64,000 nucleotides of DNA from the NCBI RefSeq assembly GCF_003846445.2, contig NZ_CP030139.2, positions 2,335,223-2,399,222 of the forward strand. The letters are read 5' to 3'. The notes below the pieces were generated by a model. The model was not told the DNA's origin. It saw only the letters and a program-made list of their open reading frames with translations, and did no database searches. Positions 1 to 64,000 of this stretch are shown piece after piece (the first letter of the stretch is position 1; each line of letters starts with the position of its first letter). Made by a program: the position numbers and the translations under genes. The DNA is from Synechococcus elongatus PCC 11801 (GTDB lineage Bacteria > Cyanobacteriota > Cyanobacteriia > Synechococcales > Synechococcaceae).

Positions 1-147
1 GAATTGAGCACAACGGCAATGATTCACGATGAGTGGTTCATTTGTAATTGAGATTCGCAGTGCCAGAGCGATCGCAAGATCAAGCCTCGGTCATTTGCTT
101 TTATGCTGGGGAAGACTGCTGTTTGAATGCTTCTCCTAGGATTTTCA

Positions 148-1689
148 ATGCCGCGATTTGCCCTGCTCAGTGTTTCCGACAAAACGGGTCTCGTTGACTT
201 TGCCCGTCAACTGGTCGATCGCTTTCAGTTTCAGATCGTCAGTAGTGGCGGCACTGCTAGGCAACTCCTGGAAGCCGGAATCCCCGTAACAAAAGTGGCT
301 GAGCATACGGGCTCACCCGAGATTTTGGGGGGTCGCGTCAAAACCCTGCATCCCCGCATCCACGGGGGGATTTTGGCACGTCGCGATCGCGAAGATGATC
401 AAGCCGATCTCGCAGCGAACAACATCCAGCCATTTGATTTGGTCGTCGTCAATCTCTATCCCTTTGAGGCGACGATCGCTCGTCCCGAGGTGACGTTGGC
501 GGATGCAATCGAGCAAATTGATATTGGTGGCCCAGCAATGGTGCGAGCCTCGGCCAAAAACCATGCCCATTTGACCATCCTCACCAATCCCAGCCAGTAC
601 GAGCCCTATTTGACGGCCTTGGCAGACGGAGAGGGCCAGATTCCCTTGACCTTCCGCCAGCAGTGCGCCCTAGCAGCGTTCCAACATACAGCGGCTTATG
701 ATGCCGCGATCGCAACCTATTTAGCTGAGCAATTTGAGGCCGAGAGCGATCGCCTGCAGTTGAATGCTCAACCCGTTCAGGTCTTGCGCTACGGCGAGAA
801 TCCGCATCAGTCTGCCACTTGGTATCAAGCAGGAGCCACCGCTAGTGGTTGGACGGCAGCGCAGCAATTGCAAGGCAAAGAGCTGAGCTATAACAACTTG
901 GTTGATTTAGAAGCGGCGCGCCAAATCATCGCTGAATTTCCGACCGAAGGGCCAGCTGCCGCAGCGATCCTCAAGCACAACAACCCCTGTGGGGTTGCGA
1001 TTGCCAGCGATCTCAGCGACGCCTACCGCAAAGCGTTTGAAGCGGATGCAGTCTCCGCTTTTGGTGGCATTGTTGCCCTCAACCGAGCGATCGACGTTGC
1101 GACAGCAGAAACGTTGACGGGAACGTTTCTGGAATGCATCGTTGCGCCAGCTGTGGAGCCGGAAGCAGCGGCAATCTTGGCAACGAAGAAAAACCTGCGG
1201 GTGCTCACCCTGGGGGATTTCAACAGCGGTCCCCAACAGACCGTGCGATCGATCGCGGGCGGTTTTTTGGTTCAGGACAGTGACGATCACTTGGAAACAA
1301 TCGCGGGTTGGCAAGTCGTCACTGAACAGCAACCCAGCGAAGCCGACTGGCAGGAACTGCTGTTTGCGTGGAAAGTGGTCAAACACGTCAAATCCAATGC
1401 GATCGCCGTCACCGCCAATGGCGTGACCTTGGGCATTGGGGCGGGTCAGATGAATCGGGTCGGTTCCGTCAAAATTGCCCTTGAGCAAGCTGGCGATCGC
1501 GCCCAAGGTGCCATCTTGGCCAGCGATGGTTTCTTCCCCTTTGATGACAGTGTTCGGACGGCAGCGGCAGCCGGAATTCGCGCGATCGTGCAACCCGGCG
1601 GCAGCCTGCGCGATGCGGATTCGATTGCAGCGGCCAATGAACTCGGCCTCGTGATGGTCTTCACTGGCACACGTCACTTCCTCCACTAA
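148..1689 (+). CDS. purH: Bifunctional AICAR transformylase / IMP cyclohydrolase
   Basis: Catalyses the last two steps of purine synthesis, AICAR to FAICAR to IMP, in the cytoplasm. The 513-residue product begins MPRFALLSVSDKTG, the usual start of the N-terminal MGS-like cyclohydrolase domain (about 1-190), followed by the transformylase domain with the KHNNPCG motif; K276 and H277 match the catalytic pair of the family. The ATG at 148 is preferred over the in-frame ATG at 127, which adds seven residues not seen in the family. Normal length, no defects. A GH100 invertase gene follows after 36 bp on the same strand, possibly co-transcribed. Confidence 0.97.
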   Translation: MPRFALLSVSDKTGLVDFARQLVDRFQFQIVSSGGTARQLLEAGIPVTKVAEHTGSPEILGGRVKTLHPRIHGGILARRDREDDQADLAANNIQPFDLVVVNLYPFEATIARPEVTLADAIEQIDIGGPAMVRASAKNHAHLTILTNPSQYEPYLTALADGEGQIPLTFRQQCALAAFQHTAAYDAAIATYLAEQFEAESDRLQLNAQPVQVLRYGENPHQSATWYQAGATASGWTAAQQLQGKELSYNNLVDLEAARQIIAEFPTEGPAAAAILKHNNPCGVAIASDLSDAYRKAFEADAVSAFGGIVALNRAIDVATAETLTGTFLECIVAPAVEPEAAAILATKKNLRVLTLGDFNSGPQQTVRSIAGGFLVQDSDDHLETIAGWQVVTEQQPSEADWQELLFAWKVVKHVKSNAIAVTANGVTLGIGAGQMNRVGSVKIALEQAGDRAQGAILASDGFFPFDDSVRTAAAAGIRAIVQPGGSLRDADSIAAANELGLVMVFTGTRHFLH

Positions 1690-1725
1690 GGTTGACTCAC
1701 TGCTGTTCTCCCGCAGGACTTTGCC

Positions 1726-3117
1726 ATGCCCGATTCCCTTGTGCTGTCCGCCACAATGCAGACCGCGTTGCACACAGCGGAGCAGTTGTTATGGGATCGG
1801 GCTTTGGTGCGTTACCGCGATCAGTGGGCGGGGGCGATCGCGGCGCTGCCTGAGGATCAGGAGCTAGCCGCAGCCAACTATCGCGAAATCTTCATTCGCG
1901 ACAACGTACCGGTGATGCTTTATCTGCTGTTGCAGGGCAAAACCGACGTTGTTCGCGATTTCCTGCAACTGTCGCTCTCCCTCCAGAGCCAAGCCCTGCA
2001 AACCTACGGCATTCTGCCAACCAGCTTTGTCTGCGAAGCAACTCACTGTGTCGCCGACTATGGTCAGCGGGCGATCGGACGGGTGGTCTCTGCCGACCCC
2101 AGCCTCTGGTGGCCGGTGTTGCTGCAAGCTTATCGGCGTGCTTCCCAAGATGATGCCTTTGTGCAAAGTTCAACGGTTCAGCAAGGGCTGCAACGGCTGC
2201 TGGCCTTCCTGTTACGTCCCGTTTTCAACCAAAATCCGCTGTTGGAGGTTCCCGATGGTGCCTTCATGGTCGATCGCCCCTTAGATGTAGCAGGCGCACC
2301 TTTGGAAATTCAAGTCCTGCTCTATGTAGCGCTACGGGCTTGCGGCCAGTTGCTGCAGTACACCGAAGCCGCCAACGCCGCCCATGTCCAGGCGCGCCGC
2401 CTGCGGCAGTATATTTGCTGGCACTTCTGGGTGACACCCCAACGGTTACGGCGCTGGCAGCAGTGGCCCACCGAAGAATTTGGCGATCGCAGCCATAATC
2501 CCTATAACATCCAGCCGATCGCCATTCCCGATTGGGTGGAACCTTGGCTCGGTGAGTCGGGCGGCTACCTGCTGGGCAATATGCGAGCTGGTCGTCCGGA
2601 TTTCCGCTTCTTCAGTCTCGGCAATTTGCTGGCGATCATTTTTGATGCACTACCGCTCAATCAACAGGGAGCAATTCTGCGGTTGATTTTGCAGAATGAA
2701 GCCCAAATTTTGGGTCAAGTGCCACTGCGACTCTGCTATCCGGCTCTCACCGGATCGGCTTGGAAAATCCTGACGGGCTGCGATCCCAAAAATCAGCCTT
2801 GGTCTTATCACAATGGCGGGAGTTGGCCGTCACTGCTCTGGTATCTCAGCGCGGCTGTTTTGCACTACCAACAGCGTGGCGGCGATCGCGAACTCTGCGA
2901 GATCTGGCTAGAGAAGCTGCAGCATTACCATGCACAACAGTGTCAGCAGCTCCCCCAAGACGAGTGGCCCGAATACTACGAAGGCAAGGAATCAGTGCAA
3001 ATTGCAGAGCGCGCCTGCCGCTATCAAACTTGGACTTTCACGGGACTTCTGCTCAATCAAGCGCTCCTCAGCCAGCCCAAAGGGATTCAACTGCTGAGTC
3101 TGCGGGGCTTACCCTAA
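1726..3117 (+). CDS. invA: Neutral/alkaline invertase (GH100)
   Basis: Hydrolyses sucrose to glucose and fructose in the cytosol. The 463-residue protein matches cyanobacterial and plant alkaline invertases throughout: EIFIRDNVPVMLYLL near residue 50, MVDRPLDVAGAPLEIQ with D183 in the place of the family's acid catalyst, TGCDPKNQPWSYHNGGSWP near 350, and WPEYYEGKES with E416 as the probable second catalytic residue, then QTWTFTGLL. No signal peptide. In cyanobacteria the enzyme degrades sucrose made as an osmolyte. Residue assignments are by motif similarity, not alignment. Confidence 0.9.
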   Translation: MPDSLVLSATMQTALHTAEQLLWDRALVRYRDQWAGAIAALPEDQELAAANYREIFIRDNVPVMLYLLLQGKTDVVRDFLQLSLSLQSQALQTYGILPTSFVCEATHCVADYGQRAIGRVVSADPSLWWPVLLQAYRRASQDDAFVQSSTVQQGLQRLLAFLLRPVFNQNPLLEVPDGAFMVDRPLDVAGAPLEIQVLLYVALRACGQLLQYTEAANAAHVQARRLRQYICWHFWVTPQRLRRWQQWPTEEFGDRSHNPYNIQPIAIPDWVEPWLGESGGYLLGNMRAGRPDFRFFSLGNLLAIIFDALPLNQQGAILRLILQNEAQILGQVPLRLCYPALTGSAWKILTGCDPKNQPWSYHNGGSWPSLLWYLSAAVLHYQQRGGDRELCEIWLEKLQHYHAQQCQQLPQDEWPEYYEGKESVQIAERACRYQTWTFTGLLLNQALLSQPKGIQLLSLRGLP

Positions 3118-3183
3118 GATTTGTGAAGACCTTTGTGGCCGAGTAGACAGCAGCCTGTCCTAGCTCGGCGAGGAGAACACGCC

Positions 3184-3642
3184 ATGTCAGACGAACTCAA
3201 GTTTTATCTCAATTTTGGCCATCCACTGCTGATGTGGATCTTGCTGGGGGTGAGCCTCTACGCGGGCTATCTCGGCTTCCAAGTGCGCCAACTGCGATCG
3301 GCGACTGGGGAAGAGAAGAAGAAGCTGATCCAAGCCAAAGTCAATCAAAAGCACTTCCAGTTCGGCTCCCTCGTCTTGGCCTTGATGGTACTGGGCACCG
3401 TTGGCGGTATGGCAGTCACTTACATCAACAATGGCAAGCTGTTTGTCGGTCCCCACTTGCTGGCGGGCTTGGGTATGGCGGCCTTGATTGCTGTCTCGGC
3501 AGCACTGTCACCCTTGATGCAAAAAGGCAGTGATTGGGCGCGTGGCACGCACATCGCCCTCAATACCGTGATTGTCGGTCTGTTCGCCTGGCAAGCCGTC
3601 ACGGGCATGGATATTGTTCAGCGCATCATCGCTCGTCACTAG
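3184..3642 (+). CDS. DUF4079 family membrane protein
   Basis: A 152-residue predicted membrane protein with about four hydrophobic segments (near 12-30, 60-80, 90-110 and 125-145), matching the cyanobacterial/plastid DUF4079 family of unknown function, which resembles cytochrome b561-type membrane proteins. The ATG at 3184 follows a GAGGAGA ribosome-binding site; an in-frame upstream start at 3133 would add an unlikely Arg-rich leader. A strong intrinsic terminator lies 38 bp downstream. Confidence 0.8.
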   Translation: MSDELKFYLNFGHPLLMWILLGVSLYAGYLGFQVRQLRSATGEEKKKLIQAKVNQKHFQFGSLVLALMVLGTVGGMAVTYINNGKLFVGPHLLAGLGMAALIAVSAALSPLMQKGSDWARGTHIALNTVIVGLFAWQAVTGMDIVQRIIARH

Positions 3643-3680
3643 GACGAAGCAGGCATCGCGATCGCGGTGCCCTCCGATAC

Positions 3681-3715
3681 AAAAACAGTCCTACTCATCG
3701 GTGGGACTGTTTTTT
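3681..3715 (+). terminator. Rho-independent terminator after DUF4079 gene
   Basis: An 11-bp perfect stem (AAAAACAGTCC pairing with GGACTGTTTTT) with a 12-nt loop and a run of T. The A-run on the 5' side also makes it potentially bidirectional. Confidence 0.85.
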
Positions 3716-3753
3716 GATGCCTGTGTGGCTGAATCTTGACTGCAAACAACCGG

Positions 3754-4506
3754 TTAGAGAACGATAATTCGCGATCCGGTTTTCGGTAGGCTGGCCTTCT
3801 GGAGCGTGACGGTAGTGCCGGGACGTTGAACGGGTGTTCCCTGCATCAGCTCCAAGAACGGTTGGAGCGGCCCCAAGTCGCAGTTCTCTTTGCTAGCTGC
3901 ACTGGTGCGGTACTGAGTCGGAATAATCAGGCGTGGTTTGAGGACCTCGATCGCCGCCTTCGCCTCTTCGGGGTTGTAGCTCTTGGGGCTACCGCCGACG
4001 GGAATTAAAAGGACGTCAGGGCTCCCCAACAGAATTTGATTCTCGACGCTGAGCGGTGCAGCCGCGCCCCCCAAGTGCAGAATCGAGAGCCCTGCTTGGG
4101 ACCAGCCCCAGGCGACATTGTTGCCAAAGCGTCGTCCACCAATGCGATCGTGGGGCAGCTTCACGCCTTGAATCTGCAACGACCCCAGTCGATAGACCCC
4201 AGCTTCAAACAAAACGCGGGGATTGCCAGTAATTGCTTCGGCATAGCCTTCATCCAGCAAGCGGCTACTGATCAGCACAATGCCCGCTGACTGTCGCGGC
4301 AGGGGTAGCCCTGCTGTGCAGCCCCCTGGTTTAAACGGATTGACGACAATGGCCGGTAGTCCTCCGCCTGTAAAGCGGAAGCAGCTATGACCAAAGGCTT
4401 GGATTTGCAGAGAACCGGCTTGAGCCTGGGCGACTTGGGGCAGAGTCGTGGCGATCGCCCCCAAACTTCCCCAGCCCGCTACTTGCAAAAACTGACGACG
4501 CTTCAC
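3754..4506 (-). CDS. Tat-exported MBL-fold-like protein with degenerate metal site
   Basis: A 250-residue protein with a twin-arginine signal (R3-R4 in MKRRQFLQ, likely cut after AQA near residue 30), then a UlaG-like metallo-beta-lactamase fold. The fold is recognisable from GHSCFRF (H40), VLISSRLLDEGY (79-88), ILHLGG (142-147), DVLLIPVGG and LIIPTQYRT. The metal-binding HxHxDH is replaced by SSRLLD, and the later Asp and His ligands by G147 and Q198, so a hydrolytic metal site looks unlikely. From memory the cyanobacterial family shares the SSxLLDEG variant. The substrate is unknown; a non-enzymatic periplasmic role is possible. It lies 33 bp downstream of trpG on the same strand. Confidence 0.75.
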   Translation of the reverse strand: MKRRQFLQVAGWGSLGAIATTLPQVAQAQAGSLQIQAFGHSCFRFTGGGLPAIVVNPFKPGGCTAGLPLPRQSAGIVLISSRLLDEGYAEAITGNPRVLFEAGVYRLGSLQIQGVKLPHDRIGGRRFGNNVAWGWSQAGLSILHLGGAAAPLSVENQILLGSPDVLLIPVGGSPKSYNPEEAKAAIEVLKPRLIIPTQYRTSAASKENCDLGPLQPFLELMQGTPVQRPGTTVTLQKASLPKTGSRIIVL

Positions 4507-4539
4507 AAATTCACACCCGCCACAGACACGGCTAAGAGC

Positions 4540-5142
4540 CTAGCATTCAGGAGACGGCACTTTGGCTAAAAAGTTCGCCAAGATCACCTTGCCGGACTGG
4601 GTCAGCACGCTTTCTGGATGAAATTGCACGCCTTCAATGTGGGGATATTGACGATGCCGCACGCCCATGATTGTGCCGTCCTCTACCCAAGCCGTGACTT
4701 CCAGTTCAGAGGGGCAACTCGCGCGGTCAATCACCAAGCTGTGATAGCGCGTGGCCGTCAGAGGGTTGTCCAGCCCTTGAAACACCCCCTCATTGGTGTG
4801 CAGCACCGGTGAAGTTTTACCGTGCATCAGCTCAGGCGCAGAGACAATCTGACCACCGTAGACTTGCCCAATACTTTGATGGCCAAGGCAGACGCCCAAA
4901 ATTGGGGTGGTTGGCCCAAACTCTGCGATCGCAGCCATCGATACACCCGCATCTTCCGGGCGGCCAGGGCCAGGTGAAATCACGATCGCATCCGGTTTCA
5001 GGGCTGCAATTCCGGCGAGGTCGATCTGGTCGTTGCGATGCACCACAATTTCTTGGGCGATCGCGTAGTCGCTGGCCAGTTCGCCAAGATACTGGACGAG
5101 GTTATAGGTAAAGCTGTCGTAGTTATCGATGACGAGCAGCAC
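4540..5142 (-). CDS. trpG: Anthranilate/aminodeoxychorismate synthase glutamine amidotransferase
   Basis: Glutaminase subunit supplying ammonia for tryptophan and/or folate (PABA) synthesis. The 200-residue class I amidotransferase has [16 protein letters not shown] at the N-terminus, the SPGPGRP loop, the nucleophile C85 in GVCLGHQ, and the H175/E177 pair in QFHPES. Cyanobacteria often have one amphibolic TrpG/PabA here, so the partner (TrpE or PabB) cannot be decided from sequence. Part of the minus-strand series prfB-DUF3285-ybeY-dgkA-trpG, an order I recall in other cyanobacteria. Confidence 0.93.
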
Positions 5143-5206
5143 GGCCAGAGTCCGAAATTAACAATCTTTTCCAGCGTACGATCTGCGGCTTCAATCCGGT
5201 CAGCGC

Positions 5207-5665
5207 TCACCAGAGAAGACTAAGGCGGAGCCAGAGTGGTGGAAGAATCAACGTGGCTGCCACCAATACTGCTGCGATCGCAGCAATCAACACCGCCCCT
5301 GCTGAGCAATCCTTGGCAATGCGAGCCAGCTCGTGATAGCGCTGCTCAACGGTCAGATCCACCACGGATTCGAGCGCTGTATTCAGCAATTCCATGACCA
5401 GCACCGCCGCGACCGTTAGCGTCACGATCGCGCGATCGGTGGCACTCAGCCCCAAACCGAACGAGAGGCCGACGGCGATCGCCCCTAGCACGACATGGAT
5501 GCGGAAGTTGCGCTGGGTCTGAAAGGCATAGTTCACGCCTAACCCCGCATAGCGGAAGCTACTGAGTAAGTTGGGAGCAATCCGCCAAGCATAGCCGCGA
5601 TTTCGGGCAAGATTGGCCTCCATCCGGCTTGAAGGGGTTTGGGTTTCAGGCATGTTGGCCTCCAA
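5207..5665 (-). CDS. dgkA: Diacylglycerol/undecaprenol kinase family protein
   Basis: A small integral membrane kinase of 152 residues that phosphorylates lipid alcohols (diacylglycerol or undecaprenol) at the cytoplasmic membrane. The DgkA signature is clear: E92-L-L-N95-T-A-L-E99-xx-V-D103, then K118-D119 in AKDCSAGAVL. Three hydrophobic segments lie near 57-73, 77-96 and 122-143. The soluble N-terminal extension of about 30 residues is variable; a second Met at residue 15 could be the real start. Between ybeY and trpG on the same strand. Confidence 0.9.
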   Translation of the reverse strand: MEANMPETQTPSSRMEANLARNRGYAWRIAPNLLSSFRYAGLGVNYAFQTQRNFRIHVVLGAIAVGLSFGLGLSATDRAIVTLTVAAVLVMELLNTALESVVDLTVEQRYHELARIAKDCSAGAVLIAAIAAVLVAATLILPPLWLRLSLLW

Positions 5666-5709
5666 TGGCAGCCACTGCGCACAGTGTACGGGGGATTATC
5701 ACGTTGCGT

Positions 5710-6195
5710 TCAACGCTGAGGACTCAGAATGCCCACCTGATTGAGCCAATGATCCTGCTGCGCCAGCATTGCTTCCAGTTGCTCATCATCAGGATGGTCC
5801 CAGCCCAGAAGATGGAGTAGCCCGTGAGCTGCCAGCCAAGCAAGCTCGGTTTCCAGGGGATGACCAAGGGCTTGGCGCTGAGCTGTGGGAACGGAAATGA
5901 TCACGTCGCCGAGATAGAGTGGCTCCTCTGGCTCCAACCCCAGGGGGATCGCATCTTCTAGGGCTGCAAAGGCCAAAACATCTGTGGGCTTATCCTGCTG
6001 CCGATAGTCGCGGTTGAGCTGCTGAATTTCCCCATCATCGACAAAACGCAAGCAGGCTTCGTAGGCTGGCGCTTGCCAATCGGTCGGCAAACTGGGTTGG
6101 ATATCCGTTAGCCAGCGATCGAACCAGTCTTGCCAGGGCAACTCTGGCAAGCGATCGCTACAGACGATTTGGATAGTCAGATCAAGCAAAGCCAC
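5710..6195 (-). CDS. ybeY: Endoribonuclease YbeY (rRNA maturation factor)
   Basis: Single-strand endoribonuclease acting in 16S rRNA 3' maturation and ribosome quality control. The 161-residue protein carries the zinc-binding H124-GLL-H128-LLGWD-H134 motif and the preceding TDVLAF and LGDVIIS blocks of the family. The start is GTG at 6195, one base after the stop of the upstream DUF3285 gene (TGA-C-GTG), suggesting translational coupling. Confidence 0.93.
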
Positions 6196-6196
6196 G

Positions 6197-6376
6197 TCAG
6201 CGAGTCAGGTAAGCCAAACCCACCAGCAGCCCCAGTAGGCCGACTGTGGTCAAGCCAAAGTGAAAGAGGGACTTACGGCCCTTGCGAACCATGTTGCGCA
6301 TCGCCAACTTGACGTAGCTATCACTGGGCGGCTCGGCTGGCGTGACGGTTTCTGTCGGTGAGTCAGGCGTGGTCAT
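6197..6376 (-). CDS. DUF3285 family small membrane protein
   Basis: A 59-residue protein starting [15 protein letters not shown], with a basic stretch ([10 protein letters not shown], 27-36) followed by one C-terminal transmembrane segment (about 38-57). It matches the short cyanobacterial DUF3285 family, function unknown. Its stop is one base from the ybeY start and its ATG lies 17 bp downstream of the prfB stop, so it is tightly packed in the same operon. Confidence 0.85.
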
Positions 6377-6392
6377 CGTAGAGGCAACACTC

Positions 6393-7515
6393 TTAGACGG
6401 TGGCTTCGATCAGCATCTGGTTATCTTGGCGCAAATACGCCTGGATGAAGGGATTAAGGTCGCCGTTCATCACATCCGCGATCGCTTTAGTTTCTACACC
6501 CGTCCGCAGGTCTTTGACGAGCTGATAGGGGTGGAAGACATAGTTGCGAATTTGGTTGCCCCAAGCGGCTTCCACCATGTCGCCGCGAATTTCCGCGACT
6601 TCCTTGGCTTTCTGCTCTTGCAGGACGACCAGGAGTTTCGCTTTGAGGATCGCCAGCGCTTTCTCCTTGTTCTGAAGCTGCGATCGCTCTTCGGTACAGC
6701 GCACGGCGAGTCCGGTCGGCAAGTGAACAATCCGCACTGCCGTCTCAACCTTGTTGACGTTCTGACCGCCCTTGCCGCCAGCGCGTGATGTTGTGATCTC
6801 CAGATCCTTCTCAGGAATATCGAGGTCAATATCAGTGTCGAGCACGGGCATTACTTCTACCCCCGCAAAGCTCGTCTGGCGCTTGTCGTTGGCGTTGAAG
6901 GGGGAAATGCGGACAAGCCGATGGGTGCCTTTCTCGGCCTTGAGGTAGCCGTAGGCGTATTTACCCTCAATTTCCAAGGTGACTGACTTAATCCCCGCTT
7001 CTTCTCCCTCGGAAAGTTCGGTGACACGGACCCGATAGCCTTGATCCTCGGCCCAACGGGTATACATGCGCAGCAGCATCTCAGCCCAGTCTTGGGCATC
7101 AGTACCGCCAGCACCAGCATTGATCGACAGCACAGCACCTTCAGCGTCGTAAGGACCTGAGAGCAGTTGTTGCAGTTCCCACTGATCCAGTTCACGTTGC
7201 AGCCGCTGGACGTTTGCTTCGGCTTCTTCAAACAGTGCTGGATCGGGCTCGACGGCTAGCAGTTCCAGAATCGCTTCAATATCCGAATCGAGCTGTTGCC
7301 AGTCCGCGAGTCGCTGAACTTGGCTTTTGCAGTCATCTAGCTGCTTGAGAATCTTTTGGGCAACTGCTTGGTCATCCCAAAAGTCAGGCTGGGCAGCTTC
7401 TTGTTCTAAATCTTGGATACGCGCTTGCAGAGCGGGAACGTCAAAGATAGTCCTGAGCATGGCTCAGGCGGCTACGGAGCGGTTCGTGCTGACGTTTAAT
7501 CTCAAGCGTGTCCAT
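6393..7515 (-). CDS. prfB: Peptide chain release factor 2, with programmed +1 frameshift
   Basis: Recognises UGA and UAA and releases the finished peptide. The complete gene needs a +1 frameshift: an ATG at 7515 opens a 24-codon frame (MDTLEIKRQ...HAQDYL) that ends at CTT TGA C (TGA at 7443-7441); slipping by one base continues into [14 protein letters not shown] and the rest of RF2, giving about 373 residues. The long frame alone would start at an out-of-place MLRTIF. An AGGA sequence just upstream of TATCTTTGAC can act as the stimulatory SD-like element. GGQ (about 249-251 of the shifted product) and the UGA-reading SPF motif (about 204-206) are present. Confidence 0.95.
7443..7443 (-). promoter_or_regulatory. 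RF2 +1 programmed frameshift site (CTTTGAC)
   Basis: The CTT-TGA-C heptamer is at 7446-7440 read on the minus strand; the skipped T is at 7443. This is the classic autoregulatory device: low RF2 slows termination at the in-frame UGA and lets the ribosome slip on CUU. Confidence 0.9.
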
Positions 7516-7638
7516 GATCGGCGAGACTCTGACAAGCGCTGATCCTAACACCGCGATCGCTTGGGGCGTTGCGAGTCTAAGGAGCAGCCCTAGAATCAAG
7601 GGCGATCGCCGCTGCAGGTCTTCTGGAATGGTTTTCTG

Positions 7639-8637
7639 ATGCCGGTCTACTACTTCTGGGGGGAAGATGAATTTGCCCTGCGACAAGCAGCTGAAAAATT
7701 GCGCGATCGCAGTCTCGATCCAGCTTGGGCGAGTTTCAACAGTGAGCGAATTCCGCCGGAGCAGTCCGATTCCGTGCTGGCAGCCCTCTCGCTGGCGCTG
7801 ACGCCTCCGTTTGGGTCTGGTCAACGCTTCATTTGGCTCCCCGAAACCACGTTGGCTCAGCAATGTTCTGATGCGGTCTACGCTGAACTGGCTCGCACGC
7901 TGCCCCAGATTCCCGAGACGACCGTGCTGTTGTTTAGCAGTACGGGCAAGCCCAATGGTCGGCTCAAATCCACAAAGCTGCTGCAAAAGGTCGCGGAGCT
8001 GAAGGAGTTCTCACCGATTCCTCCCTGGCGCGGTGAGGCGTTGGAACAGCAGGTTGCCCAAGTCGCGCAAGAAGTGGGGGTACGCCTCGATCGCGAAGCG
8101 ATCGCCTGTTTGGCGGCGGCTGTGGGTAACCAAACCCGTCAGCTCTACAACGAGCTTGAAAAGCTGAAACTTTACCAAGCCGATCGCCCCGAACCGGTGA
8201 CAGCTCGTGTCGTGCATGCCCTCGTCAGTACAACGACTCAAAATAGCCTGCAACTCGCGGCTGCCATTCGCCAAGGAGACTGCGATCGCGCTCTAAGTTT
8301 GGTGAGTGAGTTGATCGCCAGCAACGAGCCAGCCCTGCGGATTAGTGCCACCCTGATTGGTCAATTCCGAATGTGGTTATGGGTCAAGCTCTTGCAGGAA
8401 CGGGGAGAACGAGATCCGCAGGCGATCGCGACGGCAGCTGGGATCGGCAACCCCAAGCGCGTCCATTTCGTTGTGCAAGAAGTGCGATCACTCTCCAGTC
8501 GTCAACTTCAGCAGACCCTACCGCTGCTCCTTGACTTAGAACTTGGACTCAAACAGGGAGTCGATCCGCTTGCGCATCTACAATCCCAAGTGGTTGCGCT
8601 CTGTCAATGCTGCCAACCGCCGCGATCGCGTCCGTAG
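7639..8637 (+). CDS. holA: DNA polymerase III delta subunit
   Basis: Clamp-loader subunit that opens the beta sliding clamp. The 332-residue protein has the delta-type N-terminus (PVYYFWGEDEFALRQAAEKL), the middle TVLLFSSTGKPNGRLKSTKLLQKVAEL region typical of delta, and the C-terminal collar domain (LSLVSELIASNEPALRISATLIGQFR). Normal length. Transcribed divergently from prfB, whose 5' codons lie 123 bp away. Confidence 0.9.
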   Translation: MPVYYFWGEDEFALRQAAEKLRDRSLDPAWASFNSERIPPEQSDSVLAALSLALTPPFGSGQRFIWLPETTLAQQCSDAVYAELARTLPQIPETTVLLFSSTGKPNGRLKSTKLLQKVAELKEFSPIPPWRGEALEQQVAQVAQEVGVRLDREAIACLAAAVGNQTRQLYNELEKLKLYQADRPEPVTARVVHALVSTTTQNSLQLAAAIRQGDCDRALSLVSELIASNEPALRISATLIGQFRMWLWVKLLQERGERDPQAIATAAGIGNPKRVHFVVQEVRSLSSRQLQQTLPLLLDLELGLKQGVDPLAHLQSQVVALCQCCQPPRSRP

Positions 8638-8721
8638 CGAACGGAACATTTCTCAGACTCCCCGCTTCAATAGAACTAAGACAGCAACGCCCCAATCGCT
8701 TGCAACGGTAATTTCGGCTTT

Positions 8722-9123
8722 ATGATTCATCACTGGTACAAGTCATTGCTACCGCTCGTGCTTGCGGTTGTGCTGATGCCGCTAGCTGCCCGAGCTGATG
8801 ACTTTCCCAGCCCTGAGGAAATCAACAGTTTTGCGCGGTCAGCTTTTGAAATTGAGCAACTGCGACGAAACACCCTCAGTACTATTCGCGAACAGCTAGG
8901 ACAATCGGCCGTCCCCTCATTGCGCTGTCATCAACGCGAGCTCTGGCAACAATATGAACCCAGCGTTCGCCGCGCTTTTGACCAGTTTTGCCGCCAGTCA
9001 GCTCAAATCCTAGACCGCAATGGTCTGAGTCCGAGTCGCTTTATCGAAATTCGTAAGCTGCAAAACAGCAATCCAACCCTCAAAGAGCGGGTTCAGACAC
9101 AGCTGATGCAGATGATGCGTTGA
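8722..9123 (+). CDS. Secreted DUF4168-like protein
   Basis: A 133-residue protein with a signal peptide (hydrophobic 8-22, likely cut after ARA near residue 25), then an alpha-helical, Gln/Arg-rich domain ending FIEIRKLQNSNPTLKERVQTQLMQMM, which resembles the cyanobacterial DUF4168 family by memory only. Predicted periplasmic; function unknown. Convergent with psaK. Confidence 0.65.
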   Translation: MIHHWYKSLLPLVLAVVLMPLAARADDFPSPEEINSFARSAFEIEQLRRNTLSTIREQLGQSAVPSLRCHQRELWQQYEPSVRRAFDQFCRQSAQILDRNGLSPSRFIEIRKLQNSNPTLKERVQTQLMQMMR

Positions 9124-9200
9124 TTAGCAGTCTCGTCACTCCTGAGCGGTGAAACCGCAGAGTCTGTTGCTCTACGGTCCCCCTCTTCGCAATGACAGCT
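9124..9200. repeat. Dispersed-repeat-like hairpin element
   Basis: Two mutually exclusive hairpins fill this convergent intergenic stretch: GCGGT-GAA-ACCGC at 9146-9158, and ACCGCAGAG pairing with CTCTACGGT (9154-9178, one mismatch). With the flanking GTCACTCC and TTCGCAATGACA it resembles the widespread non-coding repeat whose ends read GTCATTGCGA and whose translation gives CHCEE-type peptides. It probably also ends transcription between the converging genes. Family assignment is by resemblance only. Confidence 0.4.
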
Positions 9201-9441
9201 AGAGCAGACCGGCTTGAGCCAAGCCCAGCACCAGCCCAGCCCCCAACAAATGGCCGAAGCTCGCCGTGGCCAGCAATTCTGGCAGACCAAAGCCACTAAA
9301 AATTGCGGGCAGTTCCACCGGCAAAGCCGGACCCACACCCCGATTGCGAATCGCAAAGTAGCCGATCGCGATCGCAAACAGGTTGGCAGTGATCATAATG
9401 GCAGCAACACTGGGGCTCCATTCCACGGTGGTCGGGCTCAT
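9199..9441 (-). CDS. psaK: Photosystem I reaction centre subunit PsaK
   Basis: An 80-residue thylakoid membrane subunit (PSI subunit X) with two transmembrane helices, about 11-31 and 58-78, joined by a basic loop (RNRGVGPALPVELPAIF). The block GFGLPELLATASFGHLLGAG is the PsaK signature. The ATG at 9441 follows a GAGGAG ribosome-binding site. A probable -10 (TATCAT) lies near 9471-9477 on the minus strand. Monocistronic, convergent with the preceding gene. Confidence 0.93.
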   Translation of the reverse strand: MSPTTVEWSPSVAAIMITANLFAIAIGYFAIRNRGVGPALPVELPAIFSGFGLPELLATASFGHLLGAGLVLGLAQAGLL

Positions 9442-9537
9442 GGATTCTTCTCCTCGTTCAAGCTAGCCAGCATGATAAAAAGCAGGCTGCCCGACTGAAC
9501 CGAGGCTTGCGAATACTTAACAAATGGCTAGAGCACC

Positions 9538-10188
9538 ATGGGCCTACGCATCAAAATTTGCGGTCTGCGCGATCCCCAGCAAGCAGTCGCGATCGCGGAT
9601 CTCGGAGCCACTGCGATCGGTTTCATTGCCGTGGAACAGTCGCCGCGTTATGTTTCACCGGCTCAAGTGGCCCAGTTGACCCAAGTGCTACAAGCGACTC
9701 ATCCAACGGTGGATCGAGTTGGGGTTTTTGCGAATGCGACTCAAGCTGAACTAGAGGCTTATGTCACAGCTGGGATCACCAGCATTCAACTGCACGGTAG
9801 TGAGACTCCATCAGACTGTCAGTATTGGCGCGATCTCTTCCCAGAAGTAGAGATGATCAAAGCCCTCCGCATTCGTTCAAAGGCCGATTTAGCCTTGGCT
9901 GAGATATTTGCAGAGTGTGTAGACACGTTGCTGCTCGATGCCTATCACCCTCAAATGCTGGGGGGAACGGGCGCAACTTTGGATTGGCAAAGCCTGCAAG
10001 CCTTTCACCCGCCTCGTCCATGGTTACTCGCCGGTGGCCTGACGCCCGAGAACGTCAGCGAAGCGCTTTTTCAACTCCAACCTGCTGGCATTGATCTGTC
10101 GAGTGGTGTTGAGCGATCGCCCGGCAACAAGGATTTGACCAAAGTTGCAACACTCTTTGCTGCTCTGAGTGCAACTGGAATTAACTAA
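9538..10188 (+). CDS. trpF: Phosphoribosylanthranilate isomerase
   Basis: Third dedicated step of tryptophan synthesis, PRA to CdRP. The 216-residue TIM barrel shows the catalytic C8 in IKICGL and the catalytic D134 in LLLDAYHP, followed by the phosphate-binding GGTG and the SGVERSPGNKD end motif. Stand-alone gene; complete. It is the last intact housekeeping gene before the degraded zone and glycan island. Confidence 0.95.
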   Translation: MGLRIKICGLRDPQQAVAIADLGATAIGFIAVEQSPRYVSPAQVAQLTQVLQATHPTVDRVGVFANATQAELEAYVTAGITSIQLHGSETPSDCQYWRDLFPEVEMIKALRIRSKADLALAEIFAECVDTLLLDAYHPQMLGGTGATLDWQSLQAFHPPRPWLLAGGLTPENVSEALFQLQPAGIDLSSGVERSPGNKDLTKVATLFAALSATGIN

Positions 10189-10258
10189 ATTCCAGGCTCC
10201 TTCTTTTCGTTTAGGGGTGAATGCAAACCCGCGATCGCAGGCTGATAATCTGTCTGGG

Positions 10259-10627
10259 ATGAAGACGGACAGGCTGTTTTACGCAATCTGAGCAGTGTTG
10301 TCAGCAGCAGAGGATGAAGCAGCGATTGAGCGGCTATTGGAGTTGATGGAGGCAATAGTGGCGAGTAAGTTGCCTTAGCTTGAGGAGATTCATCAGATGC
10401 TAGGCATTGCAACAAAAGACTTGAAGCATACGCGCTTCTATCAAGGTGTAGTGGAAGAGGGATGGCAAGAGGGTGAGCTAGCTGTTGTCACTCGCTTGCT
10501 CACTCGTCGGCCTGGATCATTGCCGGAAAGCTTATTGGTTCGGGTTTAGGCTTTGTCAGTCAATCAGCTTGAAGCGTTAGCTGATGGGTTGTTGGATGTG
10601 GATAGCTTGGCCACTCTGGAAGTTTGA
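10259..10627 (+). pseudogene. Remnant of a Rpn/DUF2887-type nuclease gene with DUF4351 tail
   Basis: Reading in one frame from ATG 10259 gives MKTDRLFYAI, then stop, then AVLSAAEDEAAIERLLELME...KLP, stop, LEEIHQMLGIATKDLKHTRFYQ...TRRPGSLPESLLVRV, stop, ALSVNQLEALADGLLDVDSLATLEV, stop. MKTDRLFY is the usual start of the cyanobacterial DUF2887 (PD-(D/E)XK, Rpn/transposase-like) family, the TRFYQ block precedes its tail, and the LLTRR...LEALA...L pattern is DUF4351. The catalytic middle is deleted and three in-frame stops remain. Confidence 0.7.
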
Positions 10628-10803
10628 CTACAGAGCCATAAGCTGATCACCTCAGACTGAAGCGGAGGAGCGATCGCTGCTTTCTGATTGCGATCCAATC
10701 AATAGGGTGCGGCTAAGGACGACTAAAAAGGGTGAAGCTGTTGCTGCTGGAAGAAGATCGAGGCTATCGACTGCGGAACGCTGCCCGATCGCGGCTGAAG
10801 ATC

Positions 10804-11290
10804 TTAGGCACTGAGGCTATTGGGGTTGGCGGTACGGCCTTGACCAATAAAGCGCTGGCTGAGTTCTGGATATGTTGGCTTAAGTCGGGGTGACTGCGCT
10901 GTAGGACTTTGAGTAGGCTGGAGATTTCGAGGGCAGTACTCATTCATGGTGCTGTCGTTGAGAAGAAGGTAGAGGTCGCTGAGGCGATCGCTGAGTTGGC
11001 GCAATTTGGTTACGTTGTTCGAGGATGCGATCGCTGATGACGTAGTCGGCGAGGAAGCGACTGGTGTTGAGGCTGCTGAGAAGCCAGGTGGGGTTGGTTT
11101 GCAGCAGGGTGGCAGTGTAGGTGACAAAGCCTTGGCTTTTGCTGCCTTGCTTGGTGAGGCGTTGGCGTTGTTTGGGGGTGAGGCTGGGTAGGGGATCAAA
11201 GAGGGTTTGCCGTTGCATCAGAATGTCTCGGAGTTCGTCGAGTTGTGCGGGGGGTAGAGATGAGGTCACGGACATTTTGGATGACTCCAA
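10804..11290 (-). pseudogene. Frameshifted conserved cyanobacterial hypothetical gene
   Basis: No single frame is intact, but three pieces in different frames join into one protein-like sequence. These are MSVTSSLPPAQLDELRDILM to LADYVISDRI (from 11275), VTKLRQLSDRLSDLYLLLND followed in the third frame by STALEISSLLKVLQRSHPDL (about 10948-10870), then LSQRFIGQGRTANPNSLSA ending at 10804. This needs shifts near 11020, 10940 and 10870. It resembles a short cyanobacterial family of unknown function that I recall only loosely. Confidence 0.6.
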
Positions 11291-11666
11291 TAGTGTTTAA
11301 ACAGTGCTTTGGCAGGTTGCTAAGCACTACAAATGGGATAACAGAGTCGATGGGGTATTGGGGTTAGTTTTGCTGAAACTGCAGATTTTTTTAGAGTTGG
11401 GTAGCTGAGTATAGTTCAGGAATAGCTGGGCTATGTTTGGGAACAGTGAGGTATACCCAAAGATAACCGAGGTCATCTAAAAGAGTGGTTGGGTATAGTT
11501 CGAAAGTCGTGAGCCATACCCAAAGATGTGCTGAGTAATCCAAAAGAGTAATTGGTCACTAAACCCGTTGGTGCATCTAATCTTTATGCTGATTTATAAA
11601 TACTCTGCACACGAATCAAAGAGCTATGCGATCGTGCTAAGGGACATTTAGAAGGCCTCTGTCACT
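11291..11666. other. Intergenic region upstream of the glycan cluster, with imperfect repeats
   Basis: No coding frame. It contains an imperfect direct repeat with a 63-bp period: ATACCCAAAGAT at 11453 and 11516, and AAAAGAGT at 11479 and 11542; GTATAGTTC occurs at 11409 and 11493. The last 100 bp before rfbF are AT-rich and probably hold its promoter. No clear terminator or known riboswitch is visible. Confidence 0.5.
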
Positions 11667-12440
11667 GTGAAGGCAGTTATCCTTGCTGGCGGTCTTGGTA
11701 CCCGACTGAGTGAAGAAACTTATTTGAAGCCAAAGCCGATGGTAGAAATAGGTGGAAAACCTATTCTCTGGCATATCCTCAAGATTTATAGTCACTTTGG
11801 CATTAATGAATTTATTATTTGTTGTGGCTACAAAGGCTATCTAATTAAAGAGTATTTTGCTAATTATTTTCTATACACCAGTGATGTAACTTTTCATATG
11901 GACATTGACAATCACATGGAGGTACATCAGCGTAAAAGTGAGCCTTGGAAAGTCACTCTTGTTGATACGGGAGAGCTCAGTCAAACGGGTGGACGATTGG
12001 GTCGCGTACAACGCTATCTCAAGAATGAAACTTTTTGCTTTACCTATGGAGATGGGGTTGCTGATGTGGATATTGAAGCTCTAATTTCACATCATTATCG
12101 GGGAGGAAAGCAAGCAACATTAACGGCAGTTCAACCTCCAGGCCGTTATGGAGCATTGGGGCTAGATGGTGATACTGTCCTTCAATTCCAAGAGAAGCCA
12201 GACGGAGATAATGCTTGGATTAATGGTGGTTTCTTTGTACTAGAGCCAAGTGTTTTAGAACGAATTGAGAATGATAGTACTAGTTGGGAGGCTGAAGTAT
12301 TGCCATGCTTAGCAGCTGATAATCAATTATCAGCTTACAAGCATAAAGGCTTCTGGCAACCCATGGATACGCTACGAGATCGAACCCGATTGGAAGAACT
12401 TTGGGTGAGTGGTCAAGCCCCATGGAAAGTGTGGGAATGA
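11667..12440 (+). CDS. rfbF: Glucose-1-phosphate cytidylyltransferase
   Basis: Makes CDP-glucose from CTP and glucose 1-phosphate. The 257-residue protein has the nucleotidyltransferase signature (GGLGTRL, 8-14) with KPKPMVEIGGKPILWHI, the FIICCGYKG block, TLVDTG and the YGDGVADVD metal site, all typical of RfbF. The start is GTG at 11667. First gene of the plus-strand glycan cluster and more AT-rich than flanking housekeeping genes. Its stop overlaps the start of rfbG. Confidence 0.95.
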   Translation: MKAVILAGGLGTRLSEETYLKPKPMVEIGGKPILWHILKIYSHFGINEFIICCGYKGYLIKEYFANYFLYTSDVTFHMDIDNHMEVHQRKSEPWKVTLVDTGELSQTGGRLGRVQRYLKNETFCFTYGDGVADVDIEALISHHYRGGKQATLTAVQPPGRYGALGLDGDTVLQFQEKPDGDNAWINGGFFVLEPSVLERIENDSTSWEAEVLPCLAADNQLSAYKHKGFWQPMDTLRDRTRLEELWVSGQAPWKVWE

Positions 12441-13564
12441 TGCTAACTTTCTGGCAAGATCGCCGAGTTTTAGTTACAGGTCACACGGGCTTTAAGGGAT
12501 CGTGGTTGACGCTGTGGTTGTTGACGTTGGGTGCTGAGGTGTGGGGCTATGCGCTTCCCCCTGATGCCGATGCTTCTCTTTTTATAGAGCTTCAGTTAGA
12601 GGCGACGCCAAAGCAGTCGGGCTGGGGCGAACTCCATCACTGCACAGGAGATATCAACGACGCTTCAAGACTCCAAGCTTGCATTGCAGAAGCACAGCCT
12701 GAAGTGGTGCTGCATCTTGCAGCTCAGCCACTGGTTCGGCAAAGTTACGTTGATCCACTTGGAACATGGCAAACCAATGTTTTGGGTAGCTTGCAACTGC
12801 TAGAAGTAGTGAAGGAACTGCAGCATCCTTGTGCGGTAGTAATGGTGACCACTGACAAGGTCTATGACAATCGGGAGTGGATCTATGGCTATCGAGAGTC
12901 GGATCGCTTGGGCGGTCATGATCCCTACAGTGCCAGTAAGGCAGCCATGGAACTAGCTGTAGCTAGCTGGCGGTCAAGCTTTTGTGGATCAGCGGCTCAT
13001 CAAAATCCTTATTTGGCGATCGCGACTGCCCGAGCAGGCAATGTGATTGGCGGTGGTGATTGGGCAGCTGATCGTCTGGTGCCTGATGCTATGCGGGCTC
13101 TATTAGAGGGGCAAGTAATTCCGGTTCGCAATCCCCAAGCCACACGACCTTGGCAGCATGTTTTGGAACCGCTGGGAGGCTATTTGCTCCTTGCTCAACG
13201 GCTTTATGAACAGCAACAACAGACGTTGGGTGAACCCAATCACTATGCTCAAGCGTTTAATTTTGGCCCAGCTCTGGAATCGAATCGATCGGTGCAGGAG
13301 CTGATTCAAGCAATTCTTGTCCATTGGCCGGGAGAGTGGGTCGATCGCTCGGAGGCAACGGCACCGCATGAGGCCGGGCTATTGCATTTGGTGAGCGATA
13401 AGGCGCAGCGTTTACTGAGCTGGCGATCGCGTTGGGATTTTGAGACCACTGTGAAAAGAACTGTTAGCTGGTATCGCCAAGTTGCGCTTGGCCGTTCTAG
13501 CTTGGATTGTTGCCTAGAGGACTTGGCAGCTTATGTAATGGCGATGACTGGTCATGTTGCCTAA
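12437..13564 (+). CDS. rfbG: CDP-glucose 4,6-dehydratase
   Basis: Converts CDP-glucose to CDP-4-keto-6-deoxyglucose. The 375-residue SDR protein has the NAD-binding VTGHTGFKGSWL (about 13-24), VTTDKVYDN and the catalytic Y164-SAS-K168. The ATG at 12437 overlaps the rfbF stop (ATGATGA), which fixes the start better than the in-frame ATG at 12401. The C-terminal ATRPWQHVLEPLGGYL block is standard for RfbG. HIP1 sites near 13017 and 13425 suggest this part has long resided in the genome. Confidence 0.95.
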   Translation: MMLTFWQDRRVLVTGHTGFKGSWLTLWLLTLGAEVWGYALPPDADASLFIELQLEATPKQSGWGELHHCTGDINDASRLQACIAEAQPEVVLHLAAQPLVRQSYVDPLGTWQTNVLGSLQLLEVVKELQHPCAVVMVTTDKVYDNREWIYGYRESDRLGGHDPYSASKAAMELAVASWRSSFCGSAAHQNPYLAIATARAGNVIGGGDWAADRLVPDAMRALLEGQVIPVRNPQATRPWQHVLEPLGGYLLLAQRLYEQQQQTLGEPNHYAQAFNFGPALESNRSVQELIQAILVHWPGEWVDRSEATAPHEAGLLHLVSDKAQRLLSWRSRWDFETTVKRTVSWYRQVALGRSSLDCCLEDLAAYVMAMTGHVA

Positions 13565-14093
13565 CCAGCACCCCACTCCCATTGCTGGTGTGCTGGAACT
13601 GATTAGCCAGCCATTTCGAGATCATCGGGGTGCCTTTCTCAATGCTTTTCGGGCTCAAGAGCCAACATTTGCTGAGGCTTGGGGCAATCGATCGATCGCA
13701 CAAGTGAATCTCAGCCGAACAGAAGCAGTGGGTGCGATTCGGGGGCTGCATCTACAAGCAGCACCGCACAGTGAAGCCAAGCTAGTCCGCTGTCTGCGGG
13801 GGCTGGTTTGGGATGTTGCTGTTGATTTACGGCCTCATTCAGCTACTTATGGCCTGTGGCATGCAGTTGAGCTTTGCCCAGAGCAAGCAAATGCGCTCCT
13901 AATTCCTGAGGGCTGTGCCCATGGTTTTCAGGTGCTAGAGCCTAGCAGTGAATTACTCTACTTGCATTCGGGTGCTTGGGTTCCCGAGGCTGAGACAGGG
14001 GTTCGTTGGGATGATCCTCAACTTGCGATCGCTTGGCCGTTGCCGGCGTCCGAACTGAGCGATCGTGATCGTTCTTTACCATTGCTTCCTTGA
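13554..14093 (+). CDS. dTDP-4-dehydrorhamnose 3,5-epimerase family protein (RfbC-like)
   Basis: A 179-residue cupin of the RmlC family, with GAIRGLHLQ, KLVRCLRGLVWDVAVDLR and LIPEGCAHGFQVLE. In this context it likely epimerises a CDP-4-keto-6-deoxyhexose (C3 and/or C5) rather than a dTDP sugar, because rfbF/rfbG are adjacent. It overlaps the 3' end of rfbG by 11 bp. The exact substrate is inferred from context. Confidence 0.85.
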   Translation: MLPNQHPTPIAGVLELISQPFRDHRGAFLNAFRAQEPTFAEAWGNRSIAQVNLSRTEAVGAIRGLHLQAAPHSEAKLVRCLRGLVWDVAVDLRPHSATYGLWHAVELCPEQANALLIPEGCAHGFQVLEPSSELLYLHSGAWVPEAETGVRWDDPQLAIAWPLPASELSDRDRSLPLLP

Positions 14094-14095
14094 CC

Positions 14096-15322
14096 ATGAG
14101 TCATTTCTGTCGGCACTGCGGTGCATTGCTCAGTCATGAGGTAATTGATCTCGGGCATCAACCACCGAGCAATGCCTATTTGAGTGTGGAGCAACTACTG
14201 CTGCCAGAGATCACCTATCCGCTCAAGGTCTACGTCTGTACAGAGTGTTGGCTGGTTCAGTTGCCGGCTCATGCAGCGGCTGAGGATCTATTCACGGCAG
14301 ATTATGCTTACTTCTCCAGTACTTCTCAGAGCTGGTGTGCCCATGCTGAACGATTTGTAACAGCGGCGATCGCAAAATTGGGGTTAGGGCCACATAGCCA
14401 AGTTGTGGAGCTAGCAAGCAACGATGGCTACCTGTTGCAGTATATGCAGCAGCGAGGAATTCCCTGCCTCGGTATTGAGCCAACCCATGCCACAGCGATA
14501 GCAGCTCGGGTCAAGGGAATTGAAACGATTGAGCGTTTTTTTGGGACGGCTCTCGCTCAAGAATTAATTGGTGAGGGAGCCCCAGTCAGCGGCGGGGCGG
14601 ATTTAGTAGTGGCTAACAATGTGTTGGCGCATGTGCCTGATATCAATGATTTTGTTGCTGGGATTACTCGACTGTTGAAGCCCCAAGGTCGAGCCTCAAT
14701 CGAGTTTCCACATTTACTGCAACTACTGAAGGGTAATCAATTCGACACGATTTATCACGAGCACTATAGCTATCTGAGTCTACGGGTGGTGCAGCGAATT
14801 GCGGAGCAGAGCGGGTTAGTCGTGGTGGATGTCGAAGAACTATCAACGCATGGCGGAAGTCTGCGAGTTTGGATGGCACATCAAGACACTGCGGAATCCA
14901 GTGCCACTGTTGCTGAAGTTTTAGCCGCTGAGGTGGCAGGGGGGCTGGAGAAGGTTGCTGCCTATGCTGATTTTCAGCAACGGGCAGAAGCAGCAAAGTA
15001 TGGCTTGCTGGAGTGGTTGTTGAGGGCTAAAAGACAAGGAAAACGAGTTCTAGGTTATGGGGCTGCGGCTAAGGGCAATACGTTGCTGAATTACGCAGGG
15101 ATTCAAGCAGATTTATTAGAAGCTGTGGCTGATCGCGCTGTGAGTAAGCAGGGACAATTTTTACCAGGGAGTCATATTCCTGTCATTAGCCCAGAACAAA
15201 TGGCAGATCTGAAACCGGATGAGCTGCTGGTATTGCCTTGGAATTTAATTGATGAACTGAGACAGCAGTTGTCTGAATATTCATTAGTGACAGCAATTCC
15301 TGAATTGAAGCAGTGGAGCTAA
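14096..15322 (+). CDS. SAM-dependent sugar C-methyltransferase (TylCIII/NovU type)
   Basis: About 408 residues. The N-terminal zinc-binding domain has C5-xx-C8 and C48-xx-C51; a class I SAM domain follows (VVELASNDGYLLQYM near 105-120), then EFPHLLQLLKGNQFDTIYHEHYSYLS and a C-terminal domain with GYGAAAKGNTLLNY. This is the three-domain layout of nucleotide-sugar C-methyltransferases that act on 4-keto sugars, pointing to a branched-chain deoxysugar. ATG 14096 is taken; TTG 14090, overlapping the previous stop, is the alternative. HIP1 sites stop in this gene near 14372. Confidence 0.9.
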   Translation: MSHFCRHCGALLSHEVIDLGHQPPSNAYLSVEQLLLPEITYPLKVYVCTECWLVQLPAHAAAEDLFTADYAYFSSTSQSWCAHAERFVTAAIAKLGLGPHSQVVELASNDGYLLQYMQQRGIPCLGIEPTHATAIAARVKGIETIERFFGTALAQELIGEGAPVSGGADLVVANNVLAHVPDINDFVAGITRLLKPQGRASIEFPHLLQLLKGNQFDTIYHEHYSYLSLRVVQRIAEQSGLVVVDVEELSTHGGSLRVWMAHQDTAESSATVAEVLAAEVAGGLEKVAAYADFQQRAEAAKYGLLEWLLRAKRQGKRVLGYGAAAKGNTLLNYAGIQADLLEAVADRAVSKQGQFLPGSHIPVISPEQMADLKPDELLVLPWNLIDELRQQLSEYSLVTAIPELKQWS

Positions 15323-15329
15323 AAGTACA

Positions 15330-16472
15330 ATGACAGCTCAGCCCCTTCGTCGAATTCCATACACTAAGCCTTCCATTACTGATCTAGAGGTACAGTATGC
15401 AACTGATGCGGCACGCAATGGCTGGGGCGAACACTGCTATGACTACATCATTCGTTTTGAAGAGGCATTCAAAGCACACCTAGGAGTAAAATACGCCATT
15501 GCAACGAGTAGTTGCACAGGTGCTCTCCATATGGGTATGCATGCTTTGGGGATTGGGTCTGGAGATGAGGTGATTTTGGCCGATACCAACTGGATTGCCA
15601 CTGCCGCTCCAATTGTACATTTGGGGGCAAATCCAGTCTTTGTCGACATCCTACCTGATAGTTGGTGTTTAGATCCTGAGCAGGTAGAAGAAGCAATCAC
15701 GCCAAAAACCAAGGCGATTATAGCTGTACATCTCTACGGTAATCTCTGTGATATGAATGCCTTACTGGCAATTGGTGAACGCCATGGCATTCCAGTCATT
15801 GAAGATGCTGCTGAAGCGATTGGCTCGATCTATCACGGACAGCGGGCTGGCAGTATGGGGCGTTTTGGAGCATTCTCTTTTCATGGTACGAAAACGATTA
15901 CCACAGGTGAAGGGGGAATGTTTGTCACCAATGATCCCGAGCTTTATGAACAAGTGCTGACACTTTCTAATCACGGACGGGCTCGGAATCAAACTAAACA
16001 GTTTTGGCCTGACGTTGTGGGTTTTAAGTACAAGATGAGCAATATTCAAGCTGCTATTGGCTGTGCCCAGATAGAAAGAGTTAATGAATTGATAAAAGAG
16101 AAGCAAGATATTCTAGAAAGATATAAGAAAAAGTTCAAAGAGTTTCAAATAGGGAATTACTGCTTTAATAAACGAGAGGAGAATTGTGAAATTGGGGCGT
16201 GGATGACAAATGTTGTGATTGGGCATCCATCACTAAATTCTATGATTTCAGAATCATTGCAAGAGCATCTGAAGCCGTTAGGTATTGATGTGAGGCCTTT
16301 TTTCTATCCACTGTCATCGGTTCAGCCATTTCAACACCTCAAACCTCAAAATCCTACGCAATGGTGGTCTTATAAAATTCCTCCTAGTGCCATAAACTTG
16401 CCTTGTGCCCATGGAATTTTAAGCCAAGAAATTGATAGGATTACGTCTTGCATCGCATCAGTCGTGAATTGA
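15330..16472 (+). CDS. DegT/DnrJ/EryC1 family sugar aminotransferase
   Basis: PLP-dependent aminotransferase of 380 residues that aminates a keto-sugar nucleotide. The Schiff-base lysine is K188 in FHGTKTITTGEGGM; ATSSCTGALHM (PLP phosphate binding) and VIEDAAEAIGS are also typical. Closest in style to perosamine-synthase-like enzymes. Base composition changes within the gene: the first two thirds match the neighbours, while from about 16060 it is markedly AT-rich with Lys/Glu/Asn-rich residues, suggesting a recombination junction. Confidence 0.9.
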   Translation: MTAQPLRRIPYTKPSITDLEVQYATDAARNGWGEHCYDYIIRFEEAFKAHLGVKYAIATSSCTGALHMGMHALGIGSGDEVILADTNWIATAAPIVHLGANPVFVDILPDSWCLDPEQVEEAITPKTKAIIAVHLYGNLCDMNALLAIGERHGIPVIEDAAEAIGSIYHGQRAGSMGRFGAFSFHGTKTITTGEGGMFVTNDPELYEQVLTLSNHGRARNQTKQFWPDVVGFKYKMSNIQAAIGCAQIERVNELIKEKQDILERYKKKFKEFQIGNYCFNKREENCEIGAWMTNVVIGHPSLNSMISESLQEHLKPLGIDVRPFFYPLSSVQPFQHLKPQNPTQWWSYKIPPSAINLPCAHGILSQEIDRITSCIASVVN

Positions 16473-16485
16473 AGGTGAGCGACTA

Positions 16486-17154
16486 ATGAATCATTCCTGC
16501 ATAGTGTGGGGTGCCACTGGTCAAAGCAAGGTCATTTACGATATTCTCCAAGCTGAAAATGTAAGAGTTGTCCACCTTTTTGATAACAATAATCAAACAA
16601 AGTCTTTTTCTGTAGAGATTCCACTAGCATTTGGTGTACAAGGGCTTGAGATCTATATCAAGCATCTTGCTCTAAAGTCAATATTCCCTAAAGAAGTTGA
16701 CTGTATTGCTGCAATTGGGGGTACCCATGGTCGAGCAAGACAAGATATAACAGAAACTATGAAAAGCTTTGGTTTTCAGCCAAGAAGTGTTCAGCACAAA
16801 AGTGCAATTGTTAGCTCATTTAGCAAGACCGGCAACAGCACGCAAATTCTAGCTGGTTCAATAATTAGCTTTGGTGCTCAAATAGGAGATTACTCAATAA
16901 TAAACTCCGGTGCGAATATTGATCATGATTGTATTATTGGAGACCGATGCCATGTTGCTCCTCAAGCTGCGCTAGCTGGCGAAGTCTTACTCGAAAATGA
17001 TGTTTTTGTTGGGACTAATGCTACTATTTTGCCTAGGATAAAGATAGGTCAAAATTCTGTAGTTGGGGCAGGATCTGTAGTCACAAAAGATGTTCCTTCA
17101 AATTCTGTAGTTGTTGGAAACCCCGCAAAAATTTTGAGAAAAATCGAAAGTTGA
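16486..17154 (+). CDS. NeuD/PglD-type sugar O/N-acyltransferase
   Basis: A 222-residue protein with a nucleotide-sugar-binding N-terminal Rossmann half (CIVWGATGQSKVIYDIL) and a C-terminal left-handed beta-helix built from hexapeptide repeats (ISFGAQIGDYSIINSGANIDHDCIIG, VGAGSVVTKDVPSNSVVVGNPAK). The Asn-Ile-Asp-His-Asp motif carries the catalytic histidine of the NeuD/PglD family. It probably acylates the amino sugar made by the preceding aminotransferase. AT-rich, so likely imported. Confidence 0.88.
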   Translation: MNHSCIVWGATGQSKVIYDILQAENVRVVHLFDNNNQTKSFSVEIPLAFGVQGLEIYIKHLALKSIFPKEVDCIAAIGGTHGRARQDITETMKSFGFQPRSVQHKSAIVSSFSKTGNSTQILAGSIISFGAQIGDYSIINSGANIDHDCIIGDRCHVAPQAALAGEVLLENDVFVGTNATILPRIKIGQNSVVGAGSVVTKDVPSNSVVVGNPAKILRKIES

Positions 17155-17164
17155 AAGAGATCCA

Positions 17165-17732
17165 ATGAGTATTTATCAACAGAGAGAACAGACTTTAAGG
17201 GATTGCTCATGGTGGCTCACTCGCGCTATCAGCATCCCTGCTGTGTCTGTTAGATGTTGCAGAAGGCTTAGATCCGCGGCAATCCACGCGCAAGGTTGTT
17301 GGTGTCGATATTGATATCCGTCCGCATAACCGTGAGGCACTGGATCAGCATCCTCTACGATTCAAGATGGAACTAATTGAAGGCTCCTCAATTGATCCAG
17401 AGATTGTCAGTCAAGTACGACGCCATACTGAGAATAGGAAACAAGTCCTAGTTTCTTTGGACTCTAACCATACTCATGAGCATGTCCTTGCTGAACTGAA
17501 CGCTTATGCAGATCTCATCTCCGTTGGGAGCTACTGCATTGTCTTTGATACCTGTATTGAAGATCTTCCGGTGGGTTCCTTCCCAAATCGCCCTTGGGAT
17601 GTGGGCAATAACCCCAAGACGGCCGTTCATGTATGGCTGAAATCACATCCTGAATTTGCGATCGATAAAGACATTGATAATAAATTGCTCATTAGCGTAG
17701 CTCCAGATGGATATTTAAAAAGAATTAAATGA
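17165..17732 (+). pseudogene. Broken cephalosporin hydroxylase (CmcI)-type methyltransferase/hydroxylase gene
   Basis: From 17199 one frame reads GIAHGGSLALSAS, VVGVDIDIRPHN, GSSIDPEIVSQV, VLVSLDSNHTHEHVLAEL, SVGSYCIVFDTCIEDLP and ISVAPDGYLKRIK, the conserved body of the CmcI family found in glycan clusters. It is preceded in frame by TAA at 17196-17198. The natural start (ATG 17165, MSIYQQREQTL) lies in another frame. About 60 codons between that start and the GIAHGG motif are missing. The first in-frame ATG is at 17367, beyond the SAM-binding motif. Best explained as an internal deletion. Confidence 0.8.
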
Positions 17733-17822
17733 ATAAGTTAGCATATAAATTAATTTTCTTGATAGTCAGCGCAAGTCATTACTATTACCCTCTACAATCT
17801 GAATCACTCAGAGAGAAAAACA

Positions 17823-18974
17823 ATGGTTAAATTTTCAATTGTTATTCCCACTCGAGAGCGGCTAGGAACTCTAATCCATACGCTTCCAGCTTGCTTGAGA
17901 ATTGAGAGAGATGATGTTGAGTTTGTTGTTTGCGATAACTTTAGCCAAGATGGTACGGCAGATTACTTAGAGACTATCAAAGATCCTCGAGTAAGAAAAT
18001 ATCGCACAAATCAAAGACTTTCTATGAAAGACAACTTTGAGCATGGTCTCACCCGTGCTCAAGGTGCATATCTCTGTTTTATAGGAGATGATGATCTAAT
18101 CATTCCTTATCTTTTCTCACTTATCGAGCAAGAGATAGAAAATAACATAGAAACAGTCTGTTGGAATCGCTGGGTTTATTATTGGCCAGACTCTTACGAA
18201 TCGCCTAATACATTAATCATCAATGATCATAATTTTAGGGTAGCGTTAAGCTCAAAGAGAGTATTAGATGCTTCCTTACGTTACTTCTTAAATTATCAAA
18301 ACCTACCCTCTCTCTACAACTCATTTACTCATCGAGAAGTTTTTCAAAGAGTAATTAATTATAACTGTTCAAATTTAAAAACTGAAAATTTTTACCCTCA
18401 AGAAGCAATTTCTCCTGATGTATTCTCTGCTTTACAGATTCTGAGGTTTACTAATTCCTTTGTTCACATGGGTCTTCCTTTTACAGTTTCAGGAATATCA
18501 AAATCAAGTAATGGTGCAGGAGTTGCGAATAACTCTGAAGAATCACAAAAATTTGTTCAAGAGTTGCAAGTTAAACAACTAAGCGATCTTTTAAACGTAG
18601 CATTATTATCACTAAAAGATCAAAAGATGTCGTATCATATTACCAATTTAAGTGATTACATATGTTTTATTTTAAATTACATGTCAGAAGATTTACAAGA
18701 AGATATTTTTCTCGACCTAATTACATCAGGATGTAGAACTCTTTTAGAAATAGGGAATATTGATGCTGATGCTGCAATGCGATTGATTACTGATCATGGT
18801 ATTTCCACATCAATTATCAATAGTAGAATTAACCTGCTTGATCAAGGATTTTATACATTATTTAGAGTGCCAATGTTCAATAGAGTGGTGATTGATGGTG
18901 ATGAATATGGCTTTAGAAACTCTTTTGATACATCTATATTCTTAGACAATTATTTAGGCTCTTTGCTGTCCTAA
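17823..18974 (+). CDS. Glycosyltransferase family 2 protein
   Basis: A 383-residue GT-A enzyme. The N-terminal domain has FSIVIPTRERLGTLIHTL, the nucleotide-binding VVCDNFSQDGTADYL and GAYLCFIGDDDLI, whose DDD takes the place of the DxD metal motif. The C-terminal half is unassigned. It probably transfers a sugar to a lipid-linked or protein-linked glycan. The gene is the most AT-rich in the window and has no HIP1 site, supporting recent acquisition. Donor and acceptor unknown. Confidence 0.85.
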   Translation: MVKFSIVIPTRERLGTLIHTLPACLRIERDDVEFVVCDNFSQDGTADYLETIKDPRVRKYRTNQRLSMKDNFEHGLTRAQGAYLCFIGDDDLIIPYLFSLIEQEIENNIETVCWNRWVYYWPDSYESPNTLIINDHNFRVALSSKRVLDASLRYFLNYQNLPSLYNSFTHREVFQRVINYNCSNLKTENFYPQEAISPDVFSALQILRFTNSFVHMGLPFTVSGISKSSNGAGVANNSEESQKFVQELQVKQLSDLLNVALLSLKDQKMSYHITNLSDYICFILNYMSEDLQEDIFLDLITSGCRTLLEIGNIDADAAMRLITDHGISTSIINSRINLLDQGFYTLFRVPMFNRVVIDGDEYGFRNSFDTSIFLDNYLGSLLS

Positions 18975-19092
18975 TAATTATCTAATTTTATAGCCTGCGG
19001 TGGCTAAATTTAATATTCTTCCTTGCGAGCCAAAAATACAGCCAGCTATGAAACAATATGAATATTATCTCTTAGGAAATGACGGTTAAATA

Positions 19093-19611
19093 ATGAAGCT
19101 GCATATCGGTGGTAAAGAGCAGCATCCAGAATGGAAGATTTTTGATGCTTTGGAGCGGCCAGAGGTTGACTTTGTGGGGAATGCCGCTGACTTGAGCCAG
19201 TTCGCGGATAATTCGATCGAGGCAATTTATGCGAGCCATGTGCTGGAGCATTTTCATCATTCACTCGGGAATGAGTTGGTGTCGGTATTACAGGAGTGGC
19301 GACGAGTTTTGCAGCCAGAGGGCAAGCTTTATATCAGTGTGCCGGATTTACAGACTCTGAGTTGGCTGTTTTTAAGCCCGATGGCTGGATTTCAGCATCG
19401 TTTACAGATTATGCGAATGCTATTTGGGGGACAGGTTGATCAGTATGATGTCCACAAAGTTGGGTTTGATTGCGAGATCTTATTTGCTTATTTACAAGCG
19501 GCAGAGTTTTCTGACTACGAGCGAGTCGAGAACTTTGAACTCTTCCAAGATTGTAGTAGTTTAATATTCTTAGGTTATCCAATTAGCCTTAACGTCGTTG
19601 CGGTTAAATAA
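19093..19611 (+). CDS. Class I SAM-dependent methyltransferase
   Basis: A 172-residue short methyltransferase (type 11-like) beginning KLHIGGKEQHPEWKIFDA, with the acidic VDFVGNAADLSQFADNSIEAIYASHVLEHF loop and WRRVLQPEGKLYISVPDL. Such short proteins are common in O-antigen and glycan clusters and likely methylate a glycan or sugar nucleotide. The GC content is higher than that of both AT-rich neighbours, adding to the mosaic look of the cluster. Confidence 0.8.
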   Translation: MKLHIGGKEQHPEWKIFDALERPEVDFVGNAADLSQFADNSIEAIYASHVLEHFHHSLGNELVSVLQEWRRVLQPEGKLYISVPDLQTLSWLFLSPMAGFQHRLQIMRMLFGGQVDQYDVHKVGFDCEILFAYLQAAEFSDYERVENFELFQDCSSLIFLGYPISLNVVAVK

Positions 19612-19615
19612 ATCC

Positions 19616-21517
19616 ATGAGTACTCAAAGTGATTGCTCAGCAAAGAATTATTACCAGCAAGCGATCGAGCAATGGAAATTGGGAGAGCAGAAGTTAGCAC
19701 TTCTATTTTTTAAAAAAGCAGTGAGAGCAGAGTCTAATAATGCTCACTACTGGTATGCCCTAGCTGGTACATATCACATACAGAAAAAGTATCGTGCTGC
19801 TCGATTTTGTTTTGAACAATCACTCAAATTTAATCCCAGTCAGGATGATATTAAAATTTTTCTATGCGAAATATGTTACTCACTAACAGATCACAAATCT
19901 GTTGCTTATTATGCTAGGCAAATAGACTTTAACAAAATTCAAAATCTGGAAATTCTTTATAAAATTGCATGTTCTTTCAAGGAGCTTGGTCAACTAGAGC
20001 AAACTGGTAAAATCTGCTCTCAAATTTTATCACTAGATGATGACTTTTGGCAGGCAAAGCTACTTGCTGCTGAGGTACTAAGAATAAAAGGTTACGCAGG
20101 AGAAGCAAAAATATTAGTTCTAGAATTGATAGCTCAACAACCTACTATTGGTAAGTTTTGGAATGAACTCGGTATTAACGAAGTTGATCTAGCTCACGAA
20201 GAGGAAGCTTTATTCGCATTTTCTAAAGCAGAGCAATACGTATCAGAGCTAGAGAAACTAATTATAGGAAGTAATTATTTATTTGAATTTTCTAGTGGAC
20301 TTAGAACAGCCAAAGATATTTTAGATGCACATTTACTTTGGACTAAAAAATATTGTAAAGACCAAGATATAAGTTGCCAATCCAGTAACTTCAACTATGT
20401 ACAATCTAAAGATAAGACAAATATTGCCTATCTCTCAGGTGATTTTAAAACACACTCTGTAAGTTATTTTATCGAAGGAATTTTGAAGAATCATTCACGA
20501 GATGAGTTTAACATTATCTTGCTCTCGAATACGCAAGAAGATGAAAAGACAAAAAAGTTCAAAGACTTGGCAGATACTTGGATTGACTTAAAATTAACTG
20601 ATTCTGAAACAACTACTCAGATTATCAAAGAGCTAAATATTGATATTCTTGTTGAGCTTTCTGGACACACAAATGGAAACAAACTTAATATCCTAAGTCC
20701 AAGAGTTGCACCTATTCAAGCTACTTATCTTGGCTACTTTGCTACAACAGGGCTGCCAACAATTGACTACTGGATAACTGACGAAATCGTTCACCCTATT
20801 CATACTTCAGAGCTGGCTACAGAAACTATTATTCGACTGCCTCGGTGCTATCTAGCTTACACTCCACCGACTAACTCTCCAACTGCTGCACTGCCGCCAG
20901 CTATTAACAATGGATACGTTACCTTTGGATCATTTGTTGCAAGTCGAAAAATCAGCGATTATTCAATCCTACTCTGGTCTTCTATTTTGAATGAAATTCC
21001 GAATAGTCAGCTTTTAATAAAGAATCGAAGTTGTCTTAGCGCATTATATCGCTCTGAGTTAATAGAAAAGTTTTCACTCTGTGGAATTAGTTCTCAGCGA
21101 ATTAACTTTAATGAGGCTAAGTTGAACTTAGAGGATCATCTTGCAATGTATAACAAGATTGATATCGCTCTTGATACCTATCCGGCCAGTGGCTGCACAA
21201 CCACCGCCGAAGCGCTCTGGATGGGTGTCCCTGTCCTGACTCGCCTTGGCGATTTAATGGTCAGCCGTAATAGTGCTTCTTTGCTCCATGCCCTGAATCT
21301 TCAAGACTGGATTGCAGAAACCGATGAAGAATACATTGAGAAAGGAGTCCAGTTTGCTCAATCAATCGATCAGCTTGCCCTGTTAAGACAAGGCATGCGA
21401 GAGCGATTTATGCAGTCTGAACTTTATGACTCTCAGGATCTCACCCGACATCTAGAAGACTTTTATCTAAAAGCCTTGCAAGAGAAGCTAAGCGGTAATA
21501 GAGAAGTCAGATTGTAA
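19616..21517 (+). CDS. TPR-containing SPINDLY/OGT-type glycosyltransferase (GT41-like)
   Basis: 633 residues from ATG 19616; a TTG at 19598 is the alternative start. N-terminal TPR-like helices (about 10-240, with YYQQAIEQWKLGEQKLALLF and AHYWYALAGTYHIQKKYRAA) precede a C-terminal OGT/SPINDLY domain (about 260-620: IAYLSGDFKTHSVSYF, VELSGHTNGNKL, PIQATYLGYFATTGLPTIDY, YVTFGSF, IALDTYPASGCTTTAEALWMGVPVL). Family members O-glycosylate proteins at Ser/Thr. The AT-rich sequence changes near 21175 to normal composition for the last 110 codons. Convergent 11-bp overlap with the next gene. Confidence 0.88.
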   Translation: MSTQSDCSAKNYYQQAIEQWKLGEQKLALLFFKKAVRAESNNAHYWYALAGTYHIQKKYRAARFCFEQSLKFNPSQDDIKIFLCEICYSLTDHKSVAYYARQIDFNKIQNLEILYKIACSFKELGQLEQTGKICSQILSLDDDFWQAKLLAAEVLRIKGYAGEAKILVLELIAQQPTIGKFWNELGINEVDLAHEEEALFAFSKAEQYVSELEKLIIGSNYLFEFSSGLRTAKDILDAHLLWTKKYCKDQDISCQSSNFNYVQSKDKTNIAYLSGDFKTHSVSYFIEGILKNHSRDEFNIILLSNTQEDEKTKKFKDLADTWIDLKLTDSETTTQIIKELNIDILVELSGHTNGNKLNILSPRVAPIQATYLGYFATTGLPTIDYWITDEIVHPIHTSELATETIIRLPRCYLAYTPPTNSPTAALPPAINNGYVTFGSFVASRKISDYSILLWSSILNEIPNSQLLIKNRSCLSALYRSELIEKFSLCGISSQRINFNEAKLNLEDHLAMYNKIDIALDTYPASGCTTTAEALWMGVPVLTRLGDLMVSRNSASLLHALNLQDWIAETDEEYIEKGVQFAQSIDQLALLRQGMRERFMQSELYDSQDLTRHLEDFYLKALQEKLSGNREVRL

Positions 21518-24053
21518 TGTGACGAATAATTACATCTGTCATTTTTTGGATCTGGATTTCCCAAGACATTGTTTGGTGAATAGCCGCAGAGTGACCTAAG
21601 GCTTTAGTTTTCTGGTCTTGGTAGTTTTGATAGACCTTTTCTAACCATGCCACGATTTCATCTGGGTCAGATTGTCCCCAGCCTTCCGTGCCGACATAGG
21701 GCTGGTGAGGTTTGACAGGATCTTGAGTTTCTAGAGCATCAATCCCAAATAAATGGATGAGGTCTAGATGACCTGTGTTTTTAGAGAGCAAGGTTGGGAT
21801 TCCACAAGCGATCGCTTCCATTGCTACTAAGTTGGTTCCACCCTCTGCCCGATTTGGGAAAATGGCAGCATGGGCTTCTCGGAGGACATAGGGCATTTGA
21901 AGATTGGGTGTAAAGCCCAAGCAGTAAAAAGAATCCTCTGGCAAGCCATTCTCGATCAGCCATTGACTAATGTTAGATCTAAGATCACCTTCTGTATTGG
22001 GTAAGCCTTGTACATAGCCAGCATGTTGAAGGCCATTCATATACTGAGGTAAAGCAGTGCTCCAATTACAGAGCAATAAAGCGTCTGGATGCTGTTGATG
22101 GAAGCGTTTAAATGCTTCAATGACAATATCCTGCCCTTTGCGGTACTCTAGTTTGCCACCTGAAAAGATGATAAAGCGATCGCCAAAATAACTGGTTGCT
22201 TGGCTCGGCTGAAAAAGTGCAGGGTCTACACCTTGGGGAATGGCGTAGGCATTACCTTGATAATGTGCAGCGACTAGGTCATTACACCATGTTGATCCAG
22301 AGATAATCACAGGGAAGCGCTTTGCTCTCTGCTTGCCTGTGGGTGTTACATAGGTATCTTCCATGAAGATTAAGCCAGCCCTTTGTTCAAGGGGAAATTC
22401 ATACTCTCTAGACTGAAAATCATTCATCATTGCTTGCAAGACCAGCAACTTCTGATCAAGTCCCCGATCAAGTCGCTTTAATACATCATCATCACTCTCA
22501 GGATCGAAAACAGGTAGCTCTAAAACTTGTGGATCAACTAATGGGTGAAGATCCTGCAAATTTAAGTAAGGGCTTTTAAGGCAAATAGGAAACCATGACT
22601 GCCTTTGGTGACGAAGCTGAAGGATAAAATTAGTTCCAAAAACTCCCCAGCCCGTATAAGTTGAAATTAGCCAATCAAACGCGATCGCTCTTGCTTTCTT
22701 TTGATTGCAGTTGTCTATAACTGTCTCTAGACCAGAAGCCTGTTGGATATCTTTTTGAGAAGTTTTTTGATCTGTTTTCAGAGGAACAATAAAATGCTTG
22801 ACAGAATCTTCAGTCAATTGAGTCTTATTCAGTATGAGATTGATTTTGGCTAGTCTCAGATGACTTTCAAGCTGCAAGTCATCTAAATTACTGGTTTCTA
22901 AACTTGCAGCTTCTGTGAGTGGGCTTTGGAACTTGCGAAGTTGTCGGTCTAAACTATTGCCCGGATAGCGAAGATACTGTGTTGTCTCGACATCCACTTG
23001 AAGTCCATTGCAGAAGCGATATAGACAATCTCTTAGTGCAACATCTTCTGTACATCTGAGCCGTTGATAGACCAACTGAGTAGGAAATCCCTCAACAAAC
23101 TGAAAGACTGATCTTCTAACCACTAGATTAATTAGTAGAGAATCTGTGATTCGTTGATGCCACTCTGTCAGGATATCTTCATCTACCTTGACCCCTAAGC
23201 TAACAAAGCCATAGGGCGGACGACCATTGATGTTCCGGATGTACTGGGTAATCTCTTGATCGAGTGAAATGCCCGCATATTCCAGCAGTCGATCTAAAAT
23301 TTGAGGCTGGTCGAGTGAAATTTCTAAGGCCAGAATACCCAAAAGAACATGCTTCTCTAAGAAGAGATCATCCCCATCGCAGAAAAAAAGAATTTCACCT
23401 TGGCTGAAATTAACGCCAGTATTGCGCGCAATACCAGCCCCTCGATTGAAGCGATGACAAACAAGCTGGCAATGAGTTTTGTTGCTGATATAACTCTGGA
23501 CGACAGTAACTGTGTCATCCGTCGAAGCATCATCAACAATGACAACTTCTACGTCATATAAGCTGGAAAAAGGCAGGCTCTCCTGAAAAAATTGGATCGA
23601 TGCCTCAACACTCTGTAACGTTCGCTCAATCTTAGAAGCGCAATTATAGGTGGGGACAATGACAGCCAGCGACCGAGCGGAAGGTTGCCACTGTTGCGGA
23701 AAGTGCTGCAAACAATCGACCAGTTGAGTCGCCAGGGGCTCAGGAATACGCTGCAAATCGGTATTCTGCTTTACTGCCTGCAGGCAAGATTGATGGTACT
23801 TGAGTAATGCACCCAGCAATCCTGTCCGGCAATCTGCTCCGTGGCAAGCAATCTCCTCAATATCAATGCCATTTTCGCTAGCAGCCCAAGCCGCTTCAAT
23901 CAGTGCGGTATTAACCTGTTCTTCCTCAGCCCCTGCCGTATCCAACAAAAGACCAGCTGCTTCCTCAGTGGCTTGTTGCAGTGCTGCACTGATTTGCAGA
24001 ACTGCTTTTTGATCTGGGGAAGCCCAATGCGGACGGAGCCAAAGAAGAGCCAT
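21507..24053 (-). CDS. Two-domain glycosyltransferase (GT2 + GT4)
   Basis: 848 residues. After a Gln/Glu-rich helical N-terminus (1-125) comes a GT2 domain (about 128-360: LAVIVPTYNCASKIERTL, VVIVDDASTDDTV, GIARNTGVNFSQGEILFFCDGDD), then a linker and a C-terminal GT4 domain (about 470-840: FIIFSGGKLEYRKGQDIVIEAF, YVLREAHAAIFPNRAEGGTNLVAMEAIACGIPTLLS). Two transferases in one chain suggest it adds two successive sugars. It faces the pilin genes head-to-head, 84 bp away. Confidence 0.88.
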   Translation of the reverse strand: MALLWLRPHWASPDQKAVLQISAALQQATEEAAGLLLDTAGAEEEQVNTALIEAAWAASENGIDIEEIACHGADCRTGLLGALLKYHQSCLQAVKQNTDLQRIPEPLATQLVDCLQHFPQQWQPSARSLAVIVPTYNCASKIERTLQSVEASIQFFQESLPFSSLYDVEVVIVDDASTDDTVTVVQSYISNKTHCQLVCHRFNRGAGIARNTGVNFSQGEILFFCDGDDLFLEKHVLLGILALEISLDQPQILDRLLEYAGISLDQEITQYIRNINGRPPYGFVSLGVKVDEDILTEWHQRITDSLLINLVVRRSVFQFVEGFPTQLVYQRLRCTEDVALRDCLYRFCNGLQVDVETTQYLRYPGNSLDRQLRKFQSPLTEAASLETSNLDDLQLESHLRLAKINLILNKTQLTEDSVKHFIVPLKTDQKTSQKDIQQASGLETVIDNCNQKKARAIAFDWLISTYTGWGVFGTNFILQLRHQRQSWFPICLKSPYLNLQDLHPLVDPQVLELPVFDPESDDDVLKRLDRGLDQKLLVLQAMMNDFQSREYEFPLEQRAGLIFMEDTYVTPTGKQRAKRFPVIISGSTWCNDLVAAHYQGNAYAIPQGVDPALFQPSQATSYFGDRFIIFSGGKLEYRKGQDIVIEAFKRFHQQHPDALLLCNWSTALPQYMNGLQHAGYVQGLPNTEGDLRSNISQWLIENGLPEDSFYCLGFTPNLQMPYVLREAHAAIFPNRAEGGTNLVAMEAIACGIPTLLSKNTGHLDLIHLFGIDALETQDPVKPHQPYVGTEGWGQSDPDEIVAWLEKVYQNYQDQKTKALGHSAAIHQTMSWEIQIQKMTDVIIRHITI

Positions 24054-24137
24054 GCGGGAATTTTCAGAGCCTGAAATAAAAGTCTGCTGTACGGGTAAGT
24101 TACTTCAAGAACAGCTATCTTGCTGAGGATCTCCTGA

Positions 24138-24572
24138 ATGTCTGATTCCCTCCGTCTCCGTTACCTGCAATATCTCGCTCAGCGCAAAGAAGAAAACGGT
24201 GAAGATAACAAAGGTTTCACCCTTGTTGAATTGCTAGTCGTCATCATTATCGTTGGCATTTTGGCAGCAGTTGCTCTGCCGAACCTGTTAGCTCAAACAG
24301 ATAAAGCCTATGCCTCTGAAGGCAAATCAGCAGTCGGTGCCGCTCTCCGTACTCTGAGTGCAGCAACACTAGATCCCAACTACGTCACAAACGCATCTTG
24401 CACTCAGCTTGGTATTGGTAGTAGTGCAGGTAACTTTAACTTAACATGTGGCAATGCTAGCCAGGTAACAGCTGCTGGAAGTGGCAAAGCAGCGAGTATT
24501 AACGTAACTGGCACGATTGGGACGGATGGCAAGTTTACTGTCATTGCAACCAAGGGTAGTGCAACTCTGTAG
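24138..24572 (+). CDS. pilA: Type IV pilin-like protein PilA (copy 1)
   Basis: A 144-residue major-pilin-type prepilin. A 26-residue charged leader ends in G26, followed by F27-TLVELLVVIIIVGILAAVALP, the class III signal cut by prepilin peptidase PilD, with the conserved E31 five residues into the mature pilin. C88 and C104 can form the C-terminal disulfide. The C-terminal half is rich in Ser, Thr, Asn and Gly. It differs from the copy at 24819 at only three residues (20, 24, 101). A strong terminator follows. Confidence 0.93.
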   Translation: MSDSLRLRYLQYLAQRKEENGEDNKGFTLVELLVVIIIVGILAAVALPNLLAQTDKAYASEGKSAVGAALRTLSAATLDPNYVTNASCTQLGIGSSAGNFNLTCGNASQVTAAGSGKAASINVTGTIGTDGKFTVIATKGSATL

Positions 24573-24607
24573 GTAGCTATCTAGTAATCACTAAGTGTGG
24601 TTCATTT

Positions 24608-24643
24608 AACCTCCTCACAGTAGATGTCTGTGAGGAGGTTTTT
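24608..24643 (+). terminator. Rho-independent terminator after pilA copy 1
   Basis: A perfect 13-bp stem (AACCTCCTCACAG with CTGTGAGGAGGTT), a 7-nt loop and TTT. It separates the two pilin transcripts. Confidence 0.9.
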
Positions 24644-24748
24644 ATTGTCAAATATCAAAAATCATTGATGTGCAGATTTTTGAAAATTCAATAAAAATTA
24701 CTATTTCTTTGCTTAGAGTATAGGCTTAAATCTAAAGTTAAGAAAACT

Positions 24749-24818
24749 TTGACAAGAGGGTTGTACGCAGTTCACATAAACTAGATTAAGGAAGGATCTT
24801 TTGAGAGGATAATTTAAG
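24749..24818 (+). promoter_or_regulatory. Probable promoter and leader of pilA copy 2
   Basis: TTGACA at 24749-24754 lies in an AT-rich 170-bp gap. The -10 is poorly defined (TCACAT to CATAAA near 24772-24780). GAGAGG at 24804-24809 is a good ribosome-binding site for the ATG at 24819. The strong upstream terminator implies independent transcription. Confidence 0.4.
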
Positions 24819-25253
24819 ATGTCTGACTCTCTCCGTCTACGTTATCTGCAATATCTTGCTCAGCGCAAAGAAGAACAAGGGGAAGACGAAAAGGGTTTCA
24901 CCCTGGTCGAGTTGCTGGTCGTCATTATTATCGTTGGTATTTTGGCAGCAGTTGCACTACCGAATCTGCTGGCCCAAACGGATAAAGCTTATGCCTCTGA
25001 AGGTAAATCGGCGGTGGGTGCTGCTCTCCGAACCCTCAGTGCGGCAACACTAGATCCCAACTACGTCACAAACGCATCTTGTACTCAGCTTGGTATTGGT
25101 AGTAGTGCAGGTAACTTTGACCTAACATGTGGCAATGCTAGCCAGGTAACAGCTGCTGGAAGTGGCAAAGCAGCGAGTATTAACGTAACTGGCACGATTG
25201 GGACGGATGGCAAGTTTACTGTCATTGCAACCAAGGGTAGTGCAACTCTCTAA
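24819..25253 (+). CDS. pilA: Type IV pilin-like protein PilA (copy 2)
   Basis: A 144-residue prepilin, 141 residues identical to copy 1 (Q20, E24 and D101 here; N20, N24 and N101 there). It has the same leader length, G26/F27 cleavage site, E31, and C88/C104 pair. At DNA level the 5' half differs from copy 1 at many synonymous positions, but from about 25040 (copy 1: 24361) the two are almost identical, suggesting gene conversion of the 3' half. Either copy may be the main pilus subunit. Confidence 0.93.
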   Translation: MSDSLRLRYLQYLAQRKEEQGEDEKGFTLVELLVVIIIVGILAAVALPNLLAQTDKAYASEGKSAVGAALRTLSAATLDPNYVTNASCTQLGIGSSAGNFDLTCGNASQVTAAGSGKAASINVTGTIGTDGKFTVIATKGSATL

Positions 25254-25270
25254 CAGAGTAACCAATAATG

Positions 25271-25308
25271 ATCCTAAGGACCTTGGGATATTTCCAAGGT
25301 CCTAAGAT
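25271..25308. terminator. Hairpin between convergent pilA copy 2 and TPR gene
   Basis: CTAAGGACCTTGG pairs with CCAAGGTCCTAAG (one mismatch, 6-nt loop). There is no T-run on either side, so it may block read-through or stabilise both 3' ends rather than act as a classic terminator. Confidence 0.5.
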
Positions 25309-27668
25309 ATGGTAGGCAGATGGACAAAGTGACAAGACCCTACGGAAGAGTACCAAGATACTCCTAAGTCTTGCTGCCATCGCCAATCTGTTGGGTAAGC
25401 AAGAAGAACTTTTGTAGGTATCTTCATTGCTCCTGCCAAATGCACGATCGCCGTATCAACCGTCACCAATAAATCCAGTTCCATCAGCACTTGAGCCGTC
25501 GCCGCGAAATCGACTAAGCGATCGCTCCAATCCATAACCCCCTCCGGCAACACCCCCTCATACCCCAACTGCAGACTCACCACCTCTAGATCTGGCCTCT
25601 GCACAACTTCTTGCACTGCTTCCAACATTGCCGCTAGCGAACAACTGCGCCGATCTGCCGTCGCACTTTTCTGTACCCCTGCCCGCCGACCTGCCTGCCA
25701 GACAATCCCGACTCGAAACTTGCGGTTCGCTTCCTCTTGAGGTGGTGGCAACGGACAAGGCAACCAACCTGCACTGTAGGGAATCTCCTGCAAGCTTGGC
25801 CACACCAACCGAGGCAACGACAACAGCGGCACCTGAAAATCAAACACTTGCTCTGTGACCTGCGCCGCAATCACCTCAATTCCCAAACTGGCGAGCGGCT
25901 CTGCAAACAATGGCACCAACACCGCATCCGTTTGAAACTGAATCCGAGCCTGTGGATAGCGATCGCGCAGCACCCACAAATAACGACTGAACTGAATCTG
26001 ATCGCCATAGCCCTGCTCTCCCCACACCAACAGCGATCGCGATCCCAGTTCTTCTCCTTGCCAACGCGGTTGCGGATAATAAGCCGCCAATACCGCTAAA
26101 CTTGGCTCTGCTGCAAACCGCGCCTCATAGGCCTCCCAGCCATCAGCCTTTCCCTGCCGCAATAATATTTCTGCGATCGCCAGTTGCGCATTCGCCCGCT
26201 CTGGAGCCTGTGCCAACACCTGTTGATACAGCACCAACGCCTCGTCATAGACAGCCGACAGATTGAGCGTATCGGCCTGGAGCTGAATGCGATCGACGTT
26301 CTCCGGTTGTTCTGTCAGCAATGCTGTGCTAATCCCTAGCGCTTCCGGTAGGCGATCGCAGTGACGTAACGCCAAACAAAGATTAGTAGAGAGCTTCGGC
26401 TGCAACGGAAACAGTTCAAGTCCCTGTCGATAAGTTGCGATCGCTGCTTCCCATTGCCCCAACTGCGTTTGCGCCACTCCTAACAAGTTGTAATACTCTG
26501 CTCGTTCTTCCTCCGGTACCTTCACAGAATCTAATAGTGCTAGCGCTGTCTCTGGCTGCTGCGCCGTTAAAACTAGCCGTACTTGCTCCAAAACACAGGC
26601 AGGCGATCGGGGTAACGTCGCCAGACAAGTTTCCGCTGCGACTAAGTCCTCAGAGAGTCGGTACTGCTGCGCCCGATCGAGCAACACGGCCTCAATCTCA
26701 ACTTCTGGCGTAGGGTCATCACCCGATCGCTGATCCAGAATCAGCAATAGCGTATTGACCTGCTGCGCCAGAGAGTAAAAGTATTGCTGATAGACCTGCT
26801 GCGATCGCTGCTGCATTGCTTGCCATTGCTCAGTGGAAATCACTTGCAGCTTCTGCGGCAACTCTAAACATTGCTCCTCAGCCACCTGCAGCGAAAACTT
26901 AGACCAATCCAGCAACTCCGAAAAGGGCAACACCCAGTCATCAGCTAAAACGACTGGAACCGCACCCGCCGCCATTACCTCCAGTAGCCGATAGGAAAAA
27001 ACATCATGGCCTCGCGGTGCTGCTGAAAAGCGCGATCGAGCCATTAACTCCGTATAAATTTGTTGCTCAGCACTCAATCCTTGAGGAGCATCGGCATAAT
27101 TCAACGCCCCCCAATAGCTTTGCTGAATCAACTCAACCTCAATCTCTGGCGGCTGATGAAGCAGTTGCAATTGCTCTCGCACTGAATGACTATTGGCTCC
27201 CCGAAAGCTCAGTAAAGTCGATCGCTCTCGGGTTGGATAACACTGCCGATCGAGTAGCGGCATCGCCGGAAAACTAATATCAATCCCAGCGCGATAATTC
27301 TCAGTTGTATGGCAATGACTGACCACCAACACATCCGGTAGCGCCTGCATGATCGCCGGCCATTTTGCCAACGGATTCATATTGATCAACACTAAGGGCT
27401 TCCCGTAGCCACTGACCGGATGCTCGAAGAGATACTCTAAAATTTCCTCATCCGTCGGAAAGCGATCGCCCTTTAAGATTGCTTTGGTCTGCGCCCCGTA
27501 GTAAGGCCAGTTCGTTTCTAGGGCAAAATCTGCATCTAGAAAAATATAATCAGCCTGCCCTAAATCCTCAGCCCGCGCTGGATGGTACTTGAGAACCGTA
27601 AAAAAGCGATCGTGCCAAACAGTCCGGAATGACCAATTCTCAGCCTCAGCTAGATAAAAGGTAGCCAT
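25302..27668 (-). CDS. Exostosin-like + TPR + GT9-like fusion protein
   Basis: 788 residues in three parts. The N-terminal domain (about 1-290) has an exostosin/GT47-type block, SRFSAAPRGHDVFSYRLLEVMAAGAVPVVL split across 212-242. TPR-like repeats follow (about 330-520, ERAEYYNLLGVAQTQLGQWE). The C-terminal glycosyltransferase-B module (about 545-780) contains SLLVWGEQGYGDQIQFSRYL and VDTAIVHLAGAM, resembling ADP-heptose-type GT9 enzymes. The C-terminal module is shared with the protein at 29242-30687. Probably a multi-step glycan or protein glycosyltransferase; acceptor unknown. Confidence 0.8.
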   Translation of the reverse strand: MATFYLAEAENWSFRTVWHDRFFTVLKYHPARAEDLGQADYIFLDADFALETNWPYYGAQTKAILKGDRFPTDEEILEYLFEHPVSGYGKPLVLINMNPLAKWPAIMQALPDVLVVSHCHTTENYRAGIDISFPAMPLLDRQCYPTRERSTLLSFRGANSHSVREQLQLLHQPPEIEVELIQQSYWGALNYADAPQGLSAEQQIYTELMARSRFSAAPRGHDVFSYRLLEVMAAGAVPVVLADDWVLPFSELLDWSKFSLQVAEEQCLELPQKLQVISTEQWQAMQQRSQQVYQQYFYSLAQQVNTLLLILDQRSGDDPTPEVEIEAVLLDRAQQYRLSEDLVAAETCLATLPRSPACVLEQVRLVLTAQQPETALALLDSVKVPEEERAEYYNLLGVAQTQLGQWEAAIATYRQGLELFPLQPKLSTNLCLALRHCDRLPEALGISTALLTEQPENVDRIQLQADTLNLSAVYDEALVLYQQVLAQAPERANAQLAIAEILLRQGKADGWEAYEARFAAEPSLAVLAAYYPQPRWQGEELGSRSLLVWGEQGYGDQIQFSRYLWVLRDRYPQARIQFQTDAVLVPLFAEPLASLGIEVIAAQVTEQVFDFQVPLLSLPRLVWPSLQEIPYSAGWLPCPLPPPQEEANRKFRVGIVWQAGRRAGVQKSATADRRSCSLAAMLEAVQEVVQRPDLEVVSLQLGYEGVLPEGVMDWSDRLVDFAATAQVLMELDLLVTVDTAIVHLAGAMKIPTKVLLAYPTDWRWQQDLGVSWYSSVGSCHFVHLPTIS

Positions 27669-27675
27669 GACGAAA

Positions 27676-29019
27676 TCAAGCCTGCGTTAAGAACAGGCAC
27701 TGATCGCGTTCTAATTCGGCTAAGAAATTCCAAACCAACTCAGCTACTGCCTCTAATTCCCAGGGCTTACCCGTTGCATAATCCAACGGTTGCAACTGCT
27801 GGAACCGCTGCACCAAATCCTTCACCAGTAGCGATCGCTCAAACAACGGTCGAATCAACGCCCCAAACAGCGGCTCATAGGTCAGCATCCCCAAAAACTC
27901 ACCATGCAACGCCCGCGCCAAACTAAAGCGCTCCCGCAGCTTCAACTTCTCCTGGAGCTGCTTTTCAATCCCTGGTTGTGCCAACTGCGGATGCAACTGC
28001 ACCGTCAGCCCCAAGCGCTGCTCCAATGGCCACTCCTCCCAATCATCTGCCGATCGCAACGGCTGCGGACTACACCAAAAATCAAATAGACGATTAACCG
28101 GATGCAACAGGTCATACAGATAAGCCTGATCCAGTAAACTTGCCTCCTGTATTCCCAACGCCCAAAACGCCGGAATCTGGTCGCGATCGCCAAACAACTC
28201 ATTCAGTCGCCACAGTGGTGCTTGCACCATTCCTAAAAACTCAAGTCCTGCAGCTTCTAGGTATTGTCGAAGGTCTGGGATGCCATAGCCTTTATCTGCT
28301 TGCAACAGCAAATTTGCCAATAGCCACTGCTCTAGCTCGTCCTGCTTCTCTTCCTTCTGTAGCTGCAGCGGCATATTCCAAACCGCCGCCCGACTCAAAA
28401 TCCCCGGTTGCAGCGCATTCATCAACTCCGTCGCCGCTTCCATTTCCGCTGCTTCTGGATTGCCATCCAAAAAGCCCAAAAACTTGAATAGTTCCTGTAA
28501 GCGGTAATGAGCAATCCGTTGATTCTTGGAATGTAAATTGGTGCGAATAATGCCATCAGGCTTCAGCACAGCTTTCATTTGTCCCAGAGCTGCCGCCGGA
28601 TCATCAAAGAAATAGAGCAGCTCATCACAATTGATATAGTCAAACGCCAGCCCTAGCTGACCAATTTCATCCAGCCCTAGGGCATAGAACTTGACTGCTG
28701 GAAACCCCTGAAACTTCAGTCGTTCCTGTGCCAACTCCACCGACTTAGGCGACAGGTCGACTCCAACAATGGTGGCTCCCGGATTGGCTAGCGCCAACAT
28801 CAACGTCTTAAAGCCGCTGCCACAACCCACATCTAAAATGCAGGCTCCCTCTGTGGATCTCAGCTTGCGATCGCGCCGATAAAATGCTGAACGAATATCA
28901 TGAATCGCTAGCGCCCCGTAGTTTTCCTTGGGTGTTGCCTCCAACGGCACTCGCGGATAGGGCCCATAGTCAAACTGAGCGCGAATCCGTTCCAAAGCCT
29001 CAGGCGACAGCGAAGACAT
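27676..29019 (-). CDS. SAM-dependent methyltransferase with long C-terminal domain
   Basis: 447 residues. The N-terminal class I methyltransferase (about 50-200) has LDVGCGSGFKTLMLALANPG, VGVDLSPKSVELAQ and YINCDELLYFFDDPAAALGQM. An unassigned helical C-terminal region of about 240 residues follows, rich in Leu and Gln. The opening FDYGPYPRVPLE is seen in methyltransferases fused or linked to TPR glycosylation proteins. Its stop is 8 bp from the start of the downstream exostosin-TPR gene, implying one transcript. Substrate unknown. Confidence 0.82.
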   Translation of the reverse strand: MSSLSPEALERIRAQFDYGPYPRVPLEATPKENYGALAIHDIRSAFYRRDRKLRSTEGACILDVGCGSGFKTLMLALANPGATIVGVDLSPKSVELAQERLKFQGFPAVKFYALGLDEIGQLGLAFDYINCDELLYFFDDPAAALGQMKAVLKPDGIIRTNLHSKNQRIAHYRLQELFKFLGFLDGNPEAAEMEAATELMNALQPGILSRAAVWNMPLQLQKEEKQDELEQWLLANLLLQADKGYGIPDLRQYLEAAGLEFLGMVQAPLWRLNELFGDRDQIPAFWALGIQEASLLDQAYLYDLLHPVNRLFDFWCSPQPLRSADDWEEWPLEQRLGLTVQLHPQLAQPGIEKQLQEKLKLRERFSLARALHGEFLGMLTYEPLFGALIRPLFERSLLVKDLVQRFQQLQPLDYATGKPWELEAVAELVWNFLAELERDQCLFLTQA

Positions 29020-29241
29020 AGCGTCCCAAGCAACAGCGATCGTATTTTGGCAGCCTACCCCGCTGAAGTCAGCCTGTTATCAAGCAGCCTAGCAGTCATT
29101 CATAGCCTGATTGCCTAAAACCTGTCAGCCATGCTCGTCTAGAGACACCACAAAGGCCCTTAGGCCTGCTCAGGTTGCTAGGTTTTGCTGGAGCTGCATA
29201 GAAAAATAGGAATAGCGATCGCGGCAGAACGACTCAGCTGC

Positions 29242-30687
29242 TCAGTAAGGATGCAGTCTAGTAGGGTCTGAGTCCAAATCCCGTTGCAGCTGCTCAAAGA
29301 CCGATCGCCAATCCCCCGCGATCGCCTGCCGATAGAGTCGCATAGAGTCATACCAAGGGGTTGTCGTTCCTGTTTGTCTCCAGCGCCAATCCGCAACCTT
29401 CGGCAACAGCACCCAAACCGGAACACCCAAAGCACCAGCCAAATGCGCGATCGCGGTGTCCACCGTGATCAGGAGATCTAGCTGACTGAGTAAAGCGGCT
29501 GTATCTACAAAGGAGTGGATTTGATCGGAGAGGTCACAATCTGTCCAATCCGGATTCTGTTGTAGTGCCTGACTTGCAGAGCCAAGTTGTAAACTCCAAA
29601 ACTGACAATCCTCCAGCTTCAATCGCAACTGGAGAAAATACTCAAGCGGCACACTTTTATCGGCTTGTCGCCATTGAAAACGACGATCGCTTGTCTCACC
29701 AGCCTGCCAAACAAAACCAACTTGAAGCAGATGAGGATTTGCCTTCAATTTGCTGCCACCAAATTGAGGCGATCGCGGCAGATAACCCTGAGCGAGTGGA
29801 ATCGTTTCAGCTGTTGCCCCAAGTCGTTCAGGCAATGACAACAGGGGCAGATGAAAGTCGTAGGCCGGTTCAACCTCAAAAGTGAATTGAGTGGCGACTT
29901 GTAGATTGGTGATCGCGAGTTGTTGAAAGAGTGCTGCTAATGGCTCACTAACCAGCAGCAATAAAGGTGTTTCGGGCCAGCGAGCGCGCAAGACGGATAG
30001 GTAGCGCACAAACTGAATCTGATCGCCGTAACCTTGTTCACCCCAAATCAATAGTGTTTTATCAGTCAGGTCTTCGCCTTGCCAGAGCGGACGACCAAAA
30101 CTGGGCAATCGATCGCGTAACTCTGGAAACACCAATAGCCGACTTTCATACTCTGGCCAACCCTGCGACCAATCCCCCAGTCCTAATCGCAACTTACTGC
30201 GCAGGAACTGTGCCTCAGCCATCGTTGGATCAAGCTGCAAAGCGCGATCGCAACTCGTTAAAGCTTTTGGCCAGTCCCCCAAACTCTGTAAGGCCACAGC
30301 TCGGTGATGCCAGAGGTCTGTTGTTTGTTCTACAGCCTGATCAAGCAGAGCGATCGCTTCCGCATATCGGCCTTGCTCATTGAGGACAGCCGCCCAAGCT
30401 GCGATCGCCTGAGGGCAACCGGGCTGGGATTCCAACGCTGCTTGATAGGCTGCGATCGCTTCCTCCACTTGCCCAGCCGCCGCTAGCCAATCTCCCCAGC
30501 GGCGCAAAATCGCAGAGTTCTCTGGCTCCTGCCAAGCGGCTAGTTCGATTAGTTGCAGCGCTGTTGACCAGTCTTGCTGACTCGCGGCTTGTTCAGCCCA
30601 CTGCTGCAACTGCGTTACAGATGCGGTTTCAAGATCACCAAGAGCAAGCTCTATCAATTGCGATCGCGATTCTTTCAACCTTTTCAT
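29242..30687 (-). CDS. TPR protein with GT9-like glycosyltransferase domain
   Basis: 481 residues from ATG 30687, chosen because the longer frame (30774) would overlap the upstream FAD gene. N-terminal TPRs (about 10-185, including DWSTALQLIELAAWQEPENS and ALESQPGCPQAIAAWAAVL) precede a GT-B-like C-terminal domain (about 205-450) with TLLIWGEQGYGDQIQFVRYL, VGFVWQAGETSDRRF and VDTAIAHLAGALGVPVW. This module is paralogous to the C-terminus of the protein at 25302-27668. Role probably in glycan or pilin glycosylation (inference). Confidence 0.82.
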   Translation of the reverse strand: MKRLKESRSQLIELALGDLETASVTQLQQWAEQAASQQDWSTALQLIELAAWQEPENSAILRRWGDWLAAAGQVEEAIAAYQAALESQPGCPQAIAAWAAVLNEQGRYAEAIALLDQAVEQTTDLWHHRAVALQSLGDWPKALTSCDRALQLDPTMAEAQFLRSKLRLGLGDWSQGWPEYESRLLVFPELRDRLPSFGRPLWQGEDLTDKTLLIWGEQGYGDQIQFVRYLSVLRARWPETPLLLLVSEPLAALFQQLAITNLQVATQFTFEVEPAYDFHLPLLSLPERLGATAETIPLAQGYLPRSPQFGGSKLKANPHLLQVGFVWQAGETSDRRFQWRQADKSVPLEYFLQLRLKLEDCQFWSLQLGSASQALQQNPDWTDCDLSDQIHSFVDTAALLSQLDLLITVDTAIAHLAGALGVPVWVLLPKVADWRWRQTGTTTPWYDSMRLYRQAIAGDWRSVFEQLQRDLDSDPTRLHPY

Positions 30688-30709
30688 CTTGGCGGATGCC
30701 AGTGAAGGT

Positions 30710-32689
30710 TCAAGGGCGTAGCCAATTGCGATCGAGCAGGGTGGTTCCAGGAAACGCGATCGGATTACCCGCATTTACTAGTCGTCGTTGCAGGGCTTCA
30801 AGTTGCGGTTCTTGGCGAGGCAGTTCATCCACCAATTCAGCTGGAGTGATTTGCTGTTGCAGCACAAAATCCGCCACAGTCCCGGCTGCTACCCCCGCTG
30901 ACCACTCAAAGCTATGGACGCGGTAGGCTGCTGCCACGCTGTAACTAAAAGCGATCGCTTTGCCAGTGACGAGCAGATTATCGACTCGCTGCGGAATCAT
31001 GGCTCGCAGGGGAATTTGGCCGGGATAAGCCAAGCCTTGCGGTAGCCGAACGCCAGCCCGCTCCGTATTGCCAGGTTTTTCGGGCGGCGACTCGGTCAGG
31101 CAAGGATGAAAGTCGAGCGCGTACTGCGTAATGCCCACGGAGTCAGGGAAAAGGCGCGGCCGAGGCACAATCGGTAGATCCGTCGCTGCGTTGCCTTGCA
31201 AAAACGCTTCTCGCGCCAGCCGCTGCCGCAAGGCCTCATAGTCTTGGGGCGACAGGGTCTCTTGATAGATCGGATCCGCATAGTCGGGGCGGGCAATATC
31301 CGTTTCAACCAAGGAAAATCCCTGGGGATAGGTCGAAGACGAACGACCAATAAGCCGCCGGCCCTCGCGGATGTAGGGATATTTGGAGAGCCCATGCGCC
31401 GTGCCCATCGGCTGCTCAATGCCTTGTAAGAGTCGATAGAAAGGAAAGGGCTGTTTGACGTTCGGCCCTAATTGAGAGTCGGTATTGCCCTGGGACAGCC
31501 AATAGAAAAAGGAGAGGGCATGTTCTTCGCCCCGCTGAAGGGTTTCGGTGCGCAGACCGCCTAGCCAGCCACCCGGTTCCAGTTGGCCACTGGCCCGCAA
31601 TTGCTCGGCGCTGAGGATGAGATTATCGGCAGCAGTCCCTGGTCGATAGTCATTGCCCCACGTCCAGTTCTGCATGGACCAATCACCGGGCTGCGGAATG
31701 GTGACATTGCGTCCGGGCTGCAGTTGAGGCGATCGCGGTTGGGGTGCCCAAATCCGGCGATAGGTAAAGAGAGTATCAGGGTTAGCAAAACGCGACAGTT
31801 CATAACTGAAGTAAGGCGCGTAGCGATCGTAGAAAGGTGGGCGATCGGGTTGATAGGATGCTGGCGTTTGCTCCATGGCAAACGTGTAGGTAAAGCCTTG
31901 AGTGCAGTAAGAGTCAGGCTGAGTCACAGGCGAGGAAGGATTCCCCGGCGATCGCGGATCGAGGCCCAGGCGATAAGGGACATCGGCTAGCGGCAACAGT
32001 TCTCCTGTTTCGGTGGCTTCAATCACGATCCAGCGCTGTGGCTGACCAGCAGGTGGTTGCAGTTGCAGAACGTTTTTCTGAAGCAAAGCGGAGTCTTCGG
32101 GCCGATAGGCATCCTCAATCCAAGCGGAGAGGGGCAGCGTGTTGAGGGGTGCACCGATCGCAGGCCGATGCTGAATCGCCGTCACTGACTCAATCCAGCG
32201 GCGATCGCGATCAAAATTCAGTGCTTTAACGACGGTATTCGGGAGCCAATGTAGCTTGCCTTGCCCACGTTGCTCTGCCTCGCGCAGTTGCGCTTCCAGG
32301 AGTTGCGCCGCATCACGGGGCAAAAAGCAAATCTGGCTAACCCAACAATCACCAGGATTCTCACGCCCATAGAACTGACGCAGGCGATCGCGAAAGCGTT
32401 GGTAGCCTTGGGGATAAACCTGCAATGTCTGCTGCAGACCCGCTTCATCCAGGGCTGAGGTGCCCTGCGAGGAGACTTGTCCACCCAGCCAATCAGTGAT
32501 TTCGGTCAGACAAACCGTGCGCCCAGCCAACAGCCCCGCTTCGGCAGCAGCTACCCCAGACAGTCCACCGCCCACGACTAAAATTTCACAGGTAAGTGTG
32601 GACTGCGTAGCGGCATTAGCGATCGCGGCAGAACCCAGACTCACTGCAAGTCCAATACTGCTGATCCAGAGCCTGATTGGCCGACCCAT
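30710..32689 (-). CDS. Exported FAD-dependent oxidoreductase (FAD_oxidored family)
   Basis: 659 residues. A signal peptide (hydrophobic 7-24, cut near AIANA-ATQ) is followed by an FAD-binding Rossmann start, ILVVGGGLSGVAAAEAGLLAGR (split at 36-57, GxGxxG at 40-45), and TEITDWLGGQVSSQG. The C-terminal VDNLLVTGKAIAFSYSV block is also typical of the family. The substrate is unknown; relatives occur in carbohydrate and secreted-enzyme contexts. Its ATG shares bases with the ATG of the divergent gene at 32688. Likely upstream gene of the minus-strand TPR/methyltransferase group. Confidence 0.82.
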   Translation of the reverse strand: MGRPIRLWISSIGLAVSLGSAAIANAATQSTLTCEILVVGGGLSGVAAAEAGLLAGRTVCLTEITDWLGGQVSSQGTSALDEAGLQQTLQVYPQGYQRFRDRLRQFYGRENPGDCWVSQICFLPRDAAQLLEAQLREAEQRGQGKLHWLPNTVVKALNFDRDRRWIESVTAIQHRPAIGAPLNTLPLSAWIEDAYRPEDSALLQKNVLQLQPPAGQPQRWIVIEATETGELLPLADVPYRLGLDPRSPGNPSSPVTQPDSYCTQGFTYTFAMEQTPASYQPDRPPFYDRYAPYFSYELSRFANPDTLFTYRRIWAPQPRSPQLQPGRNVTIPQPGDWSMQNWTWGNDYRPGTAADNLILSAEQLRASGQLEPGGWLGGLRTETLQRGEEHALSFFYWLSQGNTDSQLGPNVKQPFPFYRLLQGIEQPMGTAHGLSKYPYIREGRRLIGRSSSTYPQGFSLVETDIARPDYADPIYQETLSPQDYEALRQRLAREAFLQGNAATDLPIVPRPRLFPDSVGITQYALDFHPCLTESPPEKPGNTERAGVRLPQGLAYPGQIPLRAMIPQRVDNLLVTGKAIAFSYSVAAAYRVHSFEWSAGVAAGTVADFVLQQQITPAELVDELPRQEPQLEALQRRLVNAGNPIAFPGTTLLDRNWLRP

Positions 32690-33059
32690 GCCTGCACTCT
32701 CCTGCCACCAAACCGCCTCGATTCTGCCACTGCAGCGGCAAAACTGGCTGCTGGGTGCGATCGCGGTTCTCTTCCTCTGGCTTGGACCTTGGATGATGCC
32801 TCAAGCGATCGCCGCACCTTGTCGCACGATCGCGGGCGATCGCATTTGCATCGAACAGATCACGCGCAGTGCCAAAAATTACTGGGAATATCGTCTGACG
32901 CTGAGCCGCAATGGCCAACGGCAAGCACCAGCAATCTACAACTGCCGCGATCGCTACTGGCAACAAGCCGGTCAGAGTCAGGCGTTTGCTGAGGATGGTA
33001 TTGGGGATTGGCTTTGTCGCACCCTCTCAGCTCGAAGCTCGGAAGGCAAGAAGGTATGA
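32688..33059 (+). CDS. Small exported cysteine-containing protein
   Basis: 123 residues with a signal sequence (WLLGAIAVLFLWLGPWMM, 20-37, cut near AIA-AP) and a short mature domain holding four cysteines after APC, RIC, YNC and WLC, which could form two disulfides. I do not recognise the family. ATG 32688 overlaps head-to-head with the start of the divergent FAD gene; no other ATG precedes the hydrophobic segment. Confidence 0.65.
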   Translation: MPALSCHQTASILPLQRQNWLLGAIAVLFLWLGPWMMPQAIAAPCRTIAGDRICIEQITRSAKNYWEYRLTLSRNGQRQAPAIYNCRDRYWQQAGQSQAFAEDGIGDWLCRTLSARSSEGKKV

Positions 33060-33098
33060 TGGTGAATTGCATGCAATCGAAAGTCTCCGGAGCCGTTC

Positions 33099-33335
33099 AT
33101 GTCTCGCGTCTGTCAATTGACCGGCAAAAAGGCCAATAACGCCTACGCCATCTCCCACTCGCACCGTCGCACCAAGCGCCTGCAAAACGTCAACTTGCAA
33201 GAAAAACGCATTTGGTGGCCGGAAGGAAACCGCTTCGTCAAGCTGCGGTTGTCGACCAAAGCGATCAAAACCCTGCAAAAGAAAGGCCTCAGCGCCTACG
33301 CTCGCGAGCTGGGAATCGACCTCAAGCGTCTGTAA
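33099..33335 (+). CDS. rpmB: 50S ribosomal protein L28
   Basis: A 78-residue basic ribosomal protein: [20 protein letters not shown], then [21 protein letters not shown] and a C-terminal [14 protein letters not shown]. Normal length for cyanobacteria. A terminator follows immediately, so it is likely the last gene of its transcript. Confidence 0.96.
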
Positions 33336-33363
33336 GCTTGGCCAGATATCTGGCAGCCTTTGT

Positions 33364-33397
33364 AGCCCGCTGTTCTGAAGAGAACGACGGGCTTTTT
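33364..33397 (+). terminator. Rho-independent terminator after rpmB
   Basis: AGCCCGCTGTTCT pairs with AGAACGACGGGCT (two central mismatches), GAAG loop, then TTTTT. Confidence 0.85.
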
Positions 33398-33507
33398 AGT
33401 AGCCTCTGGTGGACTCAGATAGTTCAAGACGGCAAAGAGCACTACTTTTCTCTCGTCCTCGAGCTTCTACGCCGACTGCCGGATCAAGAGAGGCTGCCTT
33501 GCAAATA

Positions 33508-34812
33508 TCAGGAGCGCCACCAGCAGTAGAGCAGCGCCGCCGAGAGTTGCAAGACGACGGTTGGAACGCCGTAGGGCAACCAGTCGCGGAAGTGAATGGG
33601 CGTATCGTGCTGGCGAGCAATCCCAGCGCCGACTAGGTTGGCTGAAGCACCAATCAATGTGGCATTGCCACCCAAGGTCCCGCCAAACATCAGGGCAAAG
33701 AAAAGCGGATAAGCCTGAGGAGCGATCGCATCACCGGCGATTGTCAGGCCAGCCGTTTGGCAGTAGCTAACCATGATGGGCGTCAAGGCAGCCACTAGCG
33801 GAATGTTGGGGATGAACGCTGAGAGCACGCCTGTTAACAACAAGAGCAACAGACTGCCCTGCAACACATTGGTGCCAATCAAGGTGGTCAACCCTTGAGC
33901 GATCGCGGCCATCGCACCACTGCTTTGTAGCCCGCCAATCAGGACGAACACACCCATGAAGTAGACCAAGGTTGACCAGTCGATCGCGGCAAAGAGGCGA
34001 TCGACACTGATCAGGCGACTTTGATGGCAGATGGCTAGCGCTGCGGTGGCACCCGCCAGAGCTGTTGCGTCGGGACTGAGGGGAACAGGCAAGCGCTCAC
34101 CGGTCGTAAATAACACCAGCATCAGACAGGTCACCACCAACAGCATCTTCATGGCTTGGCGATGGTGAGGGCGGGGTGGCGTCAAGTCTGGCACTGTGAA
34201 GCGTGCTGTCCAAATCTTGCGGTAGAGCCAAGGCAGTGTTGGCAACAGGACGACTAGACTCAGCAATCCTCCCAGACTCAACTGCGATAGATACTGACTA
34301 AAGGTGAAGCCCACGCCTGTTGCCACAATATAAGTGGCGGGATCGCCGACTAAGGTCAACAGACCAGCACTATTGGCTGTCAGCACCAGCAGGATGAGGA
34401 GGGGCCGCGGGTCCAGTTTCAGCTCTTTGGCCAGGGGGGGTAAGAGCGGTGCCAGTAGCATCACAGTGGTGGCGTTGGGCAAGACCGCACAGATCGGGCT
34501 GGTCAGCAGCATGATCCCTAACAGCAATCGCCGACCATCTCCCCGCGAGGCCAAGACGACTCGGTGAGCCAAGCCGTTAAACGCGCCAGTCGCTTCAAGG
34601 GCTTGCACGAGAACCATCATCCCGAAGAGAAGTGCGAGTGTGCCGTGTGCTTTGGCAATACTGGCGACTGCTTCAGGCATGGTCAGCTGGCCCGTGATGA
34701 CCAACAGCATCGCGCCAACCAACGCGACGACGGTCAGATCGGTCAGCTCCAAGGCGGCCGCGATAATCACAGCCAAAAAGATCGCGATCGCCACAATTGC
34801 AGCAAGGCTCAT
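33508..34812 (-). CDS. ArsB/NhaD-superfamily permease (SLC13-like anion transporter)
   Basis: 434 residues from ATG 34812, where the membrane region begins (MSLAAIVAIAIFLAVII); the longer frame to 34872 adds a hydrophilic Cys-containing leader. About eleven hydrophobic segments. PICAVLPNATTVMLLAPLLPP and FIPNIPLVAALTPIM are the two inverted-repeat hairpin motifs of the ion transporter superfamily (ArsB, NhaD, DASS). The substrate (arsenite, Na+/H+, sulfate or other anion) cannot be assigned. No ars genes are nearby. Confidence 0.85.
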   Translation of the reverse strand: MSLAAIVAIAIFLAVIIAAALELTDLTVVALVGAMLLVITGQLTMPEAVASIAKAHGTLALLFGMMVLVQALEATGAFNGLAHRVVLASRGDGRRLLLGIMLLTSPICAVLPNATTVMLLAPLLPPLAKELKLDPRPLLILLVLTANSAGLLTLVGDPATYIVATGVGFTFSQYLSQLSLGGLLSLVVLLPTLPWLYRKIWTARFTVPDLTPPRPHHRQAMKMLLVVTCLMLVLFTTGERLPVPLSPDATALAGATAALAICHQSRLISVDRLFAAIDWSTLVYFMGVFVLIGGLQSSGAMAAIAQGLTTLIGTNVLQGSLLLLLLTGVLSAFIPNIPLVAALTPIMVSYCQTAGLTIAGDAIAPQAYPLFFALMFGGTLGGNATLIGASANLVGAGIARQHDTPIHFRDWLPYGVPTVVLQLSAALLYCWWRS

Positions 34813-35375
34813 TGCAGAACCACCAAGAAGACGAGGACAGTATGAGCTACGACAAGCCTTTGCCGCTGTCAAGACAAGTGGCTAACTTTCTTGCTAAAGC
34901 AGCTGGTTTTTAAGAAATGATGGCGATCAGAAACTAGCATGGATGTCCGTAGCTTGCCACAACAGAACGATCGCACAGTAAAAATACTTAGCCTGTCAGC
35001 TTCTCGGCTTGGACTGAGTCGAAGTCTACAAGCTCAATTTCAGTCAGAGTGAAGCGAGTGTGTATAAATTTGAGATAAAAAATCACTGTAATCCTCATGG
35101 AGAACATCATTGAAATTAATGATCATTGAGATTTTTGTTTACAGTTAAATCGTTCCAGGGTCTCCTTTTGGGTTGGATGATTGCAGTAATTAGTCACTAG
35201 CTCTTACATCCGTTAACTGTATGAATCCTTGAAGTTGAACATCAGTAGACTGCCTAATCTGGACGACTTCGAGAGGGTGAGATTTTGTTGAGCTTTAGGA
35301 GTTCCAAATTCTGACCCTCAAGCTCGGTCATCTCTTGCTGCCGGAGATAGCCGATAAACTGCCAAGGTCACTTGG
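34813..35375. other. 563-bp region without a convincing gene
   Basis: AT-rich in the middle (35050-35150), with a near-palindrome ATTGAAATTAATGATCATTGAG near 35109. A 37-codon frame from 34939 (MDVRSLPQQNDRTVKIL) lacks a good ribosome-binding site. No terminator, repeat family or RNA gene is recognised. It separates the divergent permease and YgjP-like genes, so it should hold both promoters. Confidence 0.4.
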
Positions 35376-36101
35376 GTGATGGGCATGAGGCCACCCGTAT
35401 CGACCTGGATTAGTTGTGATCGCTTATCGATCGAAGTGCTACGCAAGCCGATCAAGCACGTCTATTTCCGGGTTTACGCTCCCGACGGTCGGATTCGAGT
35501 CACGGTGCCGTTGCAACTGAGTGAAGCGAAGCTCCAGCAACTGCTGCAGCAAAAACAGCCCTGGTTGCTGCAACAACAAGAAAAAGTGCGATCGCGTCAG
35601 CCGGCACAGCAACTGATCAGTGGTGAAATTTATCCGTTGTGGGGCGTTCCTTATCGACTCGAGATTGACACCCAAGCTTCAGTGCGCGCGATCCAGTTGA
35701 CCGATGCAGGGAGGCTGGTGCTGCAAACTCGTCCCACAGATTCATTGGCCGATTGCGATCGCTGCTTGCAACAGTGGTACCGCCAGCACTTGCAGACGCA
35801 GATCCCACCCCTGCTCGATTGCTGGCAACCGCAGCTTAACGTTGCGGTGTCCGAATGGCGGATCAAACGCATGAAAACGCTTTGGGGGAGTTGCAATATC
35901 TGCGATCGGCGGATTTGGCTCAACCTAGAACTGGCGAAGTATCCGCTGCACTGCTTGGAATCGGTGCTGGTGCATGAATTAGTCCATCTCCTTGAGCGCA
36001 ACCACACGCCGCGTTTCTATCAGATGCTCGATCACTTTCTGCCCACTTGGCGAGCAAGTGCTGATCGCCTCAAACAGCCGCCCGCTGTTCTCCTCCCTTG
36101 A
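35376..36101 (+). CDS. YgjP-like (DUF45/M48-type) metallopeptidase domain protein
   Basis: A 241-residue protein with the zinc motif H200-E201-LV-H204 in LVHELVHLLERNHTPRFYQML, preceded by KRMKTLWGSCN and RIWLNLELAKYPLHCLESV, the hallmark of the YgjP/DUF45 family often found near restriction systems but also alone, as here. The N-terminal beta-rich half (IKHVYFRVYAPDGRIRVTVP) is typical. The ATG at 35376 is tentative; ATG 35379 or 35385 are alternatives. The proteolytic role is not proven for the family. Confidence 0.88.
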   Translation: MMGMRPPVSTWISCDRLSIEVLRKPIKHVYFRVYAPDGRIRVTVPLQLSEAKLQQLLQQKQPWLLQQQEKVRSRQPAQQLISGEIYPLWGVPYRLEIDTQASVRAIQLTDAGRLVLQTRPTDSLADCDRCLQQWYRQHLQTQIPPLLDCWQPQLNVAVSEWRIKRMKTLWGSCNICDRRIWLNLELAKYPLHCLESVLVHELVHLLERNHTPRFYQMLDHFLPTWRASADRLKQPPAVLLP

Positions 36102-36124
36102 AGAAGAGGCATCGCTAACTTTGA

Positions 36125-36838
36125 CTAAGGCCTAGAGGCCAGCGACATGGCCGCTGATTCAAATTTGTAGCCGACACCGCGCACGGTTTGAATAGGACAA
36201 GTGAGATTGGGATTGATCTCCAGCTTTTTACGAATCTGACCAATGTGAACATCGACCACGCGCTGATCGCCAACGTAGTCGTATTCCCAGACTTCTTGAA
36301 TGAGTTCGTTCCGGCGCCAGACGCGATCGGGATGGGTTGCTAGAAAATGCAGTAGGTCGAATTCTAAGGCCGTCAAAGTAATCGGTTGACCTGCAAACCA
36401 AACTTCCCGCCGTGCCGGATCAATTTGGAGCTGTTCGTAGCTCAGGGCTGGCTGACTGGCAGCTTCCACATGGCGTTGTCGCCGAAGGATCGCAGCAATG
36501 CGAGCGCCCACACTCATCAACGAAAAGGGCTTAGTGATGTAGTCGTCGGCCCCTTTGGCAAAGCCAGTCAGAATATCGGTCTCATCATCGCGGCTGGTCA
36601 GCAGAATGACATAGACGCCGGTGCGTTTCTGGACGATTTCGCAGAGTTGATAGCCGTTGGTATCCGGCAAATTGACATCCAGAATCAGTAAATCTGGACT
36701 GAAGCGTTCGAACTGAGCCAGAGCGCTGCTGCCATCGATCGCGGCTTCCACTTGGTAACCTTGGCGCGAGAGGAAGCGTGTTAGCAGGGTTCGCACAGCG
36801 CTATCGTCATCCACGACCAATATTTTGGCTGTCTCCAT
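36125..36838 (-). CDS. OmpR/PhoB-family response regulator
   Basis: 237 residues. The receiver domain (1-120) has the acidic D10-D11-D12, phospho-acceptor D54 in LLILDVNLPD, T81 and K103 (ITKPFS). The winged-helix DNA-binding domain (about 135-230) has ALEFDLLHFLATHPDRVWRR and VDVHIGQIRKKLE...IQTVRGVGYKF. No histidine kinase gene is adjacent, so it is an orphan here. Four 11-bp-spaced heptamers lie 104-143 bp upstream, a possible autoregulatory site for this type of tandem-binding regulator. Confidence 0.93.
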   Translation of the reverse strand: METAKILVVDDDSAVRTLLTRFLSRQGYQVEAAIDGSSALAQFERFSPDLLILDVNLPDTNGYQLCEIVQKRTGVYVILLTSRDDETDILTGFAKGADDYITKPFSLMSVGARIAAILRRQRHVEAASQPALSYEQLQIDPARREVWFAGQPITLTALEFDLLHFLATHPDRVWRRNELIQEVWEYDYVGDQRVVDVHIGQIRKKLEINPNLTCPIQTVRGVGYKFESAAMSLASRP

Positions 36839-36941
36839 CAGCTTGCGCAGACCCGTTGAGCTGCCCTTAGTCTAGAGAGCTCACCTGACTTTCACCGAGC
36901 CTTAACATTCCCTTCGCGATCGCCCGGGATTCCGCTGCCTA

Positions 36942-36981
36942 GCTTCATACAAGCTTCACAACTGCTTGATGCCAGCTTCAT
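36942..36981. promoter_or_regulatory. Four heptamers with exact 11-bp period (candidate OmpR/PhoB-type operator)
   Basis: GCTTCAT (36942), GCTTCAC (36953), GCTTGAT (36964) and GCTTCAT (36975) repeat every 11 bp; on the other strand they read ATGAAGC, ATCAAGC, GTGAAGC and ATGAAGC. An 11-bp period is the usual spacing of direct repeats bound by OmpR/PhoB-type regulators. The array sits between the response-regulator gene (minus) and a small plus-strand ORF, so it could serve either. Confidence 0.55.
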
Positions 36982-37030
36982 GGCTCACTCATTAGCGTGA
37001 ACCTTAGGATCGATGAGTGAGAGAGAAGCC

Positions 37031-37222
37031 ATGCTGCCTGAGCTACCGATGGTGGCGCAAACAGCTGCCCTTGCTGCCCTGATGGCAGTGACGATTGGAC
37101 CGTGGTACCCGAAACTGCAGCCAAGACCCATAGACCGAGAGAGTCTGCGATCCAGTTTGCCAACCCAGATGATCTGCCGCGATCGCGAGCCGGCGACCCT
37201 GTGGCCTACGCCAAACTGCTAG
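37031..37222 (+). CDS. Possible small membrane peptide
   Basis: A 63-codon frame starting MLPELPMVAQTAALAALMAV with a GAGAGAAG ribosome-binding site 5 bp upstream and a hydrophobic N-terminal segment (7-25); the Arg-rich C-terminal half has no recognisable family. It begins 50 bp after the 11-bp heptamer array. A competing frame from GTG 37102 has similar codon quality. May be a degenerate gene or leader. Confidence 0.3.
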   Translation: MLPELPMVAQTAALAALMAVTIGPWYPKLQPRPIDRESLRSSLPTQMICRDREPATLWPTPNC

Positions 37223-37298
37223 GCAGCCCCCAAGCATTGGGCTGGAAGAAATACCATAGAGCAGAGAATTTGAACCTACTCTGTAGAGCCCAAGTGCG

Positions 37299-37913
37299 AT
37301 GGCAGACCAAACTCCTTACGAACGGCTGGGCGTGGCAGAATCCGCCTCGTTTGAGGAAATTCAGGCAACCCGCGATCGCCGACTGGCTGAACTAGAGCCC
37401 GATTCACCGCAGCGTACTGCCATCGAAACTGCCTACGACGCCATTCTGATGGAGCGCTTGCGGCTGCGCCAAGAAGGCAAAATCAAAGTGCCCGAGCGGA
37501 TTCGCTTTGCAGAAAAGCCGGTCACTGAACCCAAGAAAACCCCCGCCTTTCCAACACCGACCGCTCCTGCTTGGGCAGGACGCCTGTTTGACAAGCCTCA
37601 ACCGCAGGAGTTACTGACCAGTTCAGTGGTGTTTGGCAGCTTGATGGTGGTGGCACTGCTGCCTCGATTGCAGCCAACGGTGCTGCAACTGCTCTTGGTG
37701 GCAGGGATTGGCGGTTCCATCTGGCTGGTGACACGCAAAGAAAACCACTTTGGCCGCGCTGCCCTCTTTTCCTTTGTTGCCTTGCTAATCGGGTTGTTGT
37801 TGGGGACTGCGATCGCGGGCTTGATTCCTGTTCTAGGACCCCTCAGCGCCGAGCAAATTGCCACCGCCTTTGCACTACTGCTGCTCTGGGCGATCGCCAC
37901 GTTTGTGCATTGA
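37299..37913 (+). CDS. CPP1-like (DUF3353) J-domain-like membrane protein
   Basis: 204 residues. An N-terminal J-like region (TPYERLGVAESASFEEIQATRDRRL, about 5-60) lacks the HPD motif. After a Pro-rich linker (80-110), three or four hydrophobic segments fill the C-terminal half (120-200). This is the layout of CPP1, the plastid chaperone-like protein of protochlorophyllide oxidoreductase, conserved in cyanobacteria. Likely thylakoid or plasma membrane; a role in chlorophyll synthesis is inferred from the plant homologue. Confidence 0.85.
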   Translation: MADQTPYERLGVAESASFEEIQATRDRRLAELEPDSPQRTAIETAYDAILMERLRLRQEGKIKVPERIRFAEKPVTEPKKTPAFPTPTAPAWAGRLFDKPQPQELLTSSVVFGSLMVVALLPRLQPTVLQLLLVAGIGGSIWLVTRKENHFGRAALFSFVALLIGLLLGTAIAGLIPVLGPLSAEQIATAFALLLLWAIATFVH

Positions 37914-37964
37914 CAACTGACGCTTGGGCGATTGCTGCTAGGGCGTTTTCTGGAGAAGACAGGA

Positions 37965-38858
37965 TTAAGCGGCGGTTTCCAAGTCGCTGATCAGTCCTTC
38001 CAGCTCTTCGACGCTGGCTTGATAGACCTCGCTACAAAATTCGCAGGTGGCTTCAGCGCCTTGATCCTTAGCGATCATGTCCCGCAGTTCCGGTGCACCG
38101 AAAATTTTGAGCGCGCCCAGCATCCGCTGATGTGTGCAGGGGCAGAAGAAACGCAGCGATCGCGGTTCGGCCAGAATCGTGAGGTCGAGGTCACCCAGAA
38201 GATCATTGAGAATTTCAGGCAGGTCTTTGCCCGACTGCAGGAGTTGCGTAAAACCCTTTAGATGGCTAATTCGTGATTCCAGCAAACTGACGAGAGCAGG
38301 ATCGCGGGCAGCTTGGGGCAGTACCTGAATCAACAGCCCTCCAGCCGCCTCTACCCCCTGGCGATCGAGGTAGACCCCCAGCATGATTGCCGAAGGCGTT
38401 TGCTCAGAGCTGGCCAAGTAGTAAGCGACATCGTCACCAATTTCGCCGTTCACCAGCTCCACGGTGCTGGTGTAGGGCTGGCCGTAGCCAACATCCCGCA
38501 TCACATGCAGATAGCCGGGGCCAATAGCGCGGCCAACATCCGGTAAGCCGTTCGCATTGGGTTCAATTTCGATTGCTGGATGTTCGACATAGCCACGCAC
38601 TGTGCCATCCAAGCCAGCATCGACCATCAGGCCCCCAAGAGGCCCAGCACTGCGAATCCGCAGATTCACTCGAGATCCTTCTTTCTTCATGCTGGAGGCC
38701 AACAGCAGCCCTGCAGCCATACTGCGTCCTAAAGCCGTAGTCGCCACAAAAGACAGACCGTGTTTCCGCTGAGCTTCAGCAGTGAGATCGGTGGTGATCA
38801 CCCCCACGGCACGAATGCCGCCACTCGCGGCAGTGGCTCGAATCAATTGGTCTGCCAT
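37965..38858 (-). CDS. hslO: Redox-regulated chaperone Hsp33
   Basis: A 297-residue cytoplasmic holdase activated by oxidation. The N-terminal domain starts ADQLIRATAASGGIRAVGVITTD. The zinc-binding redox switch is C239-P-C241 and C272-EF-C275 near the C-terminus. Length and motifs are normal. Same orientation as the ABC ATPase gene upstream, 34 bp apart. Confidence 0.95.
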   Translation of the reverse strand: MADQLIRATAASGGIRAVGVITTDLTAEAQRKHGLSFVATTALGRSMAAGLLLASSMKKEGSRVNLRIRSAGPLGGLMVDAGLDGTVRGYVEHPAIEIEPNANGLPDVGRAIGPGYLHVMRDVGYGQPYTSTVELVNGEIGDDVAYYLASSEQTPSAIMLGVYLDRQGVEAAGGLLIQVLPQAARDPALVSLLESRISHLKGFTQLLQSGKDLPEILNDLLGDLDLTILAEPRSLRFFCPCTHQRMLGALKIFGAPELRDMIAKDQGAEATCEFCSEVYQASVEELEGLISDLETAA

Positions 38859-38892
38859 GTGCTCGGTTGATTGCTGAAGATGAAGAAGGCTC

Positions 38893-39597
38893 TTAACAAA
38901 TGGTAGTCTGCTGGCTCAAAGCCTGGGCGGGCTGACTGGCTTGCCAGGGTTCTAGCTGGCCTTGCACAATTGCCCACTGGCGATCGGCGATCGCGGCTAG
39001 CTCCTGCGGTTCGTGAGTGACAATCAGCAGCCCCCAGGTTTTTTTCAACTCCTGAAAGAGCTGGATTAACTGTCGCCGCATCGACCAGTCCAAACCAGCT
39101 GTAGGTTCGTCTAAGAGCAGGATGCAAGGCTGCCGAATCAACTGCACCGCGAGGGCAAGCCGTCGCTGTTGACCGCCGCTGAGTTGATAGGGCGAGGCCG
39201 AAAAGGGAAGATCGCCCAATCCGACAGAGACGAGCGCTGCTTTGACCTGTTCACGACTGATTTCGGGATGTCCTAAGCGCAGTTCTTCCAGCACGGTATG
39301 GCCGCAGAAGTGACGCTCGGGAAATTGAAAGACTAGACCAGCTAACTGTCGGAGCTGGAGATAGTTCAACTCCTGGTCATGCCATTTGACCTGTCCCTGC
39401 TGCGGAATCACGAGACCGGCGAGGAGTTCCAGGAGTGTCGTTTTGCCAGAACCGCTGGGACCGACGATCAAGCCCAGTTCCGGGAAGCCGAGATCGAAGC
39501 TGATATTGTCTAAGATGGGCCGTGAACTCGCGGGAGGATGGTATGAAATGCCGTCCAGTTGCAGGGTCAAAGGCTTAAGCGATCGCAACCGTTCCAT
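38893..39597 (-). CDS. ABC transporter ATP-binding protein (CbiO/EcfA-like)
   Basis: A 234-residue ATPase with Walker A (GPSGSGKTT, 46-54), Q-loop Q91-FPE, signature LSGGQQRR (139-146), Walker B ILLLDEP (159-165) and the H-loop THEP. The FQFPERHFCGHTV stretch is typical of energy-coupling-factor ATPases. No permease or substrate-binding component is adjacent, so the transported vitamin or metal is unknown. Confidence 0.85.
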   Translation of the reverse strand: MERLRSLKPLTLQLDGISYHPPASSRPILDNISFDLGFPELGLIVGPSGSGKTTLLELLAGLVIPQQGQVKWHDQELNYLQLRQLAGLVFQFPERHFCGHTVLEELRLGHPEISREQVKAALVSVGLGDLPFSASPYQLSGGQQRRLALAVQLIRQPCILLLDEPTAGLDWSMRRQLIQLFQELKKTWGLLIVTHEPQELAAIADRQWAIVQGQLEPWQASQPAQALSQQTTIC

Positions 39598-39672
39598 TCT
39601 GCCAGTTGCCTCTTCAGGAACGACTGAGTTCTGTCAACGTCTTTGCTGCTTTCTATCGCTTGTCACGTCAGC

Positions 39673-40668
39673 ATGAAAATTCGCTTAATCCATCGTTTGC
39701 TGGCTGCGAGCTGTGCAGCCGTTCTCTGCAGTACGGTTGGCATGCCAGCTGGCCGAGCTGTCGACCCCTTCCGCAGCAGTAATCCCCAACCGATCAATGC
39801 TGCAACGGCAGCAGCATTTACGGCTGCTTTTCAGCAGGGCAATTATCCAGCTGCTGAACGGGCCCTTCAACAAGCTCTGCAGCAGGATTCCTCTGATCCT
39901 CTGGTGTTTGCTTTGGCAGGGAGTTTGGCCTTTGCCCAGCAAAACCGCCAAGCCTTTGCGGACTACGCTCGCCAAACGAAGAGTAAGGCGCAGGCGATCG
40001 TGGCTCAACAACCGCTGCGTGGCCAGATCTACATTGCGGTGGGTGAGTTGATGACCGCAGCTGCTAGCCTCTTACCCCAACTGACGGGTGATGGCGGCGT
40101 GCCCTTATCGGCTGTGCCTCAAGCCTTGCAATCGCTCCAATCGGTCTATGGCAGCTTGCGAGCAGCCGCTCAGATCAACCCCAATGATCCGGAGTTGAAT
40201 TTGATTCAAGGTTTTGTCGATTTGATGGTGGCGACCAATTTGCCTTTGGCAAATCCGGATGGGGCGATCGCCAAGCTGGAAAAAGCGAGTCCGCGCTATT
40301 TGGCCGATCGCGGTATTGCTTTGGGCTTGCGTAATCTCAAACGCTATTCCGAAGCCTTGCGCTACGTAGATCGAGCGATTACAGCCGCCCCTGACAACCC
40401 AGAGCTTTACTACCTCAAAGCGCAGATTCTGGTTGAGCAAAGTAAAGCGACTGGGGATGCGAATTTACGGCGAGCGGCGGCAGCAGAATTCCAAAAAGCC
40501 CTAGCGAAATCTGCACAACTGCCGCAACCGCTAGTTTGGCAGCTCTTTTTTGAAGCCTGCAATAACCAAAAAACCTTCGATAATCGCGGTCAAGACTGCG
40601 TCGCTCTGCGCGATCAAGTCACCCAAGCGCCAGGTCCTTGGGGACCATCCACCTTGCCTTCGCTGTAA
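39673..40668 (+). CDS. Sll0314-type TPR repeat protein, exported
   Basis: 331 residues from ATG 39673 (a longer frame starts at 39643). The signal sequence spans about 1-32 (LIHRLLAASCAAVLCSTVGM, likely cut after GRA). TPR-like repeats follow: AAAFTAAFQQGNYPAAERAL, the 100-200 region, and NLKRYSEALRYVDRAITAAP. This resembles the cyanobacterial Sll0314/Alr1548 family of unknown function. Probably periplasmic. The DUF3531 gene starts 4 bp after its stop, so the two are likely co-transcribed. Confidence 0.75.
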   Translation: MKIRLIHRLLAASCAAVLCSTVGMPAGRAVDPFRSSNPQPINAATAAAFTAAFQQGNYPAAERALQQALQQDSSDPLVFALAGSLAFAQQNRQAFADYARQTKSKAQAIVAQQPLRGQIYIAVGELMTAAASLLPQLTGDGGVPLSAVPQALQSLQSVYGSLRAAAQINPNDPELNLIQGFVDLMVATNLPLANPDGAIAKLEKASPRYLADRGIALGLRNLKRYSEALRYVDRAITAAPDNPELYYLKAQILVEQSKATGDANLRRAAAAEFQKALAKSAQLPQPLVWQLFFEACNNQKTFDNRGQDCVALRDQVTQAPGPWGPSTLPSL

Positions 40669-40671
40669 CCT

Positions 40672-41127
40672 ATGCAAATTGAATTTCGTGAGTTTAACCC
40701 GTTCGACTGCTGGATTTGGGTTGAATTTAGTACGGTGCCGGCACCGCTCGAGCAGCAATATCTCGAGGAAGTTTTTGACTCATGGTTTTTCCTCGGTAAG
40801 CTCGGTGGCTTCAATGCCGAGAACTTGCAGGCTCAAGATGAAGGACTTGAGCTGAGCTACATGAGCTATCAGTCAGCTCAGGAGCGGAATAGTCTGCCAG
40901 CCCTGATGCACAACATGGGAGAAGTGGAGTATCAGGGCCGTTGGGCTCGCTGCTGGTTTGATTTGGGTACGAGTGATGCGATCGCGCTGGACGTGTTGCT
41001 CAACGCACTGCAGCGGCTGAGCGAAGAAATGGTCGGTTTAGAGCGGGTCTTTATCGGCGGTGAAAATGCCGATTGGCCCTCACCAGGACGCCGCAATCTT
41101 GACTTTGCGGCAGATGACTGGAACTAG
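40672..41127 (+). CDS. DUF3531 family protein
   Basis: A 151-residue acidic soluble protein starting MQIEFREFNPFDCWIWVEF, with WFFLGKLGGFNAENLQ and WARCWFDLGTSDAIALDVL blocks matching the DUF3531 family of cyanobacteria and plastids. Function unknown. Immediately downstream of the TPR gene (4-bp gap). Confidence 0.85.
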   Translation: MQIEFREFNPFDCWIWVEFSTVPAPLEQQYLEEVFDSWFFLGKLGGFNAENLQAQDEGLELSYMSYQSAQERNSLPALMHNMGEVEYQGRWARCWFDLGTSDAIALDVLLNALQRLSEEMVGLERVFIGGENADWPSPGRRNLDFAADDWN

Positions 41128-41188
41128 CGCAATCGGTTGCGATTGCTGAGCATTACTGGCTTGGGTCTGAACTCGAGCCAGTTTTTTG

Positions 41189-43189
41189 TCAGTGACGACC
41201 GACGAGTCGCTCACGCAGCTTTTTGATGCGATCGCGATATTGAGCTGCCTCTTCAAATTCAAGATTTTTGGCGGCTTCTTTCATTTGTGCTTCTAGCTGA
41301 GTAATCAGATTTGGAATTTCCTCCAAGGAAAGATCATCCGCTTGGCTGACGGCAACTTCTAGTTCTTGTTTATTCAGTCGCCGCGAGACTTCGAGGAACG
41401 ACAGAATGGCATTACTCGATCGCTTGCTGATCGGCTGAGGCGTAATCTGATGGCGTTGGTTATATTCCAGTTGGATGCGTCGCCGTCGCTCGGTTTCGCC
41501 AATCGCTTTTTCCATGCTTTCGGTCAGGCGATCGGCATAGAGAATTGCCTGGCCGTTGATGTGGCGAGCCGCACGACCGATCGTTTGAATTAAGCTGCGC
41601 TCAGTCCGCAAAAAGCCCTCTTTGTCAGCATCAAGGATTGCGACCAATGAGACTTCAGGTAAATCCAAGCCTTCCCGCAGTAAATTGACGCCAATCAAGA
41701 CATCAAAATCGCCGTTGCGTAGATCTTGAAGAATTTCAATCCGTTCAATCGAATTGATCTCGGAGTGGAGATAGCGAACTTTAACACCGCGATCGCCCAA
41801 GTAATCAGTCAAGTCCTCGGCCATCCGTTTGGTCAGTGTTGTAATCAGAGCCCGCTCTTGACGGCTGACCCGCTGCTGAATTTCTGTGAGTAAATCATCA
41901 ACTTGGCCTTCTGTGGGTCGGACAAAAACCTCAGGGTCAACCACCCCTGTTGGTCGGATGACTTGTTCGACAATATGGGTTTCCGATTGCCCCACTTCCC
42001 AATCGCCGGGCGTGGCTGAGACAAAAATGCACTGCCGCACTTTGTCCCAAAACTCCTCCGACTTCAAAGGGCGGTTATCCGCCGCGCTAGGCAGTCGAAA
42101 GCCATGATCAATCAACACTTTTTTGCGGGATTGATCGCCGTTGTACATCCCGCGTAGCTGGGGTACCGTCACGTGGGATTCATCAACCACCAAGAGCCAA
42201 TCTTTGGGGAAATAGTCGATTAAACATTCCGGCGGTGATCCTGGTTCGCGGCCCGCGAGGTGCCTGGCATAGTTTTCCACGCCGTTGCAATAGCCTACTT
42301 CCTGCAGCATTTCGAGGTCATAGCGGGTGCGTTGCTCCAAGCGTTGGGCTTCAACTAGTTTGCCTTCGGCTTGTAAGGTCAGCAGCTGTTGATTGAGCTC
42401 CGCTTTAATCTCGGCGATCGCGGTTTCTAGTCGCTCCTCAGGGGTGACAAAGTGGCGGGCCGGATAAATGTTGAGGCGATCGAGGCTTTGGAGAATTTCA
42501 CCAGTCACGGGATCGATGTAGCGAATGGCATCGATTTCATCGCCAAAGAACTCAACTCGAATAATCCGATCTTCGTAGGCAGGGCCAATTTCCAGAACAT
42601 CGCCCTTGACCCGAAACCGACCACGACCTGACTCTAGGTCGTTGCGACTGTATTGGACATCGACGAGTTGGCGTAGCACCTCGCGCATATTGACTTCAGC
42701 CCCGACTTCTAGGGGGATGGCTGCCTTCAAATATTCACTGGGGATGCCGAGGCCATAGATGCAGCTAATAGAGGCAACAACAATCACATCGCGCCGCTCG
42801 AAGAGGTTGCGAGTGGCGGAGTGCCGCAACATATCGATCTCTTCGTTGATCGACGCTGTTTTGGCGATGTAAGTATCGGTGACGGGGATGTAGGCTTCGG
42901 GCTGATAGTAGTCGTAATAGCTGATGAAATACTCAACTGCATTATTCGGAAAAAACTCGCGTAGCTCATTACAAAGCTGCGCCGCCAACGTTTTATTGTG
43001 AGCGAGAACTAGCGCGGGTCGCCCCACCTGTTCAATCACATTAGCGATCGTAAAAGTCTTGCCAGTTCCGGTTGCACCCAGCAACGTTTGATAGGGAATC
43101 CCTGCCTGAACTTTCTGCACCAACTGCGCGATCGCAGTGGGCTGATCTCCCATTGGTTGATAGCGGGCTTGCAGTTGAAAGGGCGTCAT
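41189..43189 (-). CDS. uvrB: Excinuclease ABC subunit B
   Basis: Damage-verification helicase of nucleotide excision repair. 666 residues from ATG 43189 ([17 protein letters not shown]). Walker A GATGTGKT (38-45), the beta-hairpin [12 protein letters not shown], the DESHVT motif, helicase motifs [18 protein letters not shown] and QTIGRAARH, and the C-terminal UVR motif ([22 protein letters not shown] in two parts) are all present. The longer frame to 43243 is outside family similarity. Confidence 0.97.
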
Positions 43190-43310
43190 GCTGGGGATGT
43201 GGCTGCCACTGTTGCTTGAAGATAGCAATCCTGCACCATTCAAGGGCGATCGCCCACGCAGCTGCTCCAGACAGTACCGCTAAAATGCAGGCAGCTCTTT
43301 GGAGAGGGTC

Positions 43311-44024
43311 ATGAGCAGCGAACCAGTGGTCTCCATTCGGAACCTTGACCATTTTTATGGCCACGGCTCACTGCAAAAACAGGTCTTGTTCAATGTTGGT
43401 TTCGATCTCAATCCTGGCGAGATTGTTCTGCTGACTGGACCCTCCGGCTGTGGCAAAACCACCCTTCTCACGTTAATTGGAGGGTTGCGATCGGTGCAGA
43501 CCGGCACCCTGACCGTGCTGGGCCAAGAGTTACACGAAGCCAACCAACGCCAACGCGTCGAGGTGCGGCGCAATATCGGCTACATCTTCCAAGCCCATAA
43601 CCTCCTACGCTTTCTGACAGCGAGCCAGAACGTGCAAATGACGTTAGATTTGCAGGCTGATCTAAAGTGGGACGAACGCATCGCCCGATCGCAGCAAATG
43701 CTGACAGCGGTGGGCCTTGGCGATCACCTCGACTACTACCCTGAGAACCTTTCTGGGGGGCAAAAACAGCGTGTGGCGATCGCCCGTGCTTTGGTGGGTC
43801 GTCCCAAACTGGTGCTGGCCGATGAACCGACGGCTGCCCTCGATCGCCAATCGGGTCGGGATGTGGTGGACCTGATGCAGCAGCTGGCGAAGGAACAGGG
43901 CTGCACGATCCTGCTGGTTACCCACGACAACCGCATCCTCGATATCGCCGATCGCATCTTGGAGATGGAAGATGGCCACCTTGTCAAAGGGGGATTAACC
44001 AGCCCTATTCTCCAGAAAGCTTAA
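43311..44024 (+). CDS. DevA-family ABC transporter ATP-binding protein
   Basis: A 237-residue ATPase of the LolD/MacB/DevA group: Walker A GPSGCGKTT (43-51), YIFQAHNLLRFLTASQNV, signature LSGGQKQR and Walker B LVLADEPTAALD. The sequence is close to DevA, the ATPase of cyanobacterial DevBCA efflux pumps that export glycolipids or other cargo through a TolC-like channel. No devB or devC is adjacent, so the partners must lie elsewhere. Confidence 0.85.
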   Translation: MSSEPVVSIRNLDHFYGHGSLQKQVLFNVGFDLNPGEIVLLTGPSGCGKTTLLTLIGGLRSVQTGTLTVLGQELHEANQRQRVEVRRNIGYIFQAHNLLRFLTASQNVQMTLDLQADLKWDERIARSQQMLTAVGLGDHLDYYPENLSGGQKQRVAIARALVGRPKLVLADEPTAALDRQSGRDVVDLMQQLAKEQGCTILLVTHDNRILDIADRILEMEDGHLVKGGLTSPILQKA

Positions 44025-44126
44025 ATTTTTCGTTGAGTACAGAACAAGCAAGAAGGCGTGGAAGGGGGCACAATATGCCATACGACTTCGCCTTTGCGAG
44101 CCGGCTTATTGTTCTAGGAAACAACT

Positions 44127-44789
44127 GTGTCGATCATCAGCCTCGATACTCGGGTCAAAGTTGGCAACACCGACTATGCGCTCTCAGAGCTGTTCGAACT
44201 TGTTGATCAGCAGACCAGTGGCTACAGTACGGCGCTCGAAACACTGAAGAAGGCAGTTGTTGCCGGCGAACTTGCGACGACTCAGCAAGCCCTTCAAACC
44301 TGTGCGGCAGCATTGCGGAGTTTAGCCTCCTTGCAAAACACCTTAGAAAAGGTGTTGACCCTCGACTTGGCCGATCCCGCACAGCCCGAACATGTCTTCA
44401 TCGTCGAAGACTCGCGCGGGGCCACCGAGCTGAAGCTCTACAAGTCGCACTACACGATTGGCAAGGCCGACTCCTGCGATATCCGCCTGCATTCGATCTA
44501 TGCCTCTCGCCAGCATGCAACCCTCGTTCGCTTCTTGACGGAAAACGGTGAGGTCCGCTATCGCCTGATTGATGGTGACCCTGAAACCGGCCGACGCAGT
44601 GCCAATGGCACCTACGTCAATAATCGCAGTGTGACAGAGTGCGACCTCAAACACTATGACCAAATCCTGTTTGGCGCCGATGTGAAGGCGACTTATTTCT
44701 ATCTCAGTCCACAATTCCGGAGTTTGTCGGGGCTGCAAGATCCAACGGTGAGCTTGTCGCCAGAGGACACAACCGAATTTGAGGCGTGA
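44127..44789 (+). CDS. FHA-domain protein
   Basis: 220 residues, GTG start at 44127. A helical N-terminal region (1-80) precedes a forkhead-associated domain (about 95-190), with YTIGKADSCDIRLHSIYASRQHATLVRF containing the usual Ser/Arg and His of the phosphothreonine-binding loop (SRQH) and NGTYVNN. It probably recognises a phosphoprotein made by a Ser/Thr kinase. Its stop overlaps the next start (GTGA). Confidence 0.85.
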   Translation: MSIISLDTRVKVGNTDYALSELFELVDQQTSGYSTALETLKKAVVAGELATTQQALQTCAAALRSLASLQNTLEKVLTLDLADPAQPEHVFIVEDSRGATELKLYKSHYTIGKADSCDIRLHSIYASRQHATLVRFLTENGEVRYRLIDGDPETGRRSANGTYVNNRSVTECDLKHYDQILFGADVKATYFYLSPQFRSLSGLQDPTVSLSPEDTTEFEA

Positions 44790-45556
44790 TTGGCTTGCCA
44801 AAGCCGCAACCGCTGCAGTCAGCGGCGCTCAGCACGGTGCGACTAGTTGCCAGTGATCTCGACGGAACCCTTACTGCGGGCGATCGCTTTTCACCGGCGC
44901 TGATTCAAGCCCTTGAGCAGTTAGCAGCAGCCAAGATTGCAGTGTTGATCACAACAGGGCGATCGGTGGGCTGGGGCATGGCCTTGGCGCAATATCTGCC
45001 GGTGGCGGGGGTGATCACAGAGAATGGCGGCGCAATTTGCTGGCCTGAGCAAGCACCGATTATCCTGAGCCCGATCGCGGCGATCGCTGACCATCGCCAG
45101 CAGCTACAACACTGTTTTCAGCAGATTCAACAGCATTGGCCGCAGTTACAACCGGCGGCTGATAATGCCTTTCGGCAAACGGACTGGGCTTTTGATGTGG
45201 CGGGGCTCAGTCCAGCAGATCTCGATCGGATTGCTGCGATCGCTACTGAGCAAGGGCTGGACTTTGTTTACAGCGCTGTTCAGTGTCACTTGCTGCCACG
45301 CGGCCAAAACAAAGCGCGATCGCTCTGGCAAGTGTGTCAGGCTGCTTTTCCTAATCTCACTCCTGACCAAATCGTGACGGTGGGCGATAGCCCCAACGAT
45401 GCCAGCCTCTTTGCTGAGTTTCCGCTGAGTGTGGGTGTCGCGAATTTAGCGCCATACCTGGATCGTCTGTCCCAGCCACCTCGCTATCTCTGTCAACAGC
45501 CTGAAGTGGCAGGCTTTCTGGAACTGGTTGAGGCGCTACTGCGCGCTCGCGCCTAA
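44786..45556 (+). CDS. HAD-superfamily IIB (Cof-type) phosphatase
   Basis: 256 residues. D24 and D26 in SDLDGTLT are the HAD nucleophile and acid; TTGRS is motif II, and VGDSPNDASLF carries motif IV. The IIB cap domain lies between. Members dephosphorylate sugar phosphates or flavin and PLP-type cofactors; substrate unassigned. The GTG start overlaps the stop of the FHA gene, indicating translational coupling. Confidence 0.82.
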   Translation: MIGLPKPQPLQSAALSTVRLVASDLDGTLTAGDRFSPALIQALEQLAAAKIAVLITTGRSVGWGMALAQYLPVAGVITENGGAICWPEQAPIILSPIAAIADHRQQLQHCFQQIQQHWPQLQPAADNAFRQTDWAFDVAGLSPADLDRIAAIATEQGLDFVYSAVQCHLLPRGQNKARSLWQVCQAAFPNLTPDQIVTVGDSPNDASLFAEFPLSVGVANLAPYLDRLSQPPRYLCQQPEVAGFLELVEALLRARA

Positions 45557-46908
45557 GTCACAGCACTGCGATCGCCGTATTTCTCCGACCACGCCCGCAT
45601 CTTGCCAGGATTAAACAGTCCCTGCGGGTCGATCTGCTCTTTGAAAGTCAGTTGCTGAACATCGATTTGCTTCATGCCACCGTCTTCAAGACAGTAGGTG
45701 TGCGGATCAAAGAGAATCGCGCCGGCAGCGGTCAACTGATCAGTGAGTTGTTGCAAGCGATCGCGACCTTCAAAACGTACCAGCGGCAGTGCTGCAACTC
45801 GGACTTGACCATGGCTGCGCAACAGTTCCAGATGCCAGAGCACACTGTCACCCCAACGAGACTGAAACGCATCAATCAGAGCCGCTTCTTGTCCCAAGGG
45901 CAGCAGCATTTGCAGGTAAGTCCAAGCTGGATCAGCGCTGCGGGCATGGAGGGTGGTGTGATTCCAGCTCTGCTCAATCAAGGTGGTGAGCGGTTGATCC
46001 TGCGGCGATCGCTGCCAACTGATCCGTCCGCCGATTTCCGAGGCGATCGCCGTTGCTACCTCCAGACTTGACTCCGACAGCAACAGCAGAACGGCGGTTT
46101 CCCCAGCGTGACAAGCATCTTTGATTGCTTTGCAAAAACTAGGAATCGGGTTGGCAAGAACACAGACCATCTTCTTGATCAGGCCATCCGCCTCGGCGAT
46201 CGCTTGGGCAAAACTCAGAGCCCCTGACCAGCTTGGGAAATTGACCATGCATTCCTGCCAGTCATAGGCCGGAGCAAGGGGAATCTCCAGCTCGGTGATC
46301 AGGCCAGTGCAGCCGTAGGCATGGTTGATCGCTTGGGCTGCTTCACCTTGCAGTTCGACAAAACGCGGCTCTGCTTCCAAGGTCAGCACTTGTGCACCCA
46401 GCAGATTGCCGCGATCGCGTAGTTGTCCATAGGTAATGGATCCAATACCGCCGCTACCGCCCGCAAAGAAACCACCGATTGTCGCCGTCCGGTAAGTCGA
46501 CGGTGCCCAGCGTAGCTCCCAGCCACTCGGGCGAATCGCCCGATCGATTGCAGCGAGCTTTGCACCGGCTTGAACTCGCAACCGTGAACCACGCTGCCAA
46601 ACAATCTGATCAAAGGCTGTCAGATCGACTAAAATCCCGCCCTGCAGCGGTGTGCATTGACCGTAGTTACCCGTCGCTGCCCCGCGCACCGTCAAAGGAA
46701 TTTGCTCTTGCACACAGACGCGCGCGATCGCCAGTAAATCGGCTTTAGTGTGGGGATAGAGCACGCGATCGGCGGCGCGATCTTGCAATTGCGGCCAGAG
46801 GATCGGGCTGAAGTGGGCATAGTCCAGCGAAAGCCGCTGACAGGTTGCGCGATCTCGATCGCTCTCAATGCCTGCGAGAGCGTGATCTACCGCTGTCCAA
46901 TCCACCAT
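45553..46908 (-). CDS. FAD-binding (PCMH/GlcD-type) oxidoreductase
   Basis: 451 residues. The FAD-binding PCMH domain (about 45-215) has ILWPQLQDRAADRVLYPHTK, PLTVRGAATGNYGQCTPLQGG and TATIGGFFAGGSGGIGSI. A C-terminal oxidase domain ends in the typical DPQGLFNPGKM. It resembles glycolate-oxidase-type or lactate-type flavoproteins, but no Fe-S partner is adjacent. It lies 2 bp downstream of the amidohydrolase gene, so the two are one operon and perhaps one catabolic route. Substrate unknown. Confidence 0.82.
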   Translation of the reverse strand: MVDWTAVDHALAGIESDRDRATCQRLSLDYAHFSPILWPQLQDRAADRVLYPHTKADLLAIARVCVQEQIPLTVRGAATGNYGQCTPLQGGILVDLTAFDQIVWQRGSRLRVQAGAKLAAIDRAIRPSGWELRWAPSTYRTATIGGFFAGGSGGIGSITYGQLRDRGNLLGAQVLTLEAEPRFVELQGEAAQAINHAYGCTGLITELEIPLAPAYDWQECMVNFPSWSGALSFAQAIAEADGLIKKMVCVLANPIPSFCKAIKDACHAGETAVLLLLSESSLEVATAIASEIGGRISWQRSPQDQPLTTLIEQSWNHTTLHARSADPAWTYLQMLLPLGQEAALIDAFQSRWGDSVLWHLELLRSHGQVRVAALPLVRFEGRDRLQQLTDQLTAAGAILFDPHTYCLEDGGMKQIDVQQLTFKEQIDPQGLFNPGKMRAWSEKYGDRSAVT

Positions 46909-46910
46909 GG

Positions 46911-48230
46911 CTAGTGCCGCATCAGAACTGCATCTAACTCAGCATAGTCAGGTAATTTAGGGGCGATCGCACGGCCATTGCGGACAATCAGGCGATCGCT
47001 TTGGGGACGGGCCAGCAGTTCTGTGAAAGAGCGGGCGTTGAAAATCACGAAATCAGCACGAGCCCCGATTGCAACTCGTCCTTGATCAACCAGTCCCATC
47101 CAGTCGGCGGGTGTGCAAGTGACGGCAGCGGGCCAAGGCAGCCAAGGGTGGTCGAGCTGGCCAATGCGCACCGACTCGCGGAAGACTTCAACCATGTCCA
47201 AATCGCCATAGGCATAGAAGGGATCACGGGTGTTGTCACTGGATAAACACAGCGGAATCCCTGCAGTGCGAATTTCCTGAACAGGTGCAATGCCCCGTAG
47301 TCGAGGAGTTCGTCCTGTTTGCCGATCCTGCAGGTACGAATTGCAGAGTGGCAGCGAGACAATGCCTAAACCCGCCGCTTGTACAGCTTGTAACTGAGTT
47401 GGTAGTTCAGCCTCGGGTTGCACCGACAAGCTACAGCAATGGCCGCAGAGCACTTTGCCGGTAAAGCCTTTGCGTTGAACCGCTGCTGCAACCTGCTGCA
47501 ACGTGCGATCGCTGGGCTCAAGGCTTTCATCCACGTGTAAGTCTAGATCGAGCTGGCGATCGCGAGCCAAATCCAACAAGCGATCGAGCTGTTCATCCAA
47601 TTCAGGTGATGGGAAAGTTACCCCCCCAAGCAGGCAACCTGCTTCAGTAACCAAATCGGCTAACCGCTCACCTGCTGCGCCCTGATAGTGATCAAGCGAA
47701 ACCAATGAAGCAGCTTGCAGGGTGAGGCGATCGCTCCAGCGCTGCCGCAATTCTTGAAAGACGGCGAAGCCCCGCGCGGCCAACTCGCCAGCAGAATCCA
47801 AATGCGTCCGCAGCGCCACCGTACCGTGGGCATAGGCACAGCGCAGACTGAAATCCATACGTGCCAAGAGTTCGTCTGGCGTCCAATGCTGACTGGAATC
47901 TGCGATCGCGGTTGCCAAGGCACCCTCAAAACTGCCGTCAGGATTGGGACTGCGGAGCCAAATATGTCCCTTATCCAAATGGGTATGGATATCGATGAAA
48001 CCTGGCCAGAGTTGCCGACCTTGTAAGTCGAGACTCAGAGCATCACTTGGGCTGGAACTAGTCGGTGCGATCGCGGTAATTCGACCGGCTTCAATGCTCA
48101 AATCGAGCAGAAAACTGCCTTCTGGATCAGGCCGCCCAAGTCCGTCACAGTTGTCTAAGACTGCTTGCGGAACTCGTGCTTGGCGCAGGCAATAGCGATC
48201 GCTCTCAGGAAATGCAAGAGAAAGCGTCAA
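46911..48230 (-). CDS. Cytosine deaminase-like amidohydrolase
   Basis: 439 residues of the metal-dependent amidohydrolase superfamily. FIDIHTHLDKGH (about 86-97) supplies the first metal ligands, LDLHVDESLE and LCGHCCSLS the middle His residues, and CLSSDNTRDPFYAYGDLD the catalytic Asp. The His-Leu-Asp-Lys form resembles CodA and related N-isopropylammelide/cytosine deaminases. The substrate may be a pyrimidine or another cyclic amide. Upstream member of the pair with the FAD oxidoreductase. Confidence 0.83.
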   Translation of the reverse strand: MTLSLAFPESDRYCLRQARVPQAVLDNCDGLGRPDPEGSFLLDLSIEAGRITAIAPTSSSPSDALSLDLQGRQLWPGFIDIHTHLDKGHIWLRSPNPDGSFEGALATAIADSSQHWTPDELLARMDFSLRCAYAHGTVALRTHLDSAGELAARGFAVFQELRQRWSDRLTLQAASLVSLDHYQGAAGERLADLVTEAGCLLGGVTFPSPELDEQLDRLLDLARDRQLDLDLHVDESLEPSDRTLQQVAAAVQRKGFTGKVLCGHCCSLSVQPEAELPTQLQAVQAAGLGIVSLPLCNSYLQDRQTGRTPRLRGIAPVQEIRTAGIPLCLSSDNTRDPFYAYGDLDMVEVFRESVRIGQLDHPWLPWPAAVTCTPADWMGLVDQGRVAIGARADFVIFNARSFTELLARPQSDRLIVRNGRAIAPKLPDYAELDAVLMRH

Positions 48231-48261
48231 GTTGGTCGAGCCCCAGCAATCCGGAGCTAGC

Positions 48262-49197
48262 CTAGCAAGCCTCAGGACAAAGCGGTTGCTGACTTAAGAC
48301 CCGCAGTTTTTGCAAGGCCCGCGCTTCCACTTGGCGAATCCGTTCCCGAGAAACATTGAGCCGCCGCCCAATCTCAGCCAACGTATGTTGCTCGCCGTCA
48401 TGCAGACCAAAACGCAGTTGCAACACTTGCTGCTCCCGTTCGGTCAGGTGCGCCAACCAAGTCGAGATTTGCTCGTGCTGGATGTGGCGATCCATGGCAT
48501 CCATCGGCTCTAAGCTCTTGGGATCTGGAATCAAGTCACCCAAGAAGCTGCGCCCATCATCACCCCGGGCTTGGGCATCGAGACTCGTGCAAGGCGTAGA
48601 TTGGCTGAGCAGCATTTCCACATCCTGCAGCGGCAGTTTTAAAGCCTCAGCAATTTCCGCCCGACTCGGTAGCCGCCGCAGTTGATGGGTCAGCTCCCGC
48701 GTCATTTTTTTGATGCGGCTAATCTTTTCGCTCACGTGGATGGGCAGACGGATTGTACGGGCATGATTATCAATTGCCCGCGTCATGCTCTGGCGAATCC
48801 ACCAATAGGCGTAAGTCGAAAATTTATAACCTAAGGCTGGGTCGAATTTCTCAACAGCGCGCTCCAAACCGAGCGACCCTTCCTGAATCAGATCGAGGAG
48901 TTCTAAACCTTGGTTCTGATATTTCTTGGCAACGCTAACCACCAACCGAAGGTTGGCTTTGAGCATTTTTGCCTTGGCTCTTTGGCCTGCTTTTAGAACG
49001 GCTTGATTCTCGGGATTGCTCTCGGAGTCTGGGTTTTCCAGCAAGGTCATCATCAGTTGAACCTTGCGAGAAAGTTCGACTTCTTCCTCGGCAGTGAGCA
49101 GCGGAATTCTACCAATTGAACTGAGATACCAGCTGACATGATCACTGGTGTGTCGCTCAACCGCTGCGTTCAGGTTTCGGCGTTCCTGTCCGTTCAT
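48262..49197 (-). CDS. Group 2 sigma-70 factor (RpoD-like)
   Basis: 311 residues with regions 1.2 (SDHVSWYLSSIGRIPLLTAEEE), 2 (LRLVVSVAKKYQNQGLELLDLIQEG, FSTYAYWWIRQSMTRAI), 3 (LPIHVSEKISRIKKMTRELT) and 4 (LTEREQQVLQLRFGL, LNVSRERIRQVEARALQKLR). It lacks the long N-terminal 1.1 region of the principal sigma, so it is a non-essential, condition-specific RpoD paralogue of which cyanobacteria have several. I do not assign the number. Confidence 0.92.
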   Translation of the reverse strand: MNGQERRNLNAAVERHTSDHVSWYLSSIGRIPLLTAEEEVELSRKVQLMMTLLENPDSESNPENQAVLKAGQRAKAKMLKANLRLVVSVAKKYQNQGLELLDLIQEGSLGLERAVEKFDPALGYKFSTYAYWWIRQSMTRAIDNHARTIRLPIHVSEKISRIKKMTRELTHQLRRLPSRAEIAEALKLPLQDVEMLLSQSTPCTSLDAQARGDDGRSFLGDLIPDPKSLEPMDAMDRHIQHEQISTWLAHLTEREQQVLQLRFGLHDGEQHTLAEIGRRLNVSRERIRQVEARALQKLRVLSQQPLCPEAC

Positions 49198-49361
49198 GGC
49201 TGCTCGCTGAGATTTGCGGAGACTATAGCACCGATCGCTGAAAGGACAACAGCGATTTTTCTAAAGTTTCTCTAAAAGGAGAAAATTCAGGTTTTTTGCT
49301 TCAAAGAACTGTTAAGTAGACGACAGTCTTTGTTGCATTTAGTAGTTTGGGATACTAAACA

Positions 49362-49402
49362 AGAAAACCCCCGGTCATTGGACTTCGAGGGCTTGCTGCG
49401 AT
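49362..49402 (-). terminator. Probable terminator after dnaE-C
   Basis: On the minus strand CCCTCG pairs with CGGGGG (one G-U), followed by TTTTCTT. It sits about 30 bp after the dnaE-C stop. Confidence 0.55.
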
Positions 49403-49422
49403 CGCCAGTTTTACGGATGGTC

Positions 49423-50766
49423 TCAGGTTGAAGAGAGCAATGCTTCAGCACGGGCTTGAAAATTCTCAGCCTGTAGCGCTTGCACGGCTTGTTCAGGATC
49501 ATCGACGCGGAATTGAGCCCCCAAGCGAACAAAGTAGCGATCGCTGCCTGCTTGGATCACGGCAACGACAGGCACTTTCGAGCGCTCCTCCTCTCGCTTT
49601 TGCTGCAAGAGCAGCTCTTTGAGGCGTTGCTGCTGGACGATATCGCTGGCTTGATCGGCGCTGAGTTCAACGAGCACCAGGCGTACATGGTCGATCGGCT
49701 CCGCATCTTCAACGATGAATTGCACCTGATCGTCGCGGCGATCGACTTTGCCCCAGAGCATCAACCGCGCATCAGCCTCGATGTAGTGGCCGATCTGCTC
49801 GTAGCTACGCGGGAAGACAACGGCTTCGGTGCTGCCGCTCAAATCTTCGATCCGCAGAATTGCCATGCGATCGCCCTTTTTGGTGACGACGGGTTTGACT
49901 TCTGTTAGCAGGGCGATCGTGCTGATCAAGCCGCGATCGCTGTAGTCCTCCAAGTCGCTAATGCTGGCTGGGGCGAGAAGTCTTGCCGGTTCTTGAACCA
50001 CCTTGAGTGGGTGATCAGAGAGATAGAAACCAAGCAGCTCTTTTTCCAGCTTGAGTTTTTCGTCCGGGCTGTAGTCTGGTGTGGCAGCAGCACGCGGCGC
50101 TGTATCGAGTGGGCTACTGTTGCTCTCACTGCCGCCAAACATGTCGAAGAGGTTGCCCTGACCACTGGCTCGATCTTTGGCGCGACTGTTGGCCCAATCA
50201 ATGACCAACGGCAGATCGGCGACCAGTTGCTGACGGTTGCCTCCAGCTTCCAGCACATCTAGCGCGCCAGCATGGATCAGGGATTCCAACGCTCGCCGGT
50301 TGATTGAACCGGTATCCACGCGATCGCAGAGATCTGCCAGTGATTGGAAAGGACCACCGGCTTCTCGGGCCGCCAAAATCGACTCGATCGCACCTAACCC
50401 CAGGTTGCGAATCGCCGACAGCCCAAACAGAATGCGATCGCCAACCGGCGTAAAGTCCACCCCAGAGGCATTGATGTTGGGGGGCAGGACTTCAATGCCC
50501 ATCGCAGCACAGTTGGCAATGTACTTCTGCACTTTCTCTGCGTTGCCGCTGTTAACCGTCAGCAGCGCAGCCATGTACTCAACAGGGAAGTTGGCCTTGA
50601 GATAGGCCGTCTGGAAGGTGACGTAGCCGTAGGCGGTCGAGTGGCTTTTGTTGAAGCAGTTGGAGGCCACCAGACCATTGGCCAGCACAAAATTGTGCAC
50701 GGTTGCCACGCCAATGTCGTAGACGGGCTGCACACCCAAGGAACGCCGCCGAACAATCTTGACCAC
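49423..50766 (-). CDS. dnaE: DNA polymerase III alpha, C-terminal half with C-intein (split DnaE)
   Basis: Replicative polymerase C-terminal part made as a separate polypeptide. From GTG 50766 the first 36 residues (VKIVRRRSLG, VYDIGVATVHNFVLANGLVASN) are the DnaE C-intein, ending in the catalytic Asn36; the C-extein begins C37-FNKSHSTAYG. It trans-splices to an N-terminal half encoded elsewhere. The extein holds the rest of the fingers, helix-hairpin-helix (LESLIHAGALDVLEAGG), OB-fold (ISTIALLTEVKPVVTKKGDRMAI) and C-terminal domains. The frame extends upstream to GTG 50805; the shorter start gives the standard 36-residue C-intein. Confidence 0.95.
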   Translation of the reverse strand: MVKIVRRRSLGVQPVYDIGVATVHNFVLANGLVASNCFNKSHSTAYGYVTFQTAYLKANFPVEYMAALLTVNSGNAEKVQKYIANCAAMGIEVLPPNINASGVDFTPVGDRILFGLSAIRNLGLGAIESILAAREAGGPFQSLADLCDRVDTGSINRRALESLIHAGALDVLEAGGNRQQLVADLPLVIDWANSRAKDRASGQGNLFDMFGGSESNSSPLDTAPRAAATPDYSPDEKLKLEKELLGFYLSDHPLKVVQEPARLLAPASISDLEDYSDRGLISTIALLTEVKPVVTKKGDRMAILRIEDLSGSTEAVVFPRSYEQIGHYIEADARLMLWGKVDRRDDQVQFIVEDAEPIDHVRLVLVELSADQASDIVQQQRLKELLLQQKREEERSKVPVVAVIQAGSDRYFVRLGAQFRVDDPEQAVQALQAENFQARAEALLSST

Positions 50767-50868
50767 AGGCTGCTGACTCAATCCATTGCGTCGATCGTGC
50801 CACACCGGTCTACTGGCAAGTGCGGCTTGCTGTTATCGAACACAAGTACGGCGGCAATGAAGTGTCGG

Positions 50869-52242
50869 CTAGACCTTTGCTCGCCGCTCAGCTAATTGCA
50901 ACAGCATGGCTTCATGGCGATCGCGGGTGATCGGATAGCCTTTGGCGCAGAGTAATCCCAGAATCAGGCAGATAGTAGGAAATGGAGCGATCGCAATGCG
51001 AATTGCCCAGAGGGCACTATCTGGTTGAACAACGGTTGAATCTCCAGGAATTAAACCGGCCCACGACAGCGCTTGCCCCACCACAAATAAGCCCAAGGCC
51101 AGCGCCAGTTTCTGCAAAAAGACCATGAAGCCGTAGTAAATTCCCTCGCGGCGTTGGCCGGTCTGTAGCTCATCCCATTCGATCACATCCGGCAGCATCG
51201 ACCAAGGAATCAGGTAGGCAACAGAAACGCCACAACCTGCCAAGATTGCCATGACATACATCAGGCCAACTTGGTTGGGTTGCAGGACAAACAAGCCGAC
51301 TTGAGCAATCAACCACAGACCCGTACCCCAGTAGTAAACCGCCTGTTTGCCAATACGATTGCTGAGCCAACTCCAGCCAAACAGTGTTAGGAGTGCTGTG
51401 CCTTGAACCGCCAGCATGACCGAAGTCAGATCAGTATCTGGTAGTCGCATCCAGTAGCGGACAAAGTAGGGAATGACTGATGCAGTTGCCTGTACCGCCA
51501 GCCAAGAGCAGAGATATAGGCCAATCACAAACAAGAAGGGTTTGTTGCCTTTGACAACCTGCAATTCTTCAGCAATTGATTGGCGCGGCGGTAGTGTGGT
51601 TTCGACTAATGGCCGCATGAACTGATAGCGGCGACGGGTGCCCCAAACACAGATAAAAACAGGGAGGACTGATGCGATCGCTGCGATCGCCCCTAGCCAT
51701 TGGTACTGCTCCTGAGGATTGGGAATGAGGCTAAAAATCGCTTGGGCAAGCAAGAGCGAGAGGATACTGCCGCCAATTGAAAAGCTAAAGCGAAAGCTGT
51801 TGAGCTTGGTGCGATCGTCGTAGTCTTGGGTCAGCTCCGGCGTTAGGGCGGTGTAGGGCAAGTTGACCGCTGTGTAGAAGCTGTTAAACAGCAGCGCAAC
51901 GACGACATAGAAAATAAACAGCCACGTCGGATTCTGAGTCGGAACAATCCACTGCAAATAGAACGTCAGCCCAAGGGGAATCGCCGCCCAGAGCATCCAA
52001 GGGTAGCGGCGGCCCCAGTTACGACTGTTAGTGCGATCGCTCAGCCAACCAATCAAGGGGTCGTTAACGGCATCCCAAACCTTGCCAATCATCAGGATGC
52101 TGCCCGCCCAAGCGGCATCCAAACCGGCCACTGTTGTTAGGAAAAAGAGCAGGAAGAACACCTGCAAATTCGCCATGACCGCTGTGCCAAAGTCACCCAC
52201 TCCGAAGCTGAGTTTGGTGCGCAGGTCGAGTTGAGGAATCAT
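50869..52242 (-). CDS. GPH-family sugar symporter (MelB-like MFS transporter)
   Basis: 457 residues with about twelve hydrophobic segments. The N-terminus KLSFGVGDFGTAVMANL, the cation/sugar motif GKVWDAVNDPLIGWLSDRT and the LPYTALTPELTQDYDDRT loop are GPH (glycoside-pentoside-hexuronide) family signatures. It would couple a sugar or related solute to H+ or Na+; substrate unknown. Its ATG overlaps the stop of the upstream VOC gene by 4 bp. Confidence 0.87.
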   Translation of the reverse strand: MIPQLDLRTKLSFGVGDFGTAVMANLQVFFLLFFLTTVAGLDAAWAGSILMIGKVWDAVNDPLIGWLSDRTNSRNWGRRYPWMLWAAIPLGLTFYLQWIVPTQNPTWLFIFYVVVALLFNSFYTAVNLPYTALTPELTQDYDDRTKLNSFRFSFSIGGSILSLLLAQAIFSLIPNPQEQYQWLGAIAAIASVLPVFICVWGTRRRYQFMRPLVETTLPPRQSIAEELQVVKGNKPFLFVIGLYLCSWLAVQATASVIPYFVRYWMRLPDTDLTSVMLAVQGTALLTLFGWSWLSNRIGKQAVYYWGTGLWLIAQVGLFVLQPNQVGLMYVMAILAGCGVSVAYLIPWSMLPDVIEWDELQTGQRREGIYYGFMVFLQKLALALGLFVVGQALSWAGLIPGDSTVVQPDSALWAIRIAIAPFPTICLILGLLCAKGYPITRDRHEAMLLQLAERRAKV

Positions 52243-52679
52243 GAAGGGTCGCAGCGAATTTCTAACAGGGTGCCATCAGGGTCGTAAAAATAGACACCGC
52301 GACCGGTCGGACGGCTGACTGGCCCTTGGGCGATCGCCACATTGTTTTCCTGTAGGACTTGCACCGCCGCATCAAACTGTTCGGGGGCAATGTCGAAGGC
52401 CAGATGGGCAAAGCGGGTAAATTCTCGGTTGGGGTCGGGGTCAGGCGGCTGCAGCTCGGGTGCCGCAAATAGATCCAAAATCACGCCATCCGGTAGGCGA
52501 AAGTTGGCCACTTGACCGGTTTCAACCAGCGATCGCAGGGTGCTGGGCACCTGATCATCCGTCAGTTCTGCCAGTCCCAAAATCTCGCCGTAAAACTGCC
52601 GCGATCGCGCCAAATCCTGTACATGGAGCGCGACGTGGTGGATGCCCCTCAGCCAGCCTTGAGTACGGGCGATCGCCAT
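52239..52679 (-). CDS. VOC-family (glyoxalase-like) protein
   Basis: 146 residues from ATG 52679. It has a paired beta-alpha-beta-beta-beta fold: GIHHVALHVQDLARSRQFYGEILGL in the first module (metal His in HHVAL), RFAHLAFDIAPEQFDAAVQVL in the second, ending GVYFYDPDGTLLEIRC with the metal Glu. Could be a glyoxalase, dioxygenase or resistance-type protein. Translationally coupled to the transporter. Confidence 0.85.
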   Translation of the reverse strand: MAIARTQGWLRGIHHVALHVQDLARSRQFYGEILGLAELTDDQVPSTLRSLVETGQVANFRLPDGVILDLFAAPELQPPDPDPNREFTRFAHLAFDIAPEQFDAAVQVLQENNVAIAQGPVSRPTGRGVYFYDPDGTLLEIRCDPS

Positions 52680-52762
52680 AGTGCAATCCTCTTGCGGCAC
52701 AGTTGAAGGCTCTGCGGCCCGCTCAACAGTGTTGTCGCTGCATGATATTGTGAAATCTGCCA

Positions 52763-52833
52763 GCGGGCTTAGTTTAGTGGTAAAACCTTAGCCTTCCAAG
52801 CTAATGATGCGGGTTCGATTCCCGCAGCCCGCT
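52763..52833 (+). tRNA. trnG: tRNA-Gly (anticodon TCC)
   Basis: A 71-nt cloverleaf: acceptor GCGGGCT pairs with AGCCCGC, anticodon stem TTAGC/GCTAA, loop CTTCCAA with anticodon TCC at 52795-52797, T-stem GCGGG/CCCGC with TTCGATT loop. Discriminator T; no encoded CCA. Confidence 0.97.
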
Positions 52834-52841
52834 CTCTGAAA

Positions 52842-53078
52842 TTAGTCTTCAAATTCCACCTCCAGCCGGTCCCCCCAGCGCTGTCGTAACGCTTGGCGGA
52901 TCCGATAGAGTGCTTCAGCTTGCACGGGGGCGAGCTGCTTGGAGAGTTGCACGATCGCTCGCGCTTCTTGCAAGTTGATTTTGCCGTCGCTGAGATAGCT
53001 CTGCTCAATCTCTTGGAGAATACGTTGCAGCTCGCTCTCTTGCTCAGCGGTTAGCTCTTGGGTCGTTTCGCGTTCCAT
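52842..53078 (-). CDS. Small acidic conserved hypothetical protein
   Basis: 78 residues, almost all predicted helix (ELTAEQESELQRILQEIEQ, NLQEARAIVQLSKQLAPVQ), with an acidic C-terminus LEVEFED. No domain recognised; soluble. It ends 8 bp from the 3' end of tRNA-Gly on the opposite strand. Coding is supported by a complete compact frame that fills the gap. Confidence 0.6.
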   Translation of the reverse strand: MERETTQELTAEQESELQRILQEIEQSYLSDGKINLQEARAIVQLSKQLAPVQAEALYRIRQALRQRWGDRLEVEFED

Positions 53079-53153
53079 CGGTGATTGCAGTCGGTGACAC
53101 TTTTTATAAAGCCCTAAACAACCGGCGTCATTCGTGGAAAAGAGCTCAGAAAG

Positions 53154-53966
53154 ATGAAATCAGTCTGGAATTGCTTGCTGGAAAATGTCGGTGAATGGCG
53201 GGGCAGCTTTGCCAGCCTCAATCTGCAGGGCGAAATTCTGTCTGAACAGCCGACGATCGTCACCCTCACTGCCAGTGATGATCGTCAGCAGGCCAAAATC
53301 GTTGTCGACTATCAGCGGGAACCGGAGCGACGAGTCGAGATTCCCTTTGCCAGTGTTAGTCGCGCCTATATCGGCTTTGATGATGGGGCCTTTTCCCAAG
53401 GCAGTATGCAGCTTGCACCCTTCGGGGAGTTCGGAGCAGAGCAGGGTCTCCTCGCTGATCAACAACGTCGCCGCCTGGTCTGGCAGTATCGCGATCGCCA
53501 GCTCCAAGGAGTGACCCTGATTCGGGAAGCCCAGCCTGGCATTGATGCCTTTCAGCAACCAGCCCTTACCGTTCAAGACTTACTGGGCACTTGGATCGGA
53601 GAGGCTGAAACTCGCTATCCCGACTGGCGATCGCCTGATCGGATGACCACCCAACTGCGGTTAGAGCAAAACGGTGACCAGCTCCGTTCTCAGCTCTCGT
53701 TTGGCGATCTCACGATTGAATCCCTCGCCCAAATTCAAGGATCGCAACTGGTCTTTACTGGCAAACAACAGGAAGTTACCGTCTGGTTATTACCGGGTGG
53801 CGTGAGCTGTGCTTGCCCGACAGAATTGACCCTGCGATCGCCCTTTCAGCTTGAACTGGGTTGGTGGATCAGCCGCGATCGCCGGCTTCGTTTGATGCGC
53901 AACTTCGATGCCAGTGGTGCTTGGACGAGTGTGACCCTAGTGACTGAGCAACGGGTTAGCGATTAA
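53154..53966 (+). CDS. DUF3598 family (lipocalin-like) protein
   Basis: 270 residues: two beta-barrel-like halves starting NCLLENVGEWRGSFASLNLQG and LLGTWIGEAETRYPDWRSP. The first resembles the DUF3598 family seen in cyanobacteria and plants and related in fold to lipocalins and CpcS-type lyases. Ligand unknown; soluble. Converges with and overlaps the next gene by 11 bp. Confidence 0.78.
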   Translation: MKSVWNCLLENVGEWRGSFASLNLQGEILSEQPTIVTLTASDDRQQAKIVVDYQREPERRVEIPFASVSRAYIGFDDGAFSQGSMQLAPFGEFGAEQGLLADQQRRRLVWQYRDRQLQGVTLIREAQPGIDAFQQPALTVQDLLGTWIGEAETRYPDWRSPDRMTTQLRLEQNGDQLRSQLSFGDLTIESLAQIQGSQLVFTGKQQEVTVWLLPGGVSCACPTELTLRSPFQLELGWWISRDRRLRLMRNFDASGAWTSVTLVTEQRVSD

Positions 53967-54498
53967 TGCCTGTGCCTGTCGCTGGTTTAATCGCGAGAAT
54001 GCCCGTCGGCTGAATGATGCTGTTGGGCACCCAGTAGAACAGCGCTTGGCCGGGAATGCGTTGCTCATCCGGGAGCGCGAGGAAGCCAATGAAGCTACCA
54101 CCGGCACCACTCTCAGCGGTTGGACCCACGTTTTGCCGCTCGTAGAACTCAATTTGACCGGTCTGGCTGTCGATATAGCCAAAAACTTCCGATTGGCGAT
54201 CGCCACCCCAATTCAGCAGACCTGCGAACGACAACACCCGTCCTGAAATGGAATAGCCTGTGACCTGCAGCCCCGTCGGATAGTTTTGAGCCTGCGTGGA
54301 CGCCTCGTAAGTAAAGTTGCCCTGCCAGTTGCGAGGCAGTCGTTCTAGCAATACTTGAGGGGAAGCCCAAGGGGAAAGCTCAGGGGTGACGCGATTGAAA
54401 AAAGCATCGCGATTGAAGATGCTTTGAGCCATCGCCGGTAGCGCTCCGGCTGTTACCGTTGCGGCTGTGAGCAGGGCAGACAGAAACAGCGATCGCAT
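53956..54498 (-). CDS. Exported hypothetical protein
   Basis: 180 residues from ATG 54498 (longer frame to 54525). The signal peptide RSLFLSALLTAATVTAGALPAMA is cleaved near residue 25. The mature part is beta-rich with many Gly and aromatic residues (LPRNWQGNFTYEAS, GYIDSQTGQIEFYER, FWVPNSII-like end). No family recognised. It lies downstream of a minus-strand promoter/terminator unit that may control it by attenuation. Confidence 0.7.
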   Translation of the reverse strand: MRSLFLSALLTAATVTAGALPAMAQSIFNRDAFFNRVTPELSPWASPQVLLERLPRNWQGNFTYEASTQAQNYPTGLQVTGYSISGRVLSFAGLLNWGGDRQSEVFGYIDSQTGQIEFYERQNVGPTAESGAGGSFIGFLALPDEQRIPGQALFYWVPNSIIQPTGILAIKPATGTGINR

Positions 54499-54545
54499 AA
54501 CAACTCGACGAGCTACTACCGTCATTATGACAGGCTGGTCTAGGC

Positions 54546-54573
54546 AAAAAAAAACCTCGGCAGAACCGAGGTT
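54546..54573 (-). terminator. Strong Rho-independent terminator
   Basis: On the minus strand AACCTCGG pairs with CCGAGGTT (5-nt loop), followed by nine T. It is 47 bp upstream of the start of the minus-strand gene at 54498, so it terminates something begun before that gene. Confidence 0.85.
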
Positions 54574-54672
54574 ATCGATACAGAGCTGAGTCGAGGAGGA
54601 GAAGGGTCAGTCTCGAAATGCTTGTTCTGAAACGCTGTAAAAGCGCCAGCAGGTCGTCACTGTCTTTCTCTG
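54546..54672 (-). ncRNA. Candidate small RNA or attenuator leader
   Basis: On the minus strand a -35 TTGACA (54707-54702), a 17-bp spacer and a -10 TACAAA (54684-54679) point to a start near 54672. The RNA would end at the strong terminator at 54573-54546, about 125 nt. Before the terminator is an open pyrimidine stretch, CUUCUCCUCCUCG, complementary to GAGGAG ribosome-binding sites. A 17-codon frame (MTTCWRFYSVSEQAFRD) occurs inside. It lacks the ACUCCUCACAC core of Yfr1. It could be a trans-acting RNA or the attenuated leader of the downstream exported-protein gene. Confidence 0.45.
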
Positions 54673-54678
54673 TAAATT

Positions 54679-54707
54679 TTTGTAACTCTTTGTCGCAATT
54701 TTGTCAA
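54679..54707 (-). promoter_or_regulatory. Predicted sigma-70-type promoter
   Basis: TTGACA, 17 bp, TACAAA on the minus strand, back to back with thiG. Confidence 0.5.
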
Positions 54708-54775
54708 TCTCCGCAGCCTCGATTCGGCCCAGCCGAGTCGAGATAATGAAAAGCAGTTGTGCTGATACCAAATTC

Positions 54776-55606
54776 ATGGTCGCGCCCCCCGACACCACCG
54801 CCGATGTTTTGACGATCGCCGGCCGGTCTTTTCGATCGCGCCTGATGACGGGGACGGGCAAATACCGCACCTTTGAACAGATGCGTGCCAGCATTGCGGC
54901 CAGCGGCTGCGAGATTGTTACTGTTGCAGTGCGGCGGGTTCAAACCAATGCTCCTGGTCATGAAGGCTTAGCCGAGGCTTTGGACTGGCAGAAGATTTGG
55001 ATGCTGCCCAACACCGCCGGTTGTGCCACCGCGGAAGAAGCAGTTCGGGTAGCGCGCTTGGGTCGTGAAATGGCCAAATTGCTGGGACAAGAAGACAACA
55101 ACTTCGTCAAACTCGAAGTCATTCCTGACAGCCGCTATCTACTACCTGATCCAATTGGGACGCTGCAAGCTGCTGAGCAATTGGTTAAAGAAGGCTTTGC
55201 AGTCTTGCCCTACATCAATGCCGATCCGCTCTTGGCGAAACGCCTTGAGGAAGTAGGGTGCGCCACGGTGATGCCCCTCGGCTCTCCGATTGGTTCCGGT
55301 CAAGGCATTCGCAACGAGGCGAACATCCGCATCATCATCGAAAATGCCAAGGTGCCGGTGGTAGTCGATGCGGGTATTGGGACAGCCAGCGAAGCAGCGC
55401 AAGCCATGGAACTGGGGGCCGACGCCCTGCTGATCAACACCGCGATCGCGCAAGCTGCTGATCCTACACGGATGGCGAAGGCCATGGCCATGGCAACAAC
55501 GGCGGGGCGCCTCGCGTTTCAGGCAGGCCGCATTCCTATGCGATCGGAGGCGATCGCCAGCTCTCCCCAAACGGGTTTAGTGGGGCAGTCGCCAGCGACG
55601 GTTTAA
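54776..55606 (+). CDS. thiG: Thiazole synthase
   Basis: Makes the thiazole phosphate moiety of thiamine from DXP, dehydroglycine and ThiS thiocarboxylate. 276 residues from ATG 54776 ([17 protein letters not shown]); ATG 54746 is an alternative. TIM-barrel motifs: [14 protein letters not shown], the Schiff-base K112 in [21 protein letters not shown] and [31 protein letters not shown] (in two runs). No TPP riboswitch is visible upstream and no other thi gene is adjacent. Confidence 0.96.
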
Positions 55607-55711
55607 GTCGAGGGCGATAAGGGTGGGGCGATCGCAGTCACTTAAGGCGATGACAGCATCCTTTGCTACTCTGGGGCACGACAGAGCTGTATTGAGGTTT
55701 CGTTCATTCCC

Positions 55712-55882
55712 ATGCCCTACACCACAGAAGAAGGCGGCCGGCTGAATAACTTCGCCAAAGAGCCCAAGATGTACCAGGCAGAAGCCAGCCCTGATCAGGG
55801 CAAAAAATGGCTCTGGACGGCGGGTGCAGCCATCCTCCTGATCGTTGGCCTCCTTGTGATTGCAGTGTCGGCCTCGCACTAG
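55712..55882 (+). CDS. psb34: Photosystem II assembly-associated protein Psb34 (HLIP-like)
   Basis: A 56-residue protein: MPYTTEEGGRLNNFAKEPKM, then a polar linker and one C-terminal transmembrane helix (about 33-53). The TTEEGGRLNNFA...EPK opening matches Psb34 (Ssl1498/Tsl0063), found on CP47/PSII assembly intermediates where it swaps with high-light-inducible proteins. Stand-alone short gene; identification rests on the N-terminal motif and length. Confidence 0.85.
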   Translation: MPYTTEEGGRLNNFAKEPKMYQAEASPDQGKKWLWTAGAAILLIVGLLVIAVSASH

Positions 55883-55975
55883 TGTCATGGACAACCGCTT
55901 CCGGGGATCGCTGTGTGGTAATTTGGCCGTGAGCCTGATTGCCCCGGTCAAACGCGATCTCAGGAGCGGAACTGC

Positions 55976-57184
55976 GTGAAGATTCTTGTATTGGGTGGCG
56001 ATGGTTTCTGCGGGTGGCCCTGCGCTCTCAATCTGGCTGCTGCAGGCCATACCGTCACCATTGTGGACAACCTCGTTCGCCGCAAGACGGATGTGGAATT
56101 GGGGGTGCAGTCCCTCACGCCGATCGCCACAATCGAACGCCGGTTGCAAGCCTGGCAAGAGACGGGTGGGCAACCCATTGGCTTCGTTAATCTCGATCTG
56201 GCTGCCGACTACGATCGCCTCTGCGCGTTGCTGTTAGAGACCCAGCCCGATGCGATCGTTCACTTCGCAGAACAGCGTGCTGCTCCCTACTCGATGAAGA
56301 GTGCTTGGCACAAGCGCTTCACGGTTAATAACAACGTCAATGCCACCCACAACCTGCTCTGTGCCTGCGTGGATGTCGGCTTGAAAGCCCACATTGTCCA
56401 CTTGGGCACCATGGGCGTTTATGGCTATGGCAGCCATCGCGGGGCCACGATTCCTGAAGGCTATCTGGAAGTTGAAGTGATTCAACGGGATGGCCAACGC
56501 TTTGAGGAGAAAATTCTTCACCCCGTTGATCCGGGCAGTGTCTATCACATGACCAAGACGCTGGATCAGTTGTTGTTCTACTACTACAACAAGAACGACA
56601 ACATCCAAGTCACTGACCTTCACCAAGGCATCGTTTGGGGTACCAACACGGATCACTGCAACCTCCATCCTGATCTGACCAACCGGTTTGACTACGACGG
56701 TGACTACGGCACGGTTTTGAACCGGTTCTTGATGCAGGCGGCGATCGGTTATCCCTTGACTGTGCACGGGGTTGGCGGTCAGACCCGCGCCTTTATCCAT
56801 ATTCGCGACTCAGTGCGCTGCGTTCAGCTGGCGATCGAAAATCCACCCGCCGCCAATGAAAAGGTCCGTATCTTCAACCAGATGACGGAAACCTATCAAG
56901 TCAAAGACTTGGCAGAGAAAGTAGCAGCGCTGACTGGGGCTGAGATTGCTTACCTCCCGAATCCTCGCAAGGAAGCGCCGGAAAACGACCTGATTGTTGA
57001 TAACCGCTGTCTGCTAGATCTCGGCCTCAATCCGACCACGTTGGACGATGGCCTGATGAGTGAGGTCGTAGAAGTCGCTCAAAAGTTTGCCGATCGCTGC
57101 GATCGCGCCAAAATCCCCTGCGTTTCGGCTTGGACCCGCAATCAAGCGGAAACACTCCAGGCTCCTGAAACCGCCCTGCGCTAA
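55976..57184 (+). CDS. sqdB: UDP-sulfoquinovose synthase
   Basis: Makes UDP-sulfoquinovose from UDP-glucose and sulfite, the head-group donor for the thylakoid lipid SQDG. 402-residue SDR with GTG start at 55976: NAD motif GGDGFCG (7-13), FAEQRAAPYSMKS and the catalytic Y190-HMT-K194, plus DLHQGIVWGTNT. It is followed by sqdX after 14 bp, the usual cyanobacterial pair. Confidence 0.96.
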   Translation: MKILVLGGDGFCGWPCALNLAAAGHTVTIVDNLVRRKTDVELGVQSLTPIATIERRLQAWQETGGQPIGFVNLDLAADYDRLCALLLETQPDAIVHFAEQRAAPYSMKSAWHKRFTVNNNVNATHNLLCACVDVGLKAHIVHLGTMGVYGYGSHRGATIPEGYLEVEVIQRDGQRFEEKILHPVDPGSVYHMTKTLDQLLFYYYNKNDNIQVTDLHQGIVWGTNTDHCNLHPDLTNRFDYDGDYGTVLNRFLMQAAIGYPLTVHGVGGQTRAFIHIRDSVRCVQLAIENPPAANEKVRIFNQMTETYQVKDLAEKVAALTGAEIAYLPNPRKEAPENDLIVDNRCLLDLGLNPTTLDDGLMSEVVEVAQKFADRCDRAKIPCVSAWTRNQAETLQAPETALR

Positions 57185-57198
57185 TTCACGCTCTTTCT

Positions 57199-58332
57199 AT
57201 GCGCATTGCTCTCTTTACCGAGACGTTTCTGCCGAAGGTGGATGGCATTGTCACGCGTCTGCGACACACGGTCGACCACCTGCAGCGTCTCGGTCACACC
57301 GTCATGGTCTTCTGTCCAGATGGAGGCATCCGGGAGCACAAGGGAGCCCGCGTCTATGGTGTTCAGGGGTTTCCGCTACCGCTCTATCCAGAGCTGAAGC
57401 TGGCCTTCCCATTGCCCAAAGTCGGCAAAGCCTTGGAGCGGTTTCGTCCAGATCTGATCCATGTGGTCAATCCGGCAGTGCTAGGACTGGGTGGTATCTA
57501 CTACGCTAAGGCGCTGAATGTGCCGCTGTTGGCCTCTTACCACACACACCTGCCGAAGTATCTGGAGCACTACGGTTTGGGCGTCTTGGAAGGGGTGCTT
57601 TGGGAGTTGCTCAAACTCGCTCATAACCAAGCGGCGATCAACCTTTGTACCTCCACGGCAATGGTGCAAGAACTGACCGAGCACGGCATCGAACACTGCC
57701 AGCTCTGGCAGCGAGGGGTTGATACCGAAACGTTCCGACCAGACTTAGCTTCCGCTGCGATGCGCGATCGCCTCAGTGGGGGCAACCCAGAGGCACCGCT
57801 GTTGCTCTACGTTGGTCGTCTCTCAGCAGAAAAGCAAATCGATCGCCTGCGGCCAATTTTGGACGCCAATCCAGAAGCTTGCTTGGCCTTGGTGGGCGAT
57901 GGCCCTTATCGCGCTGAACTGGAGCAATTATTTGCGGGTACCAAAACCCGTTTCATAGGCTATTTGCATGGCGAGCAACTCGGAGCGGCCTATGCATCTG
58001 CGGATGCCTTTGTCTTCCCCTCGCGGACTGAAACCCTCGGCCTCGTCTTGCTAGAAGCGATGGCAGCGGGCTGTCCAGTAGTCGCGGCCAATTCCGGCGG
58101 GATTCCTGACATCGTCAGCGATGGCGCCAATGGTTTCCTGTTTGATCCAGAGGATGAACAAGGGGCGATCGCTGCAGTTCAGCGGTTGTTGGCCAATCCC
58201 ATGGAACGCGAAACGCTACGAATGGCAGCTCGCCAAGAGGCTGAGCGTTGGAGTTGGAGTGCTGCTACTCAACAACTCCAAGACTATTACTGCGAAGTCG
58301 TGGCGGGTGGTTGCTTGCCCTTAGCCGCCTGA
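57199..58332 (+). CDS. sqdX: SQDG synthase (sulfoquinovosyltransferase), GT4
   Basis: Transfers sulfoquinovose to diacylglycerol at the membrane, the last step of SQDG synthesis. A 377-residue GT4 enzyme starting RIALFTETFLPKVDGIVTRL, with LLYVGRLSAEKQIDRLRPIL and FPSRTETLGLVLLEAMAAGCPVVAANSGGIPD (in two runs), including the E-x7-E motif. Likely an operon with sqdB. Its last 46 bp overlap the convergent mrdA gene. Confidence 0.95.
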   Translation: MRIALFTETFLPKVDGIVTRLRHTVDHLQRLGHTVMVFCPDGGIREHKGARVYGVQGFPLPLYPELKLAFPLPKVGKALERFRPDLIHVVNPAVLGLGGIYYAKALNVPLLASYHTHLPKYLEHYGLGVLEGVLWELLKLAHNQAAINLCTSTAMVQELTEHGIEHCQLWQRGVDTETFRPDLASAAMRDRLSGGNPEAPLLLYVGRLSAEKQIDRLRPILDANPEACLALVGDGPYRAELEQLFAGTKTRFIGYLHGEQLGAAYASADAFVFPSRTETLGLVLLEAMAAGCPVVAANSGGIPDIVSDGANGFLFDPEDEQGAIAAVQRLLANPMERETLRMAARQEAERWSWSAATQQLQDYYCEVVAGGCLPLAA

Positions 58333-60104
58333 GCACGAAGGGCTTTCTTACGGAAGTAGGCCTCAAACACCTGGCGAACTTTTGGGGCAGCAAGGCTGCC
58401 GCCGCCGCCGCCGGAGTTCTCATTGAAAGACACGACAACAATCTCGGGCTTGTCGACTGGGGCATAGCCGCCGTACCAAGTGTGCGATCGCCGCGGGGGA
58501 TCTTCTGCTGTACCCGTTTTGCCGGCATTGGGTGGCAGGCTAGGTACATTCAGGGCCTTGCCGGTGCCCTCAGTCACAACTGAGACCAATCCATCTTGAA
58601 TCACCTTCATGGTTGAAGGCTTGAGTTTGAGGTCTTCGCGCCATTCTTTGCTATCGCGATCGTCCTTGAGGAAGTGCGGTTTGACGCGAAAGCCGTTGTT
58701 GGCCGGAATCGCAAACATCACTGCGACTTGCAGGGGGGTCTGCAAAAGGAAGCCCTGACCAATCGACATGTTGATCGAGTCGCCCACTGTCCACTCTTCA
58801 TCAAGGTTTTTGACTTTCCACTCGTTGTCGGGCACAAGGCCACGACTTTCTTCGCTGGCGAGCTCCACCCCCGTGCGTTCACCCATACCAAAACGGCGAC
58901 ACATGGTGGCGATCGCTTCACCCCCAATTCGTTGCGCTACTTGGTAGAAAAAGGTGTCGCTGCTGTAGCGCATTGCCCCGACAAAACTAAGAGGGCCAAA
59001 CCCAGCGTTATTCCAGTCCCAAAACTGAATGCCACCGACCCGCAAGAAGGGAAAGGTCTGCAGCACGGTGTCAGGCGAGTACTTGCCGGATTCCAAGGCT
59101 GCTGCCGTCGTCACGATTTTGAAGGTGCTGGCGGGTGGGAAGGCTTGGAGTGCGCGGTTGACGAAGGGAAACTCTAGCTGTTGCAGCCGATCCCATTCGG
59201 CTTGGCTGATTTCGGTGGCAAAGACGTTGGGATCGTAGGTGGGGCGGCTGACCATGGCCAAGATGCTGCCATCCCGAGGATCGATCGCCACGATCGCGCC
59301 CATGGTGTCACCGATCGCGGCCTCTGCAGCTTTTTGCAGATCGAGATCGAGGGTGATTTTGACGTCTTGGCCTGCCCTCGCTTTTTTATCACCGAGGATG
59401 CGAACCACGTTGCCGAGAGCGTCGACTTCTACTTGCTGACCGCCCCATTCTCCGCGCAGCTGTTTCTCAAAAGCAGCTTCTAGCCCAGCTTGACCAATCA
59501 CATCGCCGGGTCGATAGCCCTGGCCTTCCCGCCGCTTCAGCTCCTCGTCAGAAATCTCGCCGGTGTACCCCAAAACGTGTGCAGCCACAGAGCCATTGGG
59601 GTAGTAGCGCACGCTGTCGTAGTCAATTTCGACACCAATGAAGTCCCGCCGATTTTCTTCAAAGGCAATGACTTGGGGTTGACTGAGGTTCTGCGCCAGT
59701 CGCACGCGATAGGCAGCATTCTCTTTCTGGCGATCGATACGGGCTTGGAGGGTGCTTTCCGGCAGATTGAGCAGCTTGGCGAGCCGCTTGCGGGTGTCGG
59801 GCCAGCGCTCGTCTTTAATTGCCAGCGGCCAGACGTAGAGCGAGTAGACATGGCGACTACTGGCTAAAACGCGCCCTTCCCGATCGAGGATGCGCCCTCG
59901 TTCAGGTAAGCGTGGCAGCAAATGGATGCGATTTTCGTTCGCGAGTTCGCGATTTCGCTCGCCTTGCTGAATTTGCATGTAGGCGAGTCGGCCACCCAAC
60001 GCCCCAAAGAAGATCGTGGTAATTCCCAGCAAAAGCCAAAGCGACTGGTAGGAACGGCCAACACTGCGGCCTGAGTCGCGATTGCTAAAGGGGGGATTCG
60101 CCAT
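58287..60104 (-). CDS. mrdA: Penicillin-binding protein 2 (elongasome transpeptidase)
   Basis: A class B PBP of 605 residues that cross-links peptidoglycan for cell elongation. A single N-terminal membrane anchor (about 19-45) precedes a dimerisation/pedestal region (LPERGRILDREGRVLA, GYTGEISDEEL). The transpeptidase domain has the active-site S326-TF-K329 in PPASTFKIV, YSSDTFF (SxN-like), and KTGT in NAGKTGTAE. The C-terminal tail ends in a basic, Pro/Thr-rich segment that lies within the sqdX overlap. Confidence 0.95.
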   Translation of the reverse strand: MANPPFSNRDSGRSVGRSYQSLWLLLGITTIFFGALGGRLAYMQIQQGERNRELANENRIHLLPRLPERGRILDREGRVLASSRHVYSLYVWPLAIKDERWPDTRKRLAKLLNLPESTLQARIDRQKENAAYRVRLAQNLSQPQVIAFEENRRDFIGVEIDYDSVRYYPNGSVAAHVLGYTGEISDEELKRREGQGYRPGDVIGQAGLEAAFEKQLRGEWGGQQVEVDALGNVVRILGDKKARAGQDVKITLDLDLQKAAEAAIGDTMGAIVAIDPRDGSILAMVSRPTYDPNVFATEISQAEWDRLQQLEFPFVNRALQAFPPASTFKIVTTAAALESGKYSPDTVLQTFPFLRVGGIQFWDWNNAGFGPLSFVGAMRYSSDTFFYQVAQRIGGEAIATMCRRFGMGERTGVELASEESRGLVPDNEWKVKNLDEEWTVGDSINMSIGQGFLLQTPLQVAVMFAIPANNGFRVKPHFLKDDRDSKEWREDLKLKPSTMKVIQDGLVSVVTEGTGKALNVPSLPPNAGKTGTAEDPPRRSHTWYGGYAPVDKPEIVVVSFNENSGGGGGSLAAPKVRQVFEAYFRKKALRAQAAKGKQPPATTSQ

Positions 60105-60199
60105 AGGAATGCGATCGCCGGTCTAAGGTCAGGATTGCCCAACCAGTCTACGCAAAGGCTGCGCTCCCTGGCTGTGGGCAGTCACCAAACCGCACCACC

Positions 60200-60547
60200 C
60201 TAGCGAATCGACTCCAAGTACTGATCGAGATCTTCGAGCAGGCGACTCAGTTCTACTTCAAGGCTGAGCCGCAGTTCACCCTGCCGTACAGTCAGCAGAA
60301 CTTTGGCGGCAAAGGGACTCGGCCAAAGATTGGGATTACAGAAGACTTCTAAACTGATATCGCCAACATTCAGCCGTTGATCCGTGCTCGGCTGTGGCGT
60401 GGGGCGTTGCCCAGGGCTGAGTGGGGTACTGGCTTGTCGTAGCTGATCAAGCAGCTGCTGCAAAACGGATTTGAGCTGGAGACCAGTCGCCAAACTGAGT
60501 GGCAAGCTGAGCGAGCCATTGCTCAGTTGGAGGGTCAGGACAGTCAT
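60200..60547 (-). CDS. Conserved hypothetical protein
   Basis: 115 residues: VLTLQLSNGSLSLPLSLATGLQ at the start, a Pro/Gln-rich linker (41-58), then an alpha/beta end (LNVGDISLEVFCNPNLWPSP, LEVELSRLLEDLDQYLESI). No signal peptide or membrane segment; family not recognised. Located between the alpha/beta hydrolase gene and mrdA on the same strand. Confidence 0.55.
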   Translation of the reverse strand: MTVLTLQLSNGSLSLPLSLATGLQLKSVLQQLLDQLRQASTPLSPGQRPTPQPSTDQRLNVGDISLEVFCNPNLWPSPFAAKVLLTVRQGELRLSLEVELSRLLEDLDQYLESIR

Positions 60548-60581
60548 AGTGACTTTCAGGGCAGGAGTACCGCCAGTCTAC

Positions 60582-61586
60582 TCAGCGTTGGTTCAAAGTC
60601 CCGGAGTCTTCCAACCAGCCTTGGAATCGATCGATCGCCCACCAGCGATCGCGGCCTTGCCAATAGCCCACATGGCCGCCGTGGCGCGTGATTTCAAAGT
60701 CCAACACAGGATTGCTCAGTGCGATCGCGTCGAGCTCGGGAGCGATCGCGGGATGAAAGAACGGATCGTCTGCAGCGTAAAGGACTAATCCGGGGACTTG
60801 AAGATCGGCGAGAAAGGGCAGAGGACTGCTGGCGCGGTAATAGTCGGTGCTATCTCGAAAACCGAGGCGGGGTGCAACAAGATAGTCATCAAAGCTTTGA
60901 ATGGTGGTGACTTTGGCGATCGCGGCAGGAGCGAGGCTGCCTGGATGGCGATCGGCAATTTCGATAGCTAGATGCCGCAGCTCACGACAGATGCGTTGCT
61001 CGATCCAGCGACCGAGTCTTGTACTGCGTAACCATGGCAGCGATCGCTCCGCATCCAGATTGGGACAGAGCGACAGCACCGCTGCTGGAGGACAACCTTC
61101 CTGCAGCCCGCGCCAAGCCCCCCAAAGTGCGAGCTGCCCACCCAAGGAGTAGCCGCCGAAAATGTAGGGTTCTGGCAATCCCAACTGCCGAGCTTGAGCG
61201 GCTAGCGCCAGAAAATCATCACCTTCCCGTAGTCCATCACTGGTCAGAACGGGCGAAAATTCCAGCGATCGCCCGTGGGCGCGCCAGTCGAACAGTAAAA
61301 CGGCGAGGCCGGATTGATAAGCAGTCGTTGCCCAGCGTTGCAGAAAACCTTGATTTGTTAGTGATCCTGTGATGCCGTAGGTCGCAATCAATGTGCCACG
61401 TGGATTGGGTGGAATCGCGCGTTCTGTCCACAGCGGTACGTCATCCGCACCCAGCAGGCACTGCCCTTGATAGATCGGTTGCGGCTCCGGTAGTTGGCGA
61501 TCGCTCATCAAGGAAGCTGCGATCGTCATTCGCCAGCCTTGGCGCAACAGACGAGGACAGTCAAAGCGATCAGTAAGGAGCGGCAT
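60582..61586 (-). CDS. YheT-like alpha/beta hydrolase
   Basis: 334 residues. GTLIATYGITGSL forms the oxyanion region, LLFDWRAHGRS follows, and the nucleophile elbow GGYSLGGQ has S147. VLYAADDPFFHP and TRHGGHVGYW hold the Asp and His of the triad. This matches the YheT/EMB8 subfamily of hydrolases; substrate unknown. The protein starts at ATG 61586, though Met20 or Met27 could be used. Confidence 0.87.
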   Translation of the reverse strand: MPLLTDRFDCPRLLRQGWRMTIAASLMSDRQLPEPQPIYQGQCLLGADDVPLWTERAIPPNPRGTLIATYGITGSLTNQGFLQRWATTAYQSGLAVLLFDWRAHGRSLEFSPVLTSDGLREGDDFLALAAQARQLGLPEPYIFGGYSLGGQLALWGAWRGLQEGCPPAAVLSLCPNLDAERSLPWLRSTRLGRWIEQRICRELRHLAIEIADRHPGSLAPAAIAKVTTIQSFDDYLVAPRLGFRDSTDYYRASSPLPFLADLQVPGLVLYAADDPFFHPAIAPELDAIALSNPVLDFEITRHGGHVGYWQGRDRWWAIDRFQGWLEDSGTLNQR

Positions 61587-61691
61587 GGTTAGGAGTACAG
61601 GACTGCAACCGCTGCTCTGTGGCGGTCAGGACAGGGGGTATAAGCACTGTGGCACAATGAAAAACGGTCTTTGCTCAGCGTTGCTTTACCC

Positions 61692-62786
61692 GTGACTGCG
61701 ACTCTTCCGACTGCGCCCCGCCGCACTGTTTTCCCCTTCACGGCGATCGTCGGCCAGGAGGAGATGAAGTTAGCCCTGTTGCTGAATGTGATCGACCCCA
61801 AATTGGGCGGGGTAATGATCATGGGCGATCGCGGCACCGGCAAATCGACGACGATTCGCGCCTTGGCTGATCTGCTGCCTGAAATTGAAGTGGTGGCAGA
61901 GGATCCCTACAACAGCCATCCCAGCGATCCAGAGCTGATGAGTAATGAAGTCCGCGATCGCATTGCCCGCGGCGAAACTCCGGCGATCGGCCGCGCCAAA
62001 GTACAAATGGTTGACCTGCCCTTGGGGGCGACGGAAGATCGCGTCTGCGGCACGATCGACATTGAAAAAGCGCTGTCAGAAGGCGTCAAAGCGTTTGAAC
62101 CAGGACTGTTGGCTAAAGCCAATCGCGGCATTCTCTATGTCGACGAAGTTAACCTGCTCGACGACCACTTAGTTGACGTGCTGTTGGACTCGGCGGCTTC
62201 CGGTTGGAACACGGTTGAGCGCGAGGGCGTGTCGATTCGCCACCCTGCTCGTTTTGTCCTTGTTGGCTCCGGTAACCCCGAGGAAGGCGAACTGCGACCC
62301 CAGCTGCTCGATCGCTTTGGCATGAGCGTCGAAGTTCGTACTGTCAAAGATCCCGAACTGCGGGTACAGGTGGTCGAACAGCGATCGACCTTCGACCAAA
62401 ATCCTCAATCTTTCCTCGATCGCTACGCGACAGAGCAAGACAGCTTGCAAGCGCGAATCGTTGCAGCGCAAACGCTGTTGCCCAACGTTGAGTTGGACTA
62501 CGACCTCCGCGTCAAAATTTCCGAGGTCTGTTCCGAGTTGGATATCGATGGTCTGCGCGGCGACATCGTTACCAACCGTGCGGCCAAAGCCCTGACCGCC
62601 TTTGAAGGGCGATCGGAAGTCACCCTCGAAGACATTCAGCGGATTGTGGCGCCCTGCCTGCGGCACCGCCTCCGCAAGGATCCGCTGGAGTCGGTGGACT
62701 CAGGTGCGAAAGTTGCGAAAGTATTCTGCCGCGTCTTTGGTCTGCCAGAACCGACTGATACCAGCGCGTTCTCGCTGGTTAGCTAG
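61692..62786 (+). CDS. chlI: Magnesium chelatase ATPase subunit I
   Basis: AAA+ motor of Mg-chelatase, which inserts Mg into protoporphyrin IX at the first committed step of chlorophyll synthesis. 364 residues from GTG 61692 ([21 protein letters not shown]); a TTG at 61671 would add seven residues. Walker [10 protein letters not shown] (45-53), Walker [17 protein letters not shown], sensor [21 protein letters not shown] and the C-terminal [11 protein letters not shown] region are all present. Confidence 0.96.
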
Positions 62787-62810
62787 TCACCGATCGCTAA
62801 CAGCGCTCAC

Positions 62811-62845
62811 AACGCCTTGGAGAATTGGCCTTCGGGGCGTTTTTA
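62811..62845 (+). terminator. Probable terminator after chlI
   Basis: AACGCC and GGCGTT form the base of a hairpin, with an imperfect upper stem, followed by TTTTT. Confidence 0.6.
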
Positions 62846-62915
62846 ATGCAATTTCAGTCAATGAAAAGCCAGCCCCATGATGAAGCTGGCTAAGTCGATT
62901 GAGGAATTGCAGAGC

Positions 62916-63641
62916 TTAGAACTCGCGCACCGAGACGCGATCGCCATCCACTTCACCGACTAGAACCAGATCGGTGAGACCGACAAACAAACCGTTTTCC
63001 AACACGCCCGGAATGTTGTTGATGGCTTTCTCTAGTTCGGCGGGATTGTCAATGCGATCAAATTTCACATCCAAGACCAGATTGCCTTGGTCGGTCACGA
63101 CTGGGCCAGCTTTTTTAACGGCCATACGGAGCGTCGGTTGCCCACCTAATTTTTCCAGTGCTTTGCCGACTTGAATATAGGCTTCTGGCAGCACTTCCAC
63201 TGGTAACAGGAAGGTCGTGCCCAGTGCTTCCACCAGCTTGCTGCTATCGACGACAACAATGAATTGTTCTGCGCGGGCATCCACCAACTTTTCACGGGTG
63301 TGGCAAGCACCGCCGCCTTTGATCAAGTTGCGCTGCGGATCGACTTCATCGGCACCATCGATCGCAATATCAATGCGATCGACTTCGTTCAGCGTCGTCA
63401 GGGGAATGCCATACTCATTCGCCAAGACTGAGGACTGGAAAGAAGTCGGCACCGCTTGAATGTTGGTCAGCTCGCCACTACGGACGCGATCGCCCAAGTA
63501 CTGAATCATTAGCGCTGCTGTAGAGCCTGATCCCAACCCGACCACCATGCCGGATTGCACCCGACTCGCGGCTGCTTTCGCGACTTCATGCTTCATGCGG
63601 GTGACTGGATCCATAACAGGCTTTAAGGCATTCAACAACAT
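62916..63641 (-). CDS. rpiA: Ribose-5-phosphate isomerase A
   Basis: Interconverts ribulose 5-phosphate and ribose 5-phosphate in the Calvin and pentose-phosphate cycles. 241 residues (Met10 at 63614 is an equally plausible start, giving [13 protein letters not shown]). GLGSGSTA binds the phosphate; [13 protein letters not shown] and [14 protein letters not shown] carry the catalytic Asp and Lys residues. Complete. A terminator separates it from the upstream gene. Confidence 0.95.
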
Positions 63642-63673
63642 CGGATCAGTATACGAGCCTGCCTGCCGTAACT

Positions 63674-63700
63674 AAAAAAGGGGCTGAATTCAGCCCCCTT
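63674..63700 (-). terminator. Terminator after the HtrA-type gene
   Basis: The palindrome GGGGCTGAATTCAGCCCC followed on the minus strand by TTTTTT. Confidence 0.8.
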
Positions 63701-63735
63701 CAAGAATCAGTCTTATTAGACGACACGATCGCGTT

Positions 63736-64000
63736 TTAACCGGCTTGCTGCAGTTCGCCAGTCCGCACAGCAATCTGTTGGCGGTTGCCGTCGCGAATCA
63801 AACTCAGATTGAGTGACTGACCGACTTGGCTGGCTTCAACACGACGCTGGAACTGATCAGCAGTGGTGACTGGTTGGCCATCAATCGCTACCACGACATC
63901 ACCGCGCCGTAGTCCCGCGGCTGCCGCTGGTGCATTGCGCTGCACTCCCATGATCAAGACGCCTTGTACTTCCGGCAGACGCACTGTCGAGTTGGGGTCG
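63736..64000 (-). CDS. HtrA/DegP-type serine protease, C-terminal PDZ domain (partial)
   Basis: The gene runs off the right edge; only the last 87 codons are in the window. They encode a PDZ domain: [40 protein letters not shown] and [20 protein letters not shown]. This is typical of cyanobacterial HtrA/HhoA/HhoB periplasmic proteases, but the protease domain is outside the window, so a stand-alone PDZ protein cannot be excluded. Confidence 0.8.

Follow-up and report, generated by a model that had tools for sequence, protein, structure and literature searches.

A minus-strand unit of Synechococcus elongatus PCC 11801 that is almost certainly psrR1

On the minus strand of Synechococcus elongatus PCC 11801, between thiG (+) and a short exported-protein gene (-), a promoter and a terminator enclose a stretch of DNA (54546-54707) that, as a sequence-only reading had claimed, no protein-coding ORF accounts for. 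All positions are those of the window, by which we mean the whole 64-kb stretch of DNA that was analyzed. Does this unit encode a regulatory RNA of its own or is it the leader of the gene that follows it? The evidence presented below shows that it is almost certainly psrR1, the gene for the trans-acting sRNA PsrR1, and an ortholog of a PsrR1 that has been mapped by experiment. The psrR1 gene of S. elongatus has already been published, and what was detected here is a real sRNA gene but not a new one.

Promoter, transcript and terminator

The TTGACA/17 bp/TACAAA promoter, the CU-rich stretch and the terminator of the sequence-only reading were all found where it had put them on the minus strand (Table 1). 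The promoter does not appear in the list produced by the promoter scanner because its -10 element is poor. It is above chance because an HLR1 box overlies it and because it is conserved. The CU-rich stretch (CTTCTCCTCCTCG) has one exact copy in the 64 kb, where 0.13 copies with at most one mismatch would be expected, and the terminator is the strongest of five local terminator-like sites (1.4 expected). The fold of the 127-nt RNA is more stable than that of shuffled sequences (z -2.45). In the predicted fold, part of the CU-rich stretch is paired to the 5' end of the same RNA, while its CCUC stays open. In PCC 11801, the sRNA probably starts within a few nucleotides of 54673.

The feature that pointed to PsrR1 was one that the earlier reading had overlooked, namely the HLR1 box over the -10 element and the start region. 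The light-responsive regulator RpaB recognizes HLR1, which has the consensus KTTACAWWNNKTTACAWW; over the -10/start region the box is in a repressing position, which acts in low light (PMC13421787). The box in PCC 11801 has a single mismatch to this consensus and is the best site in the window. No second site with two or fewer mismatches to the consensus was found within the 64 kb; a weaker copy overlaps the main box. The repressing position over the promoter is the one expected of a psrR1 gene, and RpaB probably binds there.

Table 1. Features of the psrR1 unit and its surroundings (window coordinates)
Feature	Position	Strand	Basis and remarks
-35 element TTGACA	54702..54707	-	Sequence; identical in the PCC 6301-like copy (L003)
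-10 element TACAAA	54684-54679	-	17-bp spacer from the -35 element; poor match
HLR1 box (RpaB site) GTTACAAAAATTTACAGA	54669..54686	-	Covers the -10 element and start region
Weaker HLR1 copy	54696-54679	-	Overlaps the main HLR1 box
PsrR1 sRNA, about 128 nt	54546..54673	-	Orthologous to UTEX 2973 PsrR1, with matching coordinates; alignment
CU-rich stretch CUUCUCCUCCUCG, with PsrR1 core UUCUCCU	54592..54604	-	Proposed pairing site; Rfam consensus, predicted cpcB pairing
Intrinsic terminator, stem AACCTCGGT/GCCGAGGTT, 9-T tail	54546..54573	-	Terminator scan, fold, alignment; stem at 54573-54553, T run reaching 54546
Exported protein	53956-54525	-	Adjoins psrR1
Small ORF MPYTTEEGGRLNNFAKEPKMYQ..., 56 aa	55712-55882	+	One hydrophobic helix
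Likely sulfolipid pair	55976-58332	+	sqdB-sqdX-like

The mapped PsrR1 of S. elongatus

In UTEX 2973, PsrR1 is a 131-nt RNA with its nTSS at 11,213 (+) of CP006471 and a log2FC of +5.79 in high light, and PCC 7942 has an sRNA of equal length (131 nt) at 557,130-557,000 (PMC6091082). The closest genome to PCC 11801, here called G001, provides the link to this map. The Yfr1 motif of G001 falls inside the published PCC 6301 Yfr1 interval (2,417,299-2,417,363), and G001 therefore matches PCC 6301. The unit is present in the same place in G001, with 87% identity from promoter to terminator (about 87% over 261 bp). The two copies differ by one indel and by changes in an apical stem, and between positions 38 and 100 of the RNA alignment the single indel is the sole difference. 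The promoter is kept, and so are the CU-rich stretch and the terminator, on whose conservation in close relatives the sequence-only reading had staked its case.

The start of the unit in G001 is at 1,063,752, which corresponds to an offset of 1,052,539 relative to the UTEX coordinates. With this offset, the predicted start of psaA falls about 20 bp or less from the position derived from its TATAAT, and the predicted tmRNA start precedes the ARAGORN one by 64 bp (it lies before the mature end). With psaA and tmRNA as anchors, the unit lies within about 20-65 bp of the mapped start of UTEX 2973 PsrR1. From this coordinate transfer we infer orthology between the window unit and the mapped PsrR1; a fit by chance is unlikely. 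Of the two options that had been offered, the sRNA is thus the right one, and it is the PsrR1 that was mapped by experiment in S. elongatus. The locus is the same as in UTEX 2973 and PCC 7942 by coordinates through G001, and the RNA is of similar length (128-131 nt), whereas PCC 11801 is another species-level genome. A second S. elongatus species is hence confirmed to carry an intact copy of a published light-acclimation sRNA.

The second option was that the unit acts as a leader attenuator for the exported-protein gene that follows, with translation of a 17-codon leader frame deciding termination. The spacing is compatible with such an arrangement, as 20 bp separate the terminator from the first in-frame ATG of that gene (54525) and, as had been pointed out, 47 bp separate it from the ATG at 54498, which begins a signal-peptide-like N-terminus. 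The 17-codon GTG frame is indeed real in the window, but in the sister species it stops after four codons (at codon 5), whereas the promoter, CU-rich stretch and terminator are all kept. Furthermore, a CATAAT box that is kept in both species between the terminator and the gene could be the gene's own -10 element, the unit is retained in distant relatives, and the UTEX 2973 RNA is a free 131-nt sRNA (PMC6091082). Leader attenuation is therefore extremely improbable, and the unit is best described as the gene of a free PsrR1.

A likeness to Yfr1 had also been suggested. Both RNAs have a CU-rich stretch able to meet Shine-Dalgarno sequences, but the window RNA is without the Yfr1 core ACUCCUCACAC, as had been recognized at the time, and it occupies a different locus; the Yfr1 motif of G001 is a separate one. 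The proper comparison is with PsrR1. RF01121, which was tried as a Yfr1 model, turned out to be sR38, another family.

The Rfam model and the wider cyanobacterial family

PsrR1/SyR1 of Synechocystis PCC 6803 (RF02701) and the window RNA are alike in the HLR1-controlled promoter, the UUCUCCU core, the 3' terminator and a length of about 131 nt, but the sequence beyond the core has diverged and the Rfam score is under the cut-off. At the gathering score, Rfam finds a tRNA alone and no PsrR1 in the 64-kb window. The psrR1 locus is the best match of RF02701 in the PCC 11801 genome, though it is sub-threshold, with 19-22 bits compared to a cut-off of 42, and most of the match is the terminator. Because the cut-off is not reached, the identity rests on the locus, HLR1, the core and the published mapping. 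The UUCUCCU inside the CU-rich stretch is the core of Rfam's PsrR1 model, and its order in the window unit, core and then terminator in about 131 nt altogether, is that of PsrR1.

RF02701 scores above the cut-off in two other genomes, G064 and G230, where the core is UUGACAUUGAGUUCUCCUA and lies ahead of the terminator. A pattern of HLR1 followed by TCTCCT at 52-82 nt matches in 27 of 242 cyanobacterial genomes, compared to a handful of matches for the reversed control. HLR1 and UUCUCCU are common to these relatives, and so is a terminator, located at 117-145 nt. Six new matches have the identical layout, with the core TTCTCCT...CAACACAGC upstream of the terminator. In G163 and G237, the best sub-threshold RF02701 match coincides with a match of this wide family, and both cores are found in that sequence. 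Six loci (L198, L199 and L265-L268) have bridging sequences that connect Rfam's PsrR1 with the wider TTCTCCT/CAACACAGC family.

When GTDB genomes were scanned for the derived core pattern TTCTCCT-N1-7-CAACACAGCAA, at least 119 loci matched. Among the 119 matches listed, 59 are cyanobacterial and 60 are not. A terminator follows directly downstream in 55 of the 59 cyanobacterial matches listed versus 2 of the 60 others, and an HLR1 with two or fewer mismatches is present in 33 of the 59 versus none of the 60. Of 390 cyanobacterial genomes, about half have a member of the wide family (190 at E <= 0.05, weak matches included). As this family bridges to RF02701 and is likewise below its cut-off, the model is too narrow, and most of the PsrR1-like genes tested escape it. 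Automatic annotation consequently overlooks PsrR1 in S. elongatus and in most of the tested wider cyanobacterial family. A sequence-only profile of 25 wide-family relatives misses both S. elongatus genomes, from which it follows that their PsrR1 is divergent in primary sequence. A covariance model made from the two S. elongatus sequences alone matched only unrelated terminators elsewhere.

Could the RNA at the published PsrR1 locus be a separate, S. elongatus-specific high-light sRNA that came under analogous control by independent origin and is not homologous to Synechocystis PsrR1? Both the Rfam PsrR1 model and the wide-family profile stay below threshold at the locus, as such an origin would have it. 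However, the homology has been published on the basis of BlastN and GLASSgo (PMC6091082), and two of the bridging intermediates (L267 and L268) agree with the window unit in the HLR1 over the promoter, the terminator and the total length. They also match it in the UUCUCCU core with UGAC before it and in ACNCAGC. We consider an independent origin very improbable and treat the RNA as PsrR1.

Predicted targets and neighboring genes

The PsrR1 of cyanobacteria is switched on in strong light and lowers the production of light-harvesting and photosystem I proteins. In PCC 11801, RpaB sitting on HLR1 over the -10/start site would block transcription in low light. In high light, RpaB would depart and an RNA of roughly 128-131 nt, ending at the terminator, would be made. 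The CU-rich core UUCUCCU of this RNA would then reduce the translation of photosystem I and phycobilisome mRNAs by pairing with their ribosome-binding regions. By analogy with the UTEX 2973 ortholog, high-light induction is to be expected in PCC 11801 as well. The Synechocystis PsrR1 is established to target psaL, psaJ, chlN and cpcA by binding at their ribosome-binding regions, and together with RpaB it makes up a feed-forward loop (PMC6202907, PMC12850537).

The sequence-only reading proposed that the CU-rich stretch could pair with GAGGAG-type ribosome-binding sites. Such pairing fits the known action of PsrR1. Taken together, the pairing energies of its known targets are no better than background (p 0.21), and duplex energies calculated without restrictions told nothing about targets. 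Among the photosynthesis genes tested, the CU region is predicted to pair most strongly with the two cpcB leaders, in which UCUCCU pairs with AGGAGA and CUCGACU with AGUCGAG, thus covering the Shine-Dalgarno sequence. Among 175 gene starts these leaders fall in the top 2-4%, shuffled segments did as well in 0 of 1000 and 9 of 1000 cases, respectively, and the pairing is predicted in G001 too. The psaA start is in the best 4% of gene starts, yet 13.5% of shuffles are equally good. Predicted pairing with psaL, cpcA and apcE is unremarkable among the 175 gene starts, and most candidates other than cpcB are no better than background.

These comparisons suggest that cpcB is the most likely target of PsrR1 in PCC 11801. 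More tentatively, the S. elongatus PsrR1 might carry a two-part seed that is specific to its lineage, UCUCCU together with CUCGACU, and that is tuned to the leader of cpcB (AGUCGAG-AAC-AGGAGA, Shine-Dalgarno covered), such that phycocyanin and not psaL is its main target. A broader PsrR1 model and a test of the cpcB target would be useful, though not surprising.

Neither Pfam nor NCBIfam has a match for the exported protein encoded beside psrR1, and a search for the protein in viral contigs found none. On the other side, about 1 kb from psrR1 and between thiG and the sqdB-like gene, the small ORF of Table 1 resembles a high-light-inducible protein (HliP/Scp). The likely sulfolipid pair consists of a UDP-sulfoquinovose synthase-like protein (NF041015, below cut-off) and a group 1 glycosyltransferase. 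Also of note is that the PF02605 match to psaL of G001 (L249/L250, G001:C1:1906066-1906493) comes in two pieces in different frames. The gene is whole in the PCC 11801 genome, and its split in G001 is a frameshift or a sequencing error.
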